Position numbers and translations under genes: made by a program
Shown here: piece after piece, positions 1 through 64,000 of the stretch
Layout: each line of letters starts with the position of its first letter
Position numbering within the stretch: the stretch's first letter is position 1
NCBI RefSeq assembly: GCF_000213655.1
Contig: NC_015554.1
Location: forward strand, 496,001 to 560,000
Direction: 5' to 3'
Origin: Alteromonas naphthalenivorans
Lineage (GTDB): Bacteria > Pseudomonadota > Gammaproteobacteria > Enterobacterales > Alteromonadaceae
DNA: 64,000 bases
The notes under the pieces: model-generated
What the model was told of the DNA's origin: nothing
What the model saw: only the letters and a program-made list of their open reading frames with translations
Databases searched by the model: none

Positions 1-50
1 GCCTTATTTTGTTATAATTGGCTAATTGTAATGCCTTCTGGAGAATATAC

Positions 51-1130
51 GTGCATTCAAAGTTTGCTCTCGCAAAATTATCTATACTTCCTGTTGCAGT
101 AGTGTGCTTTGCATTGATAGGCACATTAATAGGAACATTTTTCGCTAGTTCTGCAGCAGCCAGCACTCTTGAAACACAAGACGCATTAACGCGATTTGCT
201 GATTTTTATAAGCAAGAGTGGGGTGAAACGCAGCGATGTAAATCTTCTAAACTGCATCGCTACACGGTATGTGGCAACGTACTTCGCAACGAAGGTAATG
301 CTCCCTTCGTGCTGCATCACGATACCCCTTCAAAGAAAGTGGCCGTGCTAGTCCACGGACTTAGTGATTCACCTTTCTTTATGCGAGAAATTAGCAATAT
401 TTTATTCAACGAAGGCTACGACGTTATTGTTCCACTGTTACCTGGGCATGGGTTGCGAGATGATGAGGGGGCAATGAGTGACAGCGATTTAGCCGAGCGT
501 TGGCAAGCACATGTTGATGAGGTTATCGCGTTAGCTGATGACATGGGCGACACCCTGATTGTTGGAGGGTTTTCTACTGGTGGCGCATTAGCGGTCGATC
601 AGTACCTAGACACAAATGAAAACATAGATGGGCTTATGTTGTTTTCTGGTGCATTGGCACTTTCTGAAAATGCCGAGAGTATGTCTAGAATTTGGGGTAT
701 TAAGTGGGTGGCGAAAATTGTGGATGGTAGTTATATCACGCACGGTCCGAACCCTTTTAAATACCCAAATGTTGCAGGCTTTGCGGGGTTAGAGTTGATG
801 GATATTATTGAAAAAATTCGCGACGACTTCGAAGACGGCAAGCGTATTGAAGTGCCTCTTTTTGCTGCGCACTCTCAAGCTGATGCCACCACGCCTATTC
901 ACGGTGTAGAAAATCTAATGGAAAATAGCGCAGGGCCAAATACGTTTTTTGTTATCGATGCATCTTATGCGTTGTGCCACGCCGACCTTGTGGTGAACAC
1001 GTCAATGTTACACGATATGAAGTTCAATAAAGTCATGGTAAATGAAAACGAAGAATGTGCAGTACCAAAAGCAAATCCTTTATTTTCAACCATGACAATG
1101 ATGCTGAAAACCTATGCGCAACAATTCTAG
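51..1130 (+). CDS. Secreted alpha/beta hydrolase (lysophospholipase/carboxylesterase-like)
   Basis: Serine hydrolase of the alpha/beta fold, probably periplasmic or membrane-anchored; the substrate cannot be told. The nucleophile elbow GFSTG places Ser near residue 175. The oxyanion-loop motif VHGLSDSP lies near 101-108, with a plausible acid in AHSQAD (about 278) and a catalytic His in LCHADL (about 310). I chose the GTG at 51 because GGAGA lies 6-7 bases upstream; the frame is also open from a TTG at 18. The first 35 residues are a hydrophobic signal or anchor segment ending SSAAAS. It stands alone, 39 bases before the Cys-rich gene, with no visible functional link to the metal operon. The fold is confident, the function is not. 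Confidence 0.8.
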   Translation: MHSKFALAKLSILPVAVVCFALIGTLIGTFFASSAAASTLETQDALTRFADFYKQEWGETQRCKSSKLHRYTVCGNVLRNEGNAPFVLHHDTPSKKVAVLVHGLSDSPFFMREISNILFNEGYDVIVPLLPGHGLRDDEGAMSDSDLAERWQAHVDEVIALADDMGDTLIVGGFSTGGALAVDQYLDTNENIDGLMLFSGALALSENAESMSRIWGIKWVAKIVDGSYITHGPNPFKYPNVAGFAGLELMDIIEKIRDDFEDGKRIEVPLFAAHSQADATTPIHGVENLMENSAGPNTFFVIDASYALCHADLVVNTSMLHDMKFNKVMVNENEECAVPKANPLFSTMTMMLKTYAQQF

Positions 1131-1169
1131 CGTTTTACAGCTCTAACAAATGCGATTAAGCTTTAAGGC

Positions 1170-1733
1170 ATGATAGCTAAATTGAAAAAGCAGCGACGTG
1201 GCTACGTCGTCATATTGATAATGGTTATTTCCTTGGTGACTAAATTGTCGCCGGGAATGGCTATGCCAAACACTATGCCAATGGCTACCTCAAAGGCCGC
1301 GACAACGCCTGCGGACGTGATGTCTAATGAAGCAAATTCTGAGTACAATTCATCAGAAGCAAGTCGCGCCAATAAAAAAATGCATGCTGGTGCTAGTGGG
1401 TGCCATTCAGCTATTTACGCTTCTACAAGCGAAGTAATCACGCCTTCAAGCGCTCAATCTACTGCAAAAAATGCTCACGCCATTCATAGTGGCTCAAGTG
1501 CTCCCCGCGAAGCTATGAAATCTAGTATGCACGGTGACACATCTGAGTCGTGCTGCGACGTCCAGTGTCAATGCCCTACAGGTGTATGTGCCACTGTTTA
1601 TGCCGTCATAAATAACGAACTCTCGGTAGCAGTTATTGCGCCCACTCCGTTGGTGGTTTTTGTTAACCACCAAACTCCTTACACTATACCCAACACCCAA
1701 TTTCGCCCCCCAAAATTCACTTTCGCAGGATAG
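1170..1733 (+). CDS. Exported Cys/His/Met-rich protein, CopL-like, first gene of metal-efflux cluster
   Basis: Not firmly recognised. An N-terminal hydrophobic signal (about 10-32) is followed by a low-complexity Ser/Ala/Asn region with scattered Met and His. A Cys cluster follows, CCDVQCQCPTGVC (about residues 128-140), then a second hydrophobic stretch, and the protein ends in RPPKFTFAG. This layout resembles the small CopL/DUF2946-type proteins often found first in copper-resistance operons. Together with the CusCBA genes starting 80 bases downstream, it suggests a periplasmic metal-binding or accessory role. That function is inferred from context and composition only. Confidence 0.6.
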   Translation: MIAKLKKQRRGYVVILIMVISLVTKLSPGMAMPNTMPMATSKAATTPADVMSNEANSEYNSSEASRANKKMHAGASGCHSAIYASTSEVITPSSAQSTAKNAHAIHSGSSAPREAMKSSMHGDTSESCCDVQCQCPTGVCATVYAVINNELSVAVIAPTPLVVFVNHQTPYTIPNTQFRPPKFTFAG

Positions 1734-1776
1734 TTGTATCTGGCGGGAGCGTATAGCACCCATGGTTTTCTTTTTA

Positions 1777-1796
1777 TTCCCTTAGTACAAAGGGAA
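1777..1796 (+). promoter_or_regulatory. Inverted repeat before the efflux operon
   Basis: Perfect 7-base arms TTCCCTT and AAGGGAA flank a 6-base spacer, 17 bases upstream of the outer-membrane factor start. It could be an operator or an mRNA hairpin that tunes expression of the RND genes relative to the Cys-rich gene. It does not match the CueR-type dyad that I know. Confidence 0.35.
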
Positions 1797-1813
1797 ATTG
1801 ATGTGGTTTTCTC

Positions 1814-3247
1814 ATGTTTGCATTTAATCTGGGTATGATTTTTAACTACCAAACTCAAGTTCGATTACGTACTTGTTACCTTCAGCGTGCTTGGCTAGGG
1901 ATATTACTTTTTGTAATTAATACACCTTCCCTCGCAACGACCCTCAGTCTTAAAGATGCGCAACATCTCGCACTAAACCAAGACGTTTATTTTCAAGGCA
2001 GCAAACTTGAAGAGGCTGCGTATCAGCACGATAGTAATGCGGCTGATAGTTGGGATAACCCCACAATCAGCACTACATTGCAAAGCGTGCCAACAGATGG
2101 ATTTTCGCTGAATCAAGAGCCTATGACACAGTTGAAATTGGGTATTCGACAAGCTATGCCAAGGGGGAATTCCGCAAACATCTCCCGCACCATTGCCATT
2201 GAGCAAGCCCAAAAAGAACCTGTGAAAAGAGCAGCAAGGCGAGCGTGGTTGTTGCGAGAAGTGTCGCTGGAGTGGCTGGCGTGGTATCGGGCAGAGCAAA
2301 CCCTAGCCTTATTGCGTGAAGAATCGCAGTCGTTAGCGCAGTTACTCGAGACAGTAGAGTCGTCTTACCGAAGTGGCGTGGGCGGCACTCAACAGCAAGA
2401 CATTATTCAGATTCGACTAGAGCGCCTTCGCTTAAAAGATACGATTTTGAAGGAACAGCAGGCTGCATCTGTCGCCCTAGCACGACTTTCGCGGTGGTTC
2501 GATTTTTCTAGTGAAGTTAGTTTTACTGTGCCCGAAACACTCAATCATCACGAAATATTCCCTTTTAATAAATCTTTAGCTACACAGCTTAAACGACGTG
2601 ACGTACTCAATGTTATTGACGCTCATCCCTCTGTGCAGCTGCTTGTAAAAGATGAATTGGTGGCTACACAGAAATTGACTCTTGCCAAAGAGCAAACCAA
2701 ACCTAAATGGGCTATTGAAGCAGCATACGGATATCGTCAAGATGCCCAAAACGGCATGAGCCAAGCTGACTTTATTAGTGTGGGTGTCCAAGTTGATTTA
2801 CCGCTGTTTAACAGTAAGCGTCAAGATGCAAATGTGTCGGCATCAGCAGCAAGGTTAGGGGTGACATCCACACAGCGACGATTAGAAGTGAGGCGATTAG
2901 CAGCCCTTGCTGAAGCACGTGAAGCAGAGCTTGCAAGCTTAACTGACCGCCAGCAGTTATTTGATACCGCATTACTTGAACAATCAGAGAGTTTAGCCGA
3001 ATCAGCGCTCAATGCCTACATAGCCGATAAGGGCACATTTGACGACGTAATGCGTGCGCGTATCTCTCTCATATCCGCAAAGTTAGATGCCCTAGCGCTT
3101 CACGTCGATATAGCAAAGACTTTAGCCGAACTCGCTTACCTGTATTACCCGCTGACAAACGAAAAAAATCAGTTAACAGGTTCTCGATTGGATGACAGAT
3201 TTCTAGACACCCACAAAACCACTACCGACGGAGTAGCAAAACAATGA
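1814..3247 (+). CDS. cusC: TolC-family outer membrane factor of Cu/Ag efflux RND system (CusC/CzcC-like)
   Basis: Outer-membrane channel subunit of a tripartite heavy-metal efflux pump. The 477-residue protein has an N-terminal signal (hydrophobic stretch to about residue 42, ending PSLAT). Long alpha-helical, Gln/Ala/Leu-rich repeats typical of the OEP fold follow, including the paired segment LEQSESLAESALNAY near the C-terminus. No lipobox Cys is evident, unlike E. coli CusC. The stop overlaps the next ATG (ATGA), indicating translational coupling to the adaptor. The exact start is uncertain because an in-frame ATG also occurs at 1835. The metal assignment comes from the two downstream genes. 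Confidence 0.85.
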   Translation: MFAFNLGMIFNYQTQVRLRTCYLQRAWLGILLFVINTPSLATTLSLKDAQHLALNQDVYFQGSKLEEAAYQHDSNAADSWDNPTISTTLQSVPTDGFSLNQEPMTQLKLGIRQAMPRGNSANISRTIAIEQAQKEPVKRAARRAWLLREVSLEWLAWYRAEQTLALLREESQSLAQLLETVESSYRSGVGGTQQQDIIQIRLERLRLKDTILKEQQAASVALARLSRWFDFSSEVSFTVPETLNHHEIFPFNKSLATQLKRRDVLNVIDAHPSVQLLVKDELVATQKLTLAKEQTKPKWAIEAAYGYRQDAQNGMSQADFISVGVQVDLPLFNSKRQDANVSASAARLGVTSTQRRLEVRRLAALAEAREAELASLTDRQQLFDTALLEQSESLAESALNAYIADKGTFDDVMRARISLISAKLDALALHVDIAKTLAELAYLYYPLTNEKNQLTGSRLDDRFLDTHKTTTDGVAKQ

Positions 3248-4698
3248 AGACACTATTTATTCTTATAGTCGGATTAATCGGTGGCGCAGCGGCTATGTTT
3301 GTTTGGAATTTAAACATGCAGGGCGAGGCTGCTGTTGAGGGTGTGGTTGCTGGCGGTGATGAAAACTCAAATAACAAAAAGCCCCTTTATTGGGTTGCAC
3401 CGATGGATGATGCCTACCGTCGAGATAAGCCGGGTAAGTCGCCAATGGGCATGGATCTAGTGCCTGTATATCCGGCATCGGATAGCAGTGAAAATCGTGG
3501 TGAAGGTGAGGTAACAATTTCACCCCAGGTACAACAAAATATGGGCGTGAAGTTTACCACGGTAAAACGAGGGCAACTGGATTTGACCTTTAGTGCAGTG
3601 GGTAATGTTACCTATAACGAAGACTACTTGGTGCATATTCACCCCAGAGTAGAGGGTTGGATTGATAAGCTGTTTATTAAAACGGAAGGTGAGGCCGTTA
3701 GCCAAGGGCAAAAACTGTATACCCTTTATTCACCTGCTCTGGTGACTGCGCAAGAGGAATTTGTTATTGCGCTAAAGCGAGGAGACACACGCTTAGCCGC
3801 AGGTGCTAAACAACGTTTAAAAGCGCTGCACTTATCGGATGGGTTTATTGCGCAACTCGAAAAAAGCCGCGAGGTTTCACAAACTATTACCTTCTTTGCC
3901 CCCCAAGCCGGCGTGGTAGAACATTTAGGAGTTCGCGAAGGATTCTATGTTCAACCTGGCACCACGGTGCTTAGTATTGCTCGTTTAGACAGTGTATGGG
4001 TTGAAGCGCGCGTATTTGAACAAGATGTCCCTAAAGTGGCACTTGATCAGCAGGTATCGGTTACGTTTGACTATCTGCCAAATAAAACCTTTTCAGGTAA
4101 AGTTGATTTTATCTACCCAGCACTTGATGTTGAAACACGTACGCTCAAAGTACGGGTTACTTTAAAGAACGACAGCGGTGACATTAAACCGAATATGTTC
4201 GCCAATGTGATTTTTACCAAGCAAACCGAAAAGCCTGTGCTGTATGTGCCTTATCAAAGCGTTATTCAAATCCAGTCGCAGGGCCAAAATCAAAATCTCG
4301 CCCAAAACCGAGTCGTTATGAATGTCGAAGAAAGCTTTAAATCTATAGCCGTCAACGTTGGGCGTAAAGCAGGGGACTTCATTGAAATAACTCAAGGCGT
4401 AAATGAAGGTGACAAAATAGTGCTGTCGGCGCAGTTTCTGATTGATTCAGAGTCGTCTAAAACATCAGATTTCAAACGTATGCAGTCTCATGGCGATCAT
4501 GAAATGGTAAAACACAACAAGCCAATGTCTGATACGCCTGAGCATGACCCAATGCAACACGATCCAACAAAACATGATCCAACACAACACGATTCACCCC
4601 AAAAAGAGTCAAACCTGCCAGAGAAATCTCATCATGGATTACAACATCAGGGAGTGAATCACGAGGCCAAGCACCACGAGGGCATGCACCATGATTGA
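3244..4698 (+). CDS. cusB: RND periplasmic adaptor, CusB family, with heavy-metal-binding domain and His-rich tail
   Basis: Membrane-fusion protein linking the inner-membrane pump to the outer-membrane channel. Order of parts: N-terminal membrane anchor (about 4-24); heavy-metal-binding motif of the YHS/HMBD type, YWVAPMDDAYR...GKSPMGMDLVPVYP (about 49-77), whose Met/Asp pattern is typical of Cu/Ag adaptors; then barrel-sandwich and beta-barrel domains. The last 65 or so residues are very rich in His and Met, with HDP repeats of about five residues, and probably form an extra metal-binding tail not usual in CusB. It overlaps cusC by 4 bases and cusA by 8. Confidence 0.92.
   Translation: MKTLFILIVGLIGGAAAMFVWNLNMQGEAAVEGVVAGGDENSNNKKPLYWVAPMDDAYRRDKPGKSPMGMDLVPVYPASDSSENRGEGEVTISPQVQQNMGVKFTTVKRGQLDLTFSAVGNVTYNEDYLVHIHPRVEGWIDKLFIKTEGEAVSQGQKLYTLYSPALVTAQEEFVIALKRGDTRLAAGAKQRLKALHLSDGFIAQLEKSREVSQTITFFAPQAGVVEHLGVREGFYVQPGTTVLSIARLDSVWVEARVFEQDVPKVALDQQVSVTFDYLPNKTFSGKVDFIYPALDVETRTLKVRVTLKNDSGDIKPNMFANVIFTKQTEKPVLYVPYQSVIQIQSQGQNQNLAQNRVVMNVEESFKSIAVNVGRKAGDFIEITQGVNEGDKIVLSAQFLIDSESSKTSDFKRMQSHGDHEMVKHNKPMSDTPEHDPMQHDPTKHDPTQHDSPQKESNLPEKSHHGLQHQGVNHEAKHHEGMHHD
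4541..4600 (+). repeat. Short in-frame repeats encoding the HDPxxHD tail of CusB
   Basis: About four imperfect 15-base units, each reading roughly CATGATCCAACAMAA, encode HDPMQ, HDPTK, HDPTQ and HDSPQ. This looks like local slippage-type duplication that expands a His-rich metal-binding tail. Confidence 0.7.
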
Positions 4699-7600
4699 AG
4701 CCATAATACGTTGGTCTGTGGCGAATCGCATATTAGTTTTACTGGCAACGTTGTGTATTTCTATTGGCGGGGTAATAGCAGTAAAGCATACACCTATTGA
4801 TGCCATACCTGATTTATCAGATGTGCAGGTGATTGTTAAAACCAGCTATGCAGGGCAATCGCCTCAAGTAGTAGAAGATCAAGTAACCTATCCGCTCACC
4901 ACTGCCTTAATGTCTGTGCCGGGTGCAAAAACAGTTCGAGGATTTTCATTTTTTGGTGACTCTTATGTGTACGTTATTTTTGACGACAGTACCGATATGT
5001 ATTGGGCACGAAGCAGAGTGCTGGAATACCTTAGCCAAATAACCTTGCCTGATGGTGTGGTACCCAAACTGGGGCCTGATGCTACTGGGGTAGGTTGGGT
5101 TTACATGTATGCCCTTGTTGATGAGTTACACAACTACGATGCTGGTGAGCTTAGGGCTTTGCAAGACTGGTTCTTAAAATATGAATTGCAAAGCGTGCAA
5201 GGAGTGTCGGAAGTCGCCTCTGTAGGCGGCATGGTTAAACAGTATTTACTGCAACTTCATCCGCAAAAGTTGCAAGCGTATAACGTGCCTTTACGTCATA
5301 TTGAAACGGCACTCGCCCGAGGCAACATTGCAGCGGGTGCGTCAGTAATAGAAATGGCTGAAGCAGAGTATATGGTGACATCTTCTGCCTATCTTACGGG
5401 TACTGAAGATATTGCTAATATTCCTTTAGGCGTTGTTCACAATGGCGTGGCGATAACGATAGGCCATGTCGCGAGTGTAGTAGAGGCGCCACTTATGCGC
5501 AGAGGCATCGCTGAGCTAAACGGAAATGGCGAAGTGGTAGGTGGCATAGTAGTGATGCGCTTTGGCGAAAATGCTAAGGCGACTATTGATAACGTGAAGG
5601 CGCGTATTGAAACGTTGAAGGCCAGTTTACCTAGTGGCGTAAATATTGTACCGGTATACGACCGTTCCACCCTTATCGATAATGCCGTCGATAACCTATG
5701 GAGCAAGCTTGTTGAAGAGTTACTTGTGGTGGGTGCCGTCTGCTTAGTGTTTCTTTTTCATGTGCGGTCGTCGCTGGTTGCCATAATCACATTACCAATT
5801 GGCATATTAATGGCCTTTATCGTAATGAAGTTTCAAGGCCTTAACGCAAATATTATGTCTTTAGGTGGTATTGCCATTGCTATGGGGGCCATGGTGGATG
5901 GCGCTATTGTGTTGGTGGAAAACCTGCATAAGCATATTGAACGGGCGACAGCGCAAGGAGAGCAAGTAAAAGGTGAAGCGCGTTGGGCGCTAGTGGTGAA
6001 GTCGGCCAACGAAGTGGGGCCAGCCCTGTTCTTTTCACTGTTGATAATTACCGTGTCTTTTATCCCTGTTTTTACCTTAGAAGCACAAGAAGGGCGAATG
6101 TTTGCCCCTCTCGCTTTTACGAAATCCTATGCCATGGCTGCCGCTGCGGCGTTAGCCATTACCTTGGTGCCAGTGTTAGCCGGCTATTTCGTGACAGGCA
6201 AGGTAAAAGCAGAGCATCGCAACCTGTTAAATAGGGCTATTTCGACAGGGTATGTTAAGGCGTTAACGGCTGCGCTGAACCACCCTCGAAAAATAGTGTT
6301 CGCAGCCTTTATTGCGTTAGTTTCTGTAGTATGGCCAATGCAGCATATCGGTAGTGAATTCATGCCATCTTTGGATGAGGGGGACTTACTCTATATGCCT
6401 ACGACTTACCCTGGAATTTCGGTGGGCAAAGCCAGAGAGTTGCTACAACAAACCGATAAGCTGATTGCCACAATACCCGAGGTGCAAAATGTATTCGGTA
6501 AAGTGGGTAGAGCGGATACCGCTACCGATCCTGCGCCTTTAACTATGATAGAAACCTTTGTGCAATTAAAGCCAAAATCCCAGTGGCGTGCAGGTATGAC
6601 AACATCAAAATTGAAGGAAATATTAAACAGTACGGTGGAATTTCCAGGGGTATCCAATGCGTGGGTGATGCCAATTAAAACGCGTATCGACATGCTCGCT
6701 ACTGGTATTAAAACGCCGGTAGGTATCAAAATAGCGGGGCCAGAATTAGCGGGCATTCAGCAGGTGGGTGTACAAATAGAACAAGCGCTACAAGACTTTG
6801 AGAATACCGCATCGGTATTTGCCGAGAAAGTTGCAGGTGGGCGTTATATCACTATTGATATTAGTCGTGATAGGGCGGCGCGATATGGGCTCAATATCGC
6901 TGATATCCAAGAGGTTATCAACACTGCTATAGGTGGGCGAACATTGGGTGAAACCGTAGAGGGAAGGCAGCGTTTTCCTATCAGTATGCGTTACCCACAA
7001 CAATACAGAGATTCTCCAGAAGCGCTAAGACAACTTCCCATAGTTTTAGCAAACGGTGCCAATATTACCTTGGGCGAGGTAGCCGATATTGCTATTGAGG
7101 TGGGGCCCGCGGCAATAAAAAGCGAAAATGCTCGATTAAACGGTTGGGTATTTATCGATATTGAAAGCGGCGATTTAGGCAGTTACGTACAAAGCGCAAA
7201 AGAGCATATTGCTAATACGGTTTCATTGCCTCCAGGCTACTCCTTAACGTGGGCGGGGCAGTTTGAATACTTAGAAAGGGCGGAAGCACGGCTTAGCATA
7301 ATGGTGCCATTTACCATAGCCGTTATCGTGTTGCTGCTGTATTTAAGCTTCAGGCGAGTTGCCGATGTAGCACTTATTATGGTTACCTTGCCATTGGCAC
7401 TAATTGGCAGCTACTGGCTACTGTATGCACTGGAGTTTAACTTCTCTGTAGCCGTTGCCGTTGGGTTTATTGCCTTGGCGGGTGTCGCGGTTGAAATAGG
7501 CGTTATTATGCTGGTGTACCTGCATCAAGCGGTTGAAGCGTTTGATGGAAAAGCTTGCTCTACTACGCATGCTCAATCATCTGCTGAGCAAATAAAACAA

Positions 7601-7843
7601 GCACTTAAAGACGCCATTATTGAAGGCGCCACCCGGCGTGTTAGGCCGGTAATGATGACGGCGCTGTCTATTATAATAGGCTTGCTACCTGTGCTGTATG
7701 CAACGGGAACCGGTGCTGAAATTATGCGACGTATTGCTGCACCCATGGTAGGAGGCATGTTAAGTGCGCTAGCGCTAACTCTGTTTGTGCTACCTACTAT
7801 GTTTTACCTTGTTCAGGCGTGGCAGATGAAGCGACGTTCGTAA
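4691..7843 (+). CDS. cusA: Heavy-metal efflux RND pump, CusA family (Cu/Ag)
   Basis: Inner-membrane proton-driven pump exporting Cu(I)/Ag(I). At 1050 residues it has the full HME-RND length with 12 expected membrane segments. It opens IEAIIRWSVANR and carries the DAIPDLSDVQVIV segment diagnostic of CusA/CzcA pumps. Three methionines sit in the contexts LLYMPTTYPGIS, PLTMIETF and RIDMLATGIKTP, matching the periplasmic Met relay of E. coli CusA, so Cu/Ag is favoured over Co/Zn/Cd. TM4 has the HME-type VDGAIVLVEN. It overlaps cusB by 8 bases and is followed by a strong bidirectional terminator. No CusF or two-component regulator is in view. Confidence 0.95.
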   Translation: MIEAIIRWSVANRILVLLATLCISIGGVIAVKHTPIDAIPDLSDVQVIVKTSYAGQSPQVVEDQVTYPLTTALMSVPGAKTVRGFSFFGDSYVYVIFDDSTDMYWARSRVLEYLSQITLPDGVVPKLGPDATGVGWVYMYALVDELHNYDAGELRALQDWFLKYELQSVQGVSEVASVGGMVKQYLLQLHPQKLQAYNVPLRHIETALARGNIAAGASVIEMAEAEYMVTSSAYLTGTEDIANIPLGVVHNGVAITIGHVASVVEAPLMRRGIAELNGNGEVVGGIVVMRFGENAKATIDNVKARIETLKASLPSGVNIVPVYDRSTLIDNAVDNLWSKLVEELLVVGAVCLVFLFHVRSSLVAIITLPIGILMAFIVMKFQGLNANIMSLGGIAIAMGAMVDGAIVLVENLHKHIERATAQGEQVKGEARWALVVKSANEVGPALFFSLLIITVSFIPVFTLEAQEGRMFAPLAFTKSYAMAAAAALAITLVPVLAGYFVTGKVKAEHRNLLNRAISTGYVKALTAALNHPRKIVFAAFIALVSVVWPMQHIGSEFMPSLDEGDLLYMPTTYPGISVGKARELLQQTDKLIATIPEVQNVFGKVGRADTATDPAPLTMIETFVQLKPKSQWRAGMTTSKLKEILNSTVEFPGVSNAWVMPIKTRIDMLATGIKTPVGIKIAGPELAGIQQVGVQIEQALQDFENTASVFAEKVAGGRYITIDISRDRAARYGLNIADIQEVINTAIGGRTLGETVEGRQRFPISMRYPQQYRDSPEALRQLPIVLANGANITLGEVADIAIEVGPAAIKSENARLNGWVFIDIESGDLGSYVQSAKEHIANTVSLPPGYSLTWAGQFEYLERAEARLSIMVPFTIAVIVLLLYLSFRRVADVALIMVTLPLALIGSYWLLYALEFNFSVAVAVGFIALAGVAVEIGVIMLVYLHQAVEAFDGKACSTTHAQSSAEQIKQALKDAIIEGATRRVRPVMMTALSIIIGLLPVLYATGTGAEIMRRIAAPMVGGMLSALALTLFVLPTMFYLVQAWQMKRRS

Positions 7844-7873
7844 GAAAACACGCTACATAACCACCTTAGAAAC

Positions 7874-7907
7874 AAAAAGGCAGTTAGGATAACCTAACTG
7901 CCTTTTT
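7874..7907. terminator. Bidirectional Rho-independent terminator
   Basis: A perfect 15-base stem (AAAAAGGCAGTTAGG / CCTAACTGCCTTTTT) has a 4-base loop and A/T tracts on both sides. It lies between the converging cusA and the minus-strand dipeptidase gene and can serve both. Confidence 0.93.
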
Positions 7908-7937
7908 AGTATTTGTTCGGCTGTTTTATTTCAACGA

Positions 7938-9152
7938 TTAATGCTTGCTGGCGTATTCTTCCACTTGGGTCCATACACGCAGTAAATTTCCGCTCAAGAT
8001 TTTTTCAATATCTGCACGGCTGTATTCTCTGTCCAGTAACCCCTGAACTAAATTAGGAAAGCTAGCCACATCTTTCAGGCCGATAGGTAACGAGTCACCT
8101 ACGCCGTCATAATCAGAACCAATTCCTACGTGCTCAATACCAACCAGCTCTACCACATGGTCGATGTGGTCAAGCACTTCATCAAGTGTTGAGTAAGGGT
8201 AAGGTACTTCTTTACGGTAGTTAGCTTCGAAGTCTTCCAGTTTCGGGCTATCTTCACCTTCAGCGGCAATTAATGCTTTGCGCGCTTGTGTTAACCCTGT
8301 ACGCCATTTACCCGCTTCTTTTGTGACAAAGCTTGAGCCAAAGTTGATCATGATAACGCCGCCATTATCGCCAAGCGCTTTAACCATTTCGTCATTCATA
8401 TTACGCTCGAAGCCAGGTGTAAAGCGGCGAAGCGATGAGTGAGACGCAATGACAGGGACCTTGGTCAGCTCAATAACTTGATAAAAGGCATCGTCAGATA
8501 CATGAGAAATATCGAGCATGATGCCGATGTTGTTCATCTCAGTAACCAGTGTTTTACCAAACGGGCTTAACCCGTTCCACTGACGGCGCAAATCGTATGA
8601 CGAATCTGAAATATGATTCGACTGACTGTGCGCAAGTGTAATGTAGCGAATGCCACGTTCGTGAAACGCTTCTAAATTAGCTAAATCGCCTTGAAGTGGA
8701 GAGCCATTTTCCATCCCCATGGGTAATGAAATAATGCCTTTCTCGAACTGGGCTTTTACGTCTGACGGGCTTTTGGCAATGGCAAATTTATCAGGGGCTC
8801 GCGCCACAATGGCTTCCACAGAATCAATAAGCAGATGAGCAAGCTGGGTAGATTCCGGTGAATTATCTAAACTCGCAGGTACGTAAATTGACATGAAAGG
8901 GACATTTAAACCGCCTTTGACCGCGCGAGGATAATCAAAGTCTCCGCCTTCTGTGGCTTTGGTGACATCTACCCATGCATTTTTAACCCGATAAGGCACA
9001 TCAATATGGCCATCAACAATAATCGTTTCTTGGGCTATTTTTACCGCTTTTTCGCTTGCGGCATAAGTGGGGACATCGGCAGCAACAGCCTGCGCGCAAA
9101 GTAAAGTGGAGATCGCGAGTGCACAAGATTTTAGCGGGAAGAAGCCCTTCAT
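7938..9152 (-). CDS. Membrane (renal-type) dipeptidase, peptidase family M19
   Basis: Exported zinc dipeptidase that hydrolyses dipeptides, including some with D-residues. The 404-residue protein has a clear signal peptide ending QAVAAD (about residue 25). The metal-binding HxD motif is DGHIDVPYR (His49, Asp51). Conserved M19 segments include LDISHVSDDAF, PVIASHSSLR and HVGIGSDYDGVG. An AAGGAA Shine-Dalgarno precedes the ATG. It is monocistronic and convergent with the cus operon. The family is clear; the physiological substrate is unknown, with peptide nutrition or peptidoglycan peptide recycling as options. Confidence 0.92.
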   Translation of the reverse strand: MKGFFPLKSCALAISTLLCAQAVAADVPTYAASEKAVKIAQETIIVDGHIDVPYRVKNAWVDVTKATEGGDFDYPRAVKGGLNVPFMSIYVPASLDNSPESTQLAHLLIDSVEAIVARAPDKFAIAKSPSDVKAQFEKGIISLPMGMENGSPLQGDLANLEAFHERGIRYITLAHSQSNHISDSSYDLRRQWNGLSPFGKTLVTEMNNIGIMLDISHVSDDAFYQVIELTKVPVIASHSSLRRFTPGFERNMNDEMVKALGDNGGVIMINFGSSFVTKEAGKWRTGLTQARKALIAAEGEDSPKLEDFEANYRKEVPYPYSTLDEVLDHIDHVVELVGIEHVGIGSDYDGVGDSLPIGLKDVASFPNLVQGLLDREYSRADIEKILSGNLLRVWTQVEEYASKH

Positions 9153-9536
9153 TTTTGTTTTTCCTTATCGTTGTTGTAAGACAAAAGACTAAAAGAAAAC
9201 CTTCATGCCTACAATGGCCCGAACGCCTTAATCTTTTATTTCTTCTGATTTCCTTTTATTTCGGGCTTTTTTATTCTCAAAGCCCCTAAAAACAGTAAAA
9301 TTGTGCGTTTTTAGAGCGGTTACTACCATTCACTTTAATTTTACATTGCAATAAAAATTTAAAACTTGTTATTGTGTTGACGCGTGACTTCATAACGCGA
9401 ATGCGGGATACTCCCGAGCGCGTCGCCGAATAGGATGAGAGTGAGTTCATCCGCGCGGCCTACATAATTTTTCGTGGCACCCCTCACTTCTCAGTTATTT
9501 TACAGGGGCCACAGTAGACAAGTATGAGAAAGTAAA
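9153..9536. other. Divergent intergenic region with structured leader before the sapC-family gene
   Basis: This 384-base stretch has no credible gene. It holds an 8-base perfect inverted repeat (CTAAAAAC at 9286-9293, GTTTTTAG at 9307-9314) and an AT-rich promoter-like zone near 9340-9375. A GC-rich segment follows that can fold: GGGA/TCCC nested inside CGCG/CGCG around 9397-9423, then GGATGA/TCATCC around 9434-9453. The second part is probably the 5' leader of the downstream gene. I see no known riboswitch signature. Confidence 0.4.
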
Positions 9537-10304
9537 ATGGCTATTAATTTTGTACCGCTAGATAAAGAAAAACACAAAGACTTAAAAGTCGCGGTTAGCA
9601 ATACCTTTAAGTTTGCGAAAGATACGCACCTTGCTGCAGCCACTATTCGTGAGTTTGCTCAATTGGCTGCCACTATGCCGCTAGTATTTATTGAAGATGC
9701 TAATGCTAAACGCCACCATGTTGTTGCAATGCTTGGCATGGAACAGAACAAAAACCTGTTTCTTACTGGCGACAAATGGCAGGGCCCTCACGTTCCAATG
9801 AACATTCTTCGTTACCCTTTTGATGTTCGCCCTGATGGCGAGAAGCTAGGCGTATACATTGATGAAAACAGCGACCTAATCGGTGAGGAAGGCGAAGCCT
9901 TATTTACTGACGCTGGTGAGCCAACGGAATTCTTGCAAAACCGTCAGCAGTTTCTAGCTGACCTTGCTAACAGCGAAATGATGACTCAGCGTTTTGTTCA
10001 ACAAGTTGTTGACCTAGACCTGCTAGACCCACTTCAAATTCGTCTTACTTACCAAAGCGGCCAACAACGTAACGTTACTGGCATGCTAAGTATTAACGAA
10101 AAGAAAGTACTTGAGTTGCCAGAAGAGAAAGTGACTGAGCTTCATAAGTCTGGTTTCTTAGGCGCTATGTACGCGGTAATGATGTCAGCAGGCCAATTGA
10201 ACCGTTTAGTTGAGCTTTCAAATGGTACAGACAACCCAATTCGCAGCATGCAATTGTCAGTGGTTAAGCCTGAAGAAGCACAAGCTGAAGCGCCAAGCGC
10301 ATAG
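9537..10304 (+). CDS. SapC-family protein
   Basis: A 255-residue cytoplasmic-looking protein without signal or membrane segments. It matches the SapC family (PF07277) in overall layout: the N-terminal NFVPLDKEKHKDLKV, the central MNILRYPFDV followed by an acidic insert, and the C-terminal motif GFLGAMYAVMMSAGQLNRL. In marine gammaproteobacteria this family usually sits beside tryptophan halogenase or TonB-receptor genes, with no established biochemical role (S-layer or peptide-transport links are by name only). Here it stands alone between two terminated units. Base use matches highly expressed neighbours. Confidence 0.85.
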   Translation: MAINFVPLDKEKHKDLKVAVSNTFKFAKDTHLAAATIREFAQLAATMPLVFIEDANAKRHHVVAMLGMEQNKNLFLTGDKWQGPHVPMNILRYPFDVRPDGEKLGVYIDENSDLIGEEGEALFTDAGEPTEFLQNRQQFLADLANSEMMTQRFVQQVVDLDLLDPLQIRLTYQSGQQRNVTGMLSINEKKVLELPEEKVTELHKSGFLGAMYAVMMSAGQLNRLVELSNGTDNPIRSMQLSVVKPEEAQAEAPSA

Positions 10305-10348
10305 GTATTATCATCCACTAGGGTGATTAAAGCGCTAAGCTAGACAAT

Positions 10349-10381
10349 AAACCGATACTGGGAAACGAGTATCGGTTTTTT
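10349..10381 (+). terminator. Rho-independent terminator of the sapC-family gene
   Basis: An 11-base perfect stem (AAACCGATACT / AGTATCGGTTT) with an 8-base loop is followed by a T run, 45 bases after the stop codon. Confidence 0.92.
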
Positions 10382-10464
10382 CGTATTTATCATCTTTACT
10401 TTCCCCACCCCCTTTTTATTTTGCCCCTCTTTTCTTAGGGGTTATCAACTACTTCGCCAAAACA

Positions 10465-10480
10465 CTGTATATACACACAG
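10465..10480. promoter_or_regulatory. LexA-like palindrome upstream of the dcw cluster
   Basis: CTGTATATACACACAG keeps both invariant LexA half-sites (CTGT-N8-ACAG) with an AT-rich core. It lies about 45 bases upstream of the putative mraZ -35 element and 180 bases upstream of the mraZ start. A binding role is inferred from the match alone. Confidence 0.45.
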
Positions 10481-10522
10481 TTCAAAGCCAGTAAATACGT
10501 GGCCTTCACTATGCTTTTTAGC

Positions 10523-10552
10523 TTGACAGTGGGGATCATTGATACCTAAACT
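10523..10552 (+). promoter_or_regulatory. Candidate Pmra promoter of the dcw cluster
   Basis: A perfect -35 TTGACA (10523-10528) with an 18-base spacer leads to a weak -10 TAAACT (10547-10552). It sits immediately upstream of the MraZ repeats. The -35 also forms one arm of an 8-base inverted repeat, TTGACAGT (10523-10530) and ACTGTCAA (10550-10557). Confidence 0.55.
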
Positions 10553-10560
10553 GTCAATCA

Positions 10561-10590
10561 GTGGGTAAATGTGGCGAATAGTGGATCGAA
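10561..10590 (+). promoter_or_regulatory. MraZ-binding GTGG direct repeats
   Basis: Three direct repeats exactly 10 bases apart (GTGGGTAAAT, GTGGCGAATA, GTGGATCGAA) sit just downstream of the candidate -10. MraZ is known to bind TGGGN repeats with 5-base spacing in front of its own operon, so this is the expected autoregulatory site. A fourth GTGGGG occurs at 10529. Confidence 0.8.
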
Positions 10591-10660
10591 CCATCATTGT
10601 TTTGCAGATCAGTACTCAAAAAACAAGAAAACCAAGAGCAAAATATAGAAGGCTAGGGGA

Positions 10661-11119
10661 ATGTTCCGCGGCGCTAATGCAATCAATCTGGACACAAAAG
10701 GCAGACTAGCGATACCGACAAAGTATCGGCAGTCGCTGCTGGATGATTGTAATGGACAGCTGGTCTGTACGGTCGATACACAGCAAAGTTGTTTGCTGCT
10801 TTACCCACTTCCCGAATGGGAAGAAATTGAGCTTAAACTCATTAAGTTCTCAAGCATGATTCCGGCAGAAAGACGCATGCAGCGTTTATTACTCGGTCAT
10901 GCTACAGAAGGTGAAATGGACAAAAGCGGACGAATTCTGCTTCCTACTCCGCTACGCATTCATGCTCACCTATCAAAAGAAGTCATGTTAGTTGGTCAGT
11001 TGAATAAGTTTGAAATTTGGGATGCCGAAGTATGGGCAGAACAAGTTGAGCTTGATATGGATACCGAACGCAAAGGCGAATTTGAACTCACCGAACGTTT
11101 ACAGGACTTTTCCTTATGA
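10661..11119 (+). CDS. mraZ: Transcriptional regulator MraZ
   Basis: First gene of the division and cell-wall cluster, encoding a ring-forming DNA-binding repressor of the cluster. The 152-residue protein has two SpoVT/AbrB-like halves, each with its DxxxR signature: [10 protein letters not shown] (about 10-19) and [10 protein letters not shown] (about 86-95). The start [11 protein letters not shown] is canonical, with AGGGGA upstream. Its predicted operator (GTGG repeats) lies 70-100 bases upstream. It overlaps rsmH by 4 bases. Confidence 0.97.
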
Positions 11120-12057
11120 GCCAATCTAGCGAATTCAAACATGTTTCTGTACTTCTCGACGAGTGTATAGAAGCACTAGCTATTAAACCCAACGGTATTT
11201 ATATTGATGCCACATTTGGCCGTGGAGGCCATTCTGCGCATATTCTTGATGCGTTAGGTAGCGATGGTACCCTAATCGCGTTTGATCGCGACCCACAGGC
11301 TATAGAAGCGGCTAAGCGTTTTGCCGATGACAGCCGCTTCCGTATTATTCATTCTCCTTTTGGCGACATGGCCGAAGAAATTGAAGCCTTGGGTTTAACC
11401 GGAAAGATTGACGGCGTATTAATGGACTTGGGTGTTTCGTCTCCTCAACTTGATGATGCCGAACGTGGTTTTAGTTTCCTTCGCGACGGCCCGCTAGATA
11501 TGCGTATGGACACCTCACGCGGTGAAAGTGCAGCCGATTGGCTAGCCCGCGCTGAAGAACAAGACATTACCCAAGTAATTAAAGAGTTTGGTGAAGAGAA
11601 GTTTGGTAAACGGATTGCGCACGCCATTGTAAATACTCGCGAAACCACGCCTATTACCCGTACTGCTCAGTTAGCCGCACTTATTGATGAAGCCGTACCA
11701 GTAAAAGATAAGTTTAAACACCCAGCTACACGTGCATTCCAAGGTATCCGAATTTACATTAATGCTGAGCTAGAGCAGTTGCGAACAGGCCTAAAAGCAG
11801 CGACTCAAGTGTTAGCAAAAGAAGGACGCTTGGCGGTTATTTCGTTTCATTCTTTGGAAGACCGACTCGTAAAACGCTTTATAAAAGACCAAAGCAAAGG
11901 CAAATCAGTACCGCATAATTTGCCCATAACCCAAGCTGAAATAGATGCCGATAAAGTATTAAAAGCGTTAAGCCGTGCCATAAAACCCTCTGAATTGGAG
12001 ATTGCGAACAACGTTCGCTCACGCAGTTCCGTGTTAAGGGTGGCCGAAAAGCTATGA
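11116..12057 (+). CDS. rsmH: 16S rRNA m4C1402 methyltransferase RsmH (MraW)
   Basis: SAM-dependent methyltransferase that N4-methylates C1402 in the 16S rRNA decoding site. The length of 313 residues is typical. The SAM-binding motif [16 protein letters not shown] starts near residue 29. Family segments [20 protein letters not shown] and [15 protein letters not shown] and the C-terminal [13 protein letters not shown] are present. The ATGA overlap with mraZ and the 4-base overlap with ftsL indicate coupling. Confidence 0.98.
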
Positions 12058-12389
12058 CGTTAGGTAAGCCTGATAGGGCAAATACAAACTTCAGTTTACT
12101 GCTGATTATTGTGTCAGATTTAACCCGCAACAAGTTGCGGGTTTTGTTGTATTTAGCGGTTCTGCTTAGTGGCATGGCGGTTATTCTTGGTAGCCACCAA
12201 AATCGTCAGCAAGTTATTGCCCTTGAAGACCTGATGCAACAGAAAGATGAGCTCGATGTTGAATGGCGCAACTTAGTGCTAGAACAACGTGCGCTTACCG
12301 AACATAACCGCATTGAAACCTTGGTTGAAAAGCAACTTGATATGTACCGTCCTACAGCCGATGACGAAGTGGTAGTGAGGCTTAAATGA
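12054..12389 (+). CDS. ftsL: Cell division protein FtsL
   Basis: Small bitopic divisome protein that forms the FtsQLB complex and activates FtsWI. The 111 residues comprise a short cytoplasmic N-terminus, one membrane segment (about residues 26-46), then a periplasmic leucine-zipper-like coiled coil (about 50-95). The conserved segment [15 protein letters not shown] lies near the end. It is recognised mainly by position between rsmH and ftsI plus this layout, and it overlaps both by 4 bases. Confidence 0.95.
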
Positions 12390-14161
12390 CCACGTCTACC
12401 GTTAAACGTAGCCGCAAAGCGAGCGGAGCAAAACAAAACGTCACACCAAGCTTGGTGCACTGGCGCTTTGTGGTTGTGCTTATCGTGGTTATCTCGGTTT
12501 TTGCGGCACTGGCTGCCCGCGCGGCGTTTATTCAAGTTATTGAGCCTGATGAACTTATCCAACAAGGCGATAGCCGTACCTTGCGTACGCGCAACATGCC
12601 TACCTATCGCGGACTGGTCACAGACAGAAATGGGGTTGAGCTAGCCGTTAGCGTGCCGGTTCGAGCCATTTATGCCGATCCTAAAATTATTCATGAGAAC
12701 GATGGCCTTGCTGAGCCACGTCGTTGGCAAGCACTGGCCGACGTACTAGGCCAGTCGGTAGATAGCTTACAAGAAAAAGTGAGCAATCCTAAACGCCGTT
12801 TTGTGTACTTGCAGCGTCAAGTGTCTCCTGCCATGGCCGAGTATGTTGATAAACTTGATATTCCAGGTATTTACTTACGCCGCGAAAGTCGTCGTTATTA
12901 TCCTACCGGTGAAGTGTCGGCTCAATTAATCGGTGTTACCGATGTTGATGATACAGGTGTTGAAGGCCTAGAGCGTATGTACGATGAGTGGCTTACTGGT
13001 ACGCCAGGTTCCCGCAAAATTCGTCGAGATGCCAAAGGTCGTCAGGTAGAGATTTTAGAAACCACCACGGGTGAGGATGCGGGTAATCTGCAACTGACTA
13101 TCGACCAACGTATTCAAGCGTTAGCGTACAAAGAAATTAAAGAAGCCATGATTTACTATCAATCCAGTTCTGCCTCGGCAGTGGTGATTGATGTAAAAAC
13201 GGGCGATGTACTGGCCATGGTAAATGCGCCGTCTTTTAACCCTAACGATCGCAGTAATATTTCACCCCACCGCATGCGTAACCGCGTCATTACGGATGCA
13301 TTCGAGCCAGGCTCTGCGTTAAAGCCGTTAGCGGTACTAACTGCTATGGAATTTGGTGAAGTAGGAGCGGAGGATGTCGTAGATACCAACCCTGGTTGGA
13401 TGCGCCTAGGCGGAAGCTTAGTTAAAGACTCGCGTAACTATGGCGAGCTTACCCTTGAAGAAATTATTCAGCATTCAAGCAATATGGGTACTTCGAAATT
13501 AGCGCTGTCTGTGCCTAAGCAATTTCTACTCGACACCTATTACAACATTGGGTTGATGTCAGATACGGGCCTAAATATGGCCGGTGAAAGCAGTGGTATC
13601 TTCTACGACCGAAGCCGTTGGTCTGAATTCGAACTTGCCACCTTGTCATTTGGCTATGGGATATCGGTAACCACTGCGCAACTTGGGCGGTTATACGCCA
13701 CATTGGCGAATGGCGGTATCAAGCAGCCACTGAATATTATTAAGTCGCCACAGCAAACCGGATGGCAAGGTCAGCCTGAACGGGTTATCAGTGAAGAGAA
13801 TGCAAAAGCCATAGTCCAAATGATGGAAAGCGTAACCCAGCGAGGCGGTACAGCGAAAAAAGCGGCCGTTCCAGGTTACCGTGTGGCAGGAAAAACAGGT
13901 ACCAGTCGTAAGGCTGTGGCAGGTGGTTATGGCGAAGAGTATGTGAATATCTTTGCTGGTATTGCCCCTGTTTCCGACCCAAGACTTGTCACTATTGTGC
14001 TTATTAACGAGCCTGGTGGTGATTTGTATCACGCCGGTGACACTGCAGCACCTGTGTTTTCGTCAATCATGGGCGGTGCTTTACACATGTTAAATGTAAC
14101 TCCCGATGACAAGCACGTGACGTCAGGCGCATGGCTGAAAGGAGGCAACAGTGGTAGTTAA
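12386..14161 (+). CDS. ftsI: Peptidoglycan D,D-transpeptidase FtsI (PBP3)
   Basis: Septal class B penicillin-binding protein that cross-links peptidoglycan at the division site with FtsW. It has a cytoplasmic N-terminus, a membrane anchor (about 27-50), a dimerisation domain and a transpeptidase domain. Active-site motifs are intact: EPGSALKPL (nucleophile Ser about 310), SSN in QHSSNMGTSK, and KTGT (about 503-506). Length 591 is normal. It overlaps murE by 11 bases, and the ribosome-binding site for murE lies inside its 3' end. Confidence 0.98.
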   Translation: MTTSTVKRSRKASGAKQNVTPSLVHWRFVVVLIVVISVFAALAARAAFIQVIEPDELIQQGDSRTLRTRNMPTYRGLVTDRNGVELAVSVPVRAIYADPKIIHENDGLAEPRRWQALADVLGQSVDSLQEKVSNPKRRFVYLQRQVSPAMAEYVDKLDIPGIYLRRESRRYYPTGEVSAQLIGVTDVDDTGVEGLERMYDEWLTGTPGSRKIRRDAKGRQVEILETTTGEDAGNLQLTIDQRIQALAYKEIKEAMIYYQSSSASAVVIDVKTGDVLAMVNAPSFNPNDRSNISPHRMRNRVITDAFEPGSALKPLAVLTAMEFGEVGAEDVVDTNPGWMRLGGSLVKDSRNYGELTLEEIIQHSSNMGTSKLALSVPKQFLLDTYYNIGLMSDTGLNMAGESSGIFYDRSRWSEFELATLSFGYGISVTTAQLGRLYATLANGGIKQPLNIIKSPQQTGWQGQPERVISEENAKAIVQMMESVTQRGGTAKKAAVPGYRVAGKTGTSRKAVAGGYGEEYVNIFAGIAPVSDPRLVTIVLINEPGGDLYHAGDTAAPVFSSIMGGALHMLNVTPDDKHVTSGAWLKGGNSGS

Positions 14162-15743
14162 TTCCTTTATTCAAAGTACGCGTGCGCTGTTAGCAAAGTT
14201 TGGCATAGACGCGCCAGATATTCGTATTGAAGGCCTAACTTTAGATAGCCGTGATGTGAACACAAAAACAGCATTTGTAGCGGTTAAAGGTCATGAGCGT
14301 GACGGAAGAGATTTCATACCACAGGCAATTAGTTTAGGCGCGCGTGTCATTCTGGCGCAAACTGACGACAGTCAAGCCCATGGCCAAATGGAAATGCGCG
14401 ACCATTCGGTAATTATTTCGCTATATCAATTACCTAGCATGCTATCGGCATTGGCGGCTGCATTTTACGATTACCCCGCTTTGAAAATGATGACAGTGGC
14501 GGTAACGGGAACTAACGGAAAAACCTCGACAGTTCAATTGCTTACCCAGTTAAAAGATGCGCTAGGTACGCGCAGTGCAAGCGTTGGCACTCTTGGCAGT
14601 AGCGTATATGAAGGTGAAAATACCCAATGGGTTACGACCGCCGCGGCTAATACCACCCCTAATGCTATTCGTTTGCAGTACGTGTTGGCAGAGTTTGTGC
14701 AATGCGAAGTGCGACATACGGCGTTTGAAGCCAGCTCTCATGCATTAGTGCAAGGCCGGTTAAGCCAAGTGAAAACGGATATTGCAGTATTCACCAACTT
14801 AACGCGAGACCATCTTGATTATCACGGCACCATGGAAGAGTACGCTAAGGCAAAACGTTTGTTGTTAGATCAACCTGGCCTTGAAGCTGTTGTATTGAAT
14901 GTAAACGACAGTGAAAGCCAGAATTGGGCTGACTACTTAGACGCTAATGCAGCTAAAGATGGAAGCTCAGAAGAAATAGCAATTAGTAAGCCGAGAGTGA
15001 CACGAGTATGGACAGGGTTTGAACCTACTGATGATGTTTTAGCCACGCACAAACAACCACAAGATCGCCATTGTTTCGCCACAAATGTTTCATACCATTC
15101 TTCAGGAATTCGATTCGACCTTGTTTCTTCATGGGGCACAGCACCTATTGAATTGGCATTGTTTGGCTCGTTTAACGTGAGCAATACGCTAAGCGCTATT
15201 TCATGTTTATTGGCGCAGGGCGAACGCTTTGAAAATGTAGTGCGGGTAGTGAATGGTTTGCAACCTGTACCGGGAAGAATGGAAGTGTTCCCCGTTGGGG
15301 GTAGTGCCAGCGTAATTGTTGATTATGCGCACACGCCAGACGCGTTAGAACAAGTGCTGAAAAGCGCTAAAACACATACTGCCGGCAAAGTGTGGTGCGT
15401 GTTTGGGTGTGGTGGCGATCGCGATAAAGGCAAGCGTCCCTTAATGGGCGCGGCGGCTGAACAGCATGCTGACGTAATTGTCATTACCACTGACAACAGT
15501 CGTAGCGAGTCGCCAGAAAGTATTGCTAGCGATATTAAGGCGGGCTTGCAACGCCCTAATGACGCAGTTGAAGAAGCAGACAGAGAAAGCGCTATTCGCT
15601 ATTGCTTAGATAGTGCAGATGAGAACGACATTATTATAGTGGCCGGTAAAGGCCATGAAGATTACCAAATTATTGGTACCCAACAGACAGACTATAACGA
15701 ACGTACAGTTGTGGCGCGACTACAGCAGGAGTACAAAAAATGA
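14151..15743 (+). CDS. murE: UDP-MurNAc-tripeptide synthetase MurE
   Basis: ATP-dependent ligase that adds the third stem-peptide residue to UDP-MurNAc-L-Ala-D-Glu. The GTG start has GGAGG five bases upstream. The ATP-binding motif GTNGKTS begins near residue 120. The usual diaminopimelate-recognition motif DNPR is here DNSR (about 448-451). The Arg that distinguishes meso-DAP enzymes is kept, so meso-DAP remains the expected substrate. Length 530 is slightly above the 495 of E. coli, due to a small insert around residues 265-305. Confidence 0.97.
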   Translation: MVVNSFIQSTRALLAKFGIDAPDIRIEGLTLDSRDVNTKTAFVAVKGHERDGRDFIPQAISLGARVILAQTDDSQAHGQMEMRDHSVIISLYQLPSMLSALAAAFYDYPALKMMTVAVTGTNGKTSTVQLLTQLKDALGTRSASVGTLGSSVYEGENTQWVTTAAANTTPNAIRLQYVLAEFVQCEVRHTAFEASSHALVQGRLSQVKTDIAVFTNLTRDHLDYHGTMEEYAKAKRLLLDQPGLEAVVLNVNDSESQNWADYLDANAAKDGSSEEIAISKPRVTRVWTGFEPTDDVLATHKQPQDRHCFATNVSYHSSGIRFDLVSSWGTAPIELALFGSFNVSNTLSAISCLLAQGERFENVVRVVNGLQPVPGRMEVFPVGGSASVIVDYAHTPDALEQVLKSAKTHTAGKVWCVFGCGGDRDKGKRPLMGAAAEQHADVIVITTDNSRSESPESIASDIKAGLQRPNDAVEEADRESAIRYCLDSADENDIIIVAGKGHEDYQIIGTQQTDYNERTVVARLQQEYKK

Positions 15744-17155
15744 TAACTACAACACTGTCGTGGATAGCCAGCCAAATTGACGGCAAACTTGACGGACAAG
15801 ATTGTGAAGTCAGTGCGGTAAGTACAGACACGCGAACCATAGATTCGGGCTCTGTCTACCTTGCACTAAAAGGCGAAAATTTTAACGGCCATGAATTTGC
15901 GAAAAGCGCAGAAAATGCAGGGGCGAGCGCAATTATTGCCAGCGAACCTGTGAATGTTTCCATTCCTGTGGTGTATGTTGAAGACACTAAACTGGCTTTA
16001 GGCCTTTTAGGCGCTGCCGTAAAACGTGAAATAGCACCTAAAACCATCGCTATCACAGGAAGTAGCGGTAAAACTACCGTGAAAGAAATGTGTGCGGCTA
16101 TCCTTGAGCGTCGCGGTTCAGTACTCGCCACAAACGGAAATTTCAACAATGATATTGGGGTTCCGCTTACCTTACTTCGCCTAGAACACCACCACGAATA
16201 CGCGGTGATGGAATTAGGTGCAAACCATCTAGGTGAAATTGCGTACACCACTAATCTGGTTAAGCCTGATGTCGCCACTATTGTAAATGCTGCTGCTTCT
16301 CACCTTGAAGGGTTTGGGAGTTTGTTAGGTGTCGCTCGTGCAAAAAGCGAAATCTTTAAAGGCTTAGGCGATAGCGGCACTGCCATCGTTAATGTAGACA
16401 GCCAATTTGCCGATTTCTGGCAAGGCAAGCTCAAGCAAAAGCGGGTATTAACTTTCTCGCCAATGCAAAAGAACGAAGCTGACTTCACAGCAGAAGATAT
16501 CATTGTAGGTCTTGATGGTTGCGCAGCATTTCAGTTGTGTAGCAATGAAGGTGAAGCTGCTATTCAATTAATTATTCCGGGTATCCATAATGTGGGGAAT
16601 GTGCTAGTTGCTGCGGCCCTTACTATGCAATTGGGTGCCACCCTTGAGAACGTACGCGACGGTTTGCTTGCGATGAAGCAAGTGAAAGGGCGCTTGAATG
16701 TTAAGACATTAGGTAGCCAAGTACGTTTGCTTGATGACACTTACAACGCCAACGTTGCTTCTGTGAATGCGGCTATCGATACACTAAGTACCTTCTCTGG
16801 CATTAATGTTTTGATATTGGGCGACATGAAAGAACTCGGCGAAAAAGCGCGTTTCTATCATGAGCAAGTAGGTAATTACGCACTAAGTAAAGGTATCGAT
16901 TACCTGTATTCATTTGGTGTGTTAAGTCAGTCGGCCAGCGCGGTTTTTGACGCGGCACCTGGAAAAAACGGCGAGCATTTTACTGACATCGACAGTTTGG
17001 TGAGTGCGTTAGAGCAAGACTTACAAGTAGAACAACAAGATATTTCAATTTTAGTAAAAGGCTCACGCAGTTCTCGTATGGAACGCGTGGTAGAGGCGAT
17101 CGAGGCCTCTTCGCTGGGAAAGTTTGAACGCCGTCGGGAGCGTATTGCATGTTAA
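15740..17155 (+). CDS. murF: UDP-MurNAc-tripeptide D-Ala-D-Ala ligase MurF
   Basis: Cytoplasmic Mur ligase that adds D-Ala-D-Ala to complete the UDP-MurNAc-pentapeptide. The P-loop is [14 protein letters not shown] (about residues 107-120). The segments [19 protein letters not shown] and [11 protein letters not shown] are typical of MurF. Length 471. It overlaps murE by 4 bases and mraY by 7. Confidence 0.98.
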
Positions 17156-18231
17156 TTTGGCTAGCTGACTGGCTGACACAATTTGATACTGGGTTTAACG
17201 TATTTTCATACCTTACCCTAAGAGCGATTTTAAGTACGCTAACGGCGTTGCTGATTGCTATTTTAATTGGCCCTAAAATGATTCGTTATTTGCAAACCAT
17301 GCAGATAGGACAAACTGTACGTGATGATGGCCCGCAAAGTCATTTATCTAAATCGGGTACACCTACTATGGGTGGCTTACTGATTTTAGCGGCTATAGTA
17401 GTGAGTGTCTTATTGTGGGCAGATTTAAGTAACCGCTACGTCTTAGTGACCTTAGCCGTAGTGGTGTCGTACGGCATTATCGGGTTTGTGGATGACTATC
17501 GCAAAGTGATCCGTAAAGACTCAAAAGGCTTGATTGCGCGCTGGAAGTATTTCTGGCAATCAGTGGTAGCCATTGGGGTAGCTTTCTTCCTATATAGCAG
17601 TGCCACATTAAGTGCTGAAACCTCATTGCTTATCCCTTTCTTTAAAGAAGTGTTTCCGCAACTAGGCGCCTTTTTTATCATTATTACTTACTTTGCCATT
17701 GTGGGCACAAGCAACGCAGTAAACCTAACCGACGGCCTTGATGGATTAGCCATCGTGCCGACTATTTTAGTGGCAGGTGCTTTCGCTATTTTTGCTTATG
17801 TAACCGGGAACGCGAATCTCGCCGATTACCTTAATATTCCGCATATTCCCCTTACCAGTGAGTTGGTTATTGTGTGTACGGCCATTGTTGGTGCAGGGCT
17901 AGGGTTTTTGTGGTTTAACACCTATCCAGCACAAGTCTTCATGGGCGATGTAGGTTCATTGGCATTAGGTGGCACATTGGGCGTACTAGCCGTATTAGTT
18001 CGGCAAGAAATTGTACTGATTATTATGGGTGGTGTGTTTGTAGTAGAAACCTTATCGGTCATTTTGCAAGTGGGTTCATTTAAGTTGCGTGGACAACGTA
18101 TTTTTAGAATGGCACCTATTCATCACCATTACGAATTAAAAGGTTGGCCGGAGCCGCGAGTTATTGTGCGCTTCTGGATCATTTCTATCATTTTAGTCCT
18201 TGTTGGGCTGGCAACGTTGAAACTTAGATAA
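17149..18231 (+). CDS. mraY: Phospho-MurNAc-pentapeptide translocase MraY
   Basis: Integral membrane enzyme that transfers phospho-MurNAc-pentapeptide to undecaprenyl phosphate, making lipid I. The 360-residue protein has about ten membrane segments. Catalytic Asp-rich motifs are present: GFVDDYRKV (about 113-121) and [13 protein letters not shown] (about 188-200), with the later loop [15 protein letters not shown]. The ATG lies inside the murF stop region, and the TAATG overlap leads into murD. Confidence 0.98.
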
Positions 18232-19643
18232 TGACATATAACGTACGTGCACATTCTTATGTGGTAGGCGGCCTTGGAGTAACAGGTCAGGCTTGCGTGC
18301 GTTTTCTAAAACAGCAAGGGGCGAAGGTTAAAGCCTTTGATACCCGTGATACTTTCAATGTGTCAGCACCATTAAATATCTGCGTAACCACTGGGACATT
18401 ACCTCGTGATTTTTTCGCAGGCGTCGACACGTTAGTGCTGAGCCCAGGCTTACCGCTTAACATTGAACAAGTAAAACAAGCAAAAGCCTGTGGTGTTGAA
18501 GTTATTGGCGACGTGGAATTGTTTGCACGTCTTAACAATACGCCAACCATAGGAATAACTGGTTCAAATGGTAAAACCACGGTTACCTTGTTAACAACGC
18601 ATATGCTGAAAGCTTGTGGGTACGAGGTGTGTGAGGCGGGTAATGTAGGGCGCCCAGTACTTGAAACCCTTCCAGAATCCATGGCAGAGCTTGAAACTCT
18701 GTCTTCTTCTTTGGATGTCATTGTTTTAGAGCTTTCCAGTTTTCAGCTTGAAACGACTTCTAGCTTGAAGTTGAACGCCGCATCGATTTTGAATATTAGC
18801 GATGACCATTTAGATAGACACGGCGATATGCAGCAATACACAGCTGCCAAACAGCGTATTTTTAGTCATTGTCATACCGCAGTAGTATGGCGCGGCGACA
18901 AGCAGGTTACGCCAGCCTCAAACTGTGAAAACACTATCACCTATGGCCTTGATATGAGCGATACCGGCTTTGGTTTACGCGAAGGCGTTATAACCATCAA
19001 CGGTGAAGCGCTGCTTAATACCGCCGATATTCGATTGGCAGGCATGCACAATGTGCTTAACGTGATGGCGTCGCTGGCATTATGCCAAGCGTTTAGTACT
19101 TCATTGAATAAACCAGCCCTGCTTAATACCGCCGCACGTGCAGTGGCTAGCTTCACTTCAGCGCCGCACCGCTGCGTAGAAATTGCCAACATTAATGGCG
19201 TGAAGTGGATAGATGATTCAAAGGCTACCAACGTGGGTGCCACTATCGCTGCTATTCAAGGGCTAGCTCCTACTACCAATGGAAAAATTATCCTGATTGC
19301 CGGTGGTGATAGCAAAGGTGCAGATTTAAGTGCATTAAAACCAGCGCTAGATGAAAGTGTTGGTGAAGTGATTGCGCTAGGCAAAGACGCAGAAAAATTC
19401 AGCGCTGTTTTTAGAGACACCACAATAGTGGCTTCAATGGAGAAGGCGGTATTGGCTGCTAACTTGCGTGCTGGTAACGGCGATATCGTCTTGCTATCCC
19501 CAGCGTGTGCCAGTATCGACATGTTTAAAAACTATATGCATCGCGCACAAGTATTTACTGATGCAGTCACACATATTACCGAAAAGGTAAAATTTGAAAG
19601 TGACGCTGGCGCAATGAAAGAAGCGGGAGGTTTGCCATCATGA
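18231..19643 (+). CDS. murD: UDP-MurNAc-L-alanine:D-glutamate ligase MurD
   Basis: Mur ligase that adds D-Glu to UDP-MurNAc-L-Ala. The N-terminal Rossmann segment VVGGLGVTGQACVRFL recognises the UDP moiety. The ATP motif GITGSNGKTTV lies near residues 103-113. LNISDDHLDRH and KWIDDSKATN are typical family motifs. Length 470 is slightly long. It shares one base with mraY and overlaps ftsW by 4. Confidence 0.98.
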   Translation: MTYNVRAHSYVVGGLGVTGQACVRFLKQQGAKVKAFDTRDTFNVSAPLNICVTTGTLPRDFFAGVDTLVLSPGLPLNIEQVKQAKACGVEVIGDVELFARLNNTPTIGITGSNGKTTVTLLTTHMLKACGYEVCEAGNVGRPVLETLPESMAELETLSSSLDVIVLELSSFQLETTSSLKLNAASILNISDDHLDRHGDMQQYTAAKQRIFSHCHTAVVWRGDKQVTPASNCENTITYGLDMSDTGFGLREGVITINGEALLNTADIRLAGMHNVLNVMASLALCQAFSTSLNKPALLNTAARAVASFTSAPHRCVEIANINGVKWIDDSKATNVGATIAAIQGLAPTTNGKIILIAGGDSKGADLSALKPALDESVGEVIALGKDAEKFSAVFRDTTIVASMEKAVLAANLRAGNGDIVLLSPACASIDMFKNYMHRAQVFTDAVTHITEKVKFESDAGAMKEAGGLPS

Positions 19644-21184
19644 TGACGACTGCAAACGCTCCCCAAGCAAATCGCGCGTTAAAAACAAAAGATACGTCGC
19701 AAGCCGACACTAAATTAAGTGCGTTGTTTGCGGCTCGTCATGACGAACAAAACCTTCAAAGCCCTTACGATATTGGCTTAATCATTGTTGCGTTAGCCCT
19801 AATGACGATTGGTATTATCATAGTGACATCAGCTTCAATGCCTGTTGCTGAGAGAATTCACGATAACCCTTTTTACTTTGCTATTCGTCACGGTATTTAC
19901 ATTGTGGGGGCAATTATTGCTGCTATGGTGGTACTAGAACTTCCTATGCAGTTTTGGCGCACGGCAAACCCTTATCTGTTATTAGCGGCGATTGGGCTAT
20001 TGGTGGCAGTGCTGCTTGTTGGGCGTACCGTAAACGGAAGTACCCGTTGGTTGGCACTAGGCCCCATTACCATTCAAGCGGCTGAGCCTGCCAAGCTTTT
20101 CTTCTTCACTTACTTGGCCGGCTACCTAGTTCGCCGTTATGAAGAAGTAACGGAAAATTTAAAAGGGTTTATAAAGCCATTAGTGGTGTTCTTCGCATTA
20201 GCCATGTTACTGCTGCTACAACCCGATTTGGGTACTGTGGTAGTAATGTTTGCCACCACCATTGGGCTGTTATTTTTAGCGGGTGCTCGCTTATGGCAGT
20301 TCTTTGCGTTGGTGTTTGCGGGCGTGTTGGCCGTTGTTGCCCTTATCGTGTTTGAAGAATACCGCATGAAGCGGGTAACCTCGTTTCTTGATCCTTGGGC
20401 CGACCCATTCGGCGCGGGGTATCAGCTTACCCAATCGCTAATGGCTTATGGCCGAGGTAATTGGTTTGGCCAAGGTTTAGGTAATAGCCTACAAAAGTTA
20501 GAGTTCTTACCTGAAGCCCATACCGATTTTGTAATGGCCATTTTAGCTGAAGAGCTTGGCTTTGTGGGTGTGCTTGCGGTACTTGGCTTAATATTATGGA
20601 TGGTGGTGCGTGCGTTACAAATAGGGAACAAAGCCTTATTGAAATCACGCCCATTCGAAGGGTATTTAGCTTACAGCGTAGGGATTTGGTTCAGTTTCCA
20701 AACCGCGGTGAATATTGGTGCAAGTGCAGGTATTCTGCCTACTAAAGGGTTAACGCTGCCATTAGTTAGTTACGGTGGTTCATCGCTTATTGTTATGTCG
20801 GTGGCGGTGGCTTTATTGTTGCGTATCGATTTTGAACTTCGCGTAGACGGAGTTCAAGCGTTAGGACGTGGCGACAATAAGAGAACCAGCAAAGCAAAGG
20901 CAAAGCCTTCAGCTAAATCAGCGGCTAAGCCGGCAGTAAGAACGAAACATACCAATGCTGAACCGTTCGCTGATGCCGAGGCGGATTACAACCAAGCCCC
21001 TGACCTGAAAGCATCTGATGTGAACGCTCCTGATATGCATGAGAGTAGCGAAGACGCGCCAGTAGCTAAAACAAAAGACGCTGGGTCAAAAAAAGCATCC
21101 AATACAGTTTCTCCTGAAGACGAAGGCAAAGCCGGCATTAAAGCCATTTTAGCCCGTGTATCTAAGGAGGCGTCGAGTGAGTAA
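19640..21184 (+). CDS. ftsW: Peptidoglycan glycosyltransferase FtsW with extended C-terminal tail
   Basis: SEDS-family lipid II polymerase of the septum, partner of FtsI. About ten membrane segments span residues 45-405, with FtsW motifs VNGSTRWLALGP and PEAHTDFVMAILAEELG. After the last segment, about 105 further residues form a Lys/Ala/Asp-rich, probably disordered cytoplasmic tail. E. coli FtsW (414 residues) lacks such a tail. The start ATGATG could be either codon. It overlaps murG by 8 bases, and the murG ribosome-binding site is inside its end. Confidence 0.97.
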   Translation: MMTTANAPQANRALKTKDTSQADTKLSALFAARHDEQNLQSPYDIGLIIVALALMTIGIIIVTSASMPVAERIHDNPFYFAIRHGIYIVGAIIAAMVVLELPMQFWRTANPYLLLAAIGLLVAVLLVGRTVNGSTRWLALGPITIQAAEPAKLFFFTYLAGYLVRRYEEVTENLKGFIKPLVVFFALAMLLLLQPDLGTVVVMFATTIGLLFLAGARLWQFFALVFAGVLAVVALIVFEEYRMKRVTSFLDPWADPFGAGYQLTQSLMAYGRGNWFGQGLGNSLQKLEFLPEAHTDFVMAILAEELGFVGVLAVLGLILWMVVRALQIGNKALLKSRPFEGYLAYSVGIWFSFQTAVNIGASAGILPTKGLTLPLVSYGGSSLIVMSVAVALLLRIDFELRVDGVQALGRGDNKRTSKAKAKPSAKSAAKPAVRTKHTNAEPFADAEADYNQAPDLKASDVNAPDMHESSEDAPVAKTKDAGSKKASNTVSPEDEGKAGIKAILARVSKEASSE

Positions 21185-22265
21185 GCGTTGCTTAATTATG
21201 GCTGGTGGTACTGGGGGGCATGTTTTCCCTGGATTAGCCGTGGCTCACGCGCTGCAATCAGCGGGTTGGGAAGTAGAATGGCTTGGCACCGCAGAGCGAA
21301 TGGAAGCCGACGTTGTGCCCAAGCATGGTATTCCCATTCACTTTATTCCAGTGAAAGGTATTCGAGGTAAAGGGCTAAAAGCTAAATTATCGGGCGGTAT
21401 AGCACTAATAAAAAGTTTGTTTTCGGCTCGCCGTCTTATTAAACGGGTGCAGCCAGATTTAGTGATTGGGTTTGGTGGTTACGCCAGTGGCCCTGGGGGT
21501 GTTGCTGCCAAATCGTTAGGCATTCCCGTGGTTATTCACGAGCAAAATGCGGCCGCGGGCATGACCAATAAGTTATTGGCTAATATTGCCACGCGGGTGT
21601 TACTCGGGTTTGAGGACGCAAAGTCGCAGTTTGCTAAGGTTGCTTTTAAAGTGCACACCGTTGGCAACCCTGTGCGAGACGAAATTTGGCAAGTTAACCC
21701 TAAAGAAGCAGTTTCAGACGAAACAGTAAAGGGTAAACTTAACCTTCTGGTTGTTGGCGGAAGTTTGGGTGCCAAAGTACTTAATGATACTGTGCCTGCC
21801 ACATGCGCGGCGCTGGACGGTTTGTCTATTCGCCATCAATGTGGGAAAGGCAATAAAGCGTCGGTAGAAGCGCTTTATGCAGGTTCGGCTAATCCCGTTG
21901 AAGTCAGCGACTTTATTGATGATATGGCAGCGGCCTACGAGTGGGCTGATTTTGTGATTTGCAGAGCGGGTGCACTCACCGTTGCGGAAGTGGCGGCAGC
22001 GGGCAGGGCAGCATTGTTTGTACCTCTGCCACACGCGGTAGACGATCATCAAACAAAAAATGCGCAATCGTTAGTGAAGCATGGCGCAGCCATTATGATT
22101 GCGCAGTCAGCATTAAAAGACAATTTAAGGCAGGCGGTTCGGCACTGGGTAACACACCCTAGCGATTGCCTAAAAATGGGTGAAGTAGCAAGGCAACACG
22201 CCAGTACTCACGCCACTGAACAAGTAGTAAGCCATTGCATGGCAGTAGTAGGAGTAGGGGAATAA
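21177..22265 (+). CDS. murG: UDP-GlcNAc:lipid I N-acetylglucosaminyltransferase MurG
   Basis: Peripheral membrane GT-B glycosyltransferase converting lipid I to lipid II. I chose the GTG at 21177, preceded by AAGGAGG six bases upstream, which gives [19 protein letters not shown]. The frame also runs back to 21156 inside ftsW without homology. Family motifs are [24 protein letters not shown] and the donor-binding [11 protein letters not shown]. Length 362. Its stop shares a base with the murC start. Confidence 0.97.
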
Positions 22266-23713
22266 TGGTTTTTAAGACCCCATTTGAGAGCCCGCAAATG
22301 CGCAGGGTGAAGAAAATATTTTTTATCGGCATTGGCGGTGCGGGTATGGGCGGTATTGCTGAAGTACTGCTTAATGAAGGTTACGACATTGCTGGCTCTG
22401 ACATAAACTCAGGGCCGATGACTCAGCGCCTTAGTGATTTGGGCGTAGACGTAAAGATAGGTCATAAAGCCGAAAACGTTGATGGTATGGATGTGATTGT
22501 GGTTTCTAGTGCCATTAACGAAGCTAACCCAGAGATTATTACCGCCAGAGAACAGCGTATTCCAATTATACGTCGTGCGGAAATGTTAGCGGAATTGATG
22601 CGTTTTCGTCATGGTATAGCCGTGGCAGGAACCCATGGTAAAACCACAACAACCAGTTTGATCTCTACCATTTTTGCACAAGCGCAGTACGACCCCACGT
22701 TTGTGATTGGCGGCTTGTTAAATAGTGCGGGTACTAACGCACGTTTAGGCAGAAGCCGTTATTTAATTGCTGAAGCCGATGAAAGTGATGCATCGTTCTT
22801 ACACTTGCAGCCTATGGTGTCGGTAGTTACGAATATTGAAGCTGACCATATGGATACCTATGGCGGTGACTTCTCGAAAGTGAAAGACACTTTTGTTGAG
22901 TTTTTGAGTAATTTGCCATTTTACGGGCAGGCAATTGTGTGTGGCGACGACGCCAACATACAAGAGATTAGCCCTCGTATTGGCCGCAGTATCATTACTT
23001 ATGGCTTTGAAGCGCACAACGATGTACGTGCCCAGGATATTACCTTGTCATTCGGGCAAGCTAATTTCACCGTTATACGGCCAGAGCGTGAGCCTTTGAA
23101 GGTGACATTAAACCTTACCGGTAACCACAATGTGCTAAATGCGTTGGCAGCCATTGCTGTGGCAACGGATGAAGGTATTGATGATGACGCCATAGTGACT
23201 GCATTGGCGAGCTTTGGTGGTATCGGACGTCGGTTTGAAGTGCTTGGCGATTTTAAAACCAGTGTTGGCAATGTTACCTTGGTTGACGATTATGGTCATC
23301 ACCCTACAGAAGTGAAAGCCACGATAGCGGCAGCGAGGGCTAATTGGCCCGAGAGTCGTTTAGTGATGGTGTATCAACCACACCGGTTTACTCGTACTCG
23401 TGATTTGTACGAAGACTTTGTTAACGTGCTTTCTACGGTAGATGTATTGCTATTGTTAGACGTTTATCCGGCCAGTGAACAACCTATTGAAGGTGCTGAT
23501 AGTAAATCTTTGTGTCGTTCTATCCGTCAACGTGGCCAAATTGAGCCCGTTTACGTAGGCGGTAAAGAAGCGCTTCCCGCCATTCTTGCCAATATTTTGG
23601 TAGAGGGCGATATCGTGATGACCCAAGGCGCTGGAAACATTGGTCAAATTGCTAAGTTGCTCGCCAGCCGTGAGATGGAGCCAAAAGTGCTGCATCAGGA
23701 GAGCGATGCATGA
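22265..23713 (+). CDS. murC: UDP-MurNAc:L-alanine ligase MurC
   Basis: First Mur ligase, adding L-Ala to UDP-MurNAc. The ATG at 22265 ([14 protein letters not shown]) follows a GGAG/GGGG purine tract; an in-frame upstream TTG at 22235 is inside murG and unlikely. The N-terminal [17 protein letters not shown] binds UDP, and the ATP motif GTHGKTTT lies near residue 123. [13 protein letters not shown] is typical. Length 482. It overlaps ddlB by 4 bases. Confidence 0.97.
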
Positions 23714-24678
23714 GTCTTTTTAGCAACGTAAAAAAATATGATGCTGCCGAATTTGGAAAAGTGGCGGTCATGTTTGGCGGCGACTCTGCCGAACGTGACG
23801 TGTCGCTAAACTCAGGAAACGCGGTGCTTGCAGCGCTTTTACGAGAAAATGTAAACGCCATAGCTTTCGATCCGGCAGAGCGACCACTTACTGATTTAAT
23901 CAGCGAAAAAGTCGACCGAGTACTTATCATGTTACACGGTCGAGGTGGTGAAGATGGTTCAATGCAAGGGGCACTACAACTGCTTAAAATTCCCTACACG
24001 GGAACGCCGGTTTTAGGTTCTGCATTGGCGATGGACAAAATTCACACCAAGCAAGTATGGCAAAGCCTTGGCTTACCTACTGCTAAATATGAAATTGCTG
24101 ATAAAAGGCGCTTTGAAGCTGGTAAGTGCAGCGCTATAATGGAAAAGTTGGGGAATGAAGTCATGGTAAAACCGGCCCGAGAAGGGTCGAGCATTGGCAT
24201 GGCGAGAGTGACAAGCGCTGAACAACTCGAAAATGCCATACAGGACGCCTTTAACTATGACAACCAGGTCCTGTTAGAGCAATACATTAAAGGCCCTGAG
24301 TTTACAGTTTCAGTAATTCAGGGGCAGGCATTGCCGTCTATTCGCATGTCTACTCCACATACGTTTTATGATTACGCTGCCAAGTACCAAGACGATACCA
24401 CAGAGTATTTTTGTCCAAGTGGTTTGTCTGACGAGCAAGAAGCACATCTTGCTCAGCTATCGACGCAGGCATTCGATTCTATTTCTGGCTCTGGCTGGGG
24501 TCGCATTGACGTGATGCAAGATGGTGATGGGCATTTTTATTTGCTTGAAGCGAATACGGTGCCTGGAATGACAGAAAAGAGCTTGGTGCCTAAAGCGGCC
24601 AAAGTGGCGGGGTTAAGTTTTGATGAACTGGTTTTAGCAATATTGGCCACCAGTTTTGACCCTGACAGCAGAGCATAA
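23710..24678 (+). CDS. ddlB: D-alanine:D-alanine ligase DdlB
   Basis: ATP-grasp ligase making the D-Ala-D-Ala dipeptide used by MurF. Motifs are [17 protein letters not shown] near the N-terminus, [26 protein letters not shown] and the C-terminal magnesium and substrate region [18 protein letters not shown]. The length of 322 is normal, with a slightly extended N-terminus. ATGA overlap with murC and a 6-base gap to ftsQ. Confidence 0.97.
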
Positions 24679-24684
24679 AGCGCA

Positions 24685-25449
24685 ATGACAAGTAAGACGA
24701 GCACCGTAAGCAATAAGCCATCTAAAGACAGAGCGTCTTTGTGGGGCGGTGTAGTCTTCTTATTGTTTGTTATCGCGGCATTAGTGTTTGGCGCTATTAA
24801 GGCCAACGGCTATATGCAAGATGAACAGCAAATGCCTGTTCAGGTAATCGATTTTTCAGGCGATTACCAACATGTGAATATTACTAGGCTAGAACGCCTA
24901 ATAAGAAAGTCACAACCGGGCAGTTTTTTTGCTCTAGATGTGAATGAAGTGTTTGAACTGGTAGAAGCGCAGCCATGGGTGTATCGCGCGTCGGTACGCA
25001 AAAAATGGCCAAACACGTTAAAGATATATTTGGTTGAGCAGCAACCCGTTGCCAAATGGAACGAAGATTTGTTGCTAAACCCCTACGGCGATACGTTTAA
25101 CGCCGATGGGCATGATTTAGCCTTACCAAGGTTGTACGGCCCAGGTGGTAGCGAGAAGACCGCGCTTGAAGGATATAACTCCATGCATGCGCTATTGGCC
25201 ACTACTGCTATGAATATTGAAGAATTATCGTTGAGCGAGCGCTTCGCATGGCAAGTTCAGCTTGAAAATGGTATTGAATTGAATTTAGGGCGCAAGGAAT
25301 TTATCGATAGGTTACAACGCTTTATCGATGTATATCCCTTACTTGCGCAGCAAGAGAAGACGGTAAAATATATCGATCTTCGTTACGATACGGGTGTCGC
25401 GGTTGGCTGGGAAAACAGCAACAGCGATACAACAAACAAAGAGAGTTAA
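24685..25449 (+). CDS. ftsQ: Cell division protein FtsQ
   Basis: Bitopic divisome protein bridging early and late assembly through FtsL and FtsB. It has a short cytoplasmic N-terminus and a membrane segment (about 16-36). A POTRA domain follows (about 50-120; VQVIDFSGDYQHVNITRLE...), then the beta domain with KKWPNTLKIYLVEQQPVAKW and the C-terminal KYIDLRYDTGVAVGW. Length 254. It is followed by ftsA after 7 bases. Confidence 0.96.
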   Translation: MTSKTSTVSNKPSKDRASLWGGVVFLLFVIAALVFGAIKANGYMQDEQQMPVQVIDFSGDYQHVNITRLERLIRKSQPGSFFALDVNEVFELVEAQPWVYRASVRKKWPNTLKIYLVEQQPVAKWNEDLLLNPYGDTFNADGHDLALPRLYGPGGSEKTALEGYNSMHALLATTAMNIEELSLSERFAWQVQLENGIELNLGRKEFIDRLQRFIDVYPLLAQQEKTVKYIDLRYDTGVAVGWENSNSDTTNKES

Positions 25450-25456
25450 GGAAACC

Positions 25457-26686
25457 ATGTCAAAACCTGCTGAACGTAATTTGATTGTAGGCTTAGATAT
25501 AGGCACTAGCCAGGTAAAGGCTGTGGTGGGCGAGCTGTTAGACGACGATCAAATCAGTATTGTCGGTGTCGGTACGCATGCTGCGAAAGGCATGGATAAA
25601 GGCGGCGTAAATGACTTAAACCTTGTGGTTAAGTCGGTGCAACGTGCGGTAAATGAAATGGAGCTCATGGCAGATTGTCGTGTTTCTTCAGTGTTTATGT
25701 CTATTTCAGGCCGTCACGTAAAATGCCAAAACGAAAACGGTATGGTGCCGATTAACAACCAAGAAGTAACCCAAGAAGATGTAGATAACGTTATTCACGC
25801 AGCACGTAGTGTTCCTATTGCAGCTGAACGCAGGTTACTTCATGTTTTACCACAAGAATTTACTATTGATGTGCAAGAAGGAATTAAGAACCCAATTGGC
25901 ATGTCAGGCGTACGAATGGAAGCTGATGCACACATTATTACCTGTGCAGACGATATGGCGAAAAATTTAGTGAAGTGTGTTGAGCGCTGCGAACTAAACG
26001 CCGACCAATTGATATTTTCAGCATTGGCATCAAGTTATGCTGTGCTAACGGACGATGAACGTGAATTAGGCGTGTGTGTAGTCGATATTGGTGGTGGCAC
26101 CATGGATATCGTTATTTACACAGATGGTGCCATTAGGCATACCGCTGTTATCCCTGTTGCCGGTAATCAGATTACCAGCGACATCGCTAAGATTTTCCGT
26201 ACGCCAATTAGCAACGCAGAAGAGATTAAAGTTAATTATGCCTGCGCGCTGAAAGACATGGTCAGTATGGAAGAAAGTATTGAGGTGCCCAGTGTAGGCG
26301 GGCGTGCCGCGCGAGTCATGTCGCGACATACGCTAGCTGAAGTGATTGAGCCTCGATACCAAGAACTTTTTGAACTGGTACATGATGAAATTCGTGCCAG
26401 TGGTCTGGAAGAGCAAATTGCCGCCGGCTTAGTGCTAACTGGTGGTACCGCCAAAATGGAAGGTGCGGTTGAGTTTGCCGAGGAAATTTTCCAGATGCCT
26501 GTGAGAGTGGGCAACCCAATCAACGTTAAAGGCTTATCTGAATACGTTGATGATGCAGGATTTGCAACCGTCGTAGGGCTTCTGCAATACGGCAAAGTGC
26601 AAGCAGATAATAAGAAGTCCAGTAAGCAAAAACCGGGTGAGAGTTTATTTCATCGCGTGCAAAGCTGGTTTAAAGGTGAATTTTAA
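25457..26686 (+). CDS. ftsA: Cell division protein FtsA
   Basis: Actin-like ATPase that tethers FtsZ to the inner membrane. The start ATG at 25457 has TAAGGAAA upstream (MSKPAERNLIVGLDIGTSQV). The frame extends back into ftsQ but that part is not FtsA-like. Nucleotide-binding segments are GLDIGTSQVKAVVGE, CVVDIGGGTMDI and GLVLTGGTAKMEG. The C-terminal amphipathic membrane-targeting helix is SLFHRVQSWFKGEF. Length 409. Confidence 0.97.
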   Translation: MSKPAERNLIVGLDIGTSQVKAVVGELLDDDQISIVGVGTHAAKGMDKGGVNDLNLVVKSVQRAVNEMELMADCRVSSVFMSISGRHVKCQNENGMVPINNQEVTQEDVDNVIHAARSVPIAAERRLLHVLPQEFTIDVQEGIKNPIGMSGVRMEADAHIITCADDMAKNLVKCVERCELNADQLIFSALASSYAVLTDDERELGVCVVDIGGGTMDIVIYTDGAIRHTAVIPVAGNQITSDIAKIFRTPISNAEEIKVNYACALKDMVSMEESIEVPSVGGRAARVMSRHTLAEVIEPRYQELFELVHDEIRASGLEEQIAAGLVLTGGTAKMEGAVEFAEEIFQMPVRVGNPINVKGLSEYVDDAGFATVVGLLQYGKVQADNKKSSKQKPGESLFHRVQSWFKGEF

Positions 26687-26788
26687 TTTTTTGGGGTCGC
26701 TATAGCTACGGCATCACGATTGGCAGGATGCAGATAATCGACTATGTGTCGTAGCGAAGCATAGAAGACGTACAACCGGAGAGTAAGT

Positions 26789-27958
26789 ATGTTCGAATTA
26801 ATGGATAGTCACGGCGAAGAAGCCGTAATCAAAGTCATCGGTGTTGGTGGCGGCGGCGGAAATGCAGTTGAGCACATGGTGTCTCAAAGCATTGAAGGCG
26901 TAGAGTTTATTGCGATAAACACCGACGCGCAGGTACTACGCAGCTCAAATGCTGACGTTACCTTACAAATTGGTTCAAGTGTTACTAAAGGTTTAGGCGC
27001 AGGCGCCGATCCTAACATTGGACGCGACGCTGCACACGAAGACAGAGAAACCATTCGCCAAGCATTAGATGGCGCAGATATGGTTTTCATCACCGCTGGT
27101 ATGGGTGGTGGTACAGGTACTGGTGCAGCACCTGAAGTGGCAAAAATTGCTCGCGAAATGGGAATTCTTACTGTGGCTGTTGTTACCAAGCCATTCCCAT
27201 TTGAAGGTAAAAAGCGTACTACGTTTGCAGAGCAGGGCATTGTTGAACTGGCTAACAACGTAGATTCACTTATCACTATTCCTAACGAGAAATTGTTAAA
27301 AGTGATGGGGCCAGGTACGCCTTTACTTCAAGCGTTCAGCGCAGCGAACGACGTATTACGTGGTGCTGTTCAGGGGATTGCAGAGCTAATTACTCGCCCT
27401 GGATTGATCAACGTGGATTTCGCCGACGTACGTACAGTAATGTCTGAGATGGGTAAAGCCATGATGGGCAGTGGTTCAGCAAGTGGTCCAGACCGTGCTG
27501 AAGAAGCCTCTGAATCAGCCATTGCTAGTCCGCTACTTGAAGATATCGATTTATCAGGTGCGCGCGGTATTCTTGTGAATATCACAGCCGGCCCAGATTT
27601 CGCTATCGACGAGTTCGAAACTGTTGGTAATGCTGTTAAAGCGTTTGCTTCTGAAAATGCGACAGTGGTTGTAGGTACCGTTATCGACATGGAAATGACA
27701 GATGAGCTTCGCGTAACGGTTGTTGCAACCGGTATTGGCGCAGAGCGCAAGCCTGATATTTCGCTAGTAAGCTCAGAAGGTTCGCGTTTAACTACGCCAG
27801 CTAAAGAGTACGGTAGCACAACAGCGTCTGAACCTCGTTCAGCATCAGTTGGTAGTACTGAAGGCAATCAAGCACTTAAAGCTGAAGATGAAGCGCAACC
27901 TGGTAATGATTTAGAGTATCTAGACATTCCAGCGTTTTTGCGTAAGCAAGCAGACTAA
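26789..27958 (+). CDS. ftsZ: Cell division GTPase FtsZ
   Basis: Tubulin-like GTPase that forms the Z-ring. The N-terminal GVGGGGGNAVEHM binds nucleotide, and the tubulin signature GMGGGTGTGAAPEVA lies near residues 103-117. NVDFADVRTVM is typical. A Glu/Ser-rich linker leads to the conserved C-terminal peptide LEYLDIPAFLRKQ that binds FtsA, ZipA and ZapD (zapD is also in this window). GGAGAG lies upstream of the ATG. Length 389. Confidence 0.98.
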   Translation: MFELMDSHGEEAVIKVIGVGGGGGNAVEHMVSQSIEGVEFIAINTDAQVLRSSNADVTLQIGSSVTKGLGAGADPNIGRDAAHEDRETIRQALDGADMVFITAGMGGGTGTGAAPEVAKIAREMGILTVAVVTKPFPFEGKKRTTFAEQGIVELANNVDSLITIPNEKLLKVMGPGTPLLQAFSAANDVLRGAVQGIAELITRPGLINVDFADVRTVMSEMGKAMMGSGSASGPDRAEEASESAIASPLLEDIDLSGARGILVNITAGPDFAIDEFETVGNAVKAFASENATVVVGTVIDMEMTDELRVTVVATGIGAERKPDISLVSSEGSRLTTPAKEYGSTTASEPRSASVGSTEGNQALKAEDEAQPGNDLEYLDIPAFLRKQAD

Positions 27959-27992
27959 TTCACCTCGCTGAAATTGAAGTGAATTTTTCTGA

Positions 27993-28015
27993 AATACCGT
28001 TGTCAGAACGGTATT
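27993..28015. repeat. Perfect hairpin in the ftsZ-lpxC gap
   Basis: 9-base arms AATACCGTT and AACGGTATT have a 5-base loop and no T-run after them. It lies 35 bases after the ftsZ stop and may protect or partly terminate the ftsZ transcript. A weaker AATTCAC/GTGAATTTTT pair at 27957-27987 overlaps the ftsZ stop and could be the actual terminator. Confidence 0.45.
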
Positions 28016-28128
28016 AAGGGCACTATATGTCTGGTAGGTTTTAAACTGGAATTTTTCCAGGTTAGTGACCAGAGTGACTACTTGCGCGTAAAATTTTGGA
28101 TTCGCGAATGGTTCAAATTGCGTATTTT

Positions 28129-28157
28129 TTGACAAATAAGTGGTAAGTCACTATAAT
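28129..28157 (+). promoter_or_regulatory. Consensus sigma-70 promoter of lpxC
   Basis: TTGACA, a 17-base spacer and TATAAT form a perfect consensus, with the predicted start site about 30 bases before the lpxC ATG. lpxC is thus expected to be transcribed strongly and independently of the dcw cluster. Confidence 0.92.
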
Positions 28158-28194
28158 TCGCGACCGCTTTTTTTATAGGTAAAAGCATAAGCAG

Positions 28195-29106
28195 ATGATT
28201 AGACAACGTACAATCAAGCACCCGGTGCAAGAAACCGGAATTGGGCTTCATAAAGGGGAAAAGGTCACAATGACTCTCCGGCCTGCGCCTGCAAACACGG
28301 GAATTGTGTTTAGGCGTGTTGACCTTGAACCTCATGTTGATATTCCATCGCGTGCAAACGCAGTGGGTAATACCATGCTGTGTACCTGTTTGAATAATGA
28401 AGACGGCGTGACAATTCAAACCGTTGAACATTTGGCATCTGCGCTTGCAGGGCTTGGTATCGACAACATCATTGTTGAAGTTGATAGCAACGAGCTGCCT
28501 ATTATGGATGGTAGTGCTAGCCCCTTCGTATTCTTGCTCCAATCAGCAGGAATAGAAGAGTTGAATGCCCTTAAGCGCTTTATCCGTATTAAGAAAACCG
28601 TTCGCGTTGAAGATGGCGATAAGTGGGCCGAACTAGTGCCTTATGATGGTTTCCGTGTCGACTTCCAAATTGACTTCGATCACCCAGTTATCAGCCAAAC
28701 TCGTCAGCATATGACCATGGATTTCGATTCATGTTCTTATGTGAACGAAGTAAGCCGTGCACGTACCTTCGGTTTTATGCGCGACCTTGAATACATGAAT
28801 GCTAACAACTTAGCGTTAGGCGGCAGCATGGAAAATGCGGTTGCTCTTGATGAATTTCGCGTTTTGAACCCCGAAGGTTTACGTTACGACGACGAATTTT
28901 TAAAGCATAAAATTTTAGATGCTATTGGTGATTTGTACTTAGGTGGGCATAGCCTTATTGGCGAATTGCGCGCTTACAAAACAGGCCACGGGTTAAACAA
29001 CAAACTATTGAACGCCGTGCTTGCGCAGAAAGACTGCTGGGAATTTATAACGTACGATTCTCAAGACGAAGCACCTATCCATTACGCTCAACCAGTATTA
29101 GCGTAA
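28195..29106 (+). CDS. lpxC: UDP-3-O-acyl-N-acetylglucosamine deacetylase LpxC
   Basis: Zinc deacetylase, the committed step of lipid A synthesis. Motifs are [10 protein letters not shown], the zinc His in [14 protein letters not shown] (about 78), SRARTFGFM and [15 protein letters not shown] (zinc His/Asp about 237-241). Length 303. It has its own perfect promoter and a terminator, so its level is set separately from ftsZ. The Shine-Dalgarno is weak (AAGCAG). Confidence 0.98.
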
Positions 29107-29119
29107 ACCGGTATACAAG

Positions 29120-29146
29120 AAGCCGCCTACATGGCGGCTTTTTTTC
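29120..29146 (+). terminator. Rho-independent terminator of lpxC
   Basis: An 8-base perfect stem (AAGCCGCC / GGCGGCTT) with a TACAT loop is followed by seven Ts, 14 bases after the stop codon. Confidence 0.93.
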
Positions 29147-29310
29147 GTTTAGCTTTTAGACTAAACAATGATAAAGTAAGCAATCTATATAATTATAATT
29201 AATGTGCCATAACTTCTTTACTTCCCAGCTCGGCTTCAGCCGTGTCTTTGTTTGTTAGCAAACAGGTATTAGAAGCTCACTGAGCACGACAGAAATTTCC
29301 TATTTGTGGT

Positions 29311-30189
29311 ATGAAGCTAACAATAACGCTATCAGGCAAGAACAAACGCTATCGTCATAGCATCAGTGTACGTACGCTGGTGAGCGCGACCGTGTTGTCG
29401 TCGATATTTATGTTAGTGTCTAGTCGTTCCACAGAATCTGTGTCTGAAGATGTAGCTAGGGTTCGTCTAGCACAATCTGAAGTGAATGAAACGCAACAAG
29501 ACGTTGAAGCACTTAAACAACAGACCACCATTAAATTACAAACTTTGATTTCCCATATTGCCGAGCTTTCAGCACAAGCGTCTATGCTCGATGATAAAGG
29601 AAAGCAGATAGCAACAGAATTAGGTATGACAGCGGCTGACCTGGACGCTTTCGTACCGGTATCGATACCGGACAACCTCCAAGATGATCCCTTACTCAAC
29701 GAGATTAATAAGCTTCAGCAATCTCTCGACGTAAAATCTCAGCAGCTTTCTATGCTTGAAAGTTTGGTGAGGGGTCACCATATCCATGAGCAGAGTCAAT
29801 TATCTGGTCGACCGATAGCATCGGGATGGTTGTCATCTTATTATGGTATGCGCGCCGACCCCTTCACTGGTGAAACAGCCATGCATAAAGGCTTAGATTT
29901 CGCGGGTAAAGCGGGTGATGACGTTTTAGCTACTGCAGCAGGTATTGTTACCTGGGCGGGCGAACGTAGCGGTTACGGGCATCTAGTAGAAATAGAACAT
30001 GGTGATGGTTTTATTACCCGTTATGGGCATAATGAAACGTTAACTGTCTCAATAGGCGACGTGGTGACCAAGGGTCAAGCTATCGCTAAAATGGGTAATA
30101 CGGGGCGCTCTACAGGCGTTCATGTTCACTACGAAGTAATAAGAAACGGTAAGCAAATCGATCCTCTGCCATACGTTTATAAAAAATAA
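29311..30189 (+). CDS. M23 family metallopeptidase (LytM domain) upstream of secA
   Basis: Envelope zinc endopeptidase predicted to cut peptidoglycan cross-links or act in its regulation. It has an N-terminal anchor (about 22-38), then a coiled-coil region (about 48-155). The C-terminal LytM/M23 domain keeps the metal ligands HKGLD (HxxxD) and HVHYE (HxH), so it should be catalytically active. Length 292. It occupies the lpxC-secA interval where enterobacteria carry the secretion monitor secM. No SecM-like arrest peptide is visible at its C-terminus (IDPLPYVYKK). Confidence 0.9.
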   Translation: MKLTITLSGKNKRYRHSISVRTLVSATVLSSIFMLVSSRSTESVSEDVARVRLAQSEVNETQQDVEALKQQTTIKLQTLISHIAELSAQASMLDDKGKQIATELGMTAADLDAFVPVSIPDNLQDDPLLNEINKLQQSLDVKSQQLSMLESLVRGHHIHEQSQLSGRPIASGWLSSYYGMRADPFTGETAMHKGLDFAGKAGDDVLATAAGIVTWAGERSGYGHLVEIEHGDGFITRYGHNETLTVSIGDVVTKGQAIAKMGNTGRSTGVHVHYEVIRNGKQIDPLPYVYKK

Positions 30190-30338
30190 ACACGGCAGCA
30201 GCCAGGTAAGTAAGCGTTCAGCTTACGCAACAATTAGTTATCGCTTGGCATTATCTTTAGAGGTAGTGTCTTTTACGTTTAATCGCAGCTGTGCTCTTAC
30301 CGTGCGGCGTCTCGACAAGTAGTGGAAATAACAAGCTA

Positions 30339-33056
30339 ATGTTTTCAAGCATCCTTAGAAAAGTGTTCGGTAGCCGAAACGACCGTCTATTAAAAAAATT
30401 ACAAAAAAATGTAGATGCCATCAATGCACTGGAAGCAGAGTATGAACAGCTTTCTGATGAGGCGTTAAAAGCAAAAACGGCTGAGTTTAAACAGCGAATC
30501 GAAAAAGGCGAAAGCCTTGAAGATCTTATGTACGAAGCTTTTGCTACCGTACGTGAAGCAAGTAAACGTGTGTACGGCATGCGCCACTTCGACGTACAAA
30601 TGCTTGGCGGCCAAGTATTACACGAAGGCAAAATTTCAGAAATGCGTACCGGTGAAGGTAAAACCCTTACCGCTACCTTGCCAACTTATTTAAATGCCTT
30701 ATCAGGTAAAGGTGTTCACGTTATTACCGTGAACGATTACCTCGCTAAGCGTGATGCTGAATGGGCTAACCAGCTGTTCACTTTCTTGGGTATGCGTGTA
30801 GGTTGTAACGTACCCGGTATGGCGCACGAGCAAAAGCGTGACGCTTACCAAGCTGACGTTACCTATGGTACAAACAACGAGTTCGGCTTTGATTACTTGC
30901 GTGACAACATGGCGTTTAGCCCGCAAGACCGCGTTCAGCGCCCACTTAACTTTGCTGTAGTGGATGAAGTAGATTCAATCCTAATTGATGAAGCCCGTAC
31001 TCCGCTTATTATTTCAGGCCAAGCAGAAGACAGTTCTGAACTTTACCGCCGTATTAATTTAGTTATACCTGAATTGATTCAGCAAGAAGAAGAAGACGAA
31101 GAAGGCAAAGAAGGCGACGGTGATTACACTATCGACCTTAAAGCGAAACAAATTCATTTAACTGAACGTGGCCAGGGCCATGTAGAAGAAATTTTGCATC
31201 GTGCAGGCGTATTGCCAGAAGGCGAATCGTTATTTGCTGCGGGTAATATCTCATTACTTCACCACATTAACGCAGCCCTTCGTGCACACAAATTGTTTTC
31301 AAAAGATGTAGATTACATCGTTAAAGAAGACCAAATCGTTATTGTTGATGAGCATACTGGTCGTACAATGGAAGGTCGTCGTTGGTCTGAAGGTTTACAC
31401 CAAGCTGTTGAAGCAAAAGAAGGTGTGAAGATTCAAAATGAGAACCAAACCTTAGCGTCTATTACTTTCCAAAACTACTTCCGCTTGTACAACAAACTTG
31501 CGGGTATGACAGGTACTGCCGATACGGAAGCGTTCGAATTCCAGCATATATACAGCCTAGAAACGGTTGTATTGCCGACCAACAAACCTATGCAGCGTAA
31601 AGATAAGGCCGACCTTATCTATTTAACGGCAGAAGAAAAATACGATGCTATTGTAGAAGATATTAAAGCATGTGTTGAGCGCGGTCAGCCTACCTTGGTA
31701 GGGACAGTATCGATTGAAAACTCTGAGTTGTTGTCTCGGGTACTTAAGAAAAGCAAAATTCCCCATAAAGTACTTAACGCTAAGTTCCACGAACACGAAG
31801 CCGATATTGTTGCTCAAGCCGGTAAGCCAGGTGCGGTAACTATAGCGACTAACATGGCAGGTCGTGGAACGGATATTGTGCTTGGCGGTAACTGGCAAGC
31901 AGAAATCGAAAAAATCGAAAACCCTACTCAAGCACAAATCGATAAGATTAAGGCTGAGTGGAAAGTACGCCATGACGCCGTTCTAGCATCAGGCGGTTTG
32001 CATATCATTGGTACAGAGCGCCATGAATCTCGCCGTATCGATAATCAGCTGCGCGGTCGTTCAGGTCGTCAGGGTGATCCAGGTTCAAGCCGTTTTTACT
32101 TGTCTCTAGATGATGCCCTAATGCGTATTTTTGCCTCTGAAAAAATGGGCAACATGATGAAGCGCTTAGGGATGGAAAAAGGCGAAGCCATTGAACACCC
32201 ATGGGTAACCCGCGCTATCGAAAACGCCCAACGTAAAGTAGAAGGTCGTAACTTCGATATTCGTAAGCAACTACTTGAATACGATGATGTGGCAAACGAC
32301 CAACGTAAAGTGATTTATGAGCAGCGCAATGAGTTGCTTGATGAAGGCGACATTAGCGAAACCATCGCAGTAATCCGCGAAGACGTGGTAAGCGGTGTGG
32401 TTGATGAATATATTCCACCACAGTCTCTAGAAGAAATGTGGGATGTGAAAGGGTTAGAAGAGCGTTTACGCGCTGACTTCGCCGTAGACTTGCCTATTCA
32501 AAACTGGTTAGAAAGCGACGACAAACTTTATGAAGAAAAGCTTCGTGAGCGTATTCATGGTGAAGTAGTCGCTAGCTATAAAGAGAAAGAAGCGGTAGTG
32601 GGCGAACAAGTACTTCGTCAGTTTGAAAAAGCCGTGATGCTACAAAACCTAGACAGCCATTGGAAAGAACATTTGGCGGCCATGGATCACCTTCGTCAAG
32701 GTATTGGACTTCGCAGCTACGCGCAGAAAAATCCGAAGCAAGAATACAAGCGCGAGTCGTTTGCTTTGTTTTCACAAATGCTAGAAGCGTTGAAAGTTGA
32801 AGTGATTACGATTCTTTCACGTGTGAAAGTACAAGCTGAAGAAGACGTTGAGAAAGTTGAAGAGCAGCGTCGTCAAGCGGATAACGTGCCTAAGCAATTT
32901 GAGCACGAAAACGCGTCAGCTACTGAAGCACCGCCAGAAGCAGCTAGCGATAAAGTACGTACAGAGGTACGTGACGGCCCTAAAGTAGGTCGCAACGATC
33001 CTTGCCCTTGTGGTTCAGGCAAAAAATACAAGCAGTGCCACGGTAAATTAAGCTAA
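30339..33056 (+). CDS. secA: Preprotein translocase ATPase SecA
   Basis: Motor of the Sec pathway. The start is set at the ATG giving [16 protein letters not shown]; the frame extends 16 codons upstream without family resemblance. Walker A is [14 protein letters not shown], Walker [17 protein letters not shown], and the helicase motifs [10 protein letters not shown] and [10 protein letters not shown] are present. The C-terminal zinc motif [13 protein letters not shown], which binds SecB and phospholipid, is intact. Length 905. It ends in TAATG, overlapping mutT by one base. Confidence 0.98.
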
Positions 33057-33451
33057 TGAAAGTTGTACATGTTGCCGTTGGGGTAGTACGTCGCGGCACA
33101 CAAGTGTTTATCAGCCTGCGGGCTGATAACGCCCATCAAGGCGGCAAGTGGGAATTTCCTGGCGGTAAAGTTGAAGATAATGAAACTGTACTTGATGCAT
33201 TGCGCCGAGAGTTGCAAGAAGAGATTGGCATTCTAGTGCAGTCTAGCGAGCCTTTGCTTATCATTGAACATGATTATGGCGATAAGCTTGTTAAGCTTGA
33301 TGTACATGCTGTGAGTGCGTTTAACGGTGAACCTGAAGGTAAGGAAAACCAACAAACGCGCTGGGTTGAAGTAAGTGCATTGGAAGCTGGTGAATTTCCG
33401 GCAGCTAATGTGGCTATAATAGATGCGCTTCAACAGAAATATTCGAAGTAG
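33056..33451 (+). CDS. mutT: 8-oxo-dGTP diphosphatase MutT
   Basis: Nudix hydrolase that removes 8-oxo-dGTP from the nucleotide pool. The Nudix box runs from GGKVEDNE to RRELQEEIGI (about residues 37-60) with all Glu ligands present. Length 131 and the secA-mutT order match E. coli. TAATG coupling to secA. Confidence 0.96.
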   Translation: MKVVHVAVGVVRRGTQVFISLRADNAHQGGKWEFPGGKVEDNETVLDALRRELQEEIGILVQSSEPLLIIEHDYGDKLVKLDVHAVSAFNGEPEGKENQQTRWVEVSALEAGEFPAANVAIIDALQQKYSK

Positions 33452-33487
33452 CTGACGGCTTTTAGCCTAAAACACATACTTCAAAAC

Positions 33488-33520
33488 AAAAAGGGCGGTC
33501 TTAATAGACCGCCCTTTTTT
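33488..33520. terminator. Bidirectional terminator between mutT and the minus-strand operon
   Basis: A 13-base stem (AAAAAGGGCGGTC / GACCGCCCTTTTT) with a TTAATA loop has A and T tracts on both sides, placed between converging mutT and the aspartoacylase-like gene. Confidence 0.93.
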
Positions 33521-33557
33521 GTATCTGTGTCCCGTTTGAAATGCGGGCTTTAACGGC

Positions 33558-34436
33558 TTACAGCATAAGCCGTGTTGCAGTGGCAAAAGCCACATCTAGC
33601 TTGTGATAAGCCGCTTCGTTGATGAAGTGAGGATAGGTTTCCTGTGCTTCTTGCCATTCAATGTCTTTACCATCAAAGGTGCGAAATACCGGTGCACCTG
33701 GAATAAGCGGGGCGAAGTCGTTATCTTGCAATGAGTGGTGGATCATCGCAGTACGTTTACCCTCGGCACTAAGTGGGAATTTAATATTTTCCCCTAGTCT
33801 AAACACCTCGCACTCAGCGTATTGTTCAAGGCTATCTGTGTTATACGCTTGGCAAAAATCCAGAATAACTTCAGCCATGGTTTGGGTAAGCAAATAAACG
33901 TCTTCTCGCAACACACCTTGAGGTTGTGCGCCTACCTCAATCATTACGCCACGTTTGCCCGTGGTACACAAATAACCGTGCTCTAAATACGGTTTTTCAT
34001 CTTCTAAAAGAATGTTCGCTTCAGGCATATGATGCTTCACAAATCGCGCGAGCTGAATATGGAAATCATCAGCTTCTAAAATGATTAGCGTTGCACCCAT
34101 GTTACTGGTGGTGTTGTGAATATCAATTACCAAGTCAGTTGTAGAATTGCCTTTAGGGCCAAATTGCTGGTTAAGCTTTTTAGCTAGCTTCGCCTCTTTA
34201 GCATCGCTGGCGTTGCTTAAGGCTTCTAGGGTGAACTGACGATTCAAATCTTCTTCAACAAATCGCACATTAGCGCTTAGGGCGTCTGGGTTAGCAATGG
34301 TAAGCGACACGTCCAGTGATGAATAGCGCGATGATAGCGCATCAGAGAACCCTTCAGATTGCCAGTTATGAATAAGTTGAATACCACTGGTTTCATTACC
34401 ATGTGTTCCACCAACAAGCGCAATTTTATTAATCAT
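33558..34436 (-). CDS. Aspartoacylase / succinylglutamate desuccinylase family deacylase
   Basis: Zinc carboxypeptidase-like deacylase (AstE/AspA family), probably releasing aspartate from N-acetyl-aspartate or a related N-acyl amino acid. Motifs are GGTHGNETSGI (zinc HxxE), EEDLNRQF and VIDIHNTTSNMG (zinc His). GVMIEVGAQPQG carries a catalytic Glu, close to aspartoacylases. The start at 34436 (MINKIALVGG) has AGGAAG upstream; the frame reaches back to 34481 into yacG. Length 292. Its position at the end of the yacG-zapD-coaE run is not the enterobacterial arrangement. Confidence 0.85.
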   Translation of the reverse strand: MINKIALVGGTHGNETSGIQLIHNWQSEGFSDALSSRYSSLDVSLTIANPDALSANVRFVEEDLNRQFTLEALSNASDAKEAKLAKKLNQQFGPKGNSTTDLVIDIHNTTSNMGATLIILEADDFHIQLARFVKHHMPEANILLEDEKPYLEHGYLCTTGKRGVMIEVGAQPQGVLREDVYLLTQTMAEVILDFCQAYNTDSLEQYAECEVFRLGENIKFPLSAEGKRTAMIHHSLQDNDFAPLIPGAPVFRTFDGKDIEWQEAQETYPHFINEAAYHKLDVAFATATRLML

Positions 34437-34446
34437 ATACTTCCTA

Positions 34447-34674
34447 TTAGTGTTTGAAAAAGTCGTCAGATTGCTTAGCAAGCATTGCTTCTATTTCTTC
34501 AATGTCGACTTCTTTAGCGGAAGGCTGTTCAGATGGTTTTGCAGCAATTTTATGTTCTTCAGAAGCCCATTCGCCTAAATCAATAAGTTGACATTTTTTA
34601 CTACAAAAAGGACGAAATTCGCTTTCACTATTCCAAGTAACGGACTTCGCACAAGTTGGGCAATTTACAACCAT
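34447..34674 (-). CDS. yacG: DNA gyrase inhibitor / zinc-binding protein YacG
   Basis: Small zinc protein that binds GyrB and inhibits gyrase in E. coli. The 75 residues contain four zinc-ligand cysteines, CPTC and CSKKC, and the conserved [16 protein letters not shown]. The acidic C-terminal half is variable. It lies 41 bases after zapD in the conserved coaE-zapD-yacG order. Confidence 0.95.
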
Positions 34675-34715
34675 GAATCACTCCAGTAGCAGATTAGGTT
34701 TTCGATAGGCGTAGT

Positions 34716-35468
34716 TTAACAGGCTGCCAGTTTAAACTGAATATTAGATTCAACAGCCGCGTTTTGGCCTTCAGCGGGAGAAAACCATAAAAAGCGCAAG
34801 GCATAGCGGTATTTATTGCCGCTAAGGGTAGGGTAGTAACCTTCATCTACACGGCATTTTATGCGGATAAGCTCGTTTTTATCTTCAGCCGCACCTTGGT
34901 AAAATCCATTGTCTGCAGTAACCGTTTTGAATTGTCCGCGTTCACGAATAAACGACAAACTAACGGCTATGGTGTCGTCTAATGAACTCAAGGTTTCAAG
35001 CCATTGGCCAATTTCTTGTTGGCGAACCTCGGAAGGTTGTTGAAGCCAAAAGTGAAGGTTGGGTAGGTCAAAGCTACAAGAACCACCTGGAATAGCGAAG
35101 CGCTGCCTAATCGCACTAAGCAGCTTATCTTCTTTAAGCGCGCTGCCAAAGCGACGGTCGGTTTTAAGCTTTTGCTTAAGGTTCACTATGGTTTTAAGTG
35201 CCTGATCTAGCGCGGCACTATCTATCTTAGGGTGCTGTGACCAATAAACGAGATTTTTTTCGTGGGCATCTAAATCTTTGCTCATGTCTGAGCGTAAATC
35301 CAGTCGCTCAATCAAATCGAGTAACTCAAATAACTGCTCAAAGAAAACCATTTGCAGTGGCACACTGTCAGATTTCGCGGTGCTTTTTAACTGCCCAAGA
35401 AGCTGCTCTACGCGCAGATAGTTACGCACTTTTTCCTTTAGGGGGAATTCGAATACAGCTTCGCTCAT
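34716..35468 (-). CDS. zapD: Cell division protein ZapD
   Basis: Cytoplasmic FtsZ-bundling protein (formerly YacF, DUF1342). The 250-residue protein opens FEFPLKEKVRNYLRVEQLL and carries the family segments GGSCSFDLPNLHFWLQQP and YRYALRFLWF. It is predicted to bind the C-terminal peptide of FtsZ, encoded 7 kb away. Order with coaE and yacG supports the call. Confidence 0.95.
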   Translation of the reverse strand: MSEAVFEFPLKEKVRNYLRVEQLLGQLKSTAKSDSVPLQMVFFEQLFELLDLIERLDLRSDMSKDLDAHEKNLVYWSQHPKIDSAALDQALKTIVNLKQKLKTDRRFGSALKEDKLLSAIRQRFAIPGGSCSFDLPNLHFWLQQPSEVRQQEIGQWLETLSSLDDTIAVSLSFIRERGQFKTVTADNGFYQGAAEDKNELIRIKCRVDEGYYPTLSGNKYRYALRFLWFSPAEGQNAAVESNIQFKLAAC

Positions 35469-35596
35469 GGATATCCTTAAAACACATAGACTTAACCCTA
35501 AAGCCTAATGCATGAACTGCCCTAAGCCAAGCCTACTTTCATAATCAATTAAGTATTTGACGAGTTTTAAGGAAAAAAGTTGCAGTAAAACCGAAT

Positions 35597-36283
35597 TTAC
35601 GAAGAATTTTCGTTATTTGCACTGTATTTACGGGAGTATTCGTTATGTAGCGCGATTACTTGCTTGTTGAGAAACTCAATAGTTTTACTATTATCGATGA
35701 CATCATCAGCCGCGGATAATCGTTCTTTTCTGGTCGCTTGCGATGCCATAATACTTTCAATTAGTTGCTTGGTACTGCCATCGCGTTGCATGGCTCGTTC
35801 AAGCTGCATGGATTCGGGGCAATCTACTACAATGACCCGATCGCATAATTCACTAAGGTTGCCCTCAACCAGTAAAGGAACCGATAAAATACAATAATGG
35901 CTAGTCGAGTCAGCTATTTGTTGCAGCATAGTTTTGCGAATAAGCGGATGTAACAATTGATTGAGCCATTGCTTTTCTTCGCTATTATTAAAAACACACT
36001 CTCGTAACGCTGCCCTATTTAGGGTGCCATCTTCTAACAAAATAGCGTGGCCAAAATGCTCGGTTATTTTAGTTAACCCTTCACTGCCAAGCGTAACAAC
36101 CTCTCTAGCCACTTCATCGGCGTCAATAATATCAATACCTAACGCTGCGAATTTATTCGTAGCGGCAGACTTTCCACTACCAATTCCGCCGGTAAGGCCA
36201 ATCACGACTTTATCGCTTTTATTCGAAGGCCTCTTTGGTTCTGCTTGTGCTGTTTTCGTTGCTACCATTACTGCAGTGCCCAT
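35597..36283 (-). CDS. coaE: Dephospho-CoA kinase CoaE
   Basis: Last step of coenzyme A synthesis: phosphorylation of dephospho-CoA. The P-loop is GLTGGIGSGKS, followed by DIIDADEVAREVV; VIVVDCPESMQLERAMQRDG is typical. The N-terminus has about 25 extra polar residues before the core. The start may be the ATG at 36283 (16-base overlap with pilD) or the ATG at 36268 in a TAATG junction, which gives 223 residues. Confidence 0.96.
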   Translation of the reverse strand: MGTAVMVATKTAQAEPKRPSNKSDKVVIGLTGGIGSGKSAATNKFAALGIDIIDADEVAREVVTLGSEGLTKITEHFGHAILLEDGTLNRAALRECVFNNSEEKQWLNQLLHPLIRKTMLQQIADSTSHYCILSVPLLVEGNLSELCDRVIVVDCPESMQLERAMQRDGSTKQLIESIMASQATRKERLSAADDVIDNSKTIEFLNKQVIALHNEYSRKYSANNENSS

Positions 36284-37173
36284 TTTAAATAGTGGGTAAT
36301 AATCGAGTCTTTATAAAATAAGGTTATCCAACCAGCAACGGCCAAATAGGGCCCGAAGGGGATAGCCAGTGATTTTCCTTTGTTTTGGAACATCATAATG
36401 GCAATGCCGGCGATTGCACCGACTATTGAAGACAATAAAATAATGATGGGTAAACCTTGCCAGCCAGTAAAGGCACCAAGAGCTGCTAATATTTTAAAGT
36501 CGCCATATCCCATGCCTTCCTTTCCGGTGACTATTTTAAACAACCAGAATACAGACCATAAACTCAAATATCCGGCGGCGGCACCAATAATGGCGTCAAC
36601 TGGCCCAACAAAAATGGATTGGGTGCTAAGTATTAAACCAAGCCAAAGTAAGGGTAGAGTAAGTTGGTCTGGAAGCAGCATTTTATCTAAATCGATAAAA
36701 ATTAAGGCGATAAGAATATAAGTAAATATCACCGCCCATATTGCTTGAGGTGTAGGGCCAAAATAGTAGGCGGCGAACGTACAAGTTAGCGCTGTAAATA
36801 ACTCTACTAATGGATAGCGAATAGAAATAGGAGTTTTACAGTTGGCGCATTTTCCGCGCAGGAAAAGATAGCTAATAATAGGAATATTTTCCCAAGCCCG
36901 AATTTTATGACCGCAACTAGGGCAGGTGCTGTCTGGCTTGGCTAAATTAAACGTTTCAGGAAGAGTTTGCTCACCAGCAGCTTGAATATCTTCATTTTCG
37001 CTATTTGTTTCACTAAAGTAACTGGCGTATTCCTGCTTCCAACTGTTTTCCATCATAATGGGCAAGCGATGAATAACTACATTTAAGAAGCTTCCTACCA
37101 TTAAGCTAACCACGAAAACAAAGAGGTAGAATAACCACGGGTATAATTGGCTGGTAAGCAATATCGCTTCCAT
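36268..37173 (-). CDS. pilD: Type IV prepilin peptidase / N-methyltransferase PilD
   Basis: Inner-membrane aspartic protease that cleaves and N-methylates type IV prepilins and type II pseudopilins. The N-terminal cytoplasmic domain has paired cysteines, CPSCG and CANCK. Catalytic aspartates are in FIDLDKMLLPD and GMGYGDFKILAALGA. About seven membrane segments, 301 residues. It lies 110 bases downstream of pilC in the same direction. Confidence 0.97.
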   Translation of the reverse strand: MEAILLTSQLYPWLFYLFVFVVSLMVGSFLNVVIHRLPIMMENSWKQEYASYFSETNSENEDIQAAGEQTLPETFNLAKPDSTCPSCGHKIRAWENIPIISYLFLRGKCANCKTPISIRYPLVELFTALTCTFAAYYFGPTPQAIWAVIFTYILIALIFIDLDKMLLPDQLTLPLLWLGLILSTQSIFVGPVDAIIGAAAGYLSLWSVFWLFKIVTGKEGMGYGDFKILAALGAFTGWQGLPIIILLSSIVGAIAGIAIMMFQNKGKSLAIPFGPYLAVAGWITLFYKDSIITHYLKWALQ

Positions 37174-37283
37174 AAAATAGCGTTCTCTTTTTTATTTTAG
37201 TTAATAATGCAAAAAAGGCCTGCGCTGGGCAAGCCTAATCATGTGTAGTGTACAAACACAGCAGGTACCGTATGGCGAAAAGG

Positions 37284-38492
37284 TTATACCACATTACCCA
37301 TTTCAAATATGGGAAGGTACATCGCGACGATAAGGCCGCCAATCACTACGCCTAGCACAGCCATAATCATTGGCTCTAATAAGCTGGTTAAGCCATCGAC
37401 CATATCATCCACTTCGGCTTCATAGATGGTAGCAATTTTGCTTAACATAGAGTCAACTGAGCCAGACTCTTCACCGATGGCCACCATCTGCGTCACCATA
37501 TCAGGAAATACATTGGTAGCGCGCATTGATGTATGCATTGGCATGCCGCCTGCCACTTCTTTTCGCATAAACATGATGGCGTCTCTAAAGACCGCATTAC
37601 CCGACGCGCCAGCAGCCGATTCAAGTGCGCCAATTAAAGGTACACCGGCAGCAAAGGTGGTTGCGAGAGTGCGAGTAAACCGTGCGATACTGGCTTTTTT
37701 GAGTATTTCCCCAATAACGGGAATTTTAAGAACCGCTCTATCAACTCTATCGCGAAAGCTTTGGCTTTTCTTATGAGCGCGCATAAACATGTAGCCAGCT
37801 ATACCAATTCCGATGCCTATAAATATCCCGTAACTTTGCACAAAATTCGAGATGGCGAGTACAAAGAGTGTAAAGGCAGGAAGCTCAGCCCCGAAACTAC
37901 TAAAAATTTCTTCAAATTGAGGTACCACAAACACCAACAATATGGTGGTTACAATAAGCGCGACTACCACCACAGCTACAGGGTAAAACATCGCTTTTTT
38001 AATTTTTGATTTAAGTGCTTCCGCTTTTTCTTTATAGGTGGCTATTCGGTCGTAAATGGTTTCAAGCGCACCTGATTGTTCTCCGGTGTAAACCAAGTCG
38101 CAATATAAATCGTCAAAATATTCAGGATGTTTACGCAGTGAGCTTGATAACGGGTTACCCGAGCGAACTTCATTAGTGATATCGCCGAGCAATTTACGCA
38201 TTGATGCTTTTGCATGACCTTGAGATATCATGTCTAAAGATTGGATAAGGGTAACACCAGCAGCCAGCATAGTGGCAATTTGGCGTGAAAATACTGAAAT
38301 GTCTGCAGCGGTAATTTTTTGGCCGCCACGACTAAATAGGGATTTCTGCTGTTTTTTTACTTTTCTAACTGAGACGCCTTGTTTACGAAGTTGCATTTTG
38401 GCTTCTTTAAGGTTGGCAGCCGATATCTCACCTTTGCGGCTGTTACCTCGCCCATCTTTACCTTGCCATTCGTAAACTATTGCAGCCTTCAC
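37284..38492 (-). CDS. pilC: Type IV pilus inner-membrane platform protein PilC
   Basis: Polytopic GspF/PilC-family platform protein for pilus assembly. It has two repeated GspF domains (about 70-195 and 270-395) and membrane segments near 170-195, 215-245 and 375-395. Typical segments are FSRQIATMLAAGVTL, GNPLSSSLRKHPEYFDDLY and SLLEPMIMAVLGVVIG. The GTG start is preceded by GAGGAAGGG. Only 66 bases, with a terminator-like hairpin, separate it from pilA; the ATPase gene pilB expected between them is missing. Confidence 0.96.
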   Translation of the reverse strand: MKAAIVYEWQGKDGRGNSRKGEISAANLKEAKMQLRKQGVSVRKVKKQQKSLFSRGGQKITAADISVFSRQIATMLAAGVTLIQSLDMISQGHAKASMRKLLGDITNEVRSGNPLSSSLRKHPEYFDDLYCDLVYTGEQSGALETIYDRIATYKEKAEALKSKIKKAMFYPVAVVVVALIVTTILLVFVVPQFEEIFSSFGAELPAFTLFVLAISNFVQSYGIFIGIGIGIAGYMFMRAHKKSQSFRDRVDRAVLKIPVIGEILKKASIARFTRTLATTFAAGVPLIGALESAAGASGNAVFRDAIMFMRKEVAGGMPMHTSMRATNVFPDMVTQMVAIGEESGSVDSMLSKIATIYEAEVDDMVDGLTSLLEPMIMAVLGVVIGGLIVAMYLPIFEMGNVV

Positions 38493-38510
38493 AGATACCC
38501 TTCCTCATAT

Positions 38511-38540
38511 AAAAAAGGGAAGTGCACCTGCACTTCCCTT
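38511..38540 (-). terminator. Terminator/attenuator between pilA and pilC
   Basis: On the minus strand, a perfect 12-base stem (AAGGGAAGTGCA / TGCACTTCCCTT) with a 2-base loop is followed by further Ts. It lies just after the pilA stop and before pilC, so pilA mRNA is probably much more abundant than pilC mRNA. Confidence 0.85.
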
Positions 38541-38558
38541 AGATGAAACGATCGCTCG

Positions 38559-38978
38559 TTAGCACACTCCAGCAGCTACACAAGTACCTGTTTTTGCCCA
38601 TGTGATTGGCGCAACAATTCCGCTAGGGGTAAGAATGTAGGTATAGCTATCAACTTCAGTTGTGCCCTTAGCTGTAATAACACCATTTTCAATCTTAACT
38701 TCTAAAACGCGGCCTGTTGAAGTCGTGATATTTGGTGGAAGGCCGTTAGTTCCAGCATCTGCGTCACCAATAGCGGAAAATTCACCCGTTTGAGCAGAAA
38801 CTTCAAAAGCCGTTTTAAATGCAGTGGTAGCCATTACTACTTCTGTGAACTTAGACTTTTTAGTATAAGTTTGATAAGCAGGTAAAGCGATTGCCGCCAA
38901 AATACCGATAATGGCAACAACGATCATTAATTCGATTAGGGTGAAACCCTTTTGGTTTTTAGTTTTCATGTTCATCAT
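38559..38978 (-). CDS. pilA: Type IV major pilin PilA
   Basis: Type IVa pilin. A short basic leader ends in KNQKG, then [20 protein letters not shown], the PilD cleavage and helix signature with Glu+5 present. The C-terminal pair of cysteines ([10 protein letters not shown]) forms a small disulfide loop. Length 139. GGAG lies upstream of the first ATG; two other nearby ATGs are possible. It has its own promoter and terminator. Confidence 0.97.
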
Positions 38979-39341
38979 GGTTTTCTCCGGGACGTGTATA
39001 GCACGTTAAGTTTAAATGTAATTCAAATTGACGTTTATACCCGAGTCGTCCTTAAACGCCCCTGGTACTTGAATCTAAGTATATAAATTAATTGGTCAGT
39101 GACAAGTATGCAGAAAAATACCTATGTCTGACTTTTCAAGTATGACATGTTCAATTAGTGCTTTGCAGCCCTATGTTGTTGAACTTTGGTATCAATTTAC
39201 AACTTTTGTACGTATAGATAACTATACTAGCTAGAACGAAACCGATGAAACGTGCTTATAAAGTAGTAAAGTAGCTTTATACCTAAGCACGTCATGTGAA
39301 CTGTTACATATGAGATTAACGTACGCTATTCGCAACCTTTT
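38979..39341. other. Intergenic region between nadC and pilA with long pilA leader
   Basis: 363 bases without a gene. It holds the pilA promoter and about 90 bases of leader. The rest (39110-39341) is AT-rich with no convincing ORF, terminator or sigma-54 motif that I could find. Confidence 0.6.
39078..39105 (-). promoter_or_regulatory. Sigma-70-type promoter of pilA
   Basis: Read on the minus strand: TTGTCA, a 16-base spacer, TATACT. It predicts transcription starting about 90 bases upstream of pilA. Many pilA genes use sigma-54; no GG-N10-GC element was found here. Confidence 0.65.
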
Positions 39342-40196
39342 TTACGCTAAGTTAACCCTTAGCGACAAATCAATTGCCTTCACATTCTTAGTTAATGCAC
39401 CAGATGAAATATAGTCTACACCTAGTGTTGCTAGCGACGATAACCGTTCATCGGTAATGTTACCTGACACTTCCAGTTTACATTGCCCTTGGGTTAGCGC
39501 TACTGCCTTTTGGATCTGTTCGTTGGTAAAGTTATCCAACATAACGATGTCAGCCCCTGCAAGAAGTGCTTGTTGTAATTCTTCTAAGCTTTCTACTTCT
39601 ACTTCAACAGGCTTCCCAGGTTTCATTTCTTTAGCACGGCTTATTGCTTTCTCTATAGAGCCGCAGGAAAAAATGTGGTTTTCTTTAATTAAGAACGCAT
39701 CAAACAAACCAATACGATGATTTTGTCCGCCGCCACAATGCACAGCGTACTTCTGTGCCATACGAAGGCCTGGTAGGGTTTTGCGTGTATCAAGAATTTT
39801 GGTGTTGCTTCCGGCAAGCAACTTCGCGTAGCTGGCTGTGACGGTTGCCGTTGCTGAAAGGGTTTGCAGAAAATTAAGTGCTACCCGCTCGGCAGTAAGA
39901 ATAGCGCGAGCCGAGCCTGTTAAAGTCAGTAGGGTAGTATCTGCTGCAACGGTATCGCCGTCTTTTACTTGCCATACTAATTCCAAGCGCTCATCAATTA
40001 ACGCAAACGCTTGTTCAACCCAAGCTACGCCGCAAATAACGCATTGCTCACGGGTAATAATAGTAGCAGTCGCGTTTTCGCTTTCGTCTATTAAGTTCGC
40101 AGTAATGTCGTTATGCGCGTTAAGCTCGCCCCCTAAATCTTCGATAAGTGCGAGAGAAACTTGTTCGCGGATGGCGTTAATGTCGGGTGAAATCAT
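39342..40196 (-). CDS. nadC: Nicotinate-nucleotide pyrophosphorylase NadC
   Basis: Quinolinate phosphoribosyltransferase of de novo NAD synthesis. The 284-residue protein contains LDTRKTLPGLRMAQKYAV, HCGGGQNHRIGLFDAFLIKENH and EVEVESLEELQQAL, which form the active site. LEVSGNITDERL closes the barrel. It lies between the protease gene and pilA, divergent from ampD, as in related genera. Confidence 0.97.
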   Translation of the reverse strand: MISPDINAIREQVSLALIEDLGGELNAHNDITANLIDESENATATIITREQCVICGVAWVEQAFALIDERLELVWQVKDGDTVAADTTLLTLTGSARAILTAERVALNFLQTLSATATVTASYAKLLAGSNTKILDTRKTLPGLRMAQKYAVHCGGGQNHRIGLFDAFLIKENHIFSCGSIEKAISRAKEMKPGKPVEVEVESLEELQQALLAGADIVMLDNFTNEQIQKAVALTQGQCKLEVSGNITDERLSSLATLGVDYISSGALTKNVKAIDLSLRVNLA

Positions 40197-40214
40197 GATG
40201 GCTGCTGTTTAGAA

Positions 40215-40745
40215 TTAAAGGGTACGCAATATTAACGAATCTCCGCGCTGAGTAAACTCTAATTGCCGTAAAACGCTCATTCCAAGCAAGATATGCTCAC
40301 TTTGCATACCGGGGTTTAGGTTTGCGCTAACATTGTTTAGCACAATGTCGCCAATTCGAAGAGTATCAATACGTGATTCAGCAACGGTAACGGTTCCATT
40401 CGCCGTATTGGCTAAGCCTTTACGACCCGCTTGTAATTGAAGTCTCTGGGCTAGATGGGCGGGAATAGACACATCGGTAGCGCCGGTATCTACCAAAAAC
40501 ACCACTTCTTCGCCATTAATAAAGCCTGAGGTCACGTAATGTCCTGCACGGTTTTGCTTTAAGCGTACTTCGGTTTGTGACCCAATACGCTGTGACTGGG
40601 GTTCGCTATTAGGGTTAACTTGCTTATCGAGCAAGCCAGAAAAGACATAGACCAGCAGGCCAAACCCACAAATCCACGCCAGCACCACCATATACTTTGC
40701 CGCAGAATTCTCGCCCACAGAATCATCTTCACTCATATAAAACAT
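40215..40745 (-). CDS. Membrane-anchored retropepsin-like aspartic protease (TIGR02281 type)
   Basis: Clan AA single-domain aspartic protease. An N-terminal membrane segment (about 17-34) is followed by the catalytic motif FLVDTGATDVSIP (about 94-106). The flap and second-half segments LRIGDIVLNNVSANL and ILLGMSVLRQLEF are also present. Such proteins act as dimers like retropepsins; substrates are unknown. ATGs at 40745 and 40736 are both possible starts. It precedes nadC by 18 bases. Confidence 0.88.
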   Translation of the reverse strand: MFYMSEDDSVGENSAAKYMVVLAWICGFGLLVYVFSGLLDKQVNPNSEPQSQRIGSQTEVRLKQNRAGHYVTSGFINGEEVVFLVDTGATDVSIPAHLAQRLQLQAGRKGLANTANGTVTVAESRIDTLRIGDIVLNNVSANLNPGMQSEHILLGMSVLRQLEFTQRGDSLILRTL

Positions 40746-41482
40746 CTCACTTCTTTTTATCGTTCTATTTATACCGCCTTTCTACGTAAATATAAACGTA
40801 TCGGCCTAACTAAAGGAGTTCGTACCCAGTGAAACTTTATGCAGTAAGGGGGAGCACTTTTTTCTTTTTCAAAAAACGCTAGCGATTATTAAGTGCAAGG
40901 TGAGTTTGAGAGTAAAGCCGTCTGCAGCATGGATGCAGCAGCCGAGCCTCCATGGATGGATTCACGGCGTGCTTTTCCCCAAACTCTCTTTTCACTCAAA
41001 ACGTTGATATGAGTTCCAATCAAATAGTCATTCGTCAAAACAGTAAGGCAACATCCATTTAAAACCTTATGCAGCAGCGAGCTGCATTCTTCTCTTTTTT
41101 CAATATGTAACTTGCCTATTTAAGTGCAAGGTGAAATTTGAGAGTAAAGTCATCTGCGCAATTTTTCTTGAAACATTATTAACGTTCAAATCAAGTGGTC
41201 ATTCGTCAAAGCAGTAAGGCAACATCCATTTAAAATCTTATGCAGCAGGGGGCTGCATTCTTCTCTTTTTTCAATATGTAACTTGTCTATTTAAGTGCAA
41301 GGTGAATTTGAGGGTAAAGCCGTCTGCAGCATGGATGCTGCAGCCGAGCCTCCATGGATGGATTCACGGCGTGCTTTACCCTCAAACTCACCTTTCACCA
41401 GAAACGGCGTTTAGCTTGTGCCCTTGGGCAGCTGGTGTCACACTGTTATTAATGAAAACCACGTAACGAATCTTCAAATTAT
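40746..41482. other. Long intergenic region between protease gene and ampD
   Basis: 737 bases without a credible gene. The centre (40835-41400) is the repeat array. The left 90 bases should hold the minus-strand promoter of the protease-nadC unit, and the right 80 bases the ampD promoter. No clear -35/-10 pair was identified. Confidence 0.6.
40835..41400 (+). repeat. Array of three related non-coding units with large palindromes
   Basis: Three units begin at about 40835, 41065 and 41236, each with CTTATGCAG near the start and then TTAAGTGCAAGGTGA. Units 1 and 2 both continue to GTCATTCGTCAAA and AACATCCATTTAAAA. Units 1 and 3 carry a palindromic module; unit 2 lacks about 59 bases of it. In unit 3 the outer arms (41299-41320 and 41373-41394) pair at 21 of 22 positions, enclosing the perfect inner palindrome 41324-41343 (CTGCAGCAT, GG, ATGCTGCAG). 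No coding potential. It resembles a REP/MITE-type mosaic. Confidence 0.85.
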
Positions 41483-42043
41483 ATGGTGTTATACAAGCCC
41501 GCGACGCAAATTGATTGCCCCCATTATGATGAACGGCCCGACGAAAGCGATGTGAGCGTGTTGGTTATTCATAATATATCGCTGCCACCGTCGCAATTTG
41601 GTACATCAGGTATCCGTGAGTTGTTTACCGGTACGTTAAATCCTGATGAGCACCCGTTTTACAAAGAAATAGCAGGAATTAGGGTATCTGCCCATTGTGT
41701 AATTTACCGCAACGGTGAAATAGAGCAGTTTGTTCCCTTTAACAAGCGGGCGTGGCATGCAGGGTTATCGACATTTCAAGGTCGCTCTCGTTGTAACGAC
41801 TTTACCATTGGTATTGAATTAGAAGGCACGGATACTCTGCCTTACACGGATGCTCAATATGAGCAACTATCGATATTGAGTAAGTTTATATTGCAACGGT
41901 ACCCGCGAATTACGTTGGGTCGAATTGTGGGTCATAATGATATTGCGCCAGGGCGAAAGACCGACCCAGGTGTAGCGTTCGATTGGCCACGCTACAGACA
42001 GTCACTTGATGCAACTAACATCTCAAGCAACACGATTATTTAA
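41483..42043 (+). CDS. ampD: 1,6-anhydro-N-acetylmuramyl-L-alanine amidase AmpD
   Basis: Cytoplasmic zinc amidase of peptidoglycan recycling that removes the peptide from anhydroMurNAc. The amidase_2 fold has zinc ligands in LVIHNISLPP (His), AWHAGLSTFQGR (His) and GHNDIAPGRKTDPG (His/Asp, with a catalytic Lys). Length 186. Loss of AmpD activity derepresses AmpC in other species; no ampC or ampR is present here. It is followed by ampE after 62 bases. Confidence 0.96.
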   Translation: MVLYKPATQIDCPHYDERPDESDVSVLVIHNISLPPSQFGTSGIRELFTGTLNPDEHPFYKEIAGIRVSAHCVIYRNGEIEQFVPFNKRAWHAGLSTFQGRSRCNDFTIGIELEGTDTLPYTDAQYEQLSILSKFILQRYPRITLGRIVGHNDIAPGRKTDPGVAFDWPRYRQSLDATNISSNTII

Positions 42044-42105
42044 ATCGGTAAGCAAGGCGATTATGCGTCTGCCTATTACCTATAATTCTACGGTAGGAAA
42101 TAAAC

Positions 42106-42975
42106 ATGATACTAATGAGTTTACTGCTGGTATTAAGTCTTGAAAGGCTCATTACTAAAACGCCGGTATGGCACATAGAACGTTATGCAGTTGCCTATCA
42201 AAGTTGGCTTTACGAGCGAAAATGGCTAGAAGAAGACACGTCATCGATTGCTTTTTATTTATATATGTTGCTGCCAGCACTAATCATTGGGCTAATTGAG
42301 CATTGGCTGTTCGGCGCTTTTCTTACCTTTATTGAACAAAGTATCATTTTATTTATTTGTATAGGCTGCCCGGTATTGCGTGCCACGTATAAGCAATTTT
42401 TGAACGCCGCAGACCGAGGCGATTTACAAGCTTGTAGTATGTACACCGACCAACTAGGGCATTGCGGTAGCAAGCGTGATAGCGACGGTACTGCCATGGC
42501 TGAGGGAAAAAGCTTCGGCCAGCACCTTACTTGGCTGAACTATCAGCACTACGCTGCGGTGATGTTGTGGTTCATAGCATTTGGTGCACCGGGTGCCGTG
42601 TTCTACTGTTTCAGTAGAAGTGCCACTGAGCGTTTCTGTGCATCTCAACATCCATTAGCTATGGCGGCAGGCAAGTTAATGTACGCACTTGATTTTATAC
42701 CGGTACGCATTACGGCGTTTGGCATGTTGATGATGGGGCATTTTTCCCGTGCACTTCCTCAATGGTTGAAAGACGGACTTTCACTTAATGTTCCCGCGTA
42801 CGATTTGCTTACCCGAGTATCGTCAAAAGCCGAGATGTTAACGGCTGAAGAACGTCAAGCTCAGACAGAAAATGCAGCGGTAGAGCCTAAAGTGCTGGTC
42901 AAGTTAGCAAAACGTAATGTTATTTTTCTGCTTGTTATTACCTCTGCGCTAACCGTTGTTGGCACCCTTGCTTAA
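42106..42975 (+). CDS. ampE: AmpE inner-membrane protein
   Basis: Polytopic membrane protein of the CobD/AmpE family, historically tied to beta-lactamase regulation as the ampD partner. It begins LMSLLLVLSLERLITK with membrane segments near 48-70, 72-92, 145-165 and 268-288. The recognisable LNYQHYAAVMLWFIAFGAPGA lies in the middle. Length 289. The call rests on position directly after ampD plus this layout. Confidence 0.9.
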   Translation: MILMSLLLVLSLERLITKTPVWHIERYAVAYQSWLYERKWLEEDTSSIAFYLYMLLPALIIGLIEHWLFGAFLTFIEQSIILFICIGCPVLRATYKQFLNAADRGDLQACSMYTDQLGHCGSKRDSDGTAMAEGKSFGQHLTWLNYQHYAAVMLWFIAFGAPGAVFYCFSRSATERFCASQHPLAMAAGKLMYALDFIPVRITAFGMLMMGHFSRALPQWLKDGLSLNVPAYDLLTRVSSKAEMLTAEERQAQTENAAVEPKVLVKLAKRNVIFLLVITSALTVVGTLA

Positions 42976-43008
42976 CTATTTCAGTTAACAAACGTATTAC
43001 CATTCTAT

Positions 43009-43041
43009 CCTGGTCTATGAATTTTTCATTTATAGATCAGG
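43009..43041 (+). terminator. Possible terminator hairpin after ampE
   Basis: CCTGGTCTATGAA pairs with TTCATTTATAGATCAGG across a short T loop, 33 bases after the ampE stop. There is no strong T-run after it, so the function is uncertain. Confidence 0.45.
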
Positions 43042-43209
43042 TATTTCACGTCTCATACCCTCGCCACTTCACCTCATCAGACCAGTGAGTGTTTGCTAAA
43101 TTTTTGCAACAAATTCAACAATAAAGCTTAACAATAAGCAACTCCTTACAAGTTTGCTATGCTTGAGAGTATTTACCTCACTTTCGATCTATCTTAAACT
43201 ATATAGGTA

Positions 43210-43226
43210 AAATGGTATTACCAATT
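43210..43226. promoter_or_regulatory. PdhR operator
   Basis: AAATGGTATTACCAATT matches the PdhR consensus AATTGGT-N3-ACCAATT, perfect in the right arm and one mismatch in the left. It lies 69 bases upstream of pdhR and suggests pyruvate-responsive autoregulation of the pdhR-aceEF-lpd operon. Confidence 0.85.
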
Positions 43227-43294
43227 GTGGCTGTAGACCTTACTTGTTTACAAAATAGTCGCATACTCAAGTAGATGAAGGAAAACAGTCACGC

Positions 43295-44041
43295 ATGCGT
43301 CAGCAGCGAAAAAAACTTGCCGATGTTATCACCGAGCAGCTTGAATCCATGATTTTGGATGGGAGCTTATTGGCAGGTCAGAAATTGCCACCAGAGCGTG
43401 AACTTGCGATTCAGTTTGAGGTATCGCGGCCTTCCTTACGAGAAGCCATAGGTAATCTCCAGGCTCGTGGGTTGGTTGAGCGCAAGCAGGGCGGCGGCAC
43501 GTTTGTAAACCGCAACCTTAACTCTGCCATGAAAGACCCATTGATGGCACTTGTCAGTAAACGGCCTGAAACTCAGTTCGATTTACTTGAGTTCCGTCAT
43601 GCCCTAGAAGGAATGGCGGCGTATTACGCAGCGCTTCGCGGGCAACCTGAAGATTATGAAGCACTAAAAAATGCGCTTAATGAACTGCCCACGCCAGCAC
43701 CCGAAGAAAGTAAGCGGGAACAAGCTGAAGCGCTAGGTAAGTTCTACATCATTATGGCAAGAGCATCCCATAACATGGTGCTTTTACATGTAATGAGCAC
43801 CATGCAAAGTATGCTGGTGGAAAACATAGAACGTAACTTTGATATGTTAGCGACTCACCCTGATGCAGTGGCAGATATTGCTCGTCAAAGACAAGAAATT
43901 GTTGAAGCTATCGCTGCACAGGATCCAGAAGCGGCACGTCAGGCTTGTAATACGCACCTTGCGTTCATTGAAAAGACATTATTAACCATTAATCAGCGTG
44001 ACACCCGTGTACAACGCGCGTTACGACGATTAGAAATTTAA
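43295..44041 (+). CDS. pdhR: Pyruvate dehydrogenase complex repressor PdhR (GntR/FadR family)
   Basis: Pyruvate-sensing repressor of the pdh operon. The N-terminal winged helix has ERELAIQFEVSRPSLREAIG and the wing GLVERKQGGGTFV (to about residue 68). The C-terminal FCD domain (about 90-225) has helix segments RHALEGMAAYYAALRG and a ligand/metal site with His in ASHNMVLLHVM and THLAFIE. Length 248. It lies directly upstream of aceE, as in E. coli, with its own operator. Confidence 0.96.
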   Translation: MRQQRKKLADVITEQLESMILDGSLLAGQKLPPERELAIQFEVSRPSLREAIGNLQARGLVERKQGGGTFVNRNLNSAMKDPLMALVSKRPETQFDLLEFRHALEGMAAYYAALRGQPEDYEALKNALNELPTPAPEESKREQAEALGKFYIIMARASHNMVLLHVMSTMQSMLVENIERNFDMLATHPDAVADIARQRQEIVEAIAAQDPEAARQACNTHLAFIEKTLLTINQRDTRVQRALRRLEI

Positions 44042-44176
44042 CATGCCTTCTTGTTTACCCAGTTTTATAAGGCGTGATTATATAAGCAGAGGCTTAAAGA
44101 GAATTTTAGCTACTGTGATATGCAAAAAGCACAGGTGAGCCATTAAGGTTCACAGCGAGTACAACGTAATTTGGTC

Positions 44177-44210
44177 ATTCTTCTTTCGATAATTAGGTCG
44201 AAGGAAGAAT
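44177..44210 (+). promoter_or_regulatory. Stable hairpin in the aceE leader
   Basis: 13-base arms ATTCTTCTTTCGA and TCGAAGGAAGAAT pair with a single G-U and an 8-base loop. It ends 33 bases before the aceE ATG, and no T-run follows. It may stabilise the aceEF mRNA or act as an attenuator. The left flank contains a TTGGTC half-site resembling PdhR's. Confidence 0.6.
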
Positions 44211-44243
44211 TCTCTATATATAAAGCAAAAATAGGATGGCACC

Positions 44244-46919
44244 ATGACTGATATGATGCACCAAGATGTGGATCCTCAAGAAACTAAAGAGTGGATTGAT
44301 GCTCTTGAATCTGTTTTGGAAGAGGAAGGTGTAGAACGCGCCCATTATCTACTCGAGAAACTTATTGATAAGGCTCGTCGTAGCGGAGCGCACTTACCGT
44401 ACGACGCCACCACAGCGTACATCAATACAATTCCTTCAGCGCAAGAGCCAAAAATGCCTGGCGACCTAACGATTGAAGCACGCATTCGTGCCGCCATTCG
44501 TTGGAATGCATTGATGATTGTATTACGTGCTTCTAAGAAAGACTTAGAGCTTGGTGGTCACATTGGTAGTTTTGCGTCATCTGCCATGCTATATGATGTT
44601 GGTTTTAACCACTTCTTTAAAGCGCCGACAGAAAACGCTGGTGGCGACTTTATTTTTGCCCAAGGCCATATCTCTCCAGGTATTTATGCCCGTTCTTTCA
44701 TTGAAGGTAACCTTTCTGAAGAACAGCTAAATAACTTCCGTCAAGAATGCGCTGGTGAAGGTCTATCTTCATACCCGCACCCTCATTTGATGAAAGATTA
44801 CTGGCAGTTCCCAACAGTATCGATGGGCTTAGGTCCACTTCAAGCCATTTATACTGCACGTTTCCTTAAGTACCTTACTAACCGTGGTATCAAAGACTGT
44901 TCTGAACAGCGCGTATACTGCTACATGGGAGACGGCGAGTGTGATGAGCCAGAATCATTGGGTGCTATTGGTCTTGCTTCACGTGAAGGCCTAGATAACC
45001 TAACTTTCGTTATCAACTGTAACCTACAGCGCCTAGACGGCCCGGTTCGTGGTAACGGCAAAATTATCCAAGAACTTGAAGGCACATTCCGCGGCGCAGG
45101 CTGGGAAGTGGTTAAAGTTATTTGGGGCAGTTACTGGGATGAGCTTCTTGCCCGTGATAAATCAGGCAAACTTATTCAGTTAATGGGCGAAACCGTAGAC
45201 GGTGAGTACCAGAACTGTAAAGCGAAGGGTGGTAAATACACTCGCGAAAACTTCTTCAACAAGTACCCAGAAACGGCTGCACTTGTAGCGAACATGTCTG
45301 ACGATGACATCTGGCGCTTGAACCGTGGTGGACACGATCCAGTAAAAGTCTTTGCTGCTTATCAAAAAGCGAAAGAGACCAAAGGTCGTCCAACGGTTAT
45401 TCTTGCTAAAACCGTTAAAGGCTTTGGTTTAGGTGCTTCTGGTGAAGCCTTAAACATTGCGCATAACGTGAAGAAGATGGACGTAGATTCACTTAAAGTA
45501 TTCCGCGATCGTTTCAATATTCCAATTGCTGACGAAAAAATTGAAGAACTTCCATACTTCAAGTTCCCTGAAGACAGTGAAGAAATGAAGTACTTGCGCG
45601 AGCGTCGTGAGTCTTTAGGCGGTTACTTACCTTCTCGTAGAGAACAAGCTGACGAGCAACTTGAGGTACCTGAGCTAAAAGCATTTGATGCAATTTTAAA
45701 AGGCTCTGGCGATCGTTCAGTTTCCTCTACTATGACTTTCGTGCGTGTACTTAACGCATTATTGAAAGACAAGAAGATTGGTAAGCGTATTGTGCCAATT
45801 ATTCCTGATGAAGCGCGTACATTCGGTATGGAAGGGCTGTTCCGCCAAGTGGGCATTTATGCTAACGAAGGCCAAAAGTACGTTCCACAAGATGCCGACC
45901 AAGTGGCTTACTATCGTGAAGATAAAAAAGGCCAGGTATTGCAGGAAGGTATTAACGAATTAGGTGCAATGGCATCATGGGTTGCGGCAGGTACGTCTTA
46001 CTCAACCTGTAACGCCACGACTATTCCGTTCTACATTTACTACTCAATGTTTGGTTTCCAACGTGTTGGCGACTTGGCGTGGGCAGCTGGCGATAGCCAA
46101 GCAAGAGGCTTCTTGTTAGGTGCTACCGCAGGTAGAACCACATTGAACGGTGAAGGTCTACAGCACCAAGATGGTCATTCACATGTTCAAGCGAACCTTA
46201 TCCCGAACTGTGTAACTTACGATCCAACTTACGGATACGAAGTGGCTGTTATTGTACAAGACGGTTTACGTCGCATGTATGGCAACAACGAAAACGTATT
46301 CTATTACCTAACATTGATGAACGAGAACTACCAACACCCAGCTATGCCTGAAGGTGATGACGTAGCTGATCAAATCATTAAAGGTATTTATAAGCTTGAA
46401 CGAGTTGAAAACAAGAAGACCAAGACCAATGTACAGTTAATGGGCTCGGGTACTATCTTGAATGAAGTACGTAAAGCGGCACAAATTCTTTGTGACGATT
46501 ACAACGTTTCTTCAGACGTTTACTCGGTAACCTCGTTCAACGAATTGGCTCGTGAAGGTCAAGAAGTGGCGCGCTGGAACATGTTAAATCCAGAAGCAGA
46601 TCAGAAAACAGCTTACATCGGTCAAGTTATTACGAAAGATGCAGGTCCTGCTATTTCTGCAACTGATTACGTTAAAAACTACTCTGATCAGGTTCGCGCA
46701 TTTATCGATACAGATTATCGCTGCCTAGGTACTGATGGTTTTGGTAGAAGTGACAGCCGAGAAAACTTGCGTACTCACTTTGAAGTTAACGCTGCATACA
46801 TTGTAGTGGCTTCATTGTACGAGTTAGCGCAGCGCGGTGATTTCGATAAGAAAGATGTTGCTGAAGCGATTAAACGTTTTGATATTAACGTTGAAAAACT
46901 AAACCCACTTTACGCGTAG
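44244..46919 (+). CDS. aceE: Pyruvate dehydrogenase E1 component AceE (homodimeric type)
   Basis: Thiamine-diphosphate enzyme that decarboxylates pyruvate and acetylates the lipoyl domains of AceF. Length 891 is typical for the homodimeric gammaproteobacterial form. Segments include GHIGSFASSAMLYDVGFNHF, the ThDP motif GDGECDEPES to NCNLQRLDGPVRGNGK, HDPVKVFAAY and LNGEGLQHQDGHSH. Codon use suggests high expression. It is 26 bases upstream of aceF. Confidence 0.98.
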   Translation: MTDMMHQDVDPQETKEWIDALESVLEEEGVERAHYLLEKLIDKARRSGAHLPYDATTAYINTIPSAQEPKMPGDLTIEARIRAAIRWNALMIVLRASKKDLELGGHIGSFASSAMLYDVGFNHFFKAPTENAGGDFIFAQGHISPGIYARSFIEGNLSEEQLNNFRQECAGEGLSSYPHPHLMKDYWQFPTVSMGLGPLQAIYTARFLKYLTNRGIKDCSEQRVYCYMGDGECDEPESLGAIGLASREGLDNLTFVINCNLQRLDGPVRGNGKIIQELEGTFRGAGWEVVKVIWGSYWDELLARDKSGKLIQLMGETVDGEYQNCKAKGGKYTRENFFNKYPETAALVANMSDDDIWRLNRGGHDPVKVFAAYQKAKETKGRPTVILAKTVKGFGLGASGEALNIAHNVKKMDVDSLKVFRDRFNIPIADEKIEELPYFKFPEDSEEMKYLRERRESLGGYLPSRREQADEQLEVPELKAFDAILKGSGDRSVSSTMTFVRVLNALLKDKKIGKRIVPIIPDEARTFGMEGLFRQVGIYANEGQKYVPQDADQVAYYREDKKGQVLQEGINELGAMASWVAAGTSYSTCNATTIPFYIYYSMFGFQRVGDLAWAAGDSQARGFLLGATAGRTTLNGEGLQHQDGHSHVQANLIPNCVTYDPTYGYEVAVIVQDGLRRMYGNNENVFYYLTLMNENYQHPAMPEGDDVADQIIKGIYKLERVENKKTKTNVQLMGSGTILNEVRKAAQILCDDYNVSSDVYSVTSFNELAREGQEVARWNMLNPEADQKTAYIGQVITKDAGPAISATDYVKNYSDQVRAFIDTDYRCLGTDGFGRSDSRENLRTHFEVNAAYIVVASLYELAQRGDFDKKDVAEAIKRFDINVEKLNPLYA

Positions 46920-46945
46920 TCACAGGCAGATAAGGTATTTTACAT

Positions 46946-48976
46946 ATGTCAGATATTCAAAAGATTATCGTACCGGATGTAGGCGGTGACGAAGTTGAAG
47001 TTATCGAGCTATGTGTTGCCGTAGGCGACACCATTGATGCAGATGAAGGCGTTGTTACTGTAGAAAGTGACAAAGCCTCTATGGATATTCCTGCACCATT
47101 TGAAGGTGAAATCGTTAGCTTATCTGTTGCCGTTGGCGACAAGATTAAAGAAGGCGATGTTATCGGCGAAATGAAAAAAGCAGGTGGCGAAGAAGCCTCT
47201 TCTGAAGAGAAAGAAGAGCCAGCTGAAGCAGCGCCTGCACCAGAAGAGCCGAAAGAAGAACCTAAAGAAGAAAGTAAATCAGAAGCGGCACCAGCATCAT
47301 CAGGTGGTGAAGTGATAGAAGTTGCGGTTCCTGATATTGGTGACGACGGCGAAGTAGATGTTATTGATGTATTGGTTTCTGTAGGCGATACCATCGAAAA
47401 AGAAGATGGGCTTATTACGCTAGAAACCGACAAAGCCACTATGGATGTGCCTTCTACTCACGCAGGTACTGTGAAAGAAGTATTCATCAGTACTGGCGAT
47501 AAAGTAAAAGAAGGTACGCTAGTTATTAAACTAGAAACCGCTGGAAGTGGTGAAGCAGCTAGCAGTGATGCGCCTGCTCAGTCAAGTTCTGAAAAAGCGG
47601 CACCTTCGGCTGAATCATCTTCTGACGACGCGGCTTCATCTGCCCCGTCATCAGAATCTGCCGGTGGCGTAGTAGAAGTTGAAGTACCTGATATTGGCGA
47701 AGACGGTGAAGTAGACGTTATCGATGTATTAGTTTCTGTGGGCGACATCATTGAGAAAGAAGATGGTCTTATTACCCTTGAAACTGATAAAGCGACAATG
47801 GATGTGCCTTCTACCCATGCAGGTACAGTAAAAGAAGTCTTCATTAAGGCCGGTGACAAAGTTAAGCAAGGTACGCTAGTTATTAAGCTGGAAACTGCCG
47901 GAAGTGGCGGTTCAGCAAGTAGCGAAGCACCTGCACCGAAGAAAGCGGAATCTGCGCCTGAGAAGCCCAAAGCGGCTGACAAACCAGCAGCACAGAATAA
48001 GTCACCTGTTCCACCACAGGAATCACCTGAGCCTAAAGGCAATGGTAAAGCACATGCTTCACCTTCAGTGCGCCGCGTAGCAAGAGAGTTTGGTGTAGAC
48101 CTTACCCTTGTTAATGGAACAGGCCCTAAGAATCGTATTCTTAAAGAAGACGTTCAGGCTTACGTGAAAGCTGAACTTGCTAAGCCGAAAGGCAGTGCTG
48201 CAAGTGCCGCTGCACCAGCAGGCGATAACGTACTTCAAATTGTGCCGGTTAAACCTGTTGATCACAGCAAGTTTGGCGAAGTTGAAGAAGTTAAGCTGTC
48301 GCGTATTCAAAAGATTTCTGGTCCGTTCTTACACCGTAACTGGGCGACTATCCCTCATGTAACACAGTTTGATGAGGCTGATATCACCGACGTAGAAGCG
48401 TTCCGTAAAGAACAAAATGCGTATCATGCGAAAATTAAGTCTGGCTTGAAGATCACGCCACTTGTTTTCATCATGAAAGCGGTCGCAAAAGCACTAGAGA
48501 AATACGAAGTATTTAACTCTTCGCTTTCTGATGATGGTGAAAGCTTGATTATCAAGAAGTTCATCAACATTGGTATTGCGGTAGAAACGCCAGGTGGCTT
48601 GGTAGTGCCGGTAATCAAAGACGTGAACAAGAAAGGTATTGAGCAGTTGTCTCAAGAGCTTATTGAAACGTCGAAGAAAGCACGCGACGGCAAGCTGAAG
48701 TCTTCAGATATGCAAGGCGGTACCTTCACCATTTCAAGTTTAGGCGGAATTGGCGGAACAGCGTTCACACCAATTGTGAATGCCCCTGAAGTTGCTATCT
48801 TAGGTGTGTCTAAGTCTGATATGAAACCGAAGTGGAATGGTAGCGAGTTTGAACCTCGTCTAATGGTTCCATTAAGTTTATCTTACGACCACCGTGTTAT
48901 CGATGGCGCAGTAGGTGCAAGGTTCTCTGCTGAAGTGGCAGCAAACTTAACTGACTTGCGCAGAATTATACTTTAA
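46946..48976 (+). CDS. aceF: Dihydrolipoamide acetyltransferase AceF (E2) with three lipoyl domains
   Basis: Core of the pyruvate dehydrogenase complex. Three lipoyl domains lie at about residues 1-80, 122-200 and 240-320, each with the lipoylated Lys in ESDKASMD or ETDKATMD. Flexible Ala/Ser/Glu/Pro linkers separate them. An E1/E3-binding domain follows (about 373-408, ASPSVRRVAREFGVDL), then the catalytic domain ending SLSYDHRVIDGAVGARF. Domains 2 and 3 are nearly identical in protein but differ at many third codon positions. Length 676. Confidence 0.98.
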   Translation: MSDIQKIIVPDVGGDEVEVIELCVAVGDTIDADEGVVTVESDKASMDIPAPFEGEIVSLSVAVGDKIKEGDVIGEMKKAGGEEASSEEKEEPAEAAPAPEEPKEEPKEESKSEAAPASSGGEVIEVAVPDIGDDGEVDVIDVLVSVGDTIEKEDGLITLETDKATMDVPSTHAGTVKEVFISTGDKVKEGTLVIKLETAGSGEAASSDAPAQSSSEKAAPSAESSSDDAASSAPSSESAGGVVEVEVPDIGEDGEVDVIDVLVSVGDIIEKEDGLITLETDKATMDVPSTHAGTVKEVFIKAGDKVKQGTLVIKLETAGSGGSASSEAPAPKKAESAPEKPKAADKPAAQNKSPVPPQESPEPKGNGKAHASPSVRRVAREFGVDLTLVNGTGPKNRILKEDVQAYVKAELAKPKGSAASAAAPAGDNVLQIVPVKPVDHSKFGEVEEVKLSRIQKISGPFLHRNWATIPHVTQFDEADITDVEAFRKEQNAYHAKIKSGLKITPLVFIMKAVAKALEKYEVFNSSLSDDGESLIIKKFINIGIAVETPGGLVVPVIKDVNKKGIEQLSQELIETSKKARDGKLKSSDMQGGTFTISSLGGIGGTAFTPIVNAPEVAILGVSKSDMKPKWNGSEFEPRLMVPLSLSYDHRVIDGAVGARFSAEVAANLTDLRRIIL

Positions 48977-48985
48977 ATAAAAATA

Positions 48986-49017
48986 CGAGAATGTTTGTTA
49001 TATCATGAACATTCTCG
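48986..49017 (+). promoter_or_regulatory. Intercistronic hairpin between aceF and lpd
   Basis: Perfect 10-base arms CGAGAATGTT and AACATTCTCG have a 12-base loop and only a weak T-rich tail. It begins 10 bases after the aceF stop. It could be a partial terminator or a 3'-end stabiliser giving a different level of lpd mRNA. Confidence 0.6.
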
Positions 49018-49104
49018 ATGATTTTATAAGCCCTTGGGGCAGTATTTAGGTTATGCTATTACGCACAAGGTGATAGCTAACAAAAAATAGGATTGAGGTT
49101 CACA

Positions 49105-50526
49105 ATGAGCGAAATTAAAACGCAATTAGTGGTACTGGGCGGCGGCCCTGGCGGTTACTCTGCAGCATTCCGTGCTGCCGACTTAGGTATAGAAACCGTT
49201 ATTGTTGATTCACGCGAAGTGTTAGGCGGCGTATGTCTTAACGTTGGCTGTATTCCTTCAAAAGCATTGCTTCATGTAGCGAAAGTGATGAAAGAAGCGA
49301 AGCACATGGCTAGCCACGGCGTAACGTTTGGCGAACCAGAAATCGACTTAGACAAAATTCGCGAATATAAAGACAGCGTTGTAAAACAGCTGACTAACGG
49401 TCTTGGCGGCATGTCTAAAATGCGTAAAACCAAGCACGTTAAAGGTTACGGTAAATTTACCGGTGCTAATACCCTTGAAGTAAAAAATGGTGACGACGTT
49501 ACTACTATTACTTTTGAAAAAGCGATTATTGCTGCGGGTTCTGAGCCAGTAAGCTTGCCGTTTATTCCAGAAGACGATCGTATTATCGACTCAACTGGCG
49601 CTTTGGAAATGAAAGATATTCCAGAGAAAATGCTAGTACTTGGTGGCGGTATCATTGGCCTAGAAATGGGTACAGTATACGAAGCGCTAGGTTCAAAAAT
49701 TGATGTTGTTGAATTTTTAGATCAGCTTATTCCAGCTGCTGATAAAGACATCATGAAAGTCTTTATGAAAGACTATAAAGAAAAATTCAACATCATGCTT
49801 GAAACCAAGGTTACTGCGGTTGAAGCAAAAGATGACGGCTTATACGTAACGTTTGAAGGTAAAAATGCACCTTCAGAACAAGTACGCTACGACAAAGTAT
49901 TAGTGGCTGTTGGGCGTCGTCCAAACGGTAAAATGGTTGGCGCAGACACCGCTGGTGTTAACGTTGACGACCGTGGCTTTATTAACGTTGATAAGCAAAT
50001 GCGTACTAACGTTGAGCATATCTTTGCTATCGGTGATTTAGTAGGCCAACCTATGCTTGCACATAAAGCGGTTCACGAAGGTCATGTTGCTGCTGAAGTT
50101 ATTGCTGGGCAGAAACATTACTTCGACCCACGTGGTATTCCTTCAGTAGCGTACACTGAGCCGGAAGTTGCCTGGGTTGGTGTTACCGAGAAAGAAGCGA
50201 AAGAGCAAGGTTTAAGCTACGAAACAGCCGTATTCCCATGGGCTGCTTCAGGTCGTGCTATTGCCTCTGATGCGACTAACGGTATGACTAAAATGATTTT
50301 CGAAAAAGACACCGGTCGTGTACTTGGTGGCGCAATGGTAGGTACTAACGCGGGCGAAATGCTTGGCGAGATTGGTCTTGCTGTTGAAATGGGCGCAGAT
50401 GCGGAAGATGTTGCTTTAACAATTCACGCTCACCCAACGTTAAACGAATCAATTGGTTTAGCGTCTGAAATCTTTGAAGGTAGCATTACCGATTTGCCTA
50501 ACGCTAAGGCAAAGAAAAAGAAGTAA
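49105..50526 (+). CDS. lpdA: Dihydrolipoyl dehydrogenase Lpd (E3)
   Basis: FAD enzyme that reoxidises dihydrolipoamide of the pyruvate and 2-oxoglutarate dehydrogenase complexes. The start ATG at 49105 has GAGG upstream; an in-frame TTG at 49093 is less likely. FAD motif VVLGGGPGGYSAAFRA, redox disulfide GGVCLNVGCIPSK, NAD motif LGGGIIGLEMG, and C-terminal active-site HAHPTLNES. Length 473. It ends with a strong terminator. Confidence 0.98.
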   Translation: MSEIKTQLVVLGGGPGGYSAAFRAADLGIETVIVDSREVLGGVCLNVGCIPSKALLHVAKVMKEAKHMASHGVTFGEPEIDLDKIREYKDSVVKQLTNGLGGMSKMRKTKHVKGYGKFTGANTLEVKNGDDVTTITFEKAIIAAGSEPVSLPFIPEDDRIIDSTGALEMKDIPEKMLVLGGGIIGLEMGTVYEALGSKIDVVEFLDQLIPAADKDIMKVFMKDYKEKFNIMLETKVTAVEAKDDGLYVTFEGKNAPSEQVRYDKVLVAVGRRPNGKMVGADTAGVNVDDRGFINVDKQMRTNVEHIFAIGDLVGQPMLAHKAVHEGHVAAEVIAGQKHYFDPRGIPSVAYTEPEVAWVGVTEKEAKEQGLSYETAVFPWAASGRAIASDATNGMTKMIFEKDTGRVLGGAMVGTNAGEMLGEIGLAVEMGADAEDVALTIHAHPTLNESIGLASEIFEGSITDLPNAKAKKKK

Positions 50527-50548
50527 GTTAGCTAATTAGTTAACGCAG

Positions 50549-50580
50549 AAACCCGCCACAGGGCGGGTTTTTTTATTTTT
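50549..50580 (+). terminator. Rho-independent terminator of the pdh operon
   Basis: A 9-base stem (AAACCCGCC / GGCGGGTTT) with an ACAG loop and a T-rich tail, 23 bases after the lpd stop. Confidence 0.93.
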
Positions 50581-50661
50581 GGTGCAGCTAACTTGGCGCA
50601 ATCTACATGTAGCACCTATTATTAATGCAGGTTATTAGCAGTTAGATTTAAACGAGACAAA

Positions 50662-51108
50662 ATGGTCCCGAGCAACATTCATACTATTGGAAAGAACACC
50701 TCTCATGCAGAAACTAAACACGCCGAATATGATATTGAGTTAATAGGTAATGTGCTCAGAGTAGACGGGCGAGGCGTGGTAAACGAAGAGATTTTGAAGC
50801 AATACCACGAGGACGTTAAAGATATTGTCATTAGTCTTAAAGGCCAAAAATGGGGCTTTTTAGGATTTGTTCAAGGTACTGGGATTTTAACACCGGCAGC
50901 AGAATCTACCTTAATAGACTCAATCAAACTTCGTAAAATATACGGTATGTCAGCCTGTGCTTTAGTGGTTGCCAACGCTGACATTCCAGCGCTGGTTCAG
51001 AGTCAGTTCGAGCGGGTGTACTTGGCAGCAGATATCGATTATTTCTTTTGTGTTGATGAAAAGGAAGGTTTAGCGTGGCTTGCCAGTAAAGAATGCAAGT
51101 ACAAGTAA
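50662..51108 (+). CDS. Small uncharacterised protein, possibly STAS/SpoIIAA-like fold
   Basis: Not recognised with confidence. The 148-residue soluble protein has no signal peptide. The pattern IELIGNVLRVDGRGVVNEE, then a helix, VISLKGQKWGFLGFVQ, a helix after LTPAAEST, and ACALVVANAD alternates strands and helices like SpoIIAA/STAS-like proteins. It ends WLASKECKYK. The Shine-Dalgarno is weak. It is a single gene between the pdh operon terminator and a convergent LysR gene. No function is proposed. Confidence 0.7.
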   Translation: MVPSNIHTIGKNTSHAETKHAEYDIELIGNVLRVDGRGVVNEEILKQYHEDVKDIVISLKGQKWGFLGFVQGTGILTPAAESTLIDSIKLRKIYGMSACALVVANADIPALVQSQFERVYLAADIDYFFCVDEKEGLAWLASKECKYK

Positions 51109-51205
51109 GCCTAAGCAGGTGAAAGCTGTCTATCAGAGGGGCGGTAATAGCAGCTTATCTTCAAGGCTTATTGCAAGCAGACCCCAACAAGGTTTATTTA
51201 AAAAA

Positions 51206-52312
51206 CTACGCAATTACTTTCCCCTTTGGGTCATTCACAGCGTTATCTAAATTTAAAATGTCGGCCGTCTCGGCTGCGTCTATCTCTTCACCATGCTTAA
51301 TATGCGATGGCGTAAAGTCGCTGCTGTCTATATTACGTTGAGCCAAGAAGCGCTTAACGGTTTCGGCGCAATAGGCTTTACGGCAGCACTGAGATAGCAG
51401 CATTTCGTGGCGCTCTACGCGCTCGTGAATGAACTTCACCACTAATTTACGTAACCACTGTAACCCTGCATCTAAGTCTTGGCGTTTGTGCCACATAACA
51501 GACATTGGCAGGCCTTTAATTTCAACAGGTGTTTCAAATACTGCGAGCTCACCAGAGAAGATTTCCTTCTCGACAACCAGTGACGGTGCAACACATATTA
51601 AGTTGCTTTCTTTTAGCAGCGGCGTAGCGTTGTAGAATTGATTGACCGACATGGCAATACGGCGTTTTAATCCCATGTTAGCCAAGACCTGATCGGTAGG
51701 GCCGGTGACATCACCCGTTACCGACACCAACAGGTGATCGGCAGCAATAAAGTCTTCTAGCGTGAGCTGGGCTTTCGCTAGCGGGTGATCGGGGCGCATC
51801 ACTACTACCCAACTAGGATCTAACACGTGCTCGGTACGTATTACCGCATCAGGTTGAAGGTATTTAGAAAAGGTTAGTTCGGCCTCGGCGTCTTTTAATA
51901 CCTTATCAGTGCCCAAATCGTAACTGGGGATCGCATGAATATTAATGCCTGGCGCTTCATTTTCAATAACCTTACGAAGCGGCCCCCATACCATAGCAAC
52001 TATGCTGTCGGTGGCCGATATACGAAAGGTACGCTTGGCCGTAGCAGGGTCAAATTCCGCGGGGCTGACGGCAAATTCAAGTTGCACCAACGGGCCTTGA
52101 ATTTGGCTCCACAGGTTTTTGGCATAAGAGGTGGGTTGAATACCACGGCCATCCTTTACGAATAACTCGTCTTTCCATGCAGTACGCATGCGAGAAAGGG
52201 CGTTCGATACAGCTGGTTGGGTCATCGACAATCTATCAGCAGCACGGGTAATCGCGCCTTCTGTCATGATGGCATCAAATATCATTAATAAATTTAAATC
52301 ATGTGGACGCAT
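51206..52312 (-). CDS. LysR-family transcriptional regulator with extended C-terminus
   Basis: DNA-binding regulator. The N-terminal winged helix has GAITRAADRLSMTQPAVSNALSRM (helix-turn-helix about residues 20-43), in the NodD/LeuO/MexT-like subgroup. A periplasmic-binding-like effector domain follows (about 95-300). About 65 extra residues after the normal end include a cysteine-containing CCRKAYC. Length 368 against about 300 for the family. It is divergent from the RND pump genes, whose expression it plausibly controls, as MexT does for mexEF. Confidence 0.88.
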   Translation of the reverse strand: MRPHDLNLLMIFDAIMTEGAITRAADRLSMTQPAVSNALSRMRTAWKDELFVKDGRGIQPTSYAKNLWSQIQGPLVQLEFAVSPAEFDPATAKRTFRISATDSIVAMVWGPLRKVIENEAPGINIHAIPSYDLGTDKVLKDAEAELTFSKYLQPDAVIRTEHVLDPSWVVVMRPDHPLAKAQLTLEDFIAADHLLVSVTGDVTGPTDQVLANMGLKRRIAMSVNQFYNATPLLKESNLICVAPSLVVEKEIFSGELAVFETPVEIKGLPMSVMWHKRQDLDAGLQWLRKLVVKFIHERVERHEMLLSQCCRKAYCAETVKRFLAQRNIDSSDFTPSHIKHGEEIDAAETADILNLDNAVNDPKGKVIA

Positions 52313-52632
52313 CAGTCTCTCCGGTTATTCGTAAAATAGTTCTGTACCAGTATATTAGGCCGCGGTAAGGAAATACTCCGTAAACACGCGGTGAACCCAT
52401 CGCTTTTTATCGCTTCAGCTCTTCTCTACACGGCGTGTCTAACTATTATCACAACACTTTTTCGCTTCAGACTGTGGTGCCAACTTTTATGTAACACCTT
52501 GAGCAAAATAGCCTAAATTTCATACTTCTCAATATATATCATTTTATGATGTGTTGCATACGAAAATATAATTATTTTTATTGTATTGCGATGTGCATAA
52601 TGCACGCCTTCACACTTTTAGAGACGCTTGCA
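52313..52632. promoter_or_regulatory. Divergent control region between the LysR gene and the RND pump
   Basis: 320 bases with no gene. The palindrome ATCAT-TTT-ATGAT at 52538-52550 sits inside an AT-rich tract (52525-52580) that probably contains the pump promoter and is a candidate LysR site. Upstream ATGs in frame with the adaptor exist but give a non-lipoprotein N-terminus. Confidence 0.4.
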
Positions 52633-53874
52633 ATGACGACTTTAACTCGATTTTTGGCAATTCTAAGCCTTACAGCACTTGTCGCCGCATGTGGTAGCGA
52701 CGATACGGATCCTGGCCAGCAAATGCATGCGAATGCGGGCATTCCTGTAGATGTTGCGCCAGTGGTCTCGCAGCGTTTAACTGAGTGGGACAGTTTTACT
52801 GGCCGTTTAGAAGCGCCGCAAACGGTATCGCTTCGCCCACGTGTTTCAGGCTACATTGAATTTGTAGCGTTTGAAGAAGGCGAATATGTAGAGCAGGGCG
52901 AAACCTTATTCCTTATTGATAACCGCGCTTTTAAAGCAGAAGTTGAGCGTTTAACCGCGCAACTTGAAGAAGCAAAAAGCCGTTACGACTTATCTGTGCA
53001 AAGTTACGACAGAGTCGTAAAACTTCGTAAAACCCAAGCGGTTTCACAAGAGGTGCTAGATGAGCGTTTAGCGGGTAAGAATCAAGCTTTTGCTAGCATC
53101 AATCAAACGAAAGCGGCATTAGACGTTGCTCGTTTAAATCGCGGTTTTGCCCGTGTTGAAGCGCCAATCTCTGGCCGTGTGTCTCGGGCAAACATCACCG
53201 AAGGTAACTATGTAACGGCAGGACAGTCTGAGCTTACCAGCATCGTATCTACTCATCAGCTTTACGCTTACTTCGATATTGATGAGCAAACCTACCTAAA
53301 TTACGTAAGTAGCGATGGTAAAGCAGATTCTGCGGTAAACGACCAAGCGGTGGCTATGCGTCTTGCCAATGAGCAAGACTATGGTCACTGGGGACAAATC
53401 GATTTTGTCGATAATCAAGTGAATGGCAATACGGGTACCCTTCGTGTTCGCGCGGTTTTCAACAACGAAAATGGCCGTTTAATGCCGGGTTTATTTACCC
53501 ACTTGAAACTAGCGGGTGATACCAACGAGCAGGGCATTTTAATTAAAGAAAAAGCGATAGGTACCGACCTTAACAACAAATTTGTATTGGTGGTAAACAC
53601 CGACAATAAAGTGGAATACCGCGCTGTTACCTTGGGTGACAAAGTAGGTAGCATGCGCATTATTCAAAGTGGCCTAGTAGCTGGCGACACCATTGTAGTT
53701 GATGGCCTTCAGCGCGTACGTCCAGGAGCTGTTGTTGCGCCAAACCAGGTTGATATGGGTGATAAAGAAGCACTAGCAAGCCTACAAAATTGGCAGGCAC
53801 GTGTAGATAACGTAACAAATTTGGCTAACGTTGATGCGCTAACTGGTAGCGTTGCCGGTACTGGAATTAACTAA
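52633..53874 (+). CDS. RND efflux periplasmic adaptor lipoprotein (AcrA/MexE family)
   Basis: Membrane-fusion protein of a multidrug RND pump. The start at 52633 gives a classic lipoprotein signal with lipobox LVAAC, so the mature protein is acylated and inner-membrane anchored. Barrel-sandwich halves RPRVSGYIEFVAFEEGEYVEQG and RVEAPISGRVSRANITEGNYV flank a helical hairpin (about 95-155). The beta-barrel domain follows. Length 413. TAATG overlap with the pump gene. No outer-membrane factor gene follows, so TolC is presumably supplied from elsewhere. Confidence 0.93.
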   Translation: MTTLTRFLAILSLTALVAACGSDDTDPGQQMHANAGIPVDVAPVVSQRLTEWDSFTGRLEAPQTVSLRPRVSGYIEFVAFEEGEYVEQGETLFLIDNRAFKAEVERLTAQLEEAKSRYDLSVQSYDRVVKLRKTQAVSQEVLDERLAGKNQAFASINQTKAALDVARLNRGFARVEAPISGRVSRANITEGNYVTAGQSELTSIVSTHQLYAYFDIDEQTYLNYVSSDGKADSAVNDQAVAMRLANEQDYGHWGQIDFVDNQVNGNTGTLRVRAVFNNENGRLMPGLFTHLKLAGDTNEQGILIKEKAIGTDLNNKFVLVVNTDNKVEYRAVTLGDKVGSMRIIQSGLVAGDTIVVDGLQRVRPGAVVAPNQVDMGDKEALASLQNWQARVDNVTNLANVDALTGSVAGTGIN

Positions 53875-56800
53875 TGAATTTTTCGCAATTTTTCATTCGC
53901 CGCCCTATCTTTGCAGGTGTACTAAGCCTGCTCATTTTCATTGGCGGCGCCATTGCTGTTTGGCAACTACCTATCACAGAATACCCAGAAGTGGTGCCAC
54001 CTACGGTTGTGGTAACGGCTAACTATCCTGGCGCAAATCCTAAGGTGATAGCTGAAACTGTGGCTACGCCCCTAGAGCAAGAGATTAATGGCGTAGAAGA
54101 TATGATTTATATGTCTTCGCAGGCCACATCTGATGGGCGTATGACCCTTACCATTACGTTTGCCATTGGTACCGACCCTGATGATGCCACTACGCTAGTA
54201 CAAAACCGTGTTAACCGCGCCACTCCGCGATTGCCACAGGAAGTACAGCGCTTAGGTATTGTTACCGAAAAATCGTCACCAGATTTAACGATGGTGGTGC
54301 ATTTAACGTCGCCTGATAAACGTTACGACATGCTTTATTTGTCTAACTATGCCGACCAGTTTGTGAAAGATGAACTCGCACGTGTTGAAGGGGTAGGGCA
54401 AGTTCGTTTATTTGGTGCTGGTGAATACAGCATGCGTGTATGGCTAGATCCAAACAAGTTGGCTTCACTTCAAATGAACCCTGGCGATGTGGTTACGGCT
54501 ATTTCCGAGCAAAACCAACAAGCGGCGGCAGGAAGTCTAGGCGCACAGCCTACGGGCACCAGTGAGTTTCAGTTACTAATTAATGTACGCGGTCGTCTAG
54601 AAGACGAAAGTGAGTTTGAAAATATCATCGTTAAGACGGGGGATAATGGCCAAATTACCCGCTTGAAAGACGTAGCACGCATTGAGTTAGGTGCCGATTA
54701 CTACACTTTGCGTTCTCTGTTAAACAATAACCCTGCGGCAGCATTACCTATATTTCAGGCACCAGGTTCTAACGCCATTCAAATTTCTGATGACGTGCGT
54801 GCGCGCATGGCCGAGCTAGAAAAAATGTTTCCAGAAGGGTTGGAGTACGACATCGTTTACGACCCCACGGTATTCGTGCGCGGCTCAATTGAAGCGGTGG
54901 TAAATACGTTATTTGAAGCTGTGTTACTGGTTGTTTTGGTTGTTGTACTGTTTTTACAAACCTGGCGCGCCTCTATTATTCCTTTAGTGGCCGTTCCTAT
55001 TTCATTGGTTGGTACTTTTGCGTTTATGCAATTGATGGGCTTTTCGTTAAACGCGCTATCGTTGTTTGGCTTGGTACTGGCTATCGGGATTGTGGTTGAT
55101 GATGCCATTGTGGTGGTGGAAAACGTAGAGCGGAATATTGCCGATGGCAAAGCGCCGTTCGATGCCACTGTGCAAGCCATGAAAGAAGTTACAGGCCCTA
55201 TTATAGCCACCACCTTGGTACTGGCTGCGGTGTTTATCCCTACTGCTTTTATGAGTGGCTTAACGGGTCAATTTTATAAGCAGTTTGCGTTAACGATTAC
55301 CATTTCTACCTTTATTTCGGCGATCAATTCACTAACCCTAAGCCCAGCGCTGTCGGCGTTATTATTAAAGCCTCATGGGCAATCGAAAGATTGGTTAAGC
55401 CGTGGTATGGATAAACTATTTGGCCGTTTTGTATTTACGCCATTTAATAAAATGTTCGATCGCGGAGCCAAAAAATACACAGGCGCTGTAGGTGGGCTTA
55501 TTCGCAAAAGCGGTGTGGTAGTGGTGCTTTATGCCGGTTTATTAGGCCTAACCTATTTCCAGTTTGCTAACACGCCTACTGGCTATGTACCACCGCAAGA
55601 TAAGCAGTACCTTATTGCATTTGCTCAACTTCCTAATGCATCGTCGCTAGATAGAACCGAGGAAGTGGTACGTGAAATGTCACGAATTGCGATGGAGCAC
55701 CCTGGGGTTTCTGATGCAGTAGCGTTTCCAGGTTTGAATATTAATGGCTTCACCAATAGCCCAAGTTCCGGTGTGCTGTTTACGCCGCTAAAGCCTTTTA
55801 GTGAGCGCCAAAGTCCAGAGCTTTCAGCCGGTGCAATTGCGATGCAATTAAACCAGCAATTTGGTTCTATTAAAGGGGCGTATGTGGCTATATTCCCGCC
55901 ACCACCGGTAATGGGGCTTGGCACCATTGGTGGGTTTAGGCTGCAAGTTCAAGACAGAGGAAATTTGGGTTTTGCTGAACTTGAAAAAGTAACTCAAGAG
56001 GTGATTGGCAAAGCGTGGGCGCACCCTGCATTAACCGGTAACTTCACTAGCTTTACGGTTAATGTACCTCAGTTAAATGTGGATGTAGATCGCGAGAAAG
56101 CCGTTAGCCAAGGGGTAAATATTGGCACCTTGTTTGACACCATGCAGGCGTATTTAGGCTCGGTGTATGTGAACGATTTCAACTTGTTCGGTAGAACCTA
56201 TCAGGTGAATGTTCAGGCCGATGCACAGTACCGCCAAGACGTTGAAAACATCACTCAATTTAAGGTGCGAAACGATAAAGGGGATATGATCCCGCTAGGT
56301 TCATTCCTAGATATTCAGCACAGTGCAGAGCCAGACAGGGTGATGCATTACAACGGCTATGTCACCGCTGAAGTGAATGGCTCACCAGCGCCGGGCTACA
56401 GTTCAGATCAAGCCAAAGCCGCGATTGAGCAAATTCTTGATGAAACGCTTCCGCTAGGCATGACCTACGAGTGGACCGAGCTAACCTATCAGCAAATATT
56501 GGCAGGTAATGCGTCGGCCTTTATTTTCCCGTTAGTCGTACTGTTGGTGTTCTTAGTGTTGGCGGCACAGTATGAAAGCTTACGCTTACCACTGGCTATT
56601 ATATTAATTGTTCCCATGACCTTGCTAAGCGCATTAATTGGTGTGGTGATTTATGGCGGCGACAACAACATATTTACCCAAATTGGCTTAATTGTGTTGG
56701 TGGGGCTTGCTACTAAAAATGCCATTCTGATTGTGGAATTTGCCAAAGAACTACAAGACAAGGGTATGGACGCACTATCAGCCATTAAAGAGGCCAGCAA

Positions 56801-56996
56801 GTTGCGTCTTCGCCCCATCCTGATGACATCGATTGCTTTCATTATGGGTGTGTTACCTATGGTGCTTTCCACTGGTGCGGGTGCAGAAATGCGTCAAGCC
56901 ATGGGCGTAGCGGTATTCTCAGGCATGATAGGGGTTACCGTGTTCGGCTTAATTCTTACCCCTGTATTTTACTATTTGTTGAAACGTAATGGTTAA
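53874..56996 (+). CDS. Multidrug efflux RND permease (AcrB/MexF, HAE1 family)
   Basis: Proton-driven inner-membrane drug exporter. The 1040 residues begin NFSQFFIRRPIFAGVLSLLI. The TM4 proton-relay pair is present in GIVVDDAIVVVENVER. The segments PTGYVPPQDKQYLIAFAQLP and the C-terminal STGAGAEMRQAMGVAVFSGM are typical of HAE1 pumps. The best match by feel is the MexF subgroup, which fits the adjacent LysR regulator. Substrates cannot be read from sequence. Confidence 0.95.
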   Translation: MNFSQFFIRRPIFAGVLSLLIFIGGAIAVWQLPITEYPEVVPPTVVVTANYPGANPKVIAETVATPLEQEINGVEDMIYMSSQATSDGRMTLTITFAIGTDPDDATTLVQNRVNRATPRLPQEVQRLGIVTEKSSPDLTMVVHLTSPDKRYDMLYLSNYADQFVKDELARVEGVGQVRLFGAGEYSMRVWLDPNKLASLQMNPGDVVTAISEQNQQAAAGSLGAQPTGTSEFQLLINVRGRLEDESEFENIIVKTGDNGQITRLKDVARIELGADYYTLRSLLNNNPAAALPIFQAPGSNAIQISDDVRARMAELEKMFPEGLEYDIVYDPTVFVRGSIEAVVNTLFEAVLLVVLVVVLFLQTWRASIIPLVAVPISLVGTFAFMQLMGFSLNALSLFGLVLAIGIVVDDAIVVVENVERNIADGKAPFDATVQAMKEVTGPIIATTLVLAAVFIPTAFMSGLTGQFYKQFALTITISTFISAINSLTLSPALSALLLKPHGQSKDWLSRGMDKLFGRFVFTPFNKMFDRGAKKYTGAVGGLIRKSGVVVVLYAGLLGLTYFQFANTPTGYVPPQDKQYLIAFAQLPNASSLDRTEEVVREMSRIAMEHPGVSDAVAFPGLNINGFTNSPSSGVLFTPLKPFSERQSPELSAGAIAMQLNQQFGSIKGAYVAIFPPPPVMGLGTIGGFRLQVQDRGNLGFAELEKVTQEVIGKAWAHPALTGNFTSFTVNVPQLNVDVDREKAVSQGVNIGTLFDTMQAYLGSVYVNDFNLFGRTYQVNVQADAQYRQDVENITQFKVRNDKGDMIPLGSFLDIQHSAEPDRVMHYNGYVTAEVNGSPAPGYSSDQAKAAIEQILDETLPLGMTYEWTELTYQQILAGNASAFIFPLVVLLVFLVLAAQYESLRLPLAIILIVPMTLLSALIGVVIYGGDNNIFTQIGLIVLVGLATKNAILIVEFAKELQDKGMDALSAIKEASKLRLRPILMTSIAFIMGVLPMVLSTGAGAEMRQAMGVAVFSGMIGVTVFGLILTPVFYYLLKRNG

Positions 56997-57047
56997 CTCT
57001 CCCGTTTACCCAAGCGTTGCCTCCTCCTCGTACTTTGGAGGCACTTC

Positions 57048-57077
57048 AGGCCACTTAATTTAAGTGGCCTTTTTTTA
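57048..57077 (+). terminator. Rho-independent terminator of the RND operon
   Basis: 11-base arms AGGCCACTTAA and TTAAGTGGCCT are followed by seven Ts. A second hairpin (GCCTCC/GGAGGC) lies just upstream at about 57018-57043. Confidence 0.93.
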
Positions 57078-57150
57078 TGGTAGGCATAGGGGATGGGCCA
57101 CAATGGCTCAACGCTACACCCCTTTATTTTGTGATAGCAGAATGTATTTG

Positions 57151-57170
57151 TACTGTATATTTATACATGA
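57151..57170. promoter_or_regulatory. LexA (SOS) box upstream of radical SAM repair gene
   Basis: TACTGTATATTTATACATGA agrees with the E. coli LexA consensus at 17 of 20 positions. The left half-site CTGT is perfect and the right reads ACAT instead of ACAG. It lies 113 bases upstream of the gene start, where a promoter is expected. Confidence 0.75.
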
Positions 57171-57282
57171 TATAACGGCTTTGTAATCTAAAAACCACCT
57201 ATAAATACACACTTCTATTTTCGTATTTTATTACCGAACCCGCTGATTTTGTGTATTTGCTTAGAGAAAGTGACAATTTGCA

Positions 57283-58524
57283 ATGCATGACAAACTGATT
57301 CAAAAACTCGAAATTCTCTCAGATGCAGCCAAGTATGACGCTTCCTGTGCAAGCGGTTCGGCAGGTAAACGAAAGGCAGGTAAAACTGATAAAACTGGTA
57401 TTGGTTCTCTTACTGGCGGAATGGGTATATGCCACAGTTTTACTCCTGATGGACGGTGTGTTTCTTTACTGAAGATACTCATGACAAACTACTGTATTTA
57501 CGATTGTCACTATTGCATCAATAGAGTATCGAGTAGTGTTCAACGTGCCCGTTTCACGGTCAAAGAAACGGTTGAGCTAACACTGAATTTTTATAAGCGT
57601 AACTATATCGAAGGTTTATTTCTTAGTTCAGGCATTGTCGGTTCGCCAGACCTTACAATGGAAAGCATGGTGCGTATTGCCAAATCCTTACGTATCGATC
57701 ACGGATTTAAGGGGTATATTCATCTTAAAACCATTCCCAATGCATCGCCTGAACTTCAGGCCGAAGCAGGTTTATACGCTGACAGGCTTAGTATTAATGT
57801 AGAAATGCCTACCCAGCCTTCATTAAATCAATACGCGCCCGAAAAAGATCTCGGCGCTATTCATAGCGCGATGAATACCCTGAAAGACAAAATTACTGAG
57901 CATAAAGTAGATAAAACGCATACAGGCAAACGTCCTCCTCGTTTTGCCCCTGGCGGGCAGTCCACTCAAATGATTATAGGAGCCGATGGCTCAAATGATA
58001 AAACCATCTTGGGAGCGAGTGTTCAACTTTATAGCCAACAAAAGCTGCGCCGAGTTTATTATTCTGCGTTCTCGCCAATACCTGATGCATCAGAAGTTTT
58101 GCCTTTGAAACCTGCGCCTTTGGTGCGAGAGCATCGTCTTTATCAAGCTGATTGGCTACTGCGTTTCTATGGATTTACGCTTGACGAAATCGTGCACGAT
58201 GACATGCTTGATATGGACCACGATCCTAAACTTGCGTGGGCATTGCGCAATCGTCATGTGTTTCCCATTGATTTAAATAAAGCAGACAAACTCATGTTGT
58301 TAAGAGTGCCAGGTCTTGGTGCACGCACCGTACAAAAAATTCTGGCGATTCGTCGTTATACAAAGCTTAGCTGGATGGATCTCACGAAATTGCGTCTGCC
58401 ATTACAAAAGCTGAAACCTTTCATTAGCGTAAGTGATTACTCACCTGCTATTCACTTACTCGATAGTAATAATTTTGAGTTGCAGTTCAAACAGCCGAAG
58501 CAGTTTGAGTTATTCGGCGCCTAA
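57283..58524 (+). CDS. Putative DNA modification/repair radical SAM protein (TIGR03916 type)
   Basis: Radical SAM enzyme whose [4Fe-4S] cluster is bound by the CX3CX2C motif in NYCIYDCHYC (about residues 69-78). It starts with a Cys/Gly-containing N-terminus and TGGMGICHSF. The C-terminus carries a helix-hairpin-helix, LLRVPGLGARTVQKILAIRR, that binds DNA non-specifically. The family is predicted to act in DNA repair or modification by analogy with spore photoproduct lyase and by its constant pairing with the next gene; no reaction is established. Length 413. A LexA box lies upstream. Confidence 0.88.
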   Translation: MHDKLIQKLEILSDAAKYDASCASGSAGKRKAGKTDKTGIGSLTGGMGICHSFTPDGRCVSLLKILMTNYCIYDCHYCINRVSSSVQRARFTVKETVELTLNFYKRNYIEGLFLSSGIVGSPDLTMESMVRIAKSLRIDHGFKGYIHLKTIPNASPELQAEAGLYADRLSINVEMPTQPSLNQYAPEKDLGAIHSAMNTLKDKITEHKVDKTHTGKRPPRFAPGGQSTQMIIGADGSNDKTILGASVQLYSQQKLRRVYYSAFSPIPDASEVLPLKPAPLVREHRLYQADWLLRFYGFTLDEIVHDDMLDMDHDPKLAWALRNRHVFPIDLNKADKLMLLRVPGLGARTVQKILAIRRYTKLSWMDLTKLRLPLQKLKPFISVSDYSPAIHLLDSNNFELQFKQPKQFELFGA

Positions 58525-58576
58525 CTGAAGTAGGATTAGCAGTAAGATCAAGATAAAAACAATTACAATCACTTCG

Positions 58577-59347
58577 GTGCCTGGGTACGATGAGTGGCGC
58601 ATTGCAGCAAGAGAATGTTTGGCGCAAGCTATCCCCCCCGAAAATATTATTTGGCAAACTTCAGAGTCTATACAAGACGACCTGTTTGGCGGTGGGGAAC
58701 ACCTTATAGCAGCCAGTAAGCCAAAAGCGAAACACAGCATTCCCAAGTCAGTCTTAACGCTTATCAAATATGCGTTGTGTCACCAAGATGCTAGCCGCTT
58801 CGCATTGTGTTATCGGGTGTTATGGCGTGTTATTTTCGAAAACAAAAACCTTATTCAGTTAAAAACTGATGAAGATATCATGCAACTTATTACGTTAGCC
58901 AAAGCGGTAAAACGCGATGCATATAAAATAAGTGCTTTTTTGAGGTTTCGAGAAGTTAATCATGACGGACAAGAGCACTTTATCGCTTGGTATGAGCCGG
59001 AACATTTTAGCTTAGAGATTAAGCTCGACTTCTTCCAAACTCGTTTTAAAAATATGCGGTGGTCAATATTAACGCCTTATCGGGCTGCCCATTGGGATAC
59101 TGAAAAGCTAGTTTTAGAAGATAACCCCGATCCGAGTGTGTTTCCTAATGACGACCGTATCGAAAAATATTGGCTCACTTATTACGCTAATATTTTTAAT
59201 CCCGCCCGCATCAAAAAGAGCGCAATGTTGAGCTCAATGCCCAAAAAGTACTGGAAGAATATGCCCGAAACAGCTTTGATTGACGATATGATTCGAAATT
59301 CGGATGCGAGAGCGCGCAAAATGATAGTTGATGGGAATAAACGCTAA
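58577..59347 (+). CDS. DUF4130 / TIGR03915-type putative DNA repair protein
   Basis: Partner of the radical SAM gene 52 bases upstream. The 256 residues contain the DUF4130 core: YRVLWRVIFENKNLIQ, AVKRDAYKISAFLRFREV, FIAWYEPEHFSLEI and MRWSILTPYRAAHWD. In other bacteria the same module is often fused to a UdgX-type uracil-DNA glycosylase; no glycosylase domain is present here. The only standard start in frame is the GTG at 58577 without a Shine-Dalgarno. The frame is open to 58529 and the upstream residues (KTITITS) look like a missing first strand, so a non-AUG start is possible. Confidence 0.82.
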   Translation: MPGYDEWRIAARECLAQAIPPENIIWQTSESIQDDLFGGGEHLIAASKPKAKHSIPKSVLTLIKYALCHQDASRFALCYRVLWRVIFENKNLIQLKTDEDIMQLITLAKAVKRDAYKISAFLRFREVNHDGQEHFIAWYEPEHFSLEIKLDFFQTRFKNMRWSILTPYRAAHWDTEKLVLEDNPDPSVFPNDDRIEKYWLTYYANIFNPARIKKSAMLSSMPKKYWKNMPETALIDDMIRNSDARARKMIVDGNKR

Positions 59348-59489
59348 TTCATTTCTCCAGCCTCTTTGCGGCCACAATTGGTCATTATGTATCGTTAAGT
59401 CTCAATCTTTTCAGCCATTTCAGTACCTAATATCGCCCCTTATAGAACTTACGCTAGTACTACCAACAATAAAAATGGAAACGAGAGCG

Positions 59490-60200
59490 ATGAAAATAGG
59501 TGCAGCATTGGTAGTGGCAATAGGGATGGTGAGTGCGCTTGGCGTATTGGGTCAACAGGTGTCTTCGGCCTTAAACGAGATGCAAACGTGGGACAGGGTA
59601 GTTACCGTTAAAGGATTATCAGAACGAGAATACGTGGCTGATCGCGTGATTTGGCCTATTCAATTTGTTGATGCGGGCAATGATTTACCCGCGCTATACA
59701 ACCACATTGAAGCTAACAGCATGAAAGTATCTACCTTCTTACAGAATAACGGTATTGCCAAAGAGGGAATTTCCATCGGTAAGCCAGACATTACCGACAA
59801 GCTAGCCCAGCAATATGGAGGAACAGAAAAAGCGCCGTTTCGTTATAGCGCAGTGCAAACCATTACCGTGTTTTCAAACGATGTAGAAAATGTGCGCTTA
59901 GTCATGAGCCAGATAGGTAGCTTATTAAAGTCTGGTGTTGTGCTAACCAATCAACACTATCAAGCACAGCCCGAGTATGTATTTACGCGTTTAAATGAAG
60001 TGAAGCCAGCAATGATTGAGGAAGCCACTGTTAACGCCAGAGAGGTTGCTGAAAAATTCGCGCAAGACTCAAAAAGTACCTTAGGGAAAATAAAGCGGGC
60101 TAATCAGGGACGGTTTTCTATCTCGAGTAGAGACCATCATCACCCCCATATTAAGCAGGTACGGGTAGTTTCGACTATTGACTATACACTGGTAGATTAA
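59490..60200 (+). CDS. SIMPL-domain (DUF541) membrane-anchored protein
   Basis: An N-terminal membrane segment (about 3-25) is followed by a periplasmic SIMPL domain. The usual opening RVVTVKGLSEREYVADRVIW is present, as is the central FSNDVENVRLVMSQIGSLL. The end is AREVAEKFAQDSKSTLGKIK and a final VVSTIDYTLVD. The role of the family is not settled (stress and oxidative-tolerance links in some species). I prefer the ATG at 59490 with GAGAG upstream; an ATG at 59475 also fits. Length 237. Confidence 0.85.
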   Translation: MKIGAALVVAIGMVSALGVLGQQVSSALNEMQTWDRVVTVKGLSEREYVADRVIWPIQFVDAGNDLPALYNHIEANSMKVSTFLQNNGIAKEGISIGKPDITDKLAQQYGGTEKAPFRYSAVQTITVFSNDVENVRLVMSQIGSLLKSGVVLTNQHYQAQPEYVFTRLNEVKPAMIEEATVNAREVAEKFAQDSKSTLGKIKRANQGRFSISSRDHHHPHIKQVRVVSTIDYTLVD

Positions 60201-60367
60201 TACTCATGTATTATTACAGAGTTGCTATTTTGGTGAGTTTGCCCAAAATATACTGGAGTAATGTAATAACTATCTTGGTTTACGTGGCCAGTAACAATAT
60301 ATTAGTGGCATTAAGAAGGTGTTTTTAATTTAACGCAACGCGTTTTAGCAAGCGCATACAGGTAAAC

Positions 60368-60670
60368 ATGACAGACCAAAAGCCACCAGCACAGCAACTG
60401 GAGTTCTTTGAAATTCCAAGCCCCTGTATTGGTGTTTGTGAGTCTGGACCGCGAGGGTATTGCAAAGGATGCTACCGCAGCCGAGAAGAGCGATTGTATT
60501 GGCTCAAGATTGACGACGGAACTCGCCGAAAAGTTATAGTGGCATGTCAGCGCCGTAAAAAAGCGGCCTTAAGCAGAGACCGTCGTCAAAACGAAGCAAT
60601 ACAAGAAGTCCGAGAGCCGAGTCAAATTTCTATGTTTGATACGCCTCCCGAGAAAATTGATAAAGCATAA
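60368..60670 (+). CDS. DUF1289-domain small Cys protein
   Basis: 100 residues with the compact DUF1289 motif SPCIGVCESGPRGYCKGCYR (four Cys, probably a metal site), then REERLYWLKIDDGTRRKVI. Basic and Gln/Arg-rich C-terminus. Function unknown; proteins of this family are widespread in proteobacteria. Single gene between the SIMPL and HDOD genes. Confidence 0.88.
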   Translation: MTDQKPPAQQLEFFEIPSPCIGVCESGPRGYCKGCYRSREERLYWLKIDDGTRRKVIVACQRRKKAALSRDRRQNEAIQEVREPSQISMFDTPPEKIDKA

Positions 60671-60728
60671 GTGGTGTAGTTTTTTTCTTTATACACCGCT
60701 ATGTAATAGTTAAAAGTGGAACCTTTGC

Positions 60729-61553
60729 ATGTCTTTAGATAAATATGTGTCGTTTGCTACAAAGTCATTTACCTTGCCAGATATATGTATACGTATCCGC
60801 TCGGTATTAGATAACCCGCGTTCAAGTGCAAACGACCTTGGCGATTTGATCAGTTTAGATTCGTCATTAACAGCCAAGGTGCTGCGATTGGCAAATAGTT
60901 CACTGTTCCGATTTCCATCACAGGTAGAGTCTGTTTCAAAAGCCATTAACATTATTGGTGGTGAAGCATTGTATAATTTGGTAGTGGCAGAAACCGCAAA
61001 CACCGCGTTTAAATACTTTGATACCAAGCTTATTGATCTTGATAAACATTGGTTCGATTCGGTGTATTGTGGAATGGTGGCGAAGCAATTGGCCAAGGCC
61101 AGTAATATTCGTGGTAGCGAGCGTTTCTTCGTGATGGGGATATTGCAAAATCTCAGTGAGTTGGTGATTGCTAAACGCTCGCCCGAGCTTTACAAAAACT
61201 ACATTGAGCAAGATAACGATATGCTGCTAGGGGCAAGACAAATTCACCATTTTGGTTTTACCTTTTCTAACTGTAGCGGTACCATATTAGAAAGTTGGAA
61301 GCTTCCTCTTGTGCTCTATTATCCGGTTATGCACGCTAATGATATGTCTAGGCAGGCTGCAGATAGCGATATTGCGCTACTGGCATTGGCGTCAAGGGTC
61401 ACTTCCATGCAGCAAAATAAAAAAACTGATGCTGACATTGAACTTTTTTTAGAAGACATAGCCAATAATAGTGGTGTGAATCTAGATGACGTGGCAAATG
61501 CCATAGAGTTCGCCGATAGAGAAACAGCAAAAATTTCTATGCTTATACATTGA
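60729..61553 (+). CDS. HDOD-domain signalling protein
   Basis: Stand-alone HDOD (degenerate HD) domain protein of 274 residues. LPDICIRIRSVLDNPRSSAN and DLISLDSSLTAKVLRLANSS start the domain, followed by SVSKAINIIGGEALYNLVVA. The phosphohydrolase HD pair is replaced, as usual in the family, which suggests a regulatory or scaffold role in signalling. No GGDEF, EAL or receiver domain is attached. Partners are unknown. Confidence 0.9.
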   Translation: MSLDKYVSFATKSFTLPDICIRIRSVLDNPRSSANDLGDLISLDSSLTAKVLRLANSSLFRFPSQVESVSKAINIIGGEALYNLVVAETANTAFKYFDTKLIDLDKHWFDSVYCGMVAKQLAKASNIRGSERFFVMGILQNLSELVIAKRSPELYKNYIEQDNDMLLGARQIHHFGFTFSNCSGTILESWKLPLVLYYPVMHANDMSRQAADSDIALLALASRVTSMQQNKKTDADIELFLEDIANNSGVNLDDVANAIEFADRETAKISMLIH

Positions 61554-61670
61554 TTTACCGGCAGTGAGGTAAAACAATGGTAAGTAGCTTTGGGCTTTAT
61601 GTGGCGCAAAGCAGCTTGATGGTTGTTGAATATGAATTTAGAAACCGTTCTACAAGCGCTCGATTGTACA

Positions 61671-61700
61671 ACTAAGCGGTAAAAAACTAAGCGGTAAAAA
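61671..61700 (+). repeat. Perfect 15-base tandem duplication
   Basis: ACTAAGCGGTAAAAA occurs twice head to tail in the gap between the HDOD gene and the first DUF481 gene, about 95 bases before the latter. Confidence 0.9.
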
Positions 61701-61795
61701 ACACATAGCTTACGTAATACCCACGGAAGGGCATAATAGGGTGTTAAATGGCTATGCCATAACAGCACCGAACCTATAAAAAATTACTAAAAATT

Positions 61796-62599
61796 ATGCT
61801 TAATCTAACCAAATTATTTTGTGCAGCATGCTGTCTACTCAGTATAAGCACTGCCGTCTTTGCGGCAGATCGCGATTTAATTCAAACGCTTTATCACGCC
61901 GATTTTACGCCAGACACCGACGACGAAGTACCTAGATTTTCGCTGAACGGTGAGTTAGGTATTCTGTCAAATACTGGAAATACATCTGCAGCGAGCATCA
62001 AAGCGGGTATTAACGCCGATCATGAAACTGAAAATTGGAGCAGTCTGTACTTTGCAGAAATGCTTTATCAAGAAAGTAATACCGATGGCACTGGTCGCGA
62101 AGTATCGGCCAAACGCTTCTATGGCAGCGCTCAGTTCGATTACAAATTAAACCAGCCTGGTAGACGTTTATTCATGTACGGCGATTATGAAGATGATTCT
62201 TTTAGCGGGTATGATCATCGTGCTTCACTGGCTGCTGGTTGGTCACAGCGTGTGTGGCGAGACGAAGTCAGTGAGTTTCGTTACAGTGTTGGGCCTGGTT
62301 ATTCTTTTGTCGAGCTTGAAGAGCCGTTAGATGAAGATATCAACGACGGTGTAATTGTAAGGGCATCTGCTGAATACAAATACCATTGGGCATCGGGTGC
62401 TAACCTTCGACAATTTGTTAGCACTGAAGCGGGTGATGAAAATACTAAATCTCGTTCTGAGACGTCTTTGTCAGCCAACGTTTTCGGCTCTTTAGCCATG
62501 AAGCTGTCGTTTATTTTAAATCACGAAACCGATACTACCGAAGATGTAGATGGGTTAAGTACAGAGACTTCGGTTGCTTTGGTTTATCAATTCTTCTAA
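61796..62599 (+). CDS. DUF481 outer-membrane beta-barrel protein (paralogue 1)
   Basis: Exported protein with a signal peptide (about 1-23, ending VFAAD) and a DUF481 beta-barrel domain (YdiY-like). The barrel begins with the GELGILSNTGNTSAASI hairpin and ends in an aromatic residue, YQFF, the outer-membrane insertion signature. Length 267. About half of the residues match the next gene. The role is unknown; in E. coli YdiY is acid-inducible. Confidence 0.88.
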   Translation: MLNLTKLFCAACCLLSISTAVFAADRDLIQTLYHADFTPDTDDEVPRFSLNGELGILSNTGNTSAASIKAGINADHETENWSSLYFAEMLYQESNTDGTGREVSAKRFYGSAQFDYKLNQPGRRLFMYGDYEDDSFSGYDHRASLAAGWSQRVWRDEVSEFRYSVGPGYSFVELEEPLDEDINDGVIVRASAEYKYHWASGANLRQFVSTEAGDENTKSRSETSLSANVFGSLAMKLSFILNHETDTTEDVDGLSTETSVALVYQFF

Positions 62600-62784
62600 T
62601 AATCAGGCTCAAAGCTTATCAATAAGTGTAAATTTTGCGTCTTATAGTCTAATTTTTATTCGACCCTCATTGACTCGCTCTATTAGGTAGGTACTATTGG
62701 CGCAGATTTTTCAGGCTATGCTGGCTAGCGCTTACGCAGGGTATTTACAGCATGGCAAAGGATAAAACACTACTAGGATTGCTA

Positions 62785-63528
62785 ATGAAAAAACAGCTTC
62801 TCGCTTCACTTTTGGCCTTGTCTTTCTCTTCTGTTACTTTTGCTCAAGACGATGTTAAACCTTTCACGATGGAAGGTGAGCTAGGTATTATCGCAACAAC
62901 AGGTAACACTGAAACGTCATCAATCAGTGCTGGTATTACTGCTCACCAAGAATTGCAGCAGTGGAGCAACGACTACATTCTTGAAGGTCTTTACAAGAAA
63001 GAAACGGTAGAAAACGACGACGGTACTGAAGAAGAATACACATCGGCACAAAAGTTTTACGGTTCTGCACAGGGTAACTACAAGTTAGATAACCCTGATT
63101 ATCGTTTGTTTGGTTTCGCATCGTATGAAGATGACCGTTTAAGTAACTTCGACTATCAATCAACACTTGCTGTGGGTTGGAACCAAAAAGTACTTGAAAA
63201 TAAACGTCACACTTTAGAGTACTCAATCGGTCCTGGTTACTCGTTTGCTGAAACACAAGAAGGCGAAGAGCAGAACAGTATGATTGTTCGTGCTTCAAGT
63301 GCTTACTCTTGGAAAATTTCAGACACAGCTAAATTTACTCAAACAGTGAGTACGGAAGTGGGTTCTGATAACACGAAATCTCGTGCTGAGTCGGCGCTTA
63401 CGGCTACTATTAGCGGTAACCTTTCTATGAAGCTGTCGTTTAAGTTAGACCATAACTCAAACGTATCTGACGACGTTGAAAAGCTTGATACTGAAACTGC
63501 AGTAACACTAGTTTACAACTTCTTCTAA
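62785..63528 (+). CDS. DUF481 outer-membrane beta-barrel protein (paralogue 2)
   Basis: Second DUF481 protein. The start at 62785 (MKKQLLASLLAL) has AGGA upstream and gives a clean signal peptide ending FAQDD; the frame reaches back to 62752. GELGIIATTGNTETSSI and NTKSRAESALTATISG match paralogue 1, and it ends VTLVYNFF. Length 247. Codon use is more biased toward highly expressed genes than in paralogue 1, suggesting an abundant outer-membrane protein. It has its own terminator. Confidence 0.9.
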   Translation: MKKQLLASLLALSFSSVTFAQDDVKPFTMEGELGIIATTGNTETSSISAGITAHQELQQWSNDYILEGLYKKETVENDDGTEEEYTSAQKFYGSAQGNYKLDNPDYRLFGFASYEDDRLSNFDYQSTLAVGWNQKVLENKRHTLEYSIGPGYSFAETQEGEEQNSMIVRASSAYSWKISDTAKFTQTVSTEVGSDNTKSRAESALTATISGNLSMKLSFKLDHNSNVSDDVEKLDTETAVTLVYNFF

Positions 63529-63552
63529 AACCGTATTAACGGTTGTAGAAAC

Positions 63553-63583
63553 AAAAAACGCTGTCAATTGGCAGCGTTTTTTT
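63553..63583 (+). terminator. Rho-independent terminator after DUF481 paralogue 2
   Basis: Stem AAAAAACGCTGTC / GGCAGCGTTTTTT (one G-T pair) with an AATT loop and T/A tracts. It may also serve the convergent serA. Confidence 0.9.
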
Positions 63584-63631
63584 ATGTCTTCAAAAGAGTA
63601 TGACGGTAACTAACGACCGCCACCCCTAGCA

Positions 63632-64000
63632 TTAGTGAAGAATACGGGTCTTAATCGTACCGTCAATCTGTTGTAGTTGTGCAAGCGCGTCATAAGCTCT
63701 GTCTTGCTGAACATCTACCACTACATAACCAATTTCTGCGTTAGTTTGAAGGTACTGGGCTTCAATGTTAATGCCTTTCTCTGCAAATGCTTGGTTAATC
63801 TGTGTAAGAATACCCGGCTGGTTTTTGTGCACGTGAAGCAGACGAGAGCGGCTAATGTGCTCTGGTAATGATACTTCAGGGAAGTTAACTGCAGATAAGG
63901 TAGAACCATTATCACTGTACTTCGCCAATTTACCGGCTACTTCTATGCCAATGTTTTCTTGGGCTTCTTGAGTGCTACCACCTACATGCGGCGTAAGAAT
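63632..64000 (-). CDS. serA: D-3-phosphoglycerate dehydrogenase SerA, C-terminal part
   Basis: 3' part of serA, cut by the window end. SerA oxidises 3-phosphoglycerate at the start of serine synthesis. The visible part starts in ILTPHVGGSTQEAQENIG, which carries the catalytic His of D-2-hydroxyacid dehydrogenases. The C-terminal ACT domain for serine feedback follows (HVHKNQPGILTQINQAFAEK and GYVVVDVQQDRAYDALAQL) and ends KTRILH. 122 codons are visible; the usual total is about 410. Confidence 0.95.
   Translation of the reverse strand: MLTPHVGGSTQEAQENIGIEVAGKLAKYSDNGSTLSAVNFPEVSLPEHISRSRLLHVHKNQPGILTQINQAFAEKGINIEAQYLQTNAEIGYVVVDVQQDRAYDALAQLQQIDGTIKTRILH

Follow-up and report, generated by a model that had tools for sequence, protein, structure and literature searches.

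In Alteromonas naphthalenivorans, the two neighbouring genes that encode a radical SAM protein of the TIGR03916 family and a DUF4130 protein are very likely under SOS control, because their LexA-type operator scores within the range of the SOS boxes of the same genome, is conserved across the Alteromonas group, and is mostly replaced in other lineages by the LexA motif of each lineage. On balance, the pair probably forms a LexA-repressed, clamp-recruited radical SAM unit for lesion processing, a reading whose core does not include docking of the DUF4130 protein on the clamp. SOS control of this type of operon is already known; what is added here is this member, its promoter layout, the switching of its operator between lineages and the clamp tag.

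The window is the whole stretch of 64,000 nucleotides that was analysed (496001-560000 of the 4.97 Mb single-contig genome), and its features are listed in Table 1. The gene located 5' of the pair (53874-56996, 1040 aa), which we take to resemble an RND pump, is followed by a terminator-like stem. This stem is only suggestive of a separate transcript for the pair, with three terminator-like sites in the region versus 2.7 expected in shuffles. Concerning the start of the second gene, nearly all of the orthologues have ATG where the window has ATA (58553-58555), and the next listed in-frame start is the GTG at 58577. The distribution of the family is patchy, the pair being present in 17 of the 59 genomes of the genus.

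Table 1. Features of the radical SAM/DUF4130 locus (positions within the window)
Feature	Position	Strand	Basis
Intrinsic-terminator-like stem (10 pairs) and T run, 3' of the preceding gene	57048..57070	+	Terminator scan
-35-like hexamer TTGTAC (3/6), 17 bases 5' of the -10	57148..57153	+	Sequence reading; within conserved block
LexA-type operator CTGTATATTTATACAT, within promoter spacer	57153..57168	+	Consensus match, own-genome matrix, orthologue conservation
Extended -10 TGATATAAC, whose T forms the final operator base	57168..57176	+	Upstream alignment
Radical SAM protein gene, TIGR03916 / rSAM_link_UDG, 413 aa	57283..58524	+	ORF and profile matches
CX3CX2C motif (C71, C75, C78)	57493..57516	+	Alignment, invariant in 40/40
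Helix-hairpin-helix, residues 329-357, likely DNA-binding (weak matches)	58267..58353	+	Pfam, profile matches
Predicted beta-clamp-binding pentapeptide QFELF, residues 407-411 of 413	58501..58515	+	Motif search, alignment
DUF4130 / TIGR03915 protein gene, without UDG domain	58553 (ATA) or 58577 (GTG)..59347	+	ORF list, profile matches, orthologue starts
QDDLF, possible second clamp-binding pentapeptide, DUF4130 protein	58673..58687	+	Motif search

The original prediction had placed a 20-base LexA-like site ahead of the radical SAM gene, with 17 of its 20 bases agreeing with the consensus. This site, TACTGTATATTTATACATGA, is indeed found at 57151-57170 with 17/20 matches to TACTGTATATATATACAGTA, and it is the only one of the window within three mismatches, shuffled windows holding a mean of 0.01 such sites. 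Its core deviates from CTGT-N8-ACAG at the final base, ending in ACAT instead of ACAG, and the exact pattern alone misses it. The exact pattern was replaced by a matrix built, with the target left out, from ten boxes of SOS genes of the same genome: recA, lexA (two), an imuA-like gene, two S24/umuD-type genes, dinB, SSB, a UvrD-family helicase and rmuC. The imuA-like gene owes its label to a weak match to RecA (20.3 bits against a cut-off of 27). The dinB box falls within the mechanical frame, 34 codon-frame bases past its first start and with the polymerase domain from residue 35, so that the true start of dinB is probably downstream of the box.

With this matrix the operator scored 17.89, and the training boxes, left out singly, scored 14.80-23.24. 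In simulated DNA its score was reached at none of 4,000,000 positions with the composition of the window and at three of 4,000,000 with that of AT-rich upstream regions (36% G+C); from these simulations and the shuffles, a chance origin of the operator was rejected. The top matrix site of the window is another one, at 10465 (19.98), and the third site scores 10.37. The whole genome contains 44 sites within three mismatches of CTGTATATATATACAG versus 10 for the reversed pattern, and the operator is one of 14 within two mismatches. A LexA gene is present in the genome (PF01726, 102.4 bits). An operator that resembles the boxes of its own genome and is kept in orthologues, in a LexA-bearing host, is what was found as regards membership of the LexA regulon.

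The operator lies within a larger conserved block. Most of the upstream regions aligned keep TTGTAC-TGTATATTTATACATGA-TATAAC within diverging flanks, and the block resembles a weak -35 element separated by a 17-base spacer from an extended -10. The promoter scan of the region did not return this promoter; a -35 with 3/6 matches falls below the minimum of the scan. The palindrome is broken by a T that belongs to the extended -10 (TGn). Among the 20 distinct upstream regions, TGnTAYAA follows 14 of the 15 boxes ending in ACAT versus none of the four with other endings, the remaining region being boxless. Operator and promoter would share this one base, an arrangement that would place LexA across the promoter spacer.

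The comparison of upstream regions proposed with the original prediction found a conserved site. Across the 31 loci of the Alteromonas group, which have 20 distinct upstream regions, a box with at least 12 of 16 matches is present in 19/20 regions, and elsewhere mostly the LexA motif of the own lineage was found. Motifs were counted from -200 to +20 of the gene start, and the expectation was the density of the same motif elsewhere in the same loci, a whole-locus measure that is richer in coding sequence and hence somewhat low for AT-rich boxes, with a minor effect for GAAC-N7-GAAC. The counts leave aside loci L050 and L080, whose genes are those of L027 and L021; L024 and L025, from the genomes of L116 and L134; matches under the family cut-off (L055-L069 and L087-L096); six places over the cut-off without a locus; and two sub-cut-off places near 245 bits, also without a locus. 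The LexA motifs of the panel are those generally associated with each lineage, and that of the Alphaproteobacteria is given as GTTC-N7-GTTC in the available part of PMC8565304.

In the alphaproteobacterial loci GAAC-N7-GAAC was found in 16/17 (0.05 expected), and among the other Gammaproteobacteria exact CTGT-N8-ACAG was present in 7/11 (0.00 expected), or 8/11 when one mismatch was allowed (0.67 expected). In the Halanaerobium phylum, 8/30 loci carry exact GAAC-N4-GTTC (0.00 expected) and 21/30 carry it with one mismatch (2.0 expected). A tolerance of one mismatch is supported by the GAAC....GTTT sites listed in the C. difficile LexA paper; for the terms searched, the radical SAM gene was not found named in it. 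Of two control motifs in the same phylum, one was found in no locus (2.0 expected) and the other, the reversed-order GTTC-N4-GAAC, in 5/30 (1.8 expected). The alpha motif is absent from the gamma and Alteromonas loci, the gamma motif from the alpha loci, the Gram-positive motif from the alpha and other gamma loci, and both the alpha and gamma motifs from those of the Halanaerobium phylum, and four composition controls had no upstream match. Since the LexA proteins of these lineages have unrelated motifs, this comparison is independent of shared ancestry of the site. Two of the eight Verrucomicrobia loci above the family cut-off have a box (0.66 expected), as do 0/3 in Planctomycetota.

The loci without a box were compared with the presence of LexA, which was checked in eight genomes. 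L075, alone among the alpha loci in having no exact box, belongs to a genome without a LexA match, as does L109, which has neither box nor partner. One Alteromonas (L012/L037) has no box though its genome has LexA, and the same combination was found in the gammas L044, L045 and L047. The genome of L045 has TTAGTAGTAATACTACTAA, presumably a Xanthomonas-type operator, before its own lexA, and this palindrome is absent before its radical SAM gene. In the Halanaerobium phylum, nine of the 30 loci lack a site even when one mismatch is allowed, and at least two of these (L103 and L104) belong to LexA-bearing genomes. Overall, control of the pair by LexA is regarded as highly probable. The original prediction of a damage-induced pair is supported by the conserved operator as far as a damage role is concerned, but LexA control leaves the reaction unspecified.

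Regarding the first protein, its radical SAM family is clear from TIGR03916 (540.4 bits, cut-off 343.5, residues 6-401), which we take to be equivalent to COG4277, and all of the 8,000 candidates scored for the family matched. Membership of SplB was rejected, as only TIGR03916 matches in NCBIfam at E up to 0.001. The helix-hairpin-helix (HhH), also part of the first description, is a weak match (Pfam 20.9 bits, under the cut-off of 27); against solved chains its profile reached a ComEA-related protein at E = 0.00088 and RuvA at E = 0.03. The radical SAM profile found among solved chains only short stretches of HhH or radical SAM core, plus one chain of the endonuclease/exonuclease/phosphatase family at E = 0.03. 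Apart from the CX3CX2C motif, C22, C50 and C59 are invariant in 40/40 aligned sequences. In methylthiotransferases, additional cysteines hold a second Fe-S cluster, and these three residues, located ahead of the SAM motif, could be candidate ligands of such a cluster.

The DUF4130 protein expected after the radical SAM gene was recovered by both family models (DUF4130 Pfam 117.4 bits, cut-off 27; TIGR03915 210.6 bits, cut-off 112.25), and its profile had no match among solved chains up to E = 1. This partner is present in 31/31 loci of the Alteromonas group, 11/11 other gammas, 16/17 alphas (L086 is at a contig end, and in L079 the partner starts about 550 bases past the stop), 27/30 of the Halanaerobium phylum (where L115 lies at the end of a contig) and 6/8 Verrucomicrobia over the cut-off, where one exception, L134, has DUF4130 elsewhere in the genome. 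In the sub-cut-off Verrucomicrobia relatives, DUF4130 was found within the locus in 0/22.

The pair could instead be, under genuine LexA control, a base excision system centred on a uracil-DNA glycosylase (UDG), as described for the COG1573-COG4277 SOS operon in the available text of PMC8565304. That operon likewise has two genes, a radical SAM/HhH partner and a LexA-type motif upstream, and Pfam confirmed 11 loci in which DUF4130 is fused to a UDG domain. However, Pfam found in the second gene of our pair DUF4130 only and no UDG domain, and the two UDG-superfamily genes of the genome are located away from it; the partner is thus an unfused DUF4130, and the operator is of the CTGT-N8-ACAG type. 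Boxes are also found both at loci with a fused UDG and at loci lacking it. In the alphas they are present at 5/5 fused loci and 9/10 unfused ones with the whole partner seen, as well as at L079 (partner cut) and L086 (partner unseen); in the other gammas they are present at 2/4 fused and 5/7 unfused loci. Hence, the core unit is the radical SAM protein with DUF4130, and UDG-based excision, as published, is not a general description. Membership of the UDG base-excision operon was rejected for this pair for want of the domain, the adjacent radical SAM/HhH gene and the LexA-type site being the parts that do match, and a UDG-centred system is considered unlikely here.

The C-terminus of the radical SAM protein, QFELFGA, carries a motif of the kind found in clients of the replication clamp. 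Its QFELF departs at positions 2 and 3 from the bacterial clamp-binding consensus, given as QL(S/D)LF and located at the C-terminus in the accessible part of PMC9690074. The pattern Q[LMFI]x[LMI][FLW] is present in the last 45 residues of 30/40 aligned diverse loci (1.2 expected from shuffled tails) and absent from the other 10. Among the 120 homologues listed out of the 8,000 scored it occurs in 115 tails (4.3 expected), and in 21 of 22 after redundancy reduction (0.36 expected). In these aligned and listed proteins it was found nowhere else, and the tail surrounding it is variable in length and sequence. By lineage, the last 60 residues contain it in 22/30 loci of the Halanaerobium phylum, 14/17 alphas (L086 is cut off), 8/11 other gammas and 3/8 Verrucomicrobia over the cut-off. 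It is absent from the 22 sub-cut-off Verrucomicrobia relatives, which end soon after the HhH (the frame of L139 is mis-called and should be disregarded). The boxes are not enriched in these relatives (2 versus 1.9 and 3 versus 2.8 expected), a weak control given that the true Verrucomicrobia members seldom show a box either. From this distribution, docking of the radical SAM protein on the clamp appears likely.

Of the 120 DUF4130 homologues listed, 74 have Q..L[FWL] within their first 80 residues (5.3 expected), and the pattern occurs once in residues 81-260; in the aligned loci it occurs within the first 90 residues in 19/37 (2.0 expected) and not later. These sets include many close relatives, and the tag is therefore less certain, so that docking of the DUF4130 protein is given slightly less than an even chance. 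The DinB of the strain also has a clamp-like tail, HQLPLPLEGE. A literature search, judged partly by titles and the first lines of abstracts, found no link between the TIGR03916 family and the clamp.

A tag of this type resembles those of translesion factors such as ImuB, and the pair might be an accessory of SOS mutagenesis during translesion synthesis and not a lesion repair system itself. ImuB of the mycobacterial mutasome is, in the accessible text of PMC10421592, a member of a damage-inducible cassette with the clamp-binding peptide QLPLWG; it has a polymerase fold, unlike the radical SAM enzyme of the pair. Moreover, imuA-like, umuD-type and dinB genes of the same genome have SOS boxes, and DUF4130 is labelled as a predicted mutagenesis-related enzyme (PMC3765255). 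Nevertheless, the conserved CX3CX2C of the radical SAM protein and its three further invariant cysteines indicate chemistry. A purely accessory role is, like the glycosylase-centred one, judged improbable.

There is very little to recommend the reading of the box as a promoter element or as the site of another palindrome-binding regulator. Its ACAT ending and its overlap with the conserved extended -10 would fit, but the same gene has unrelated LexA motifs in other lineages, exact CTGT-N8-ACAG is present in L004, L009, L017 and L034, and boxes ending in ACAT or ACAC also precede an SMC/SbcC-like gene and a FAN1 HTH domain gene in the same genome. Equally remote is a modification of intact DNA, as a defence or an epigenetic mark, which the family name (modification/repair) and the patchy presence in the genus would allow, but the PADLOC models of anti-phage defence tried gave no match and SOS control with a clamp tag better suits damage processing.

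Related systems have been reported in other bacteria. LexA-type control was inferred in Bacteroidetes in the portion of PMC8565304 available, which also cites Verrucomicrobia and Caulobacter (Alphaproteobacteria) for an SOS-controlled UDG repair system, and four COG1573 genes of Caulobacter are reported in the available text of PMC1839093. For CAC3343-CAC3344 of Clostridium acetobutylicum, LexA control was proposed from footprinting and expression (PMC3828012, in part); there, the motif is the Gram-positive one, and the control is a prediction accompanied by array data for butanol and butyrate stress. Radical SAM proteins of unnamed family appear in the LexA regulon of PMC9380542 and in the Gram-positive and Balneolaeota regulons of PMC7739468, as far as the accessible text of both goes. 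SplB and SplB-like genes also encode radical SAM DNA repair proteins, described as SOS-regulated in several species, and the family of the pair differs in adding the HhH, the clamp-type tail, three further invariant cysteines and the DUF4130 partner. For the terms searched, no mention of the pair was found in two Caulobacter SOS papers, and among the matches listed no title pointed to a paper on the SOS regulon of Alteromonas.

The history of the operator was approached with a maximum-likelihood tree of 40 sequences, whose deeper nodes are weak (39-85). The Alteromonas proteins cluster with three Micavibrio-like alphaproteobacterial proteins (support 100), and a larger clade takes in Acetobacter (support 100) and L017, a gamma MAG, but leaves the ten other gammas outside. 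The Micavibrio-like loci have alpha boxes and the Alteromonas loci gamma boxes, which suggests that the operator type followed the host.

Returning to the preferred reading of a LexA-repressed, clamp-recruited lesion-processing unit, we infer from these features LexA binding, induction, clamp docking and radical lesion processing. LexA, bound between the -35 and the extended -10 of the conserved promoter, would block RNA polymerase, and its RecA-triggered cleavage after damage would release the promoter. The HhH of the radical SAM protein may bind DNA and its C-terminal QxxLF tag may bring it to the replication clamp, where the DUF4130 protein, often with a QxxLF of its own, would act beside it. 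Both proteins could then process a lesion by radical chemistry at stalled or recently copied DNA; for direct radical processing of the lesion by the pair, we lean modestly in favour. In some lineages a fused UDG-superfamily glycosylase, absent from the pair of this strain, may finish by excision. More speculatively, and with somewhat less than even confidence, TIGR03916 proteins could be clamp-tethered radical SAM repair enzymes in which both partners dock and directly repair a fork-blocking lesion, UDG being optional, and the pair could have crossed between Alpha- and Gammaproteobacteria, regaining a LexA operator of the type of the new host.

That SOS control persists although the LexA motifs are unrelated argues strongly for a role of this family in the response to damage, and the clamp tag points to where the radical SAM enzyme may act. 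The apparent damage switch and the predicted clamp tag render this widespread enzyme pair experimentally testable.

The highest-scoring LexA-type site revealed by the matrix scan of the window (score 19.98) is located upstream of mraZ. A site upstream of this gene, at -195 to -199, was found in 18 of the 20 genomes of the genus compared, with 11-15 matches out of 16, and 12 of these 18 present the exact CTGT-N8-ACAG. In E. coli, the division cluster (mraZ) is described as LexA-repressed (PMC3265435).

LexA-type sites and the genes downstream of them
Location	Positions	Site	Placement
Window	10465-10480	CTGTATATACACACAG	180 bases upstream of mraZ
L172 (A. naphthalenivorans locus)	1501-1516		31 bases upstream of FAN1 HTH-domain gene (L172:3-1469)
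L168 (A. naphthalenivorans locus)	1501-1516	CTGTATATATTTACAT (second ACAT-type box)	26 bases upstream of SMC/SbcC-like ATPase gene
L163 and L171 (loci)	1501-1516	CTGTATTCATATACAG	16 bases before a 319-codon frame
L173 (locus)	1501-1516	CTGTACATATAAACAG	Immediately upstream of C5-cytosine methylase gene

Concerning the DUF4130 gene of the window, its start position (58553-58555) reads ATA, where nearly all the orthologues listed present ATG; translation may start at this ATA or at the GTG at 58577.

The 22 radical SAM/HhH relatives from Verrucomicrobia (L135-L156) score below the family cut-off. Neither a neighbouring DUF4130 gene, nor the clamp tail, nor any box enrichment was found when sought across these 22, and their function is possibly other than that of the family members.

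LexA-type boxes also precede genes of other kinds. FAN1 is a family of crosslink-repair nucleases. Moreover, L163 and L171 carry the same box with the 319-codon frame in equal placement, which in L163 encodes an IS1595-type transposase; this could possibly be an insertion sequence under SOS control.
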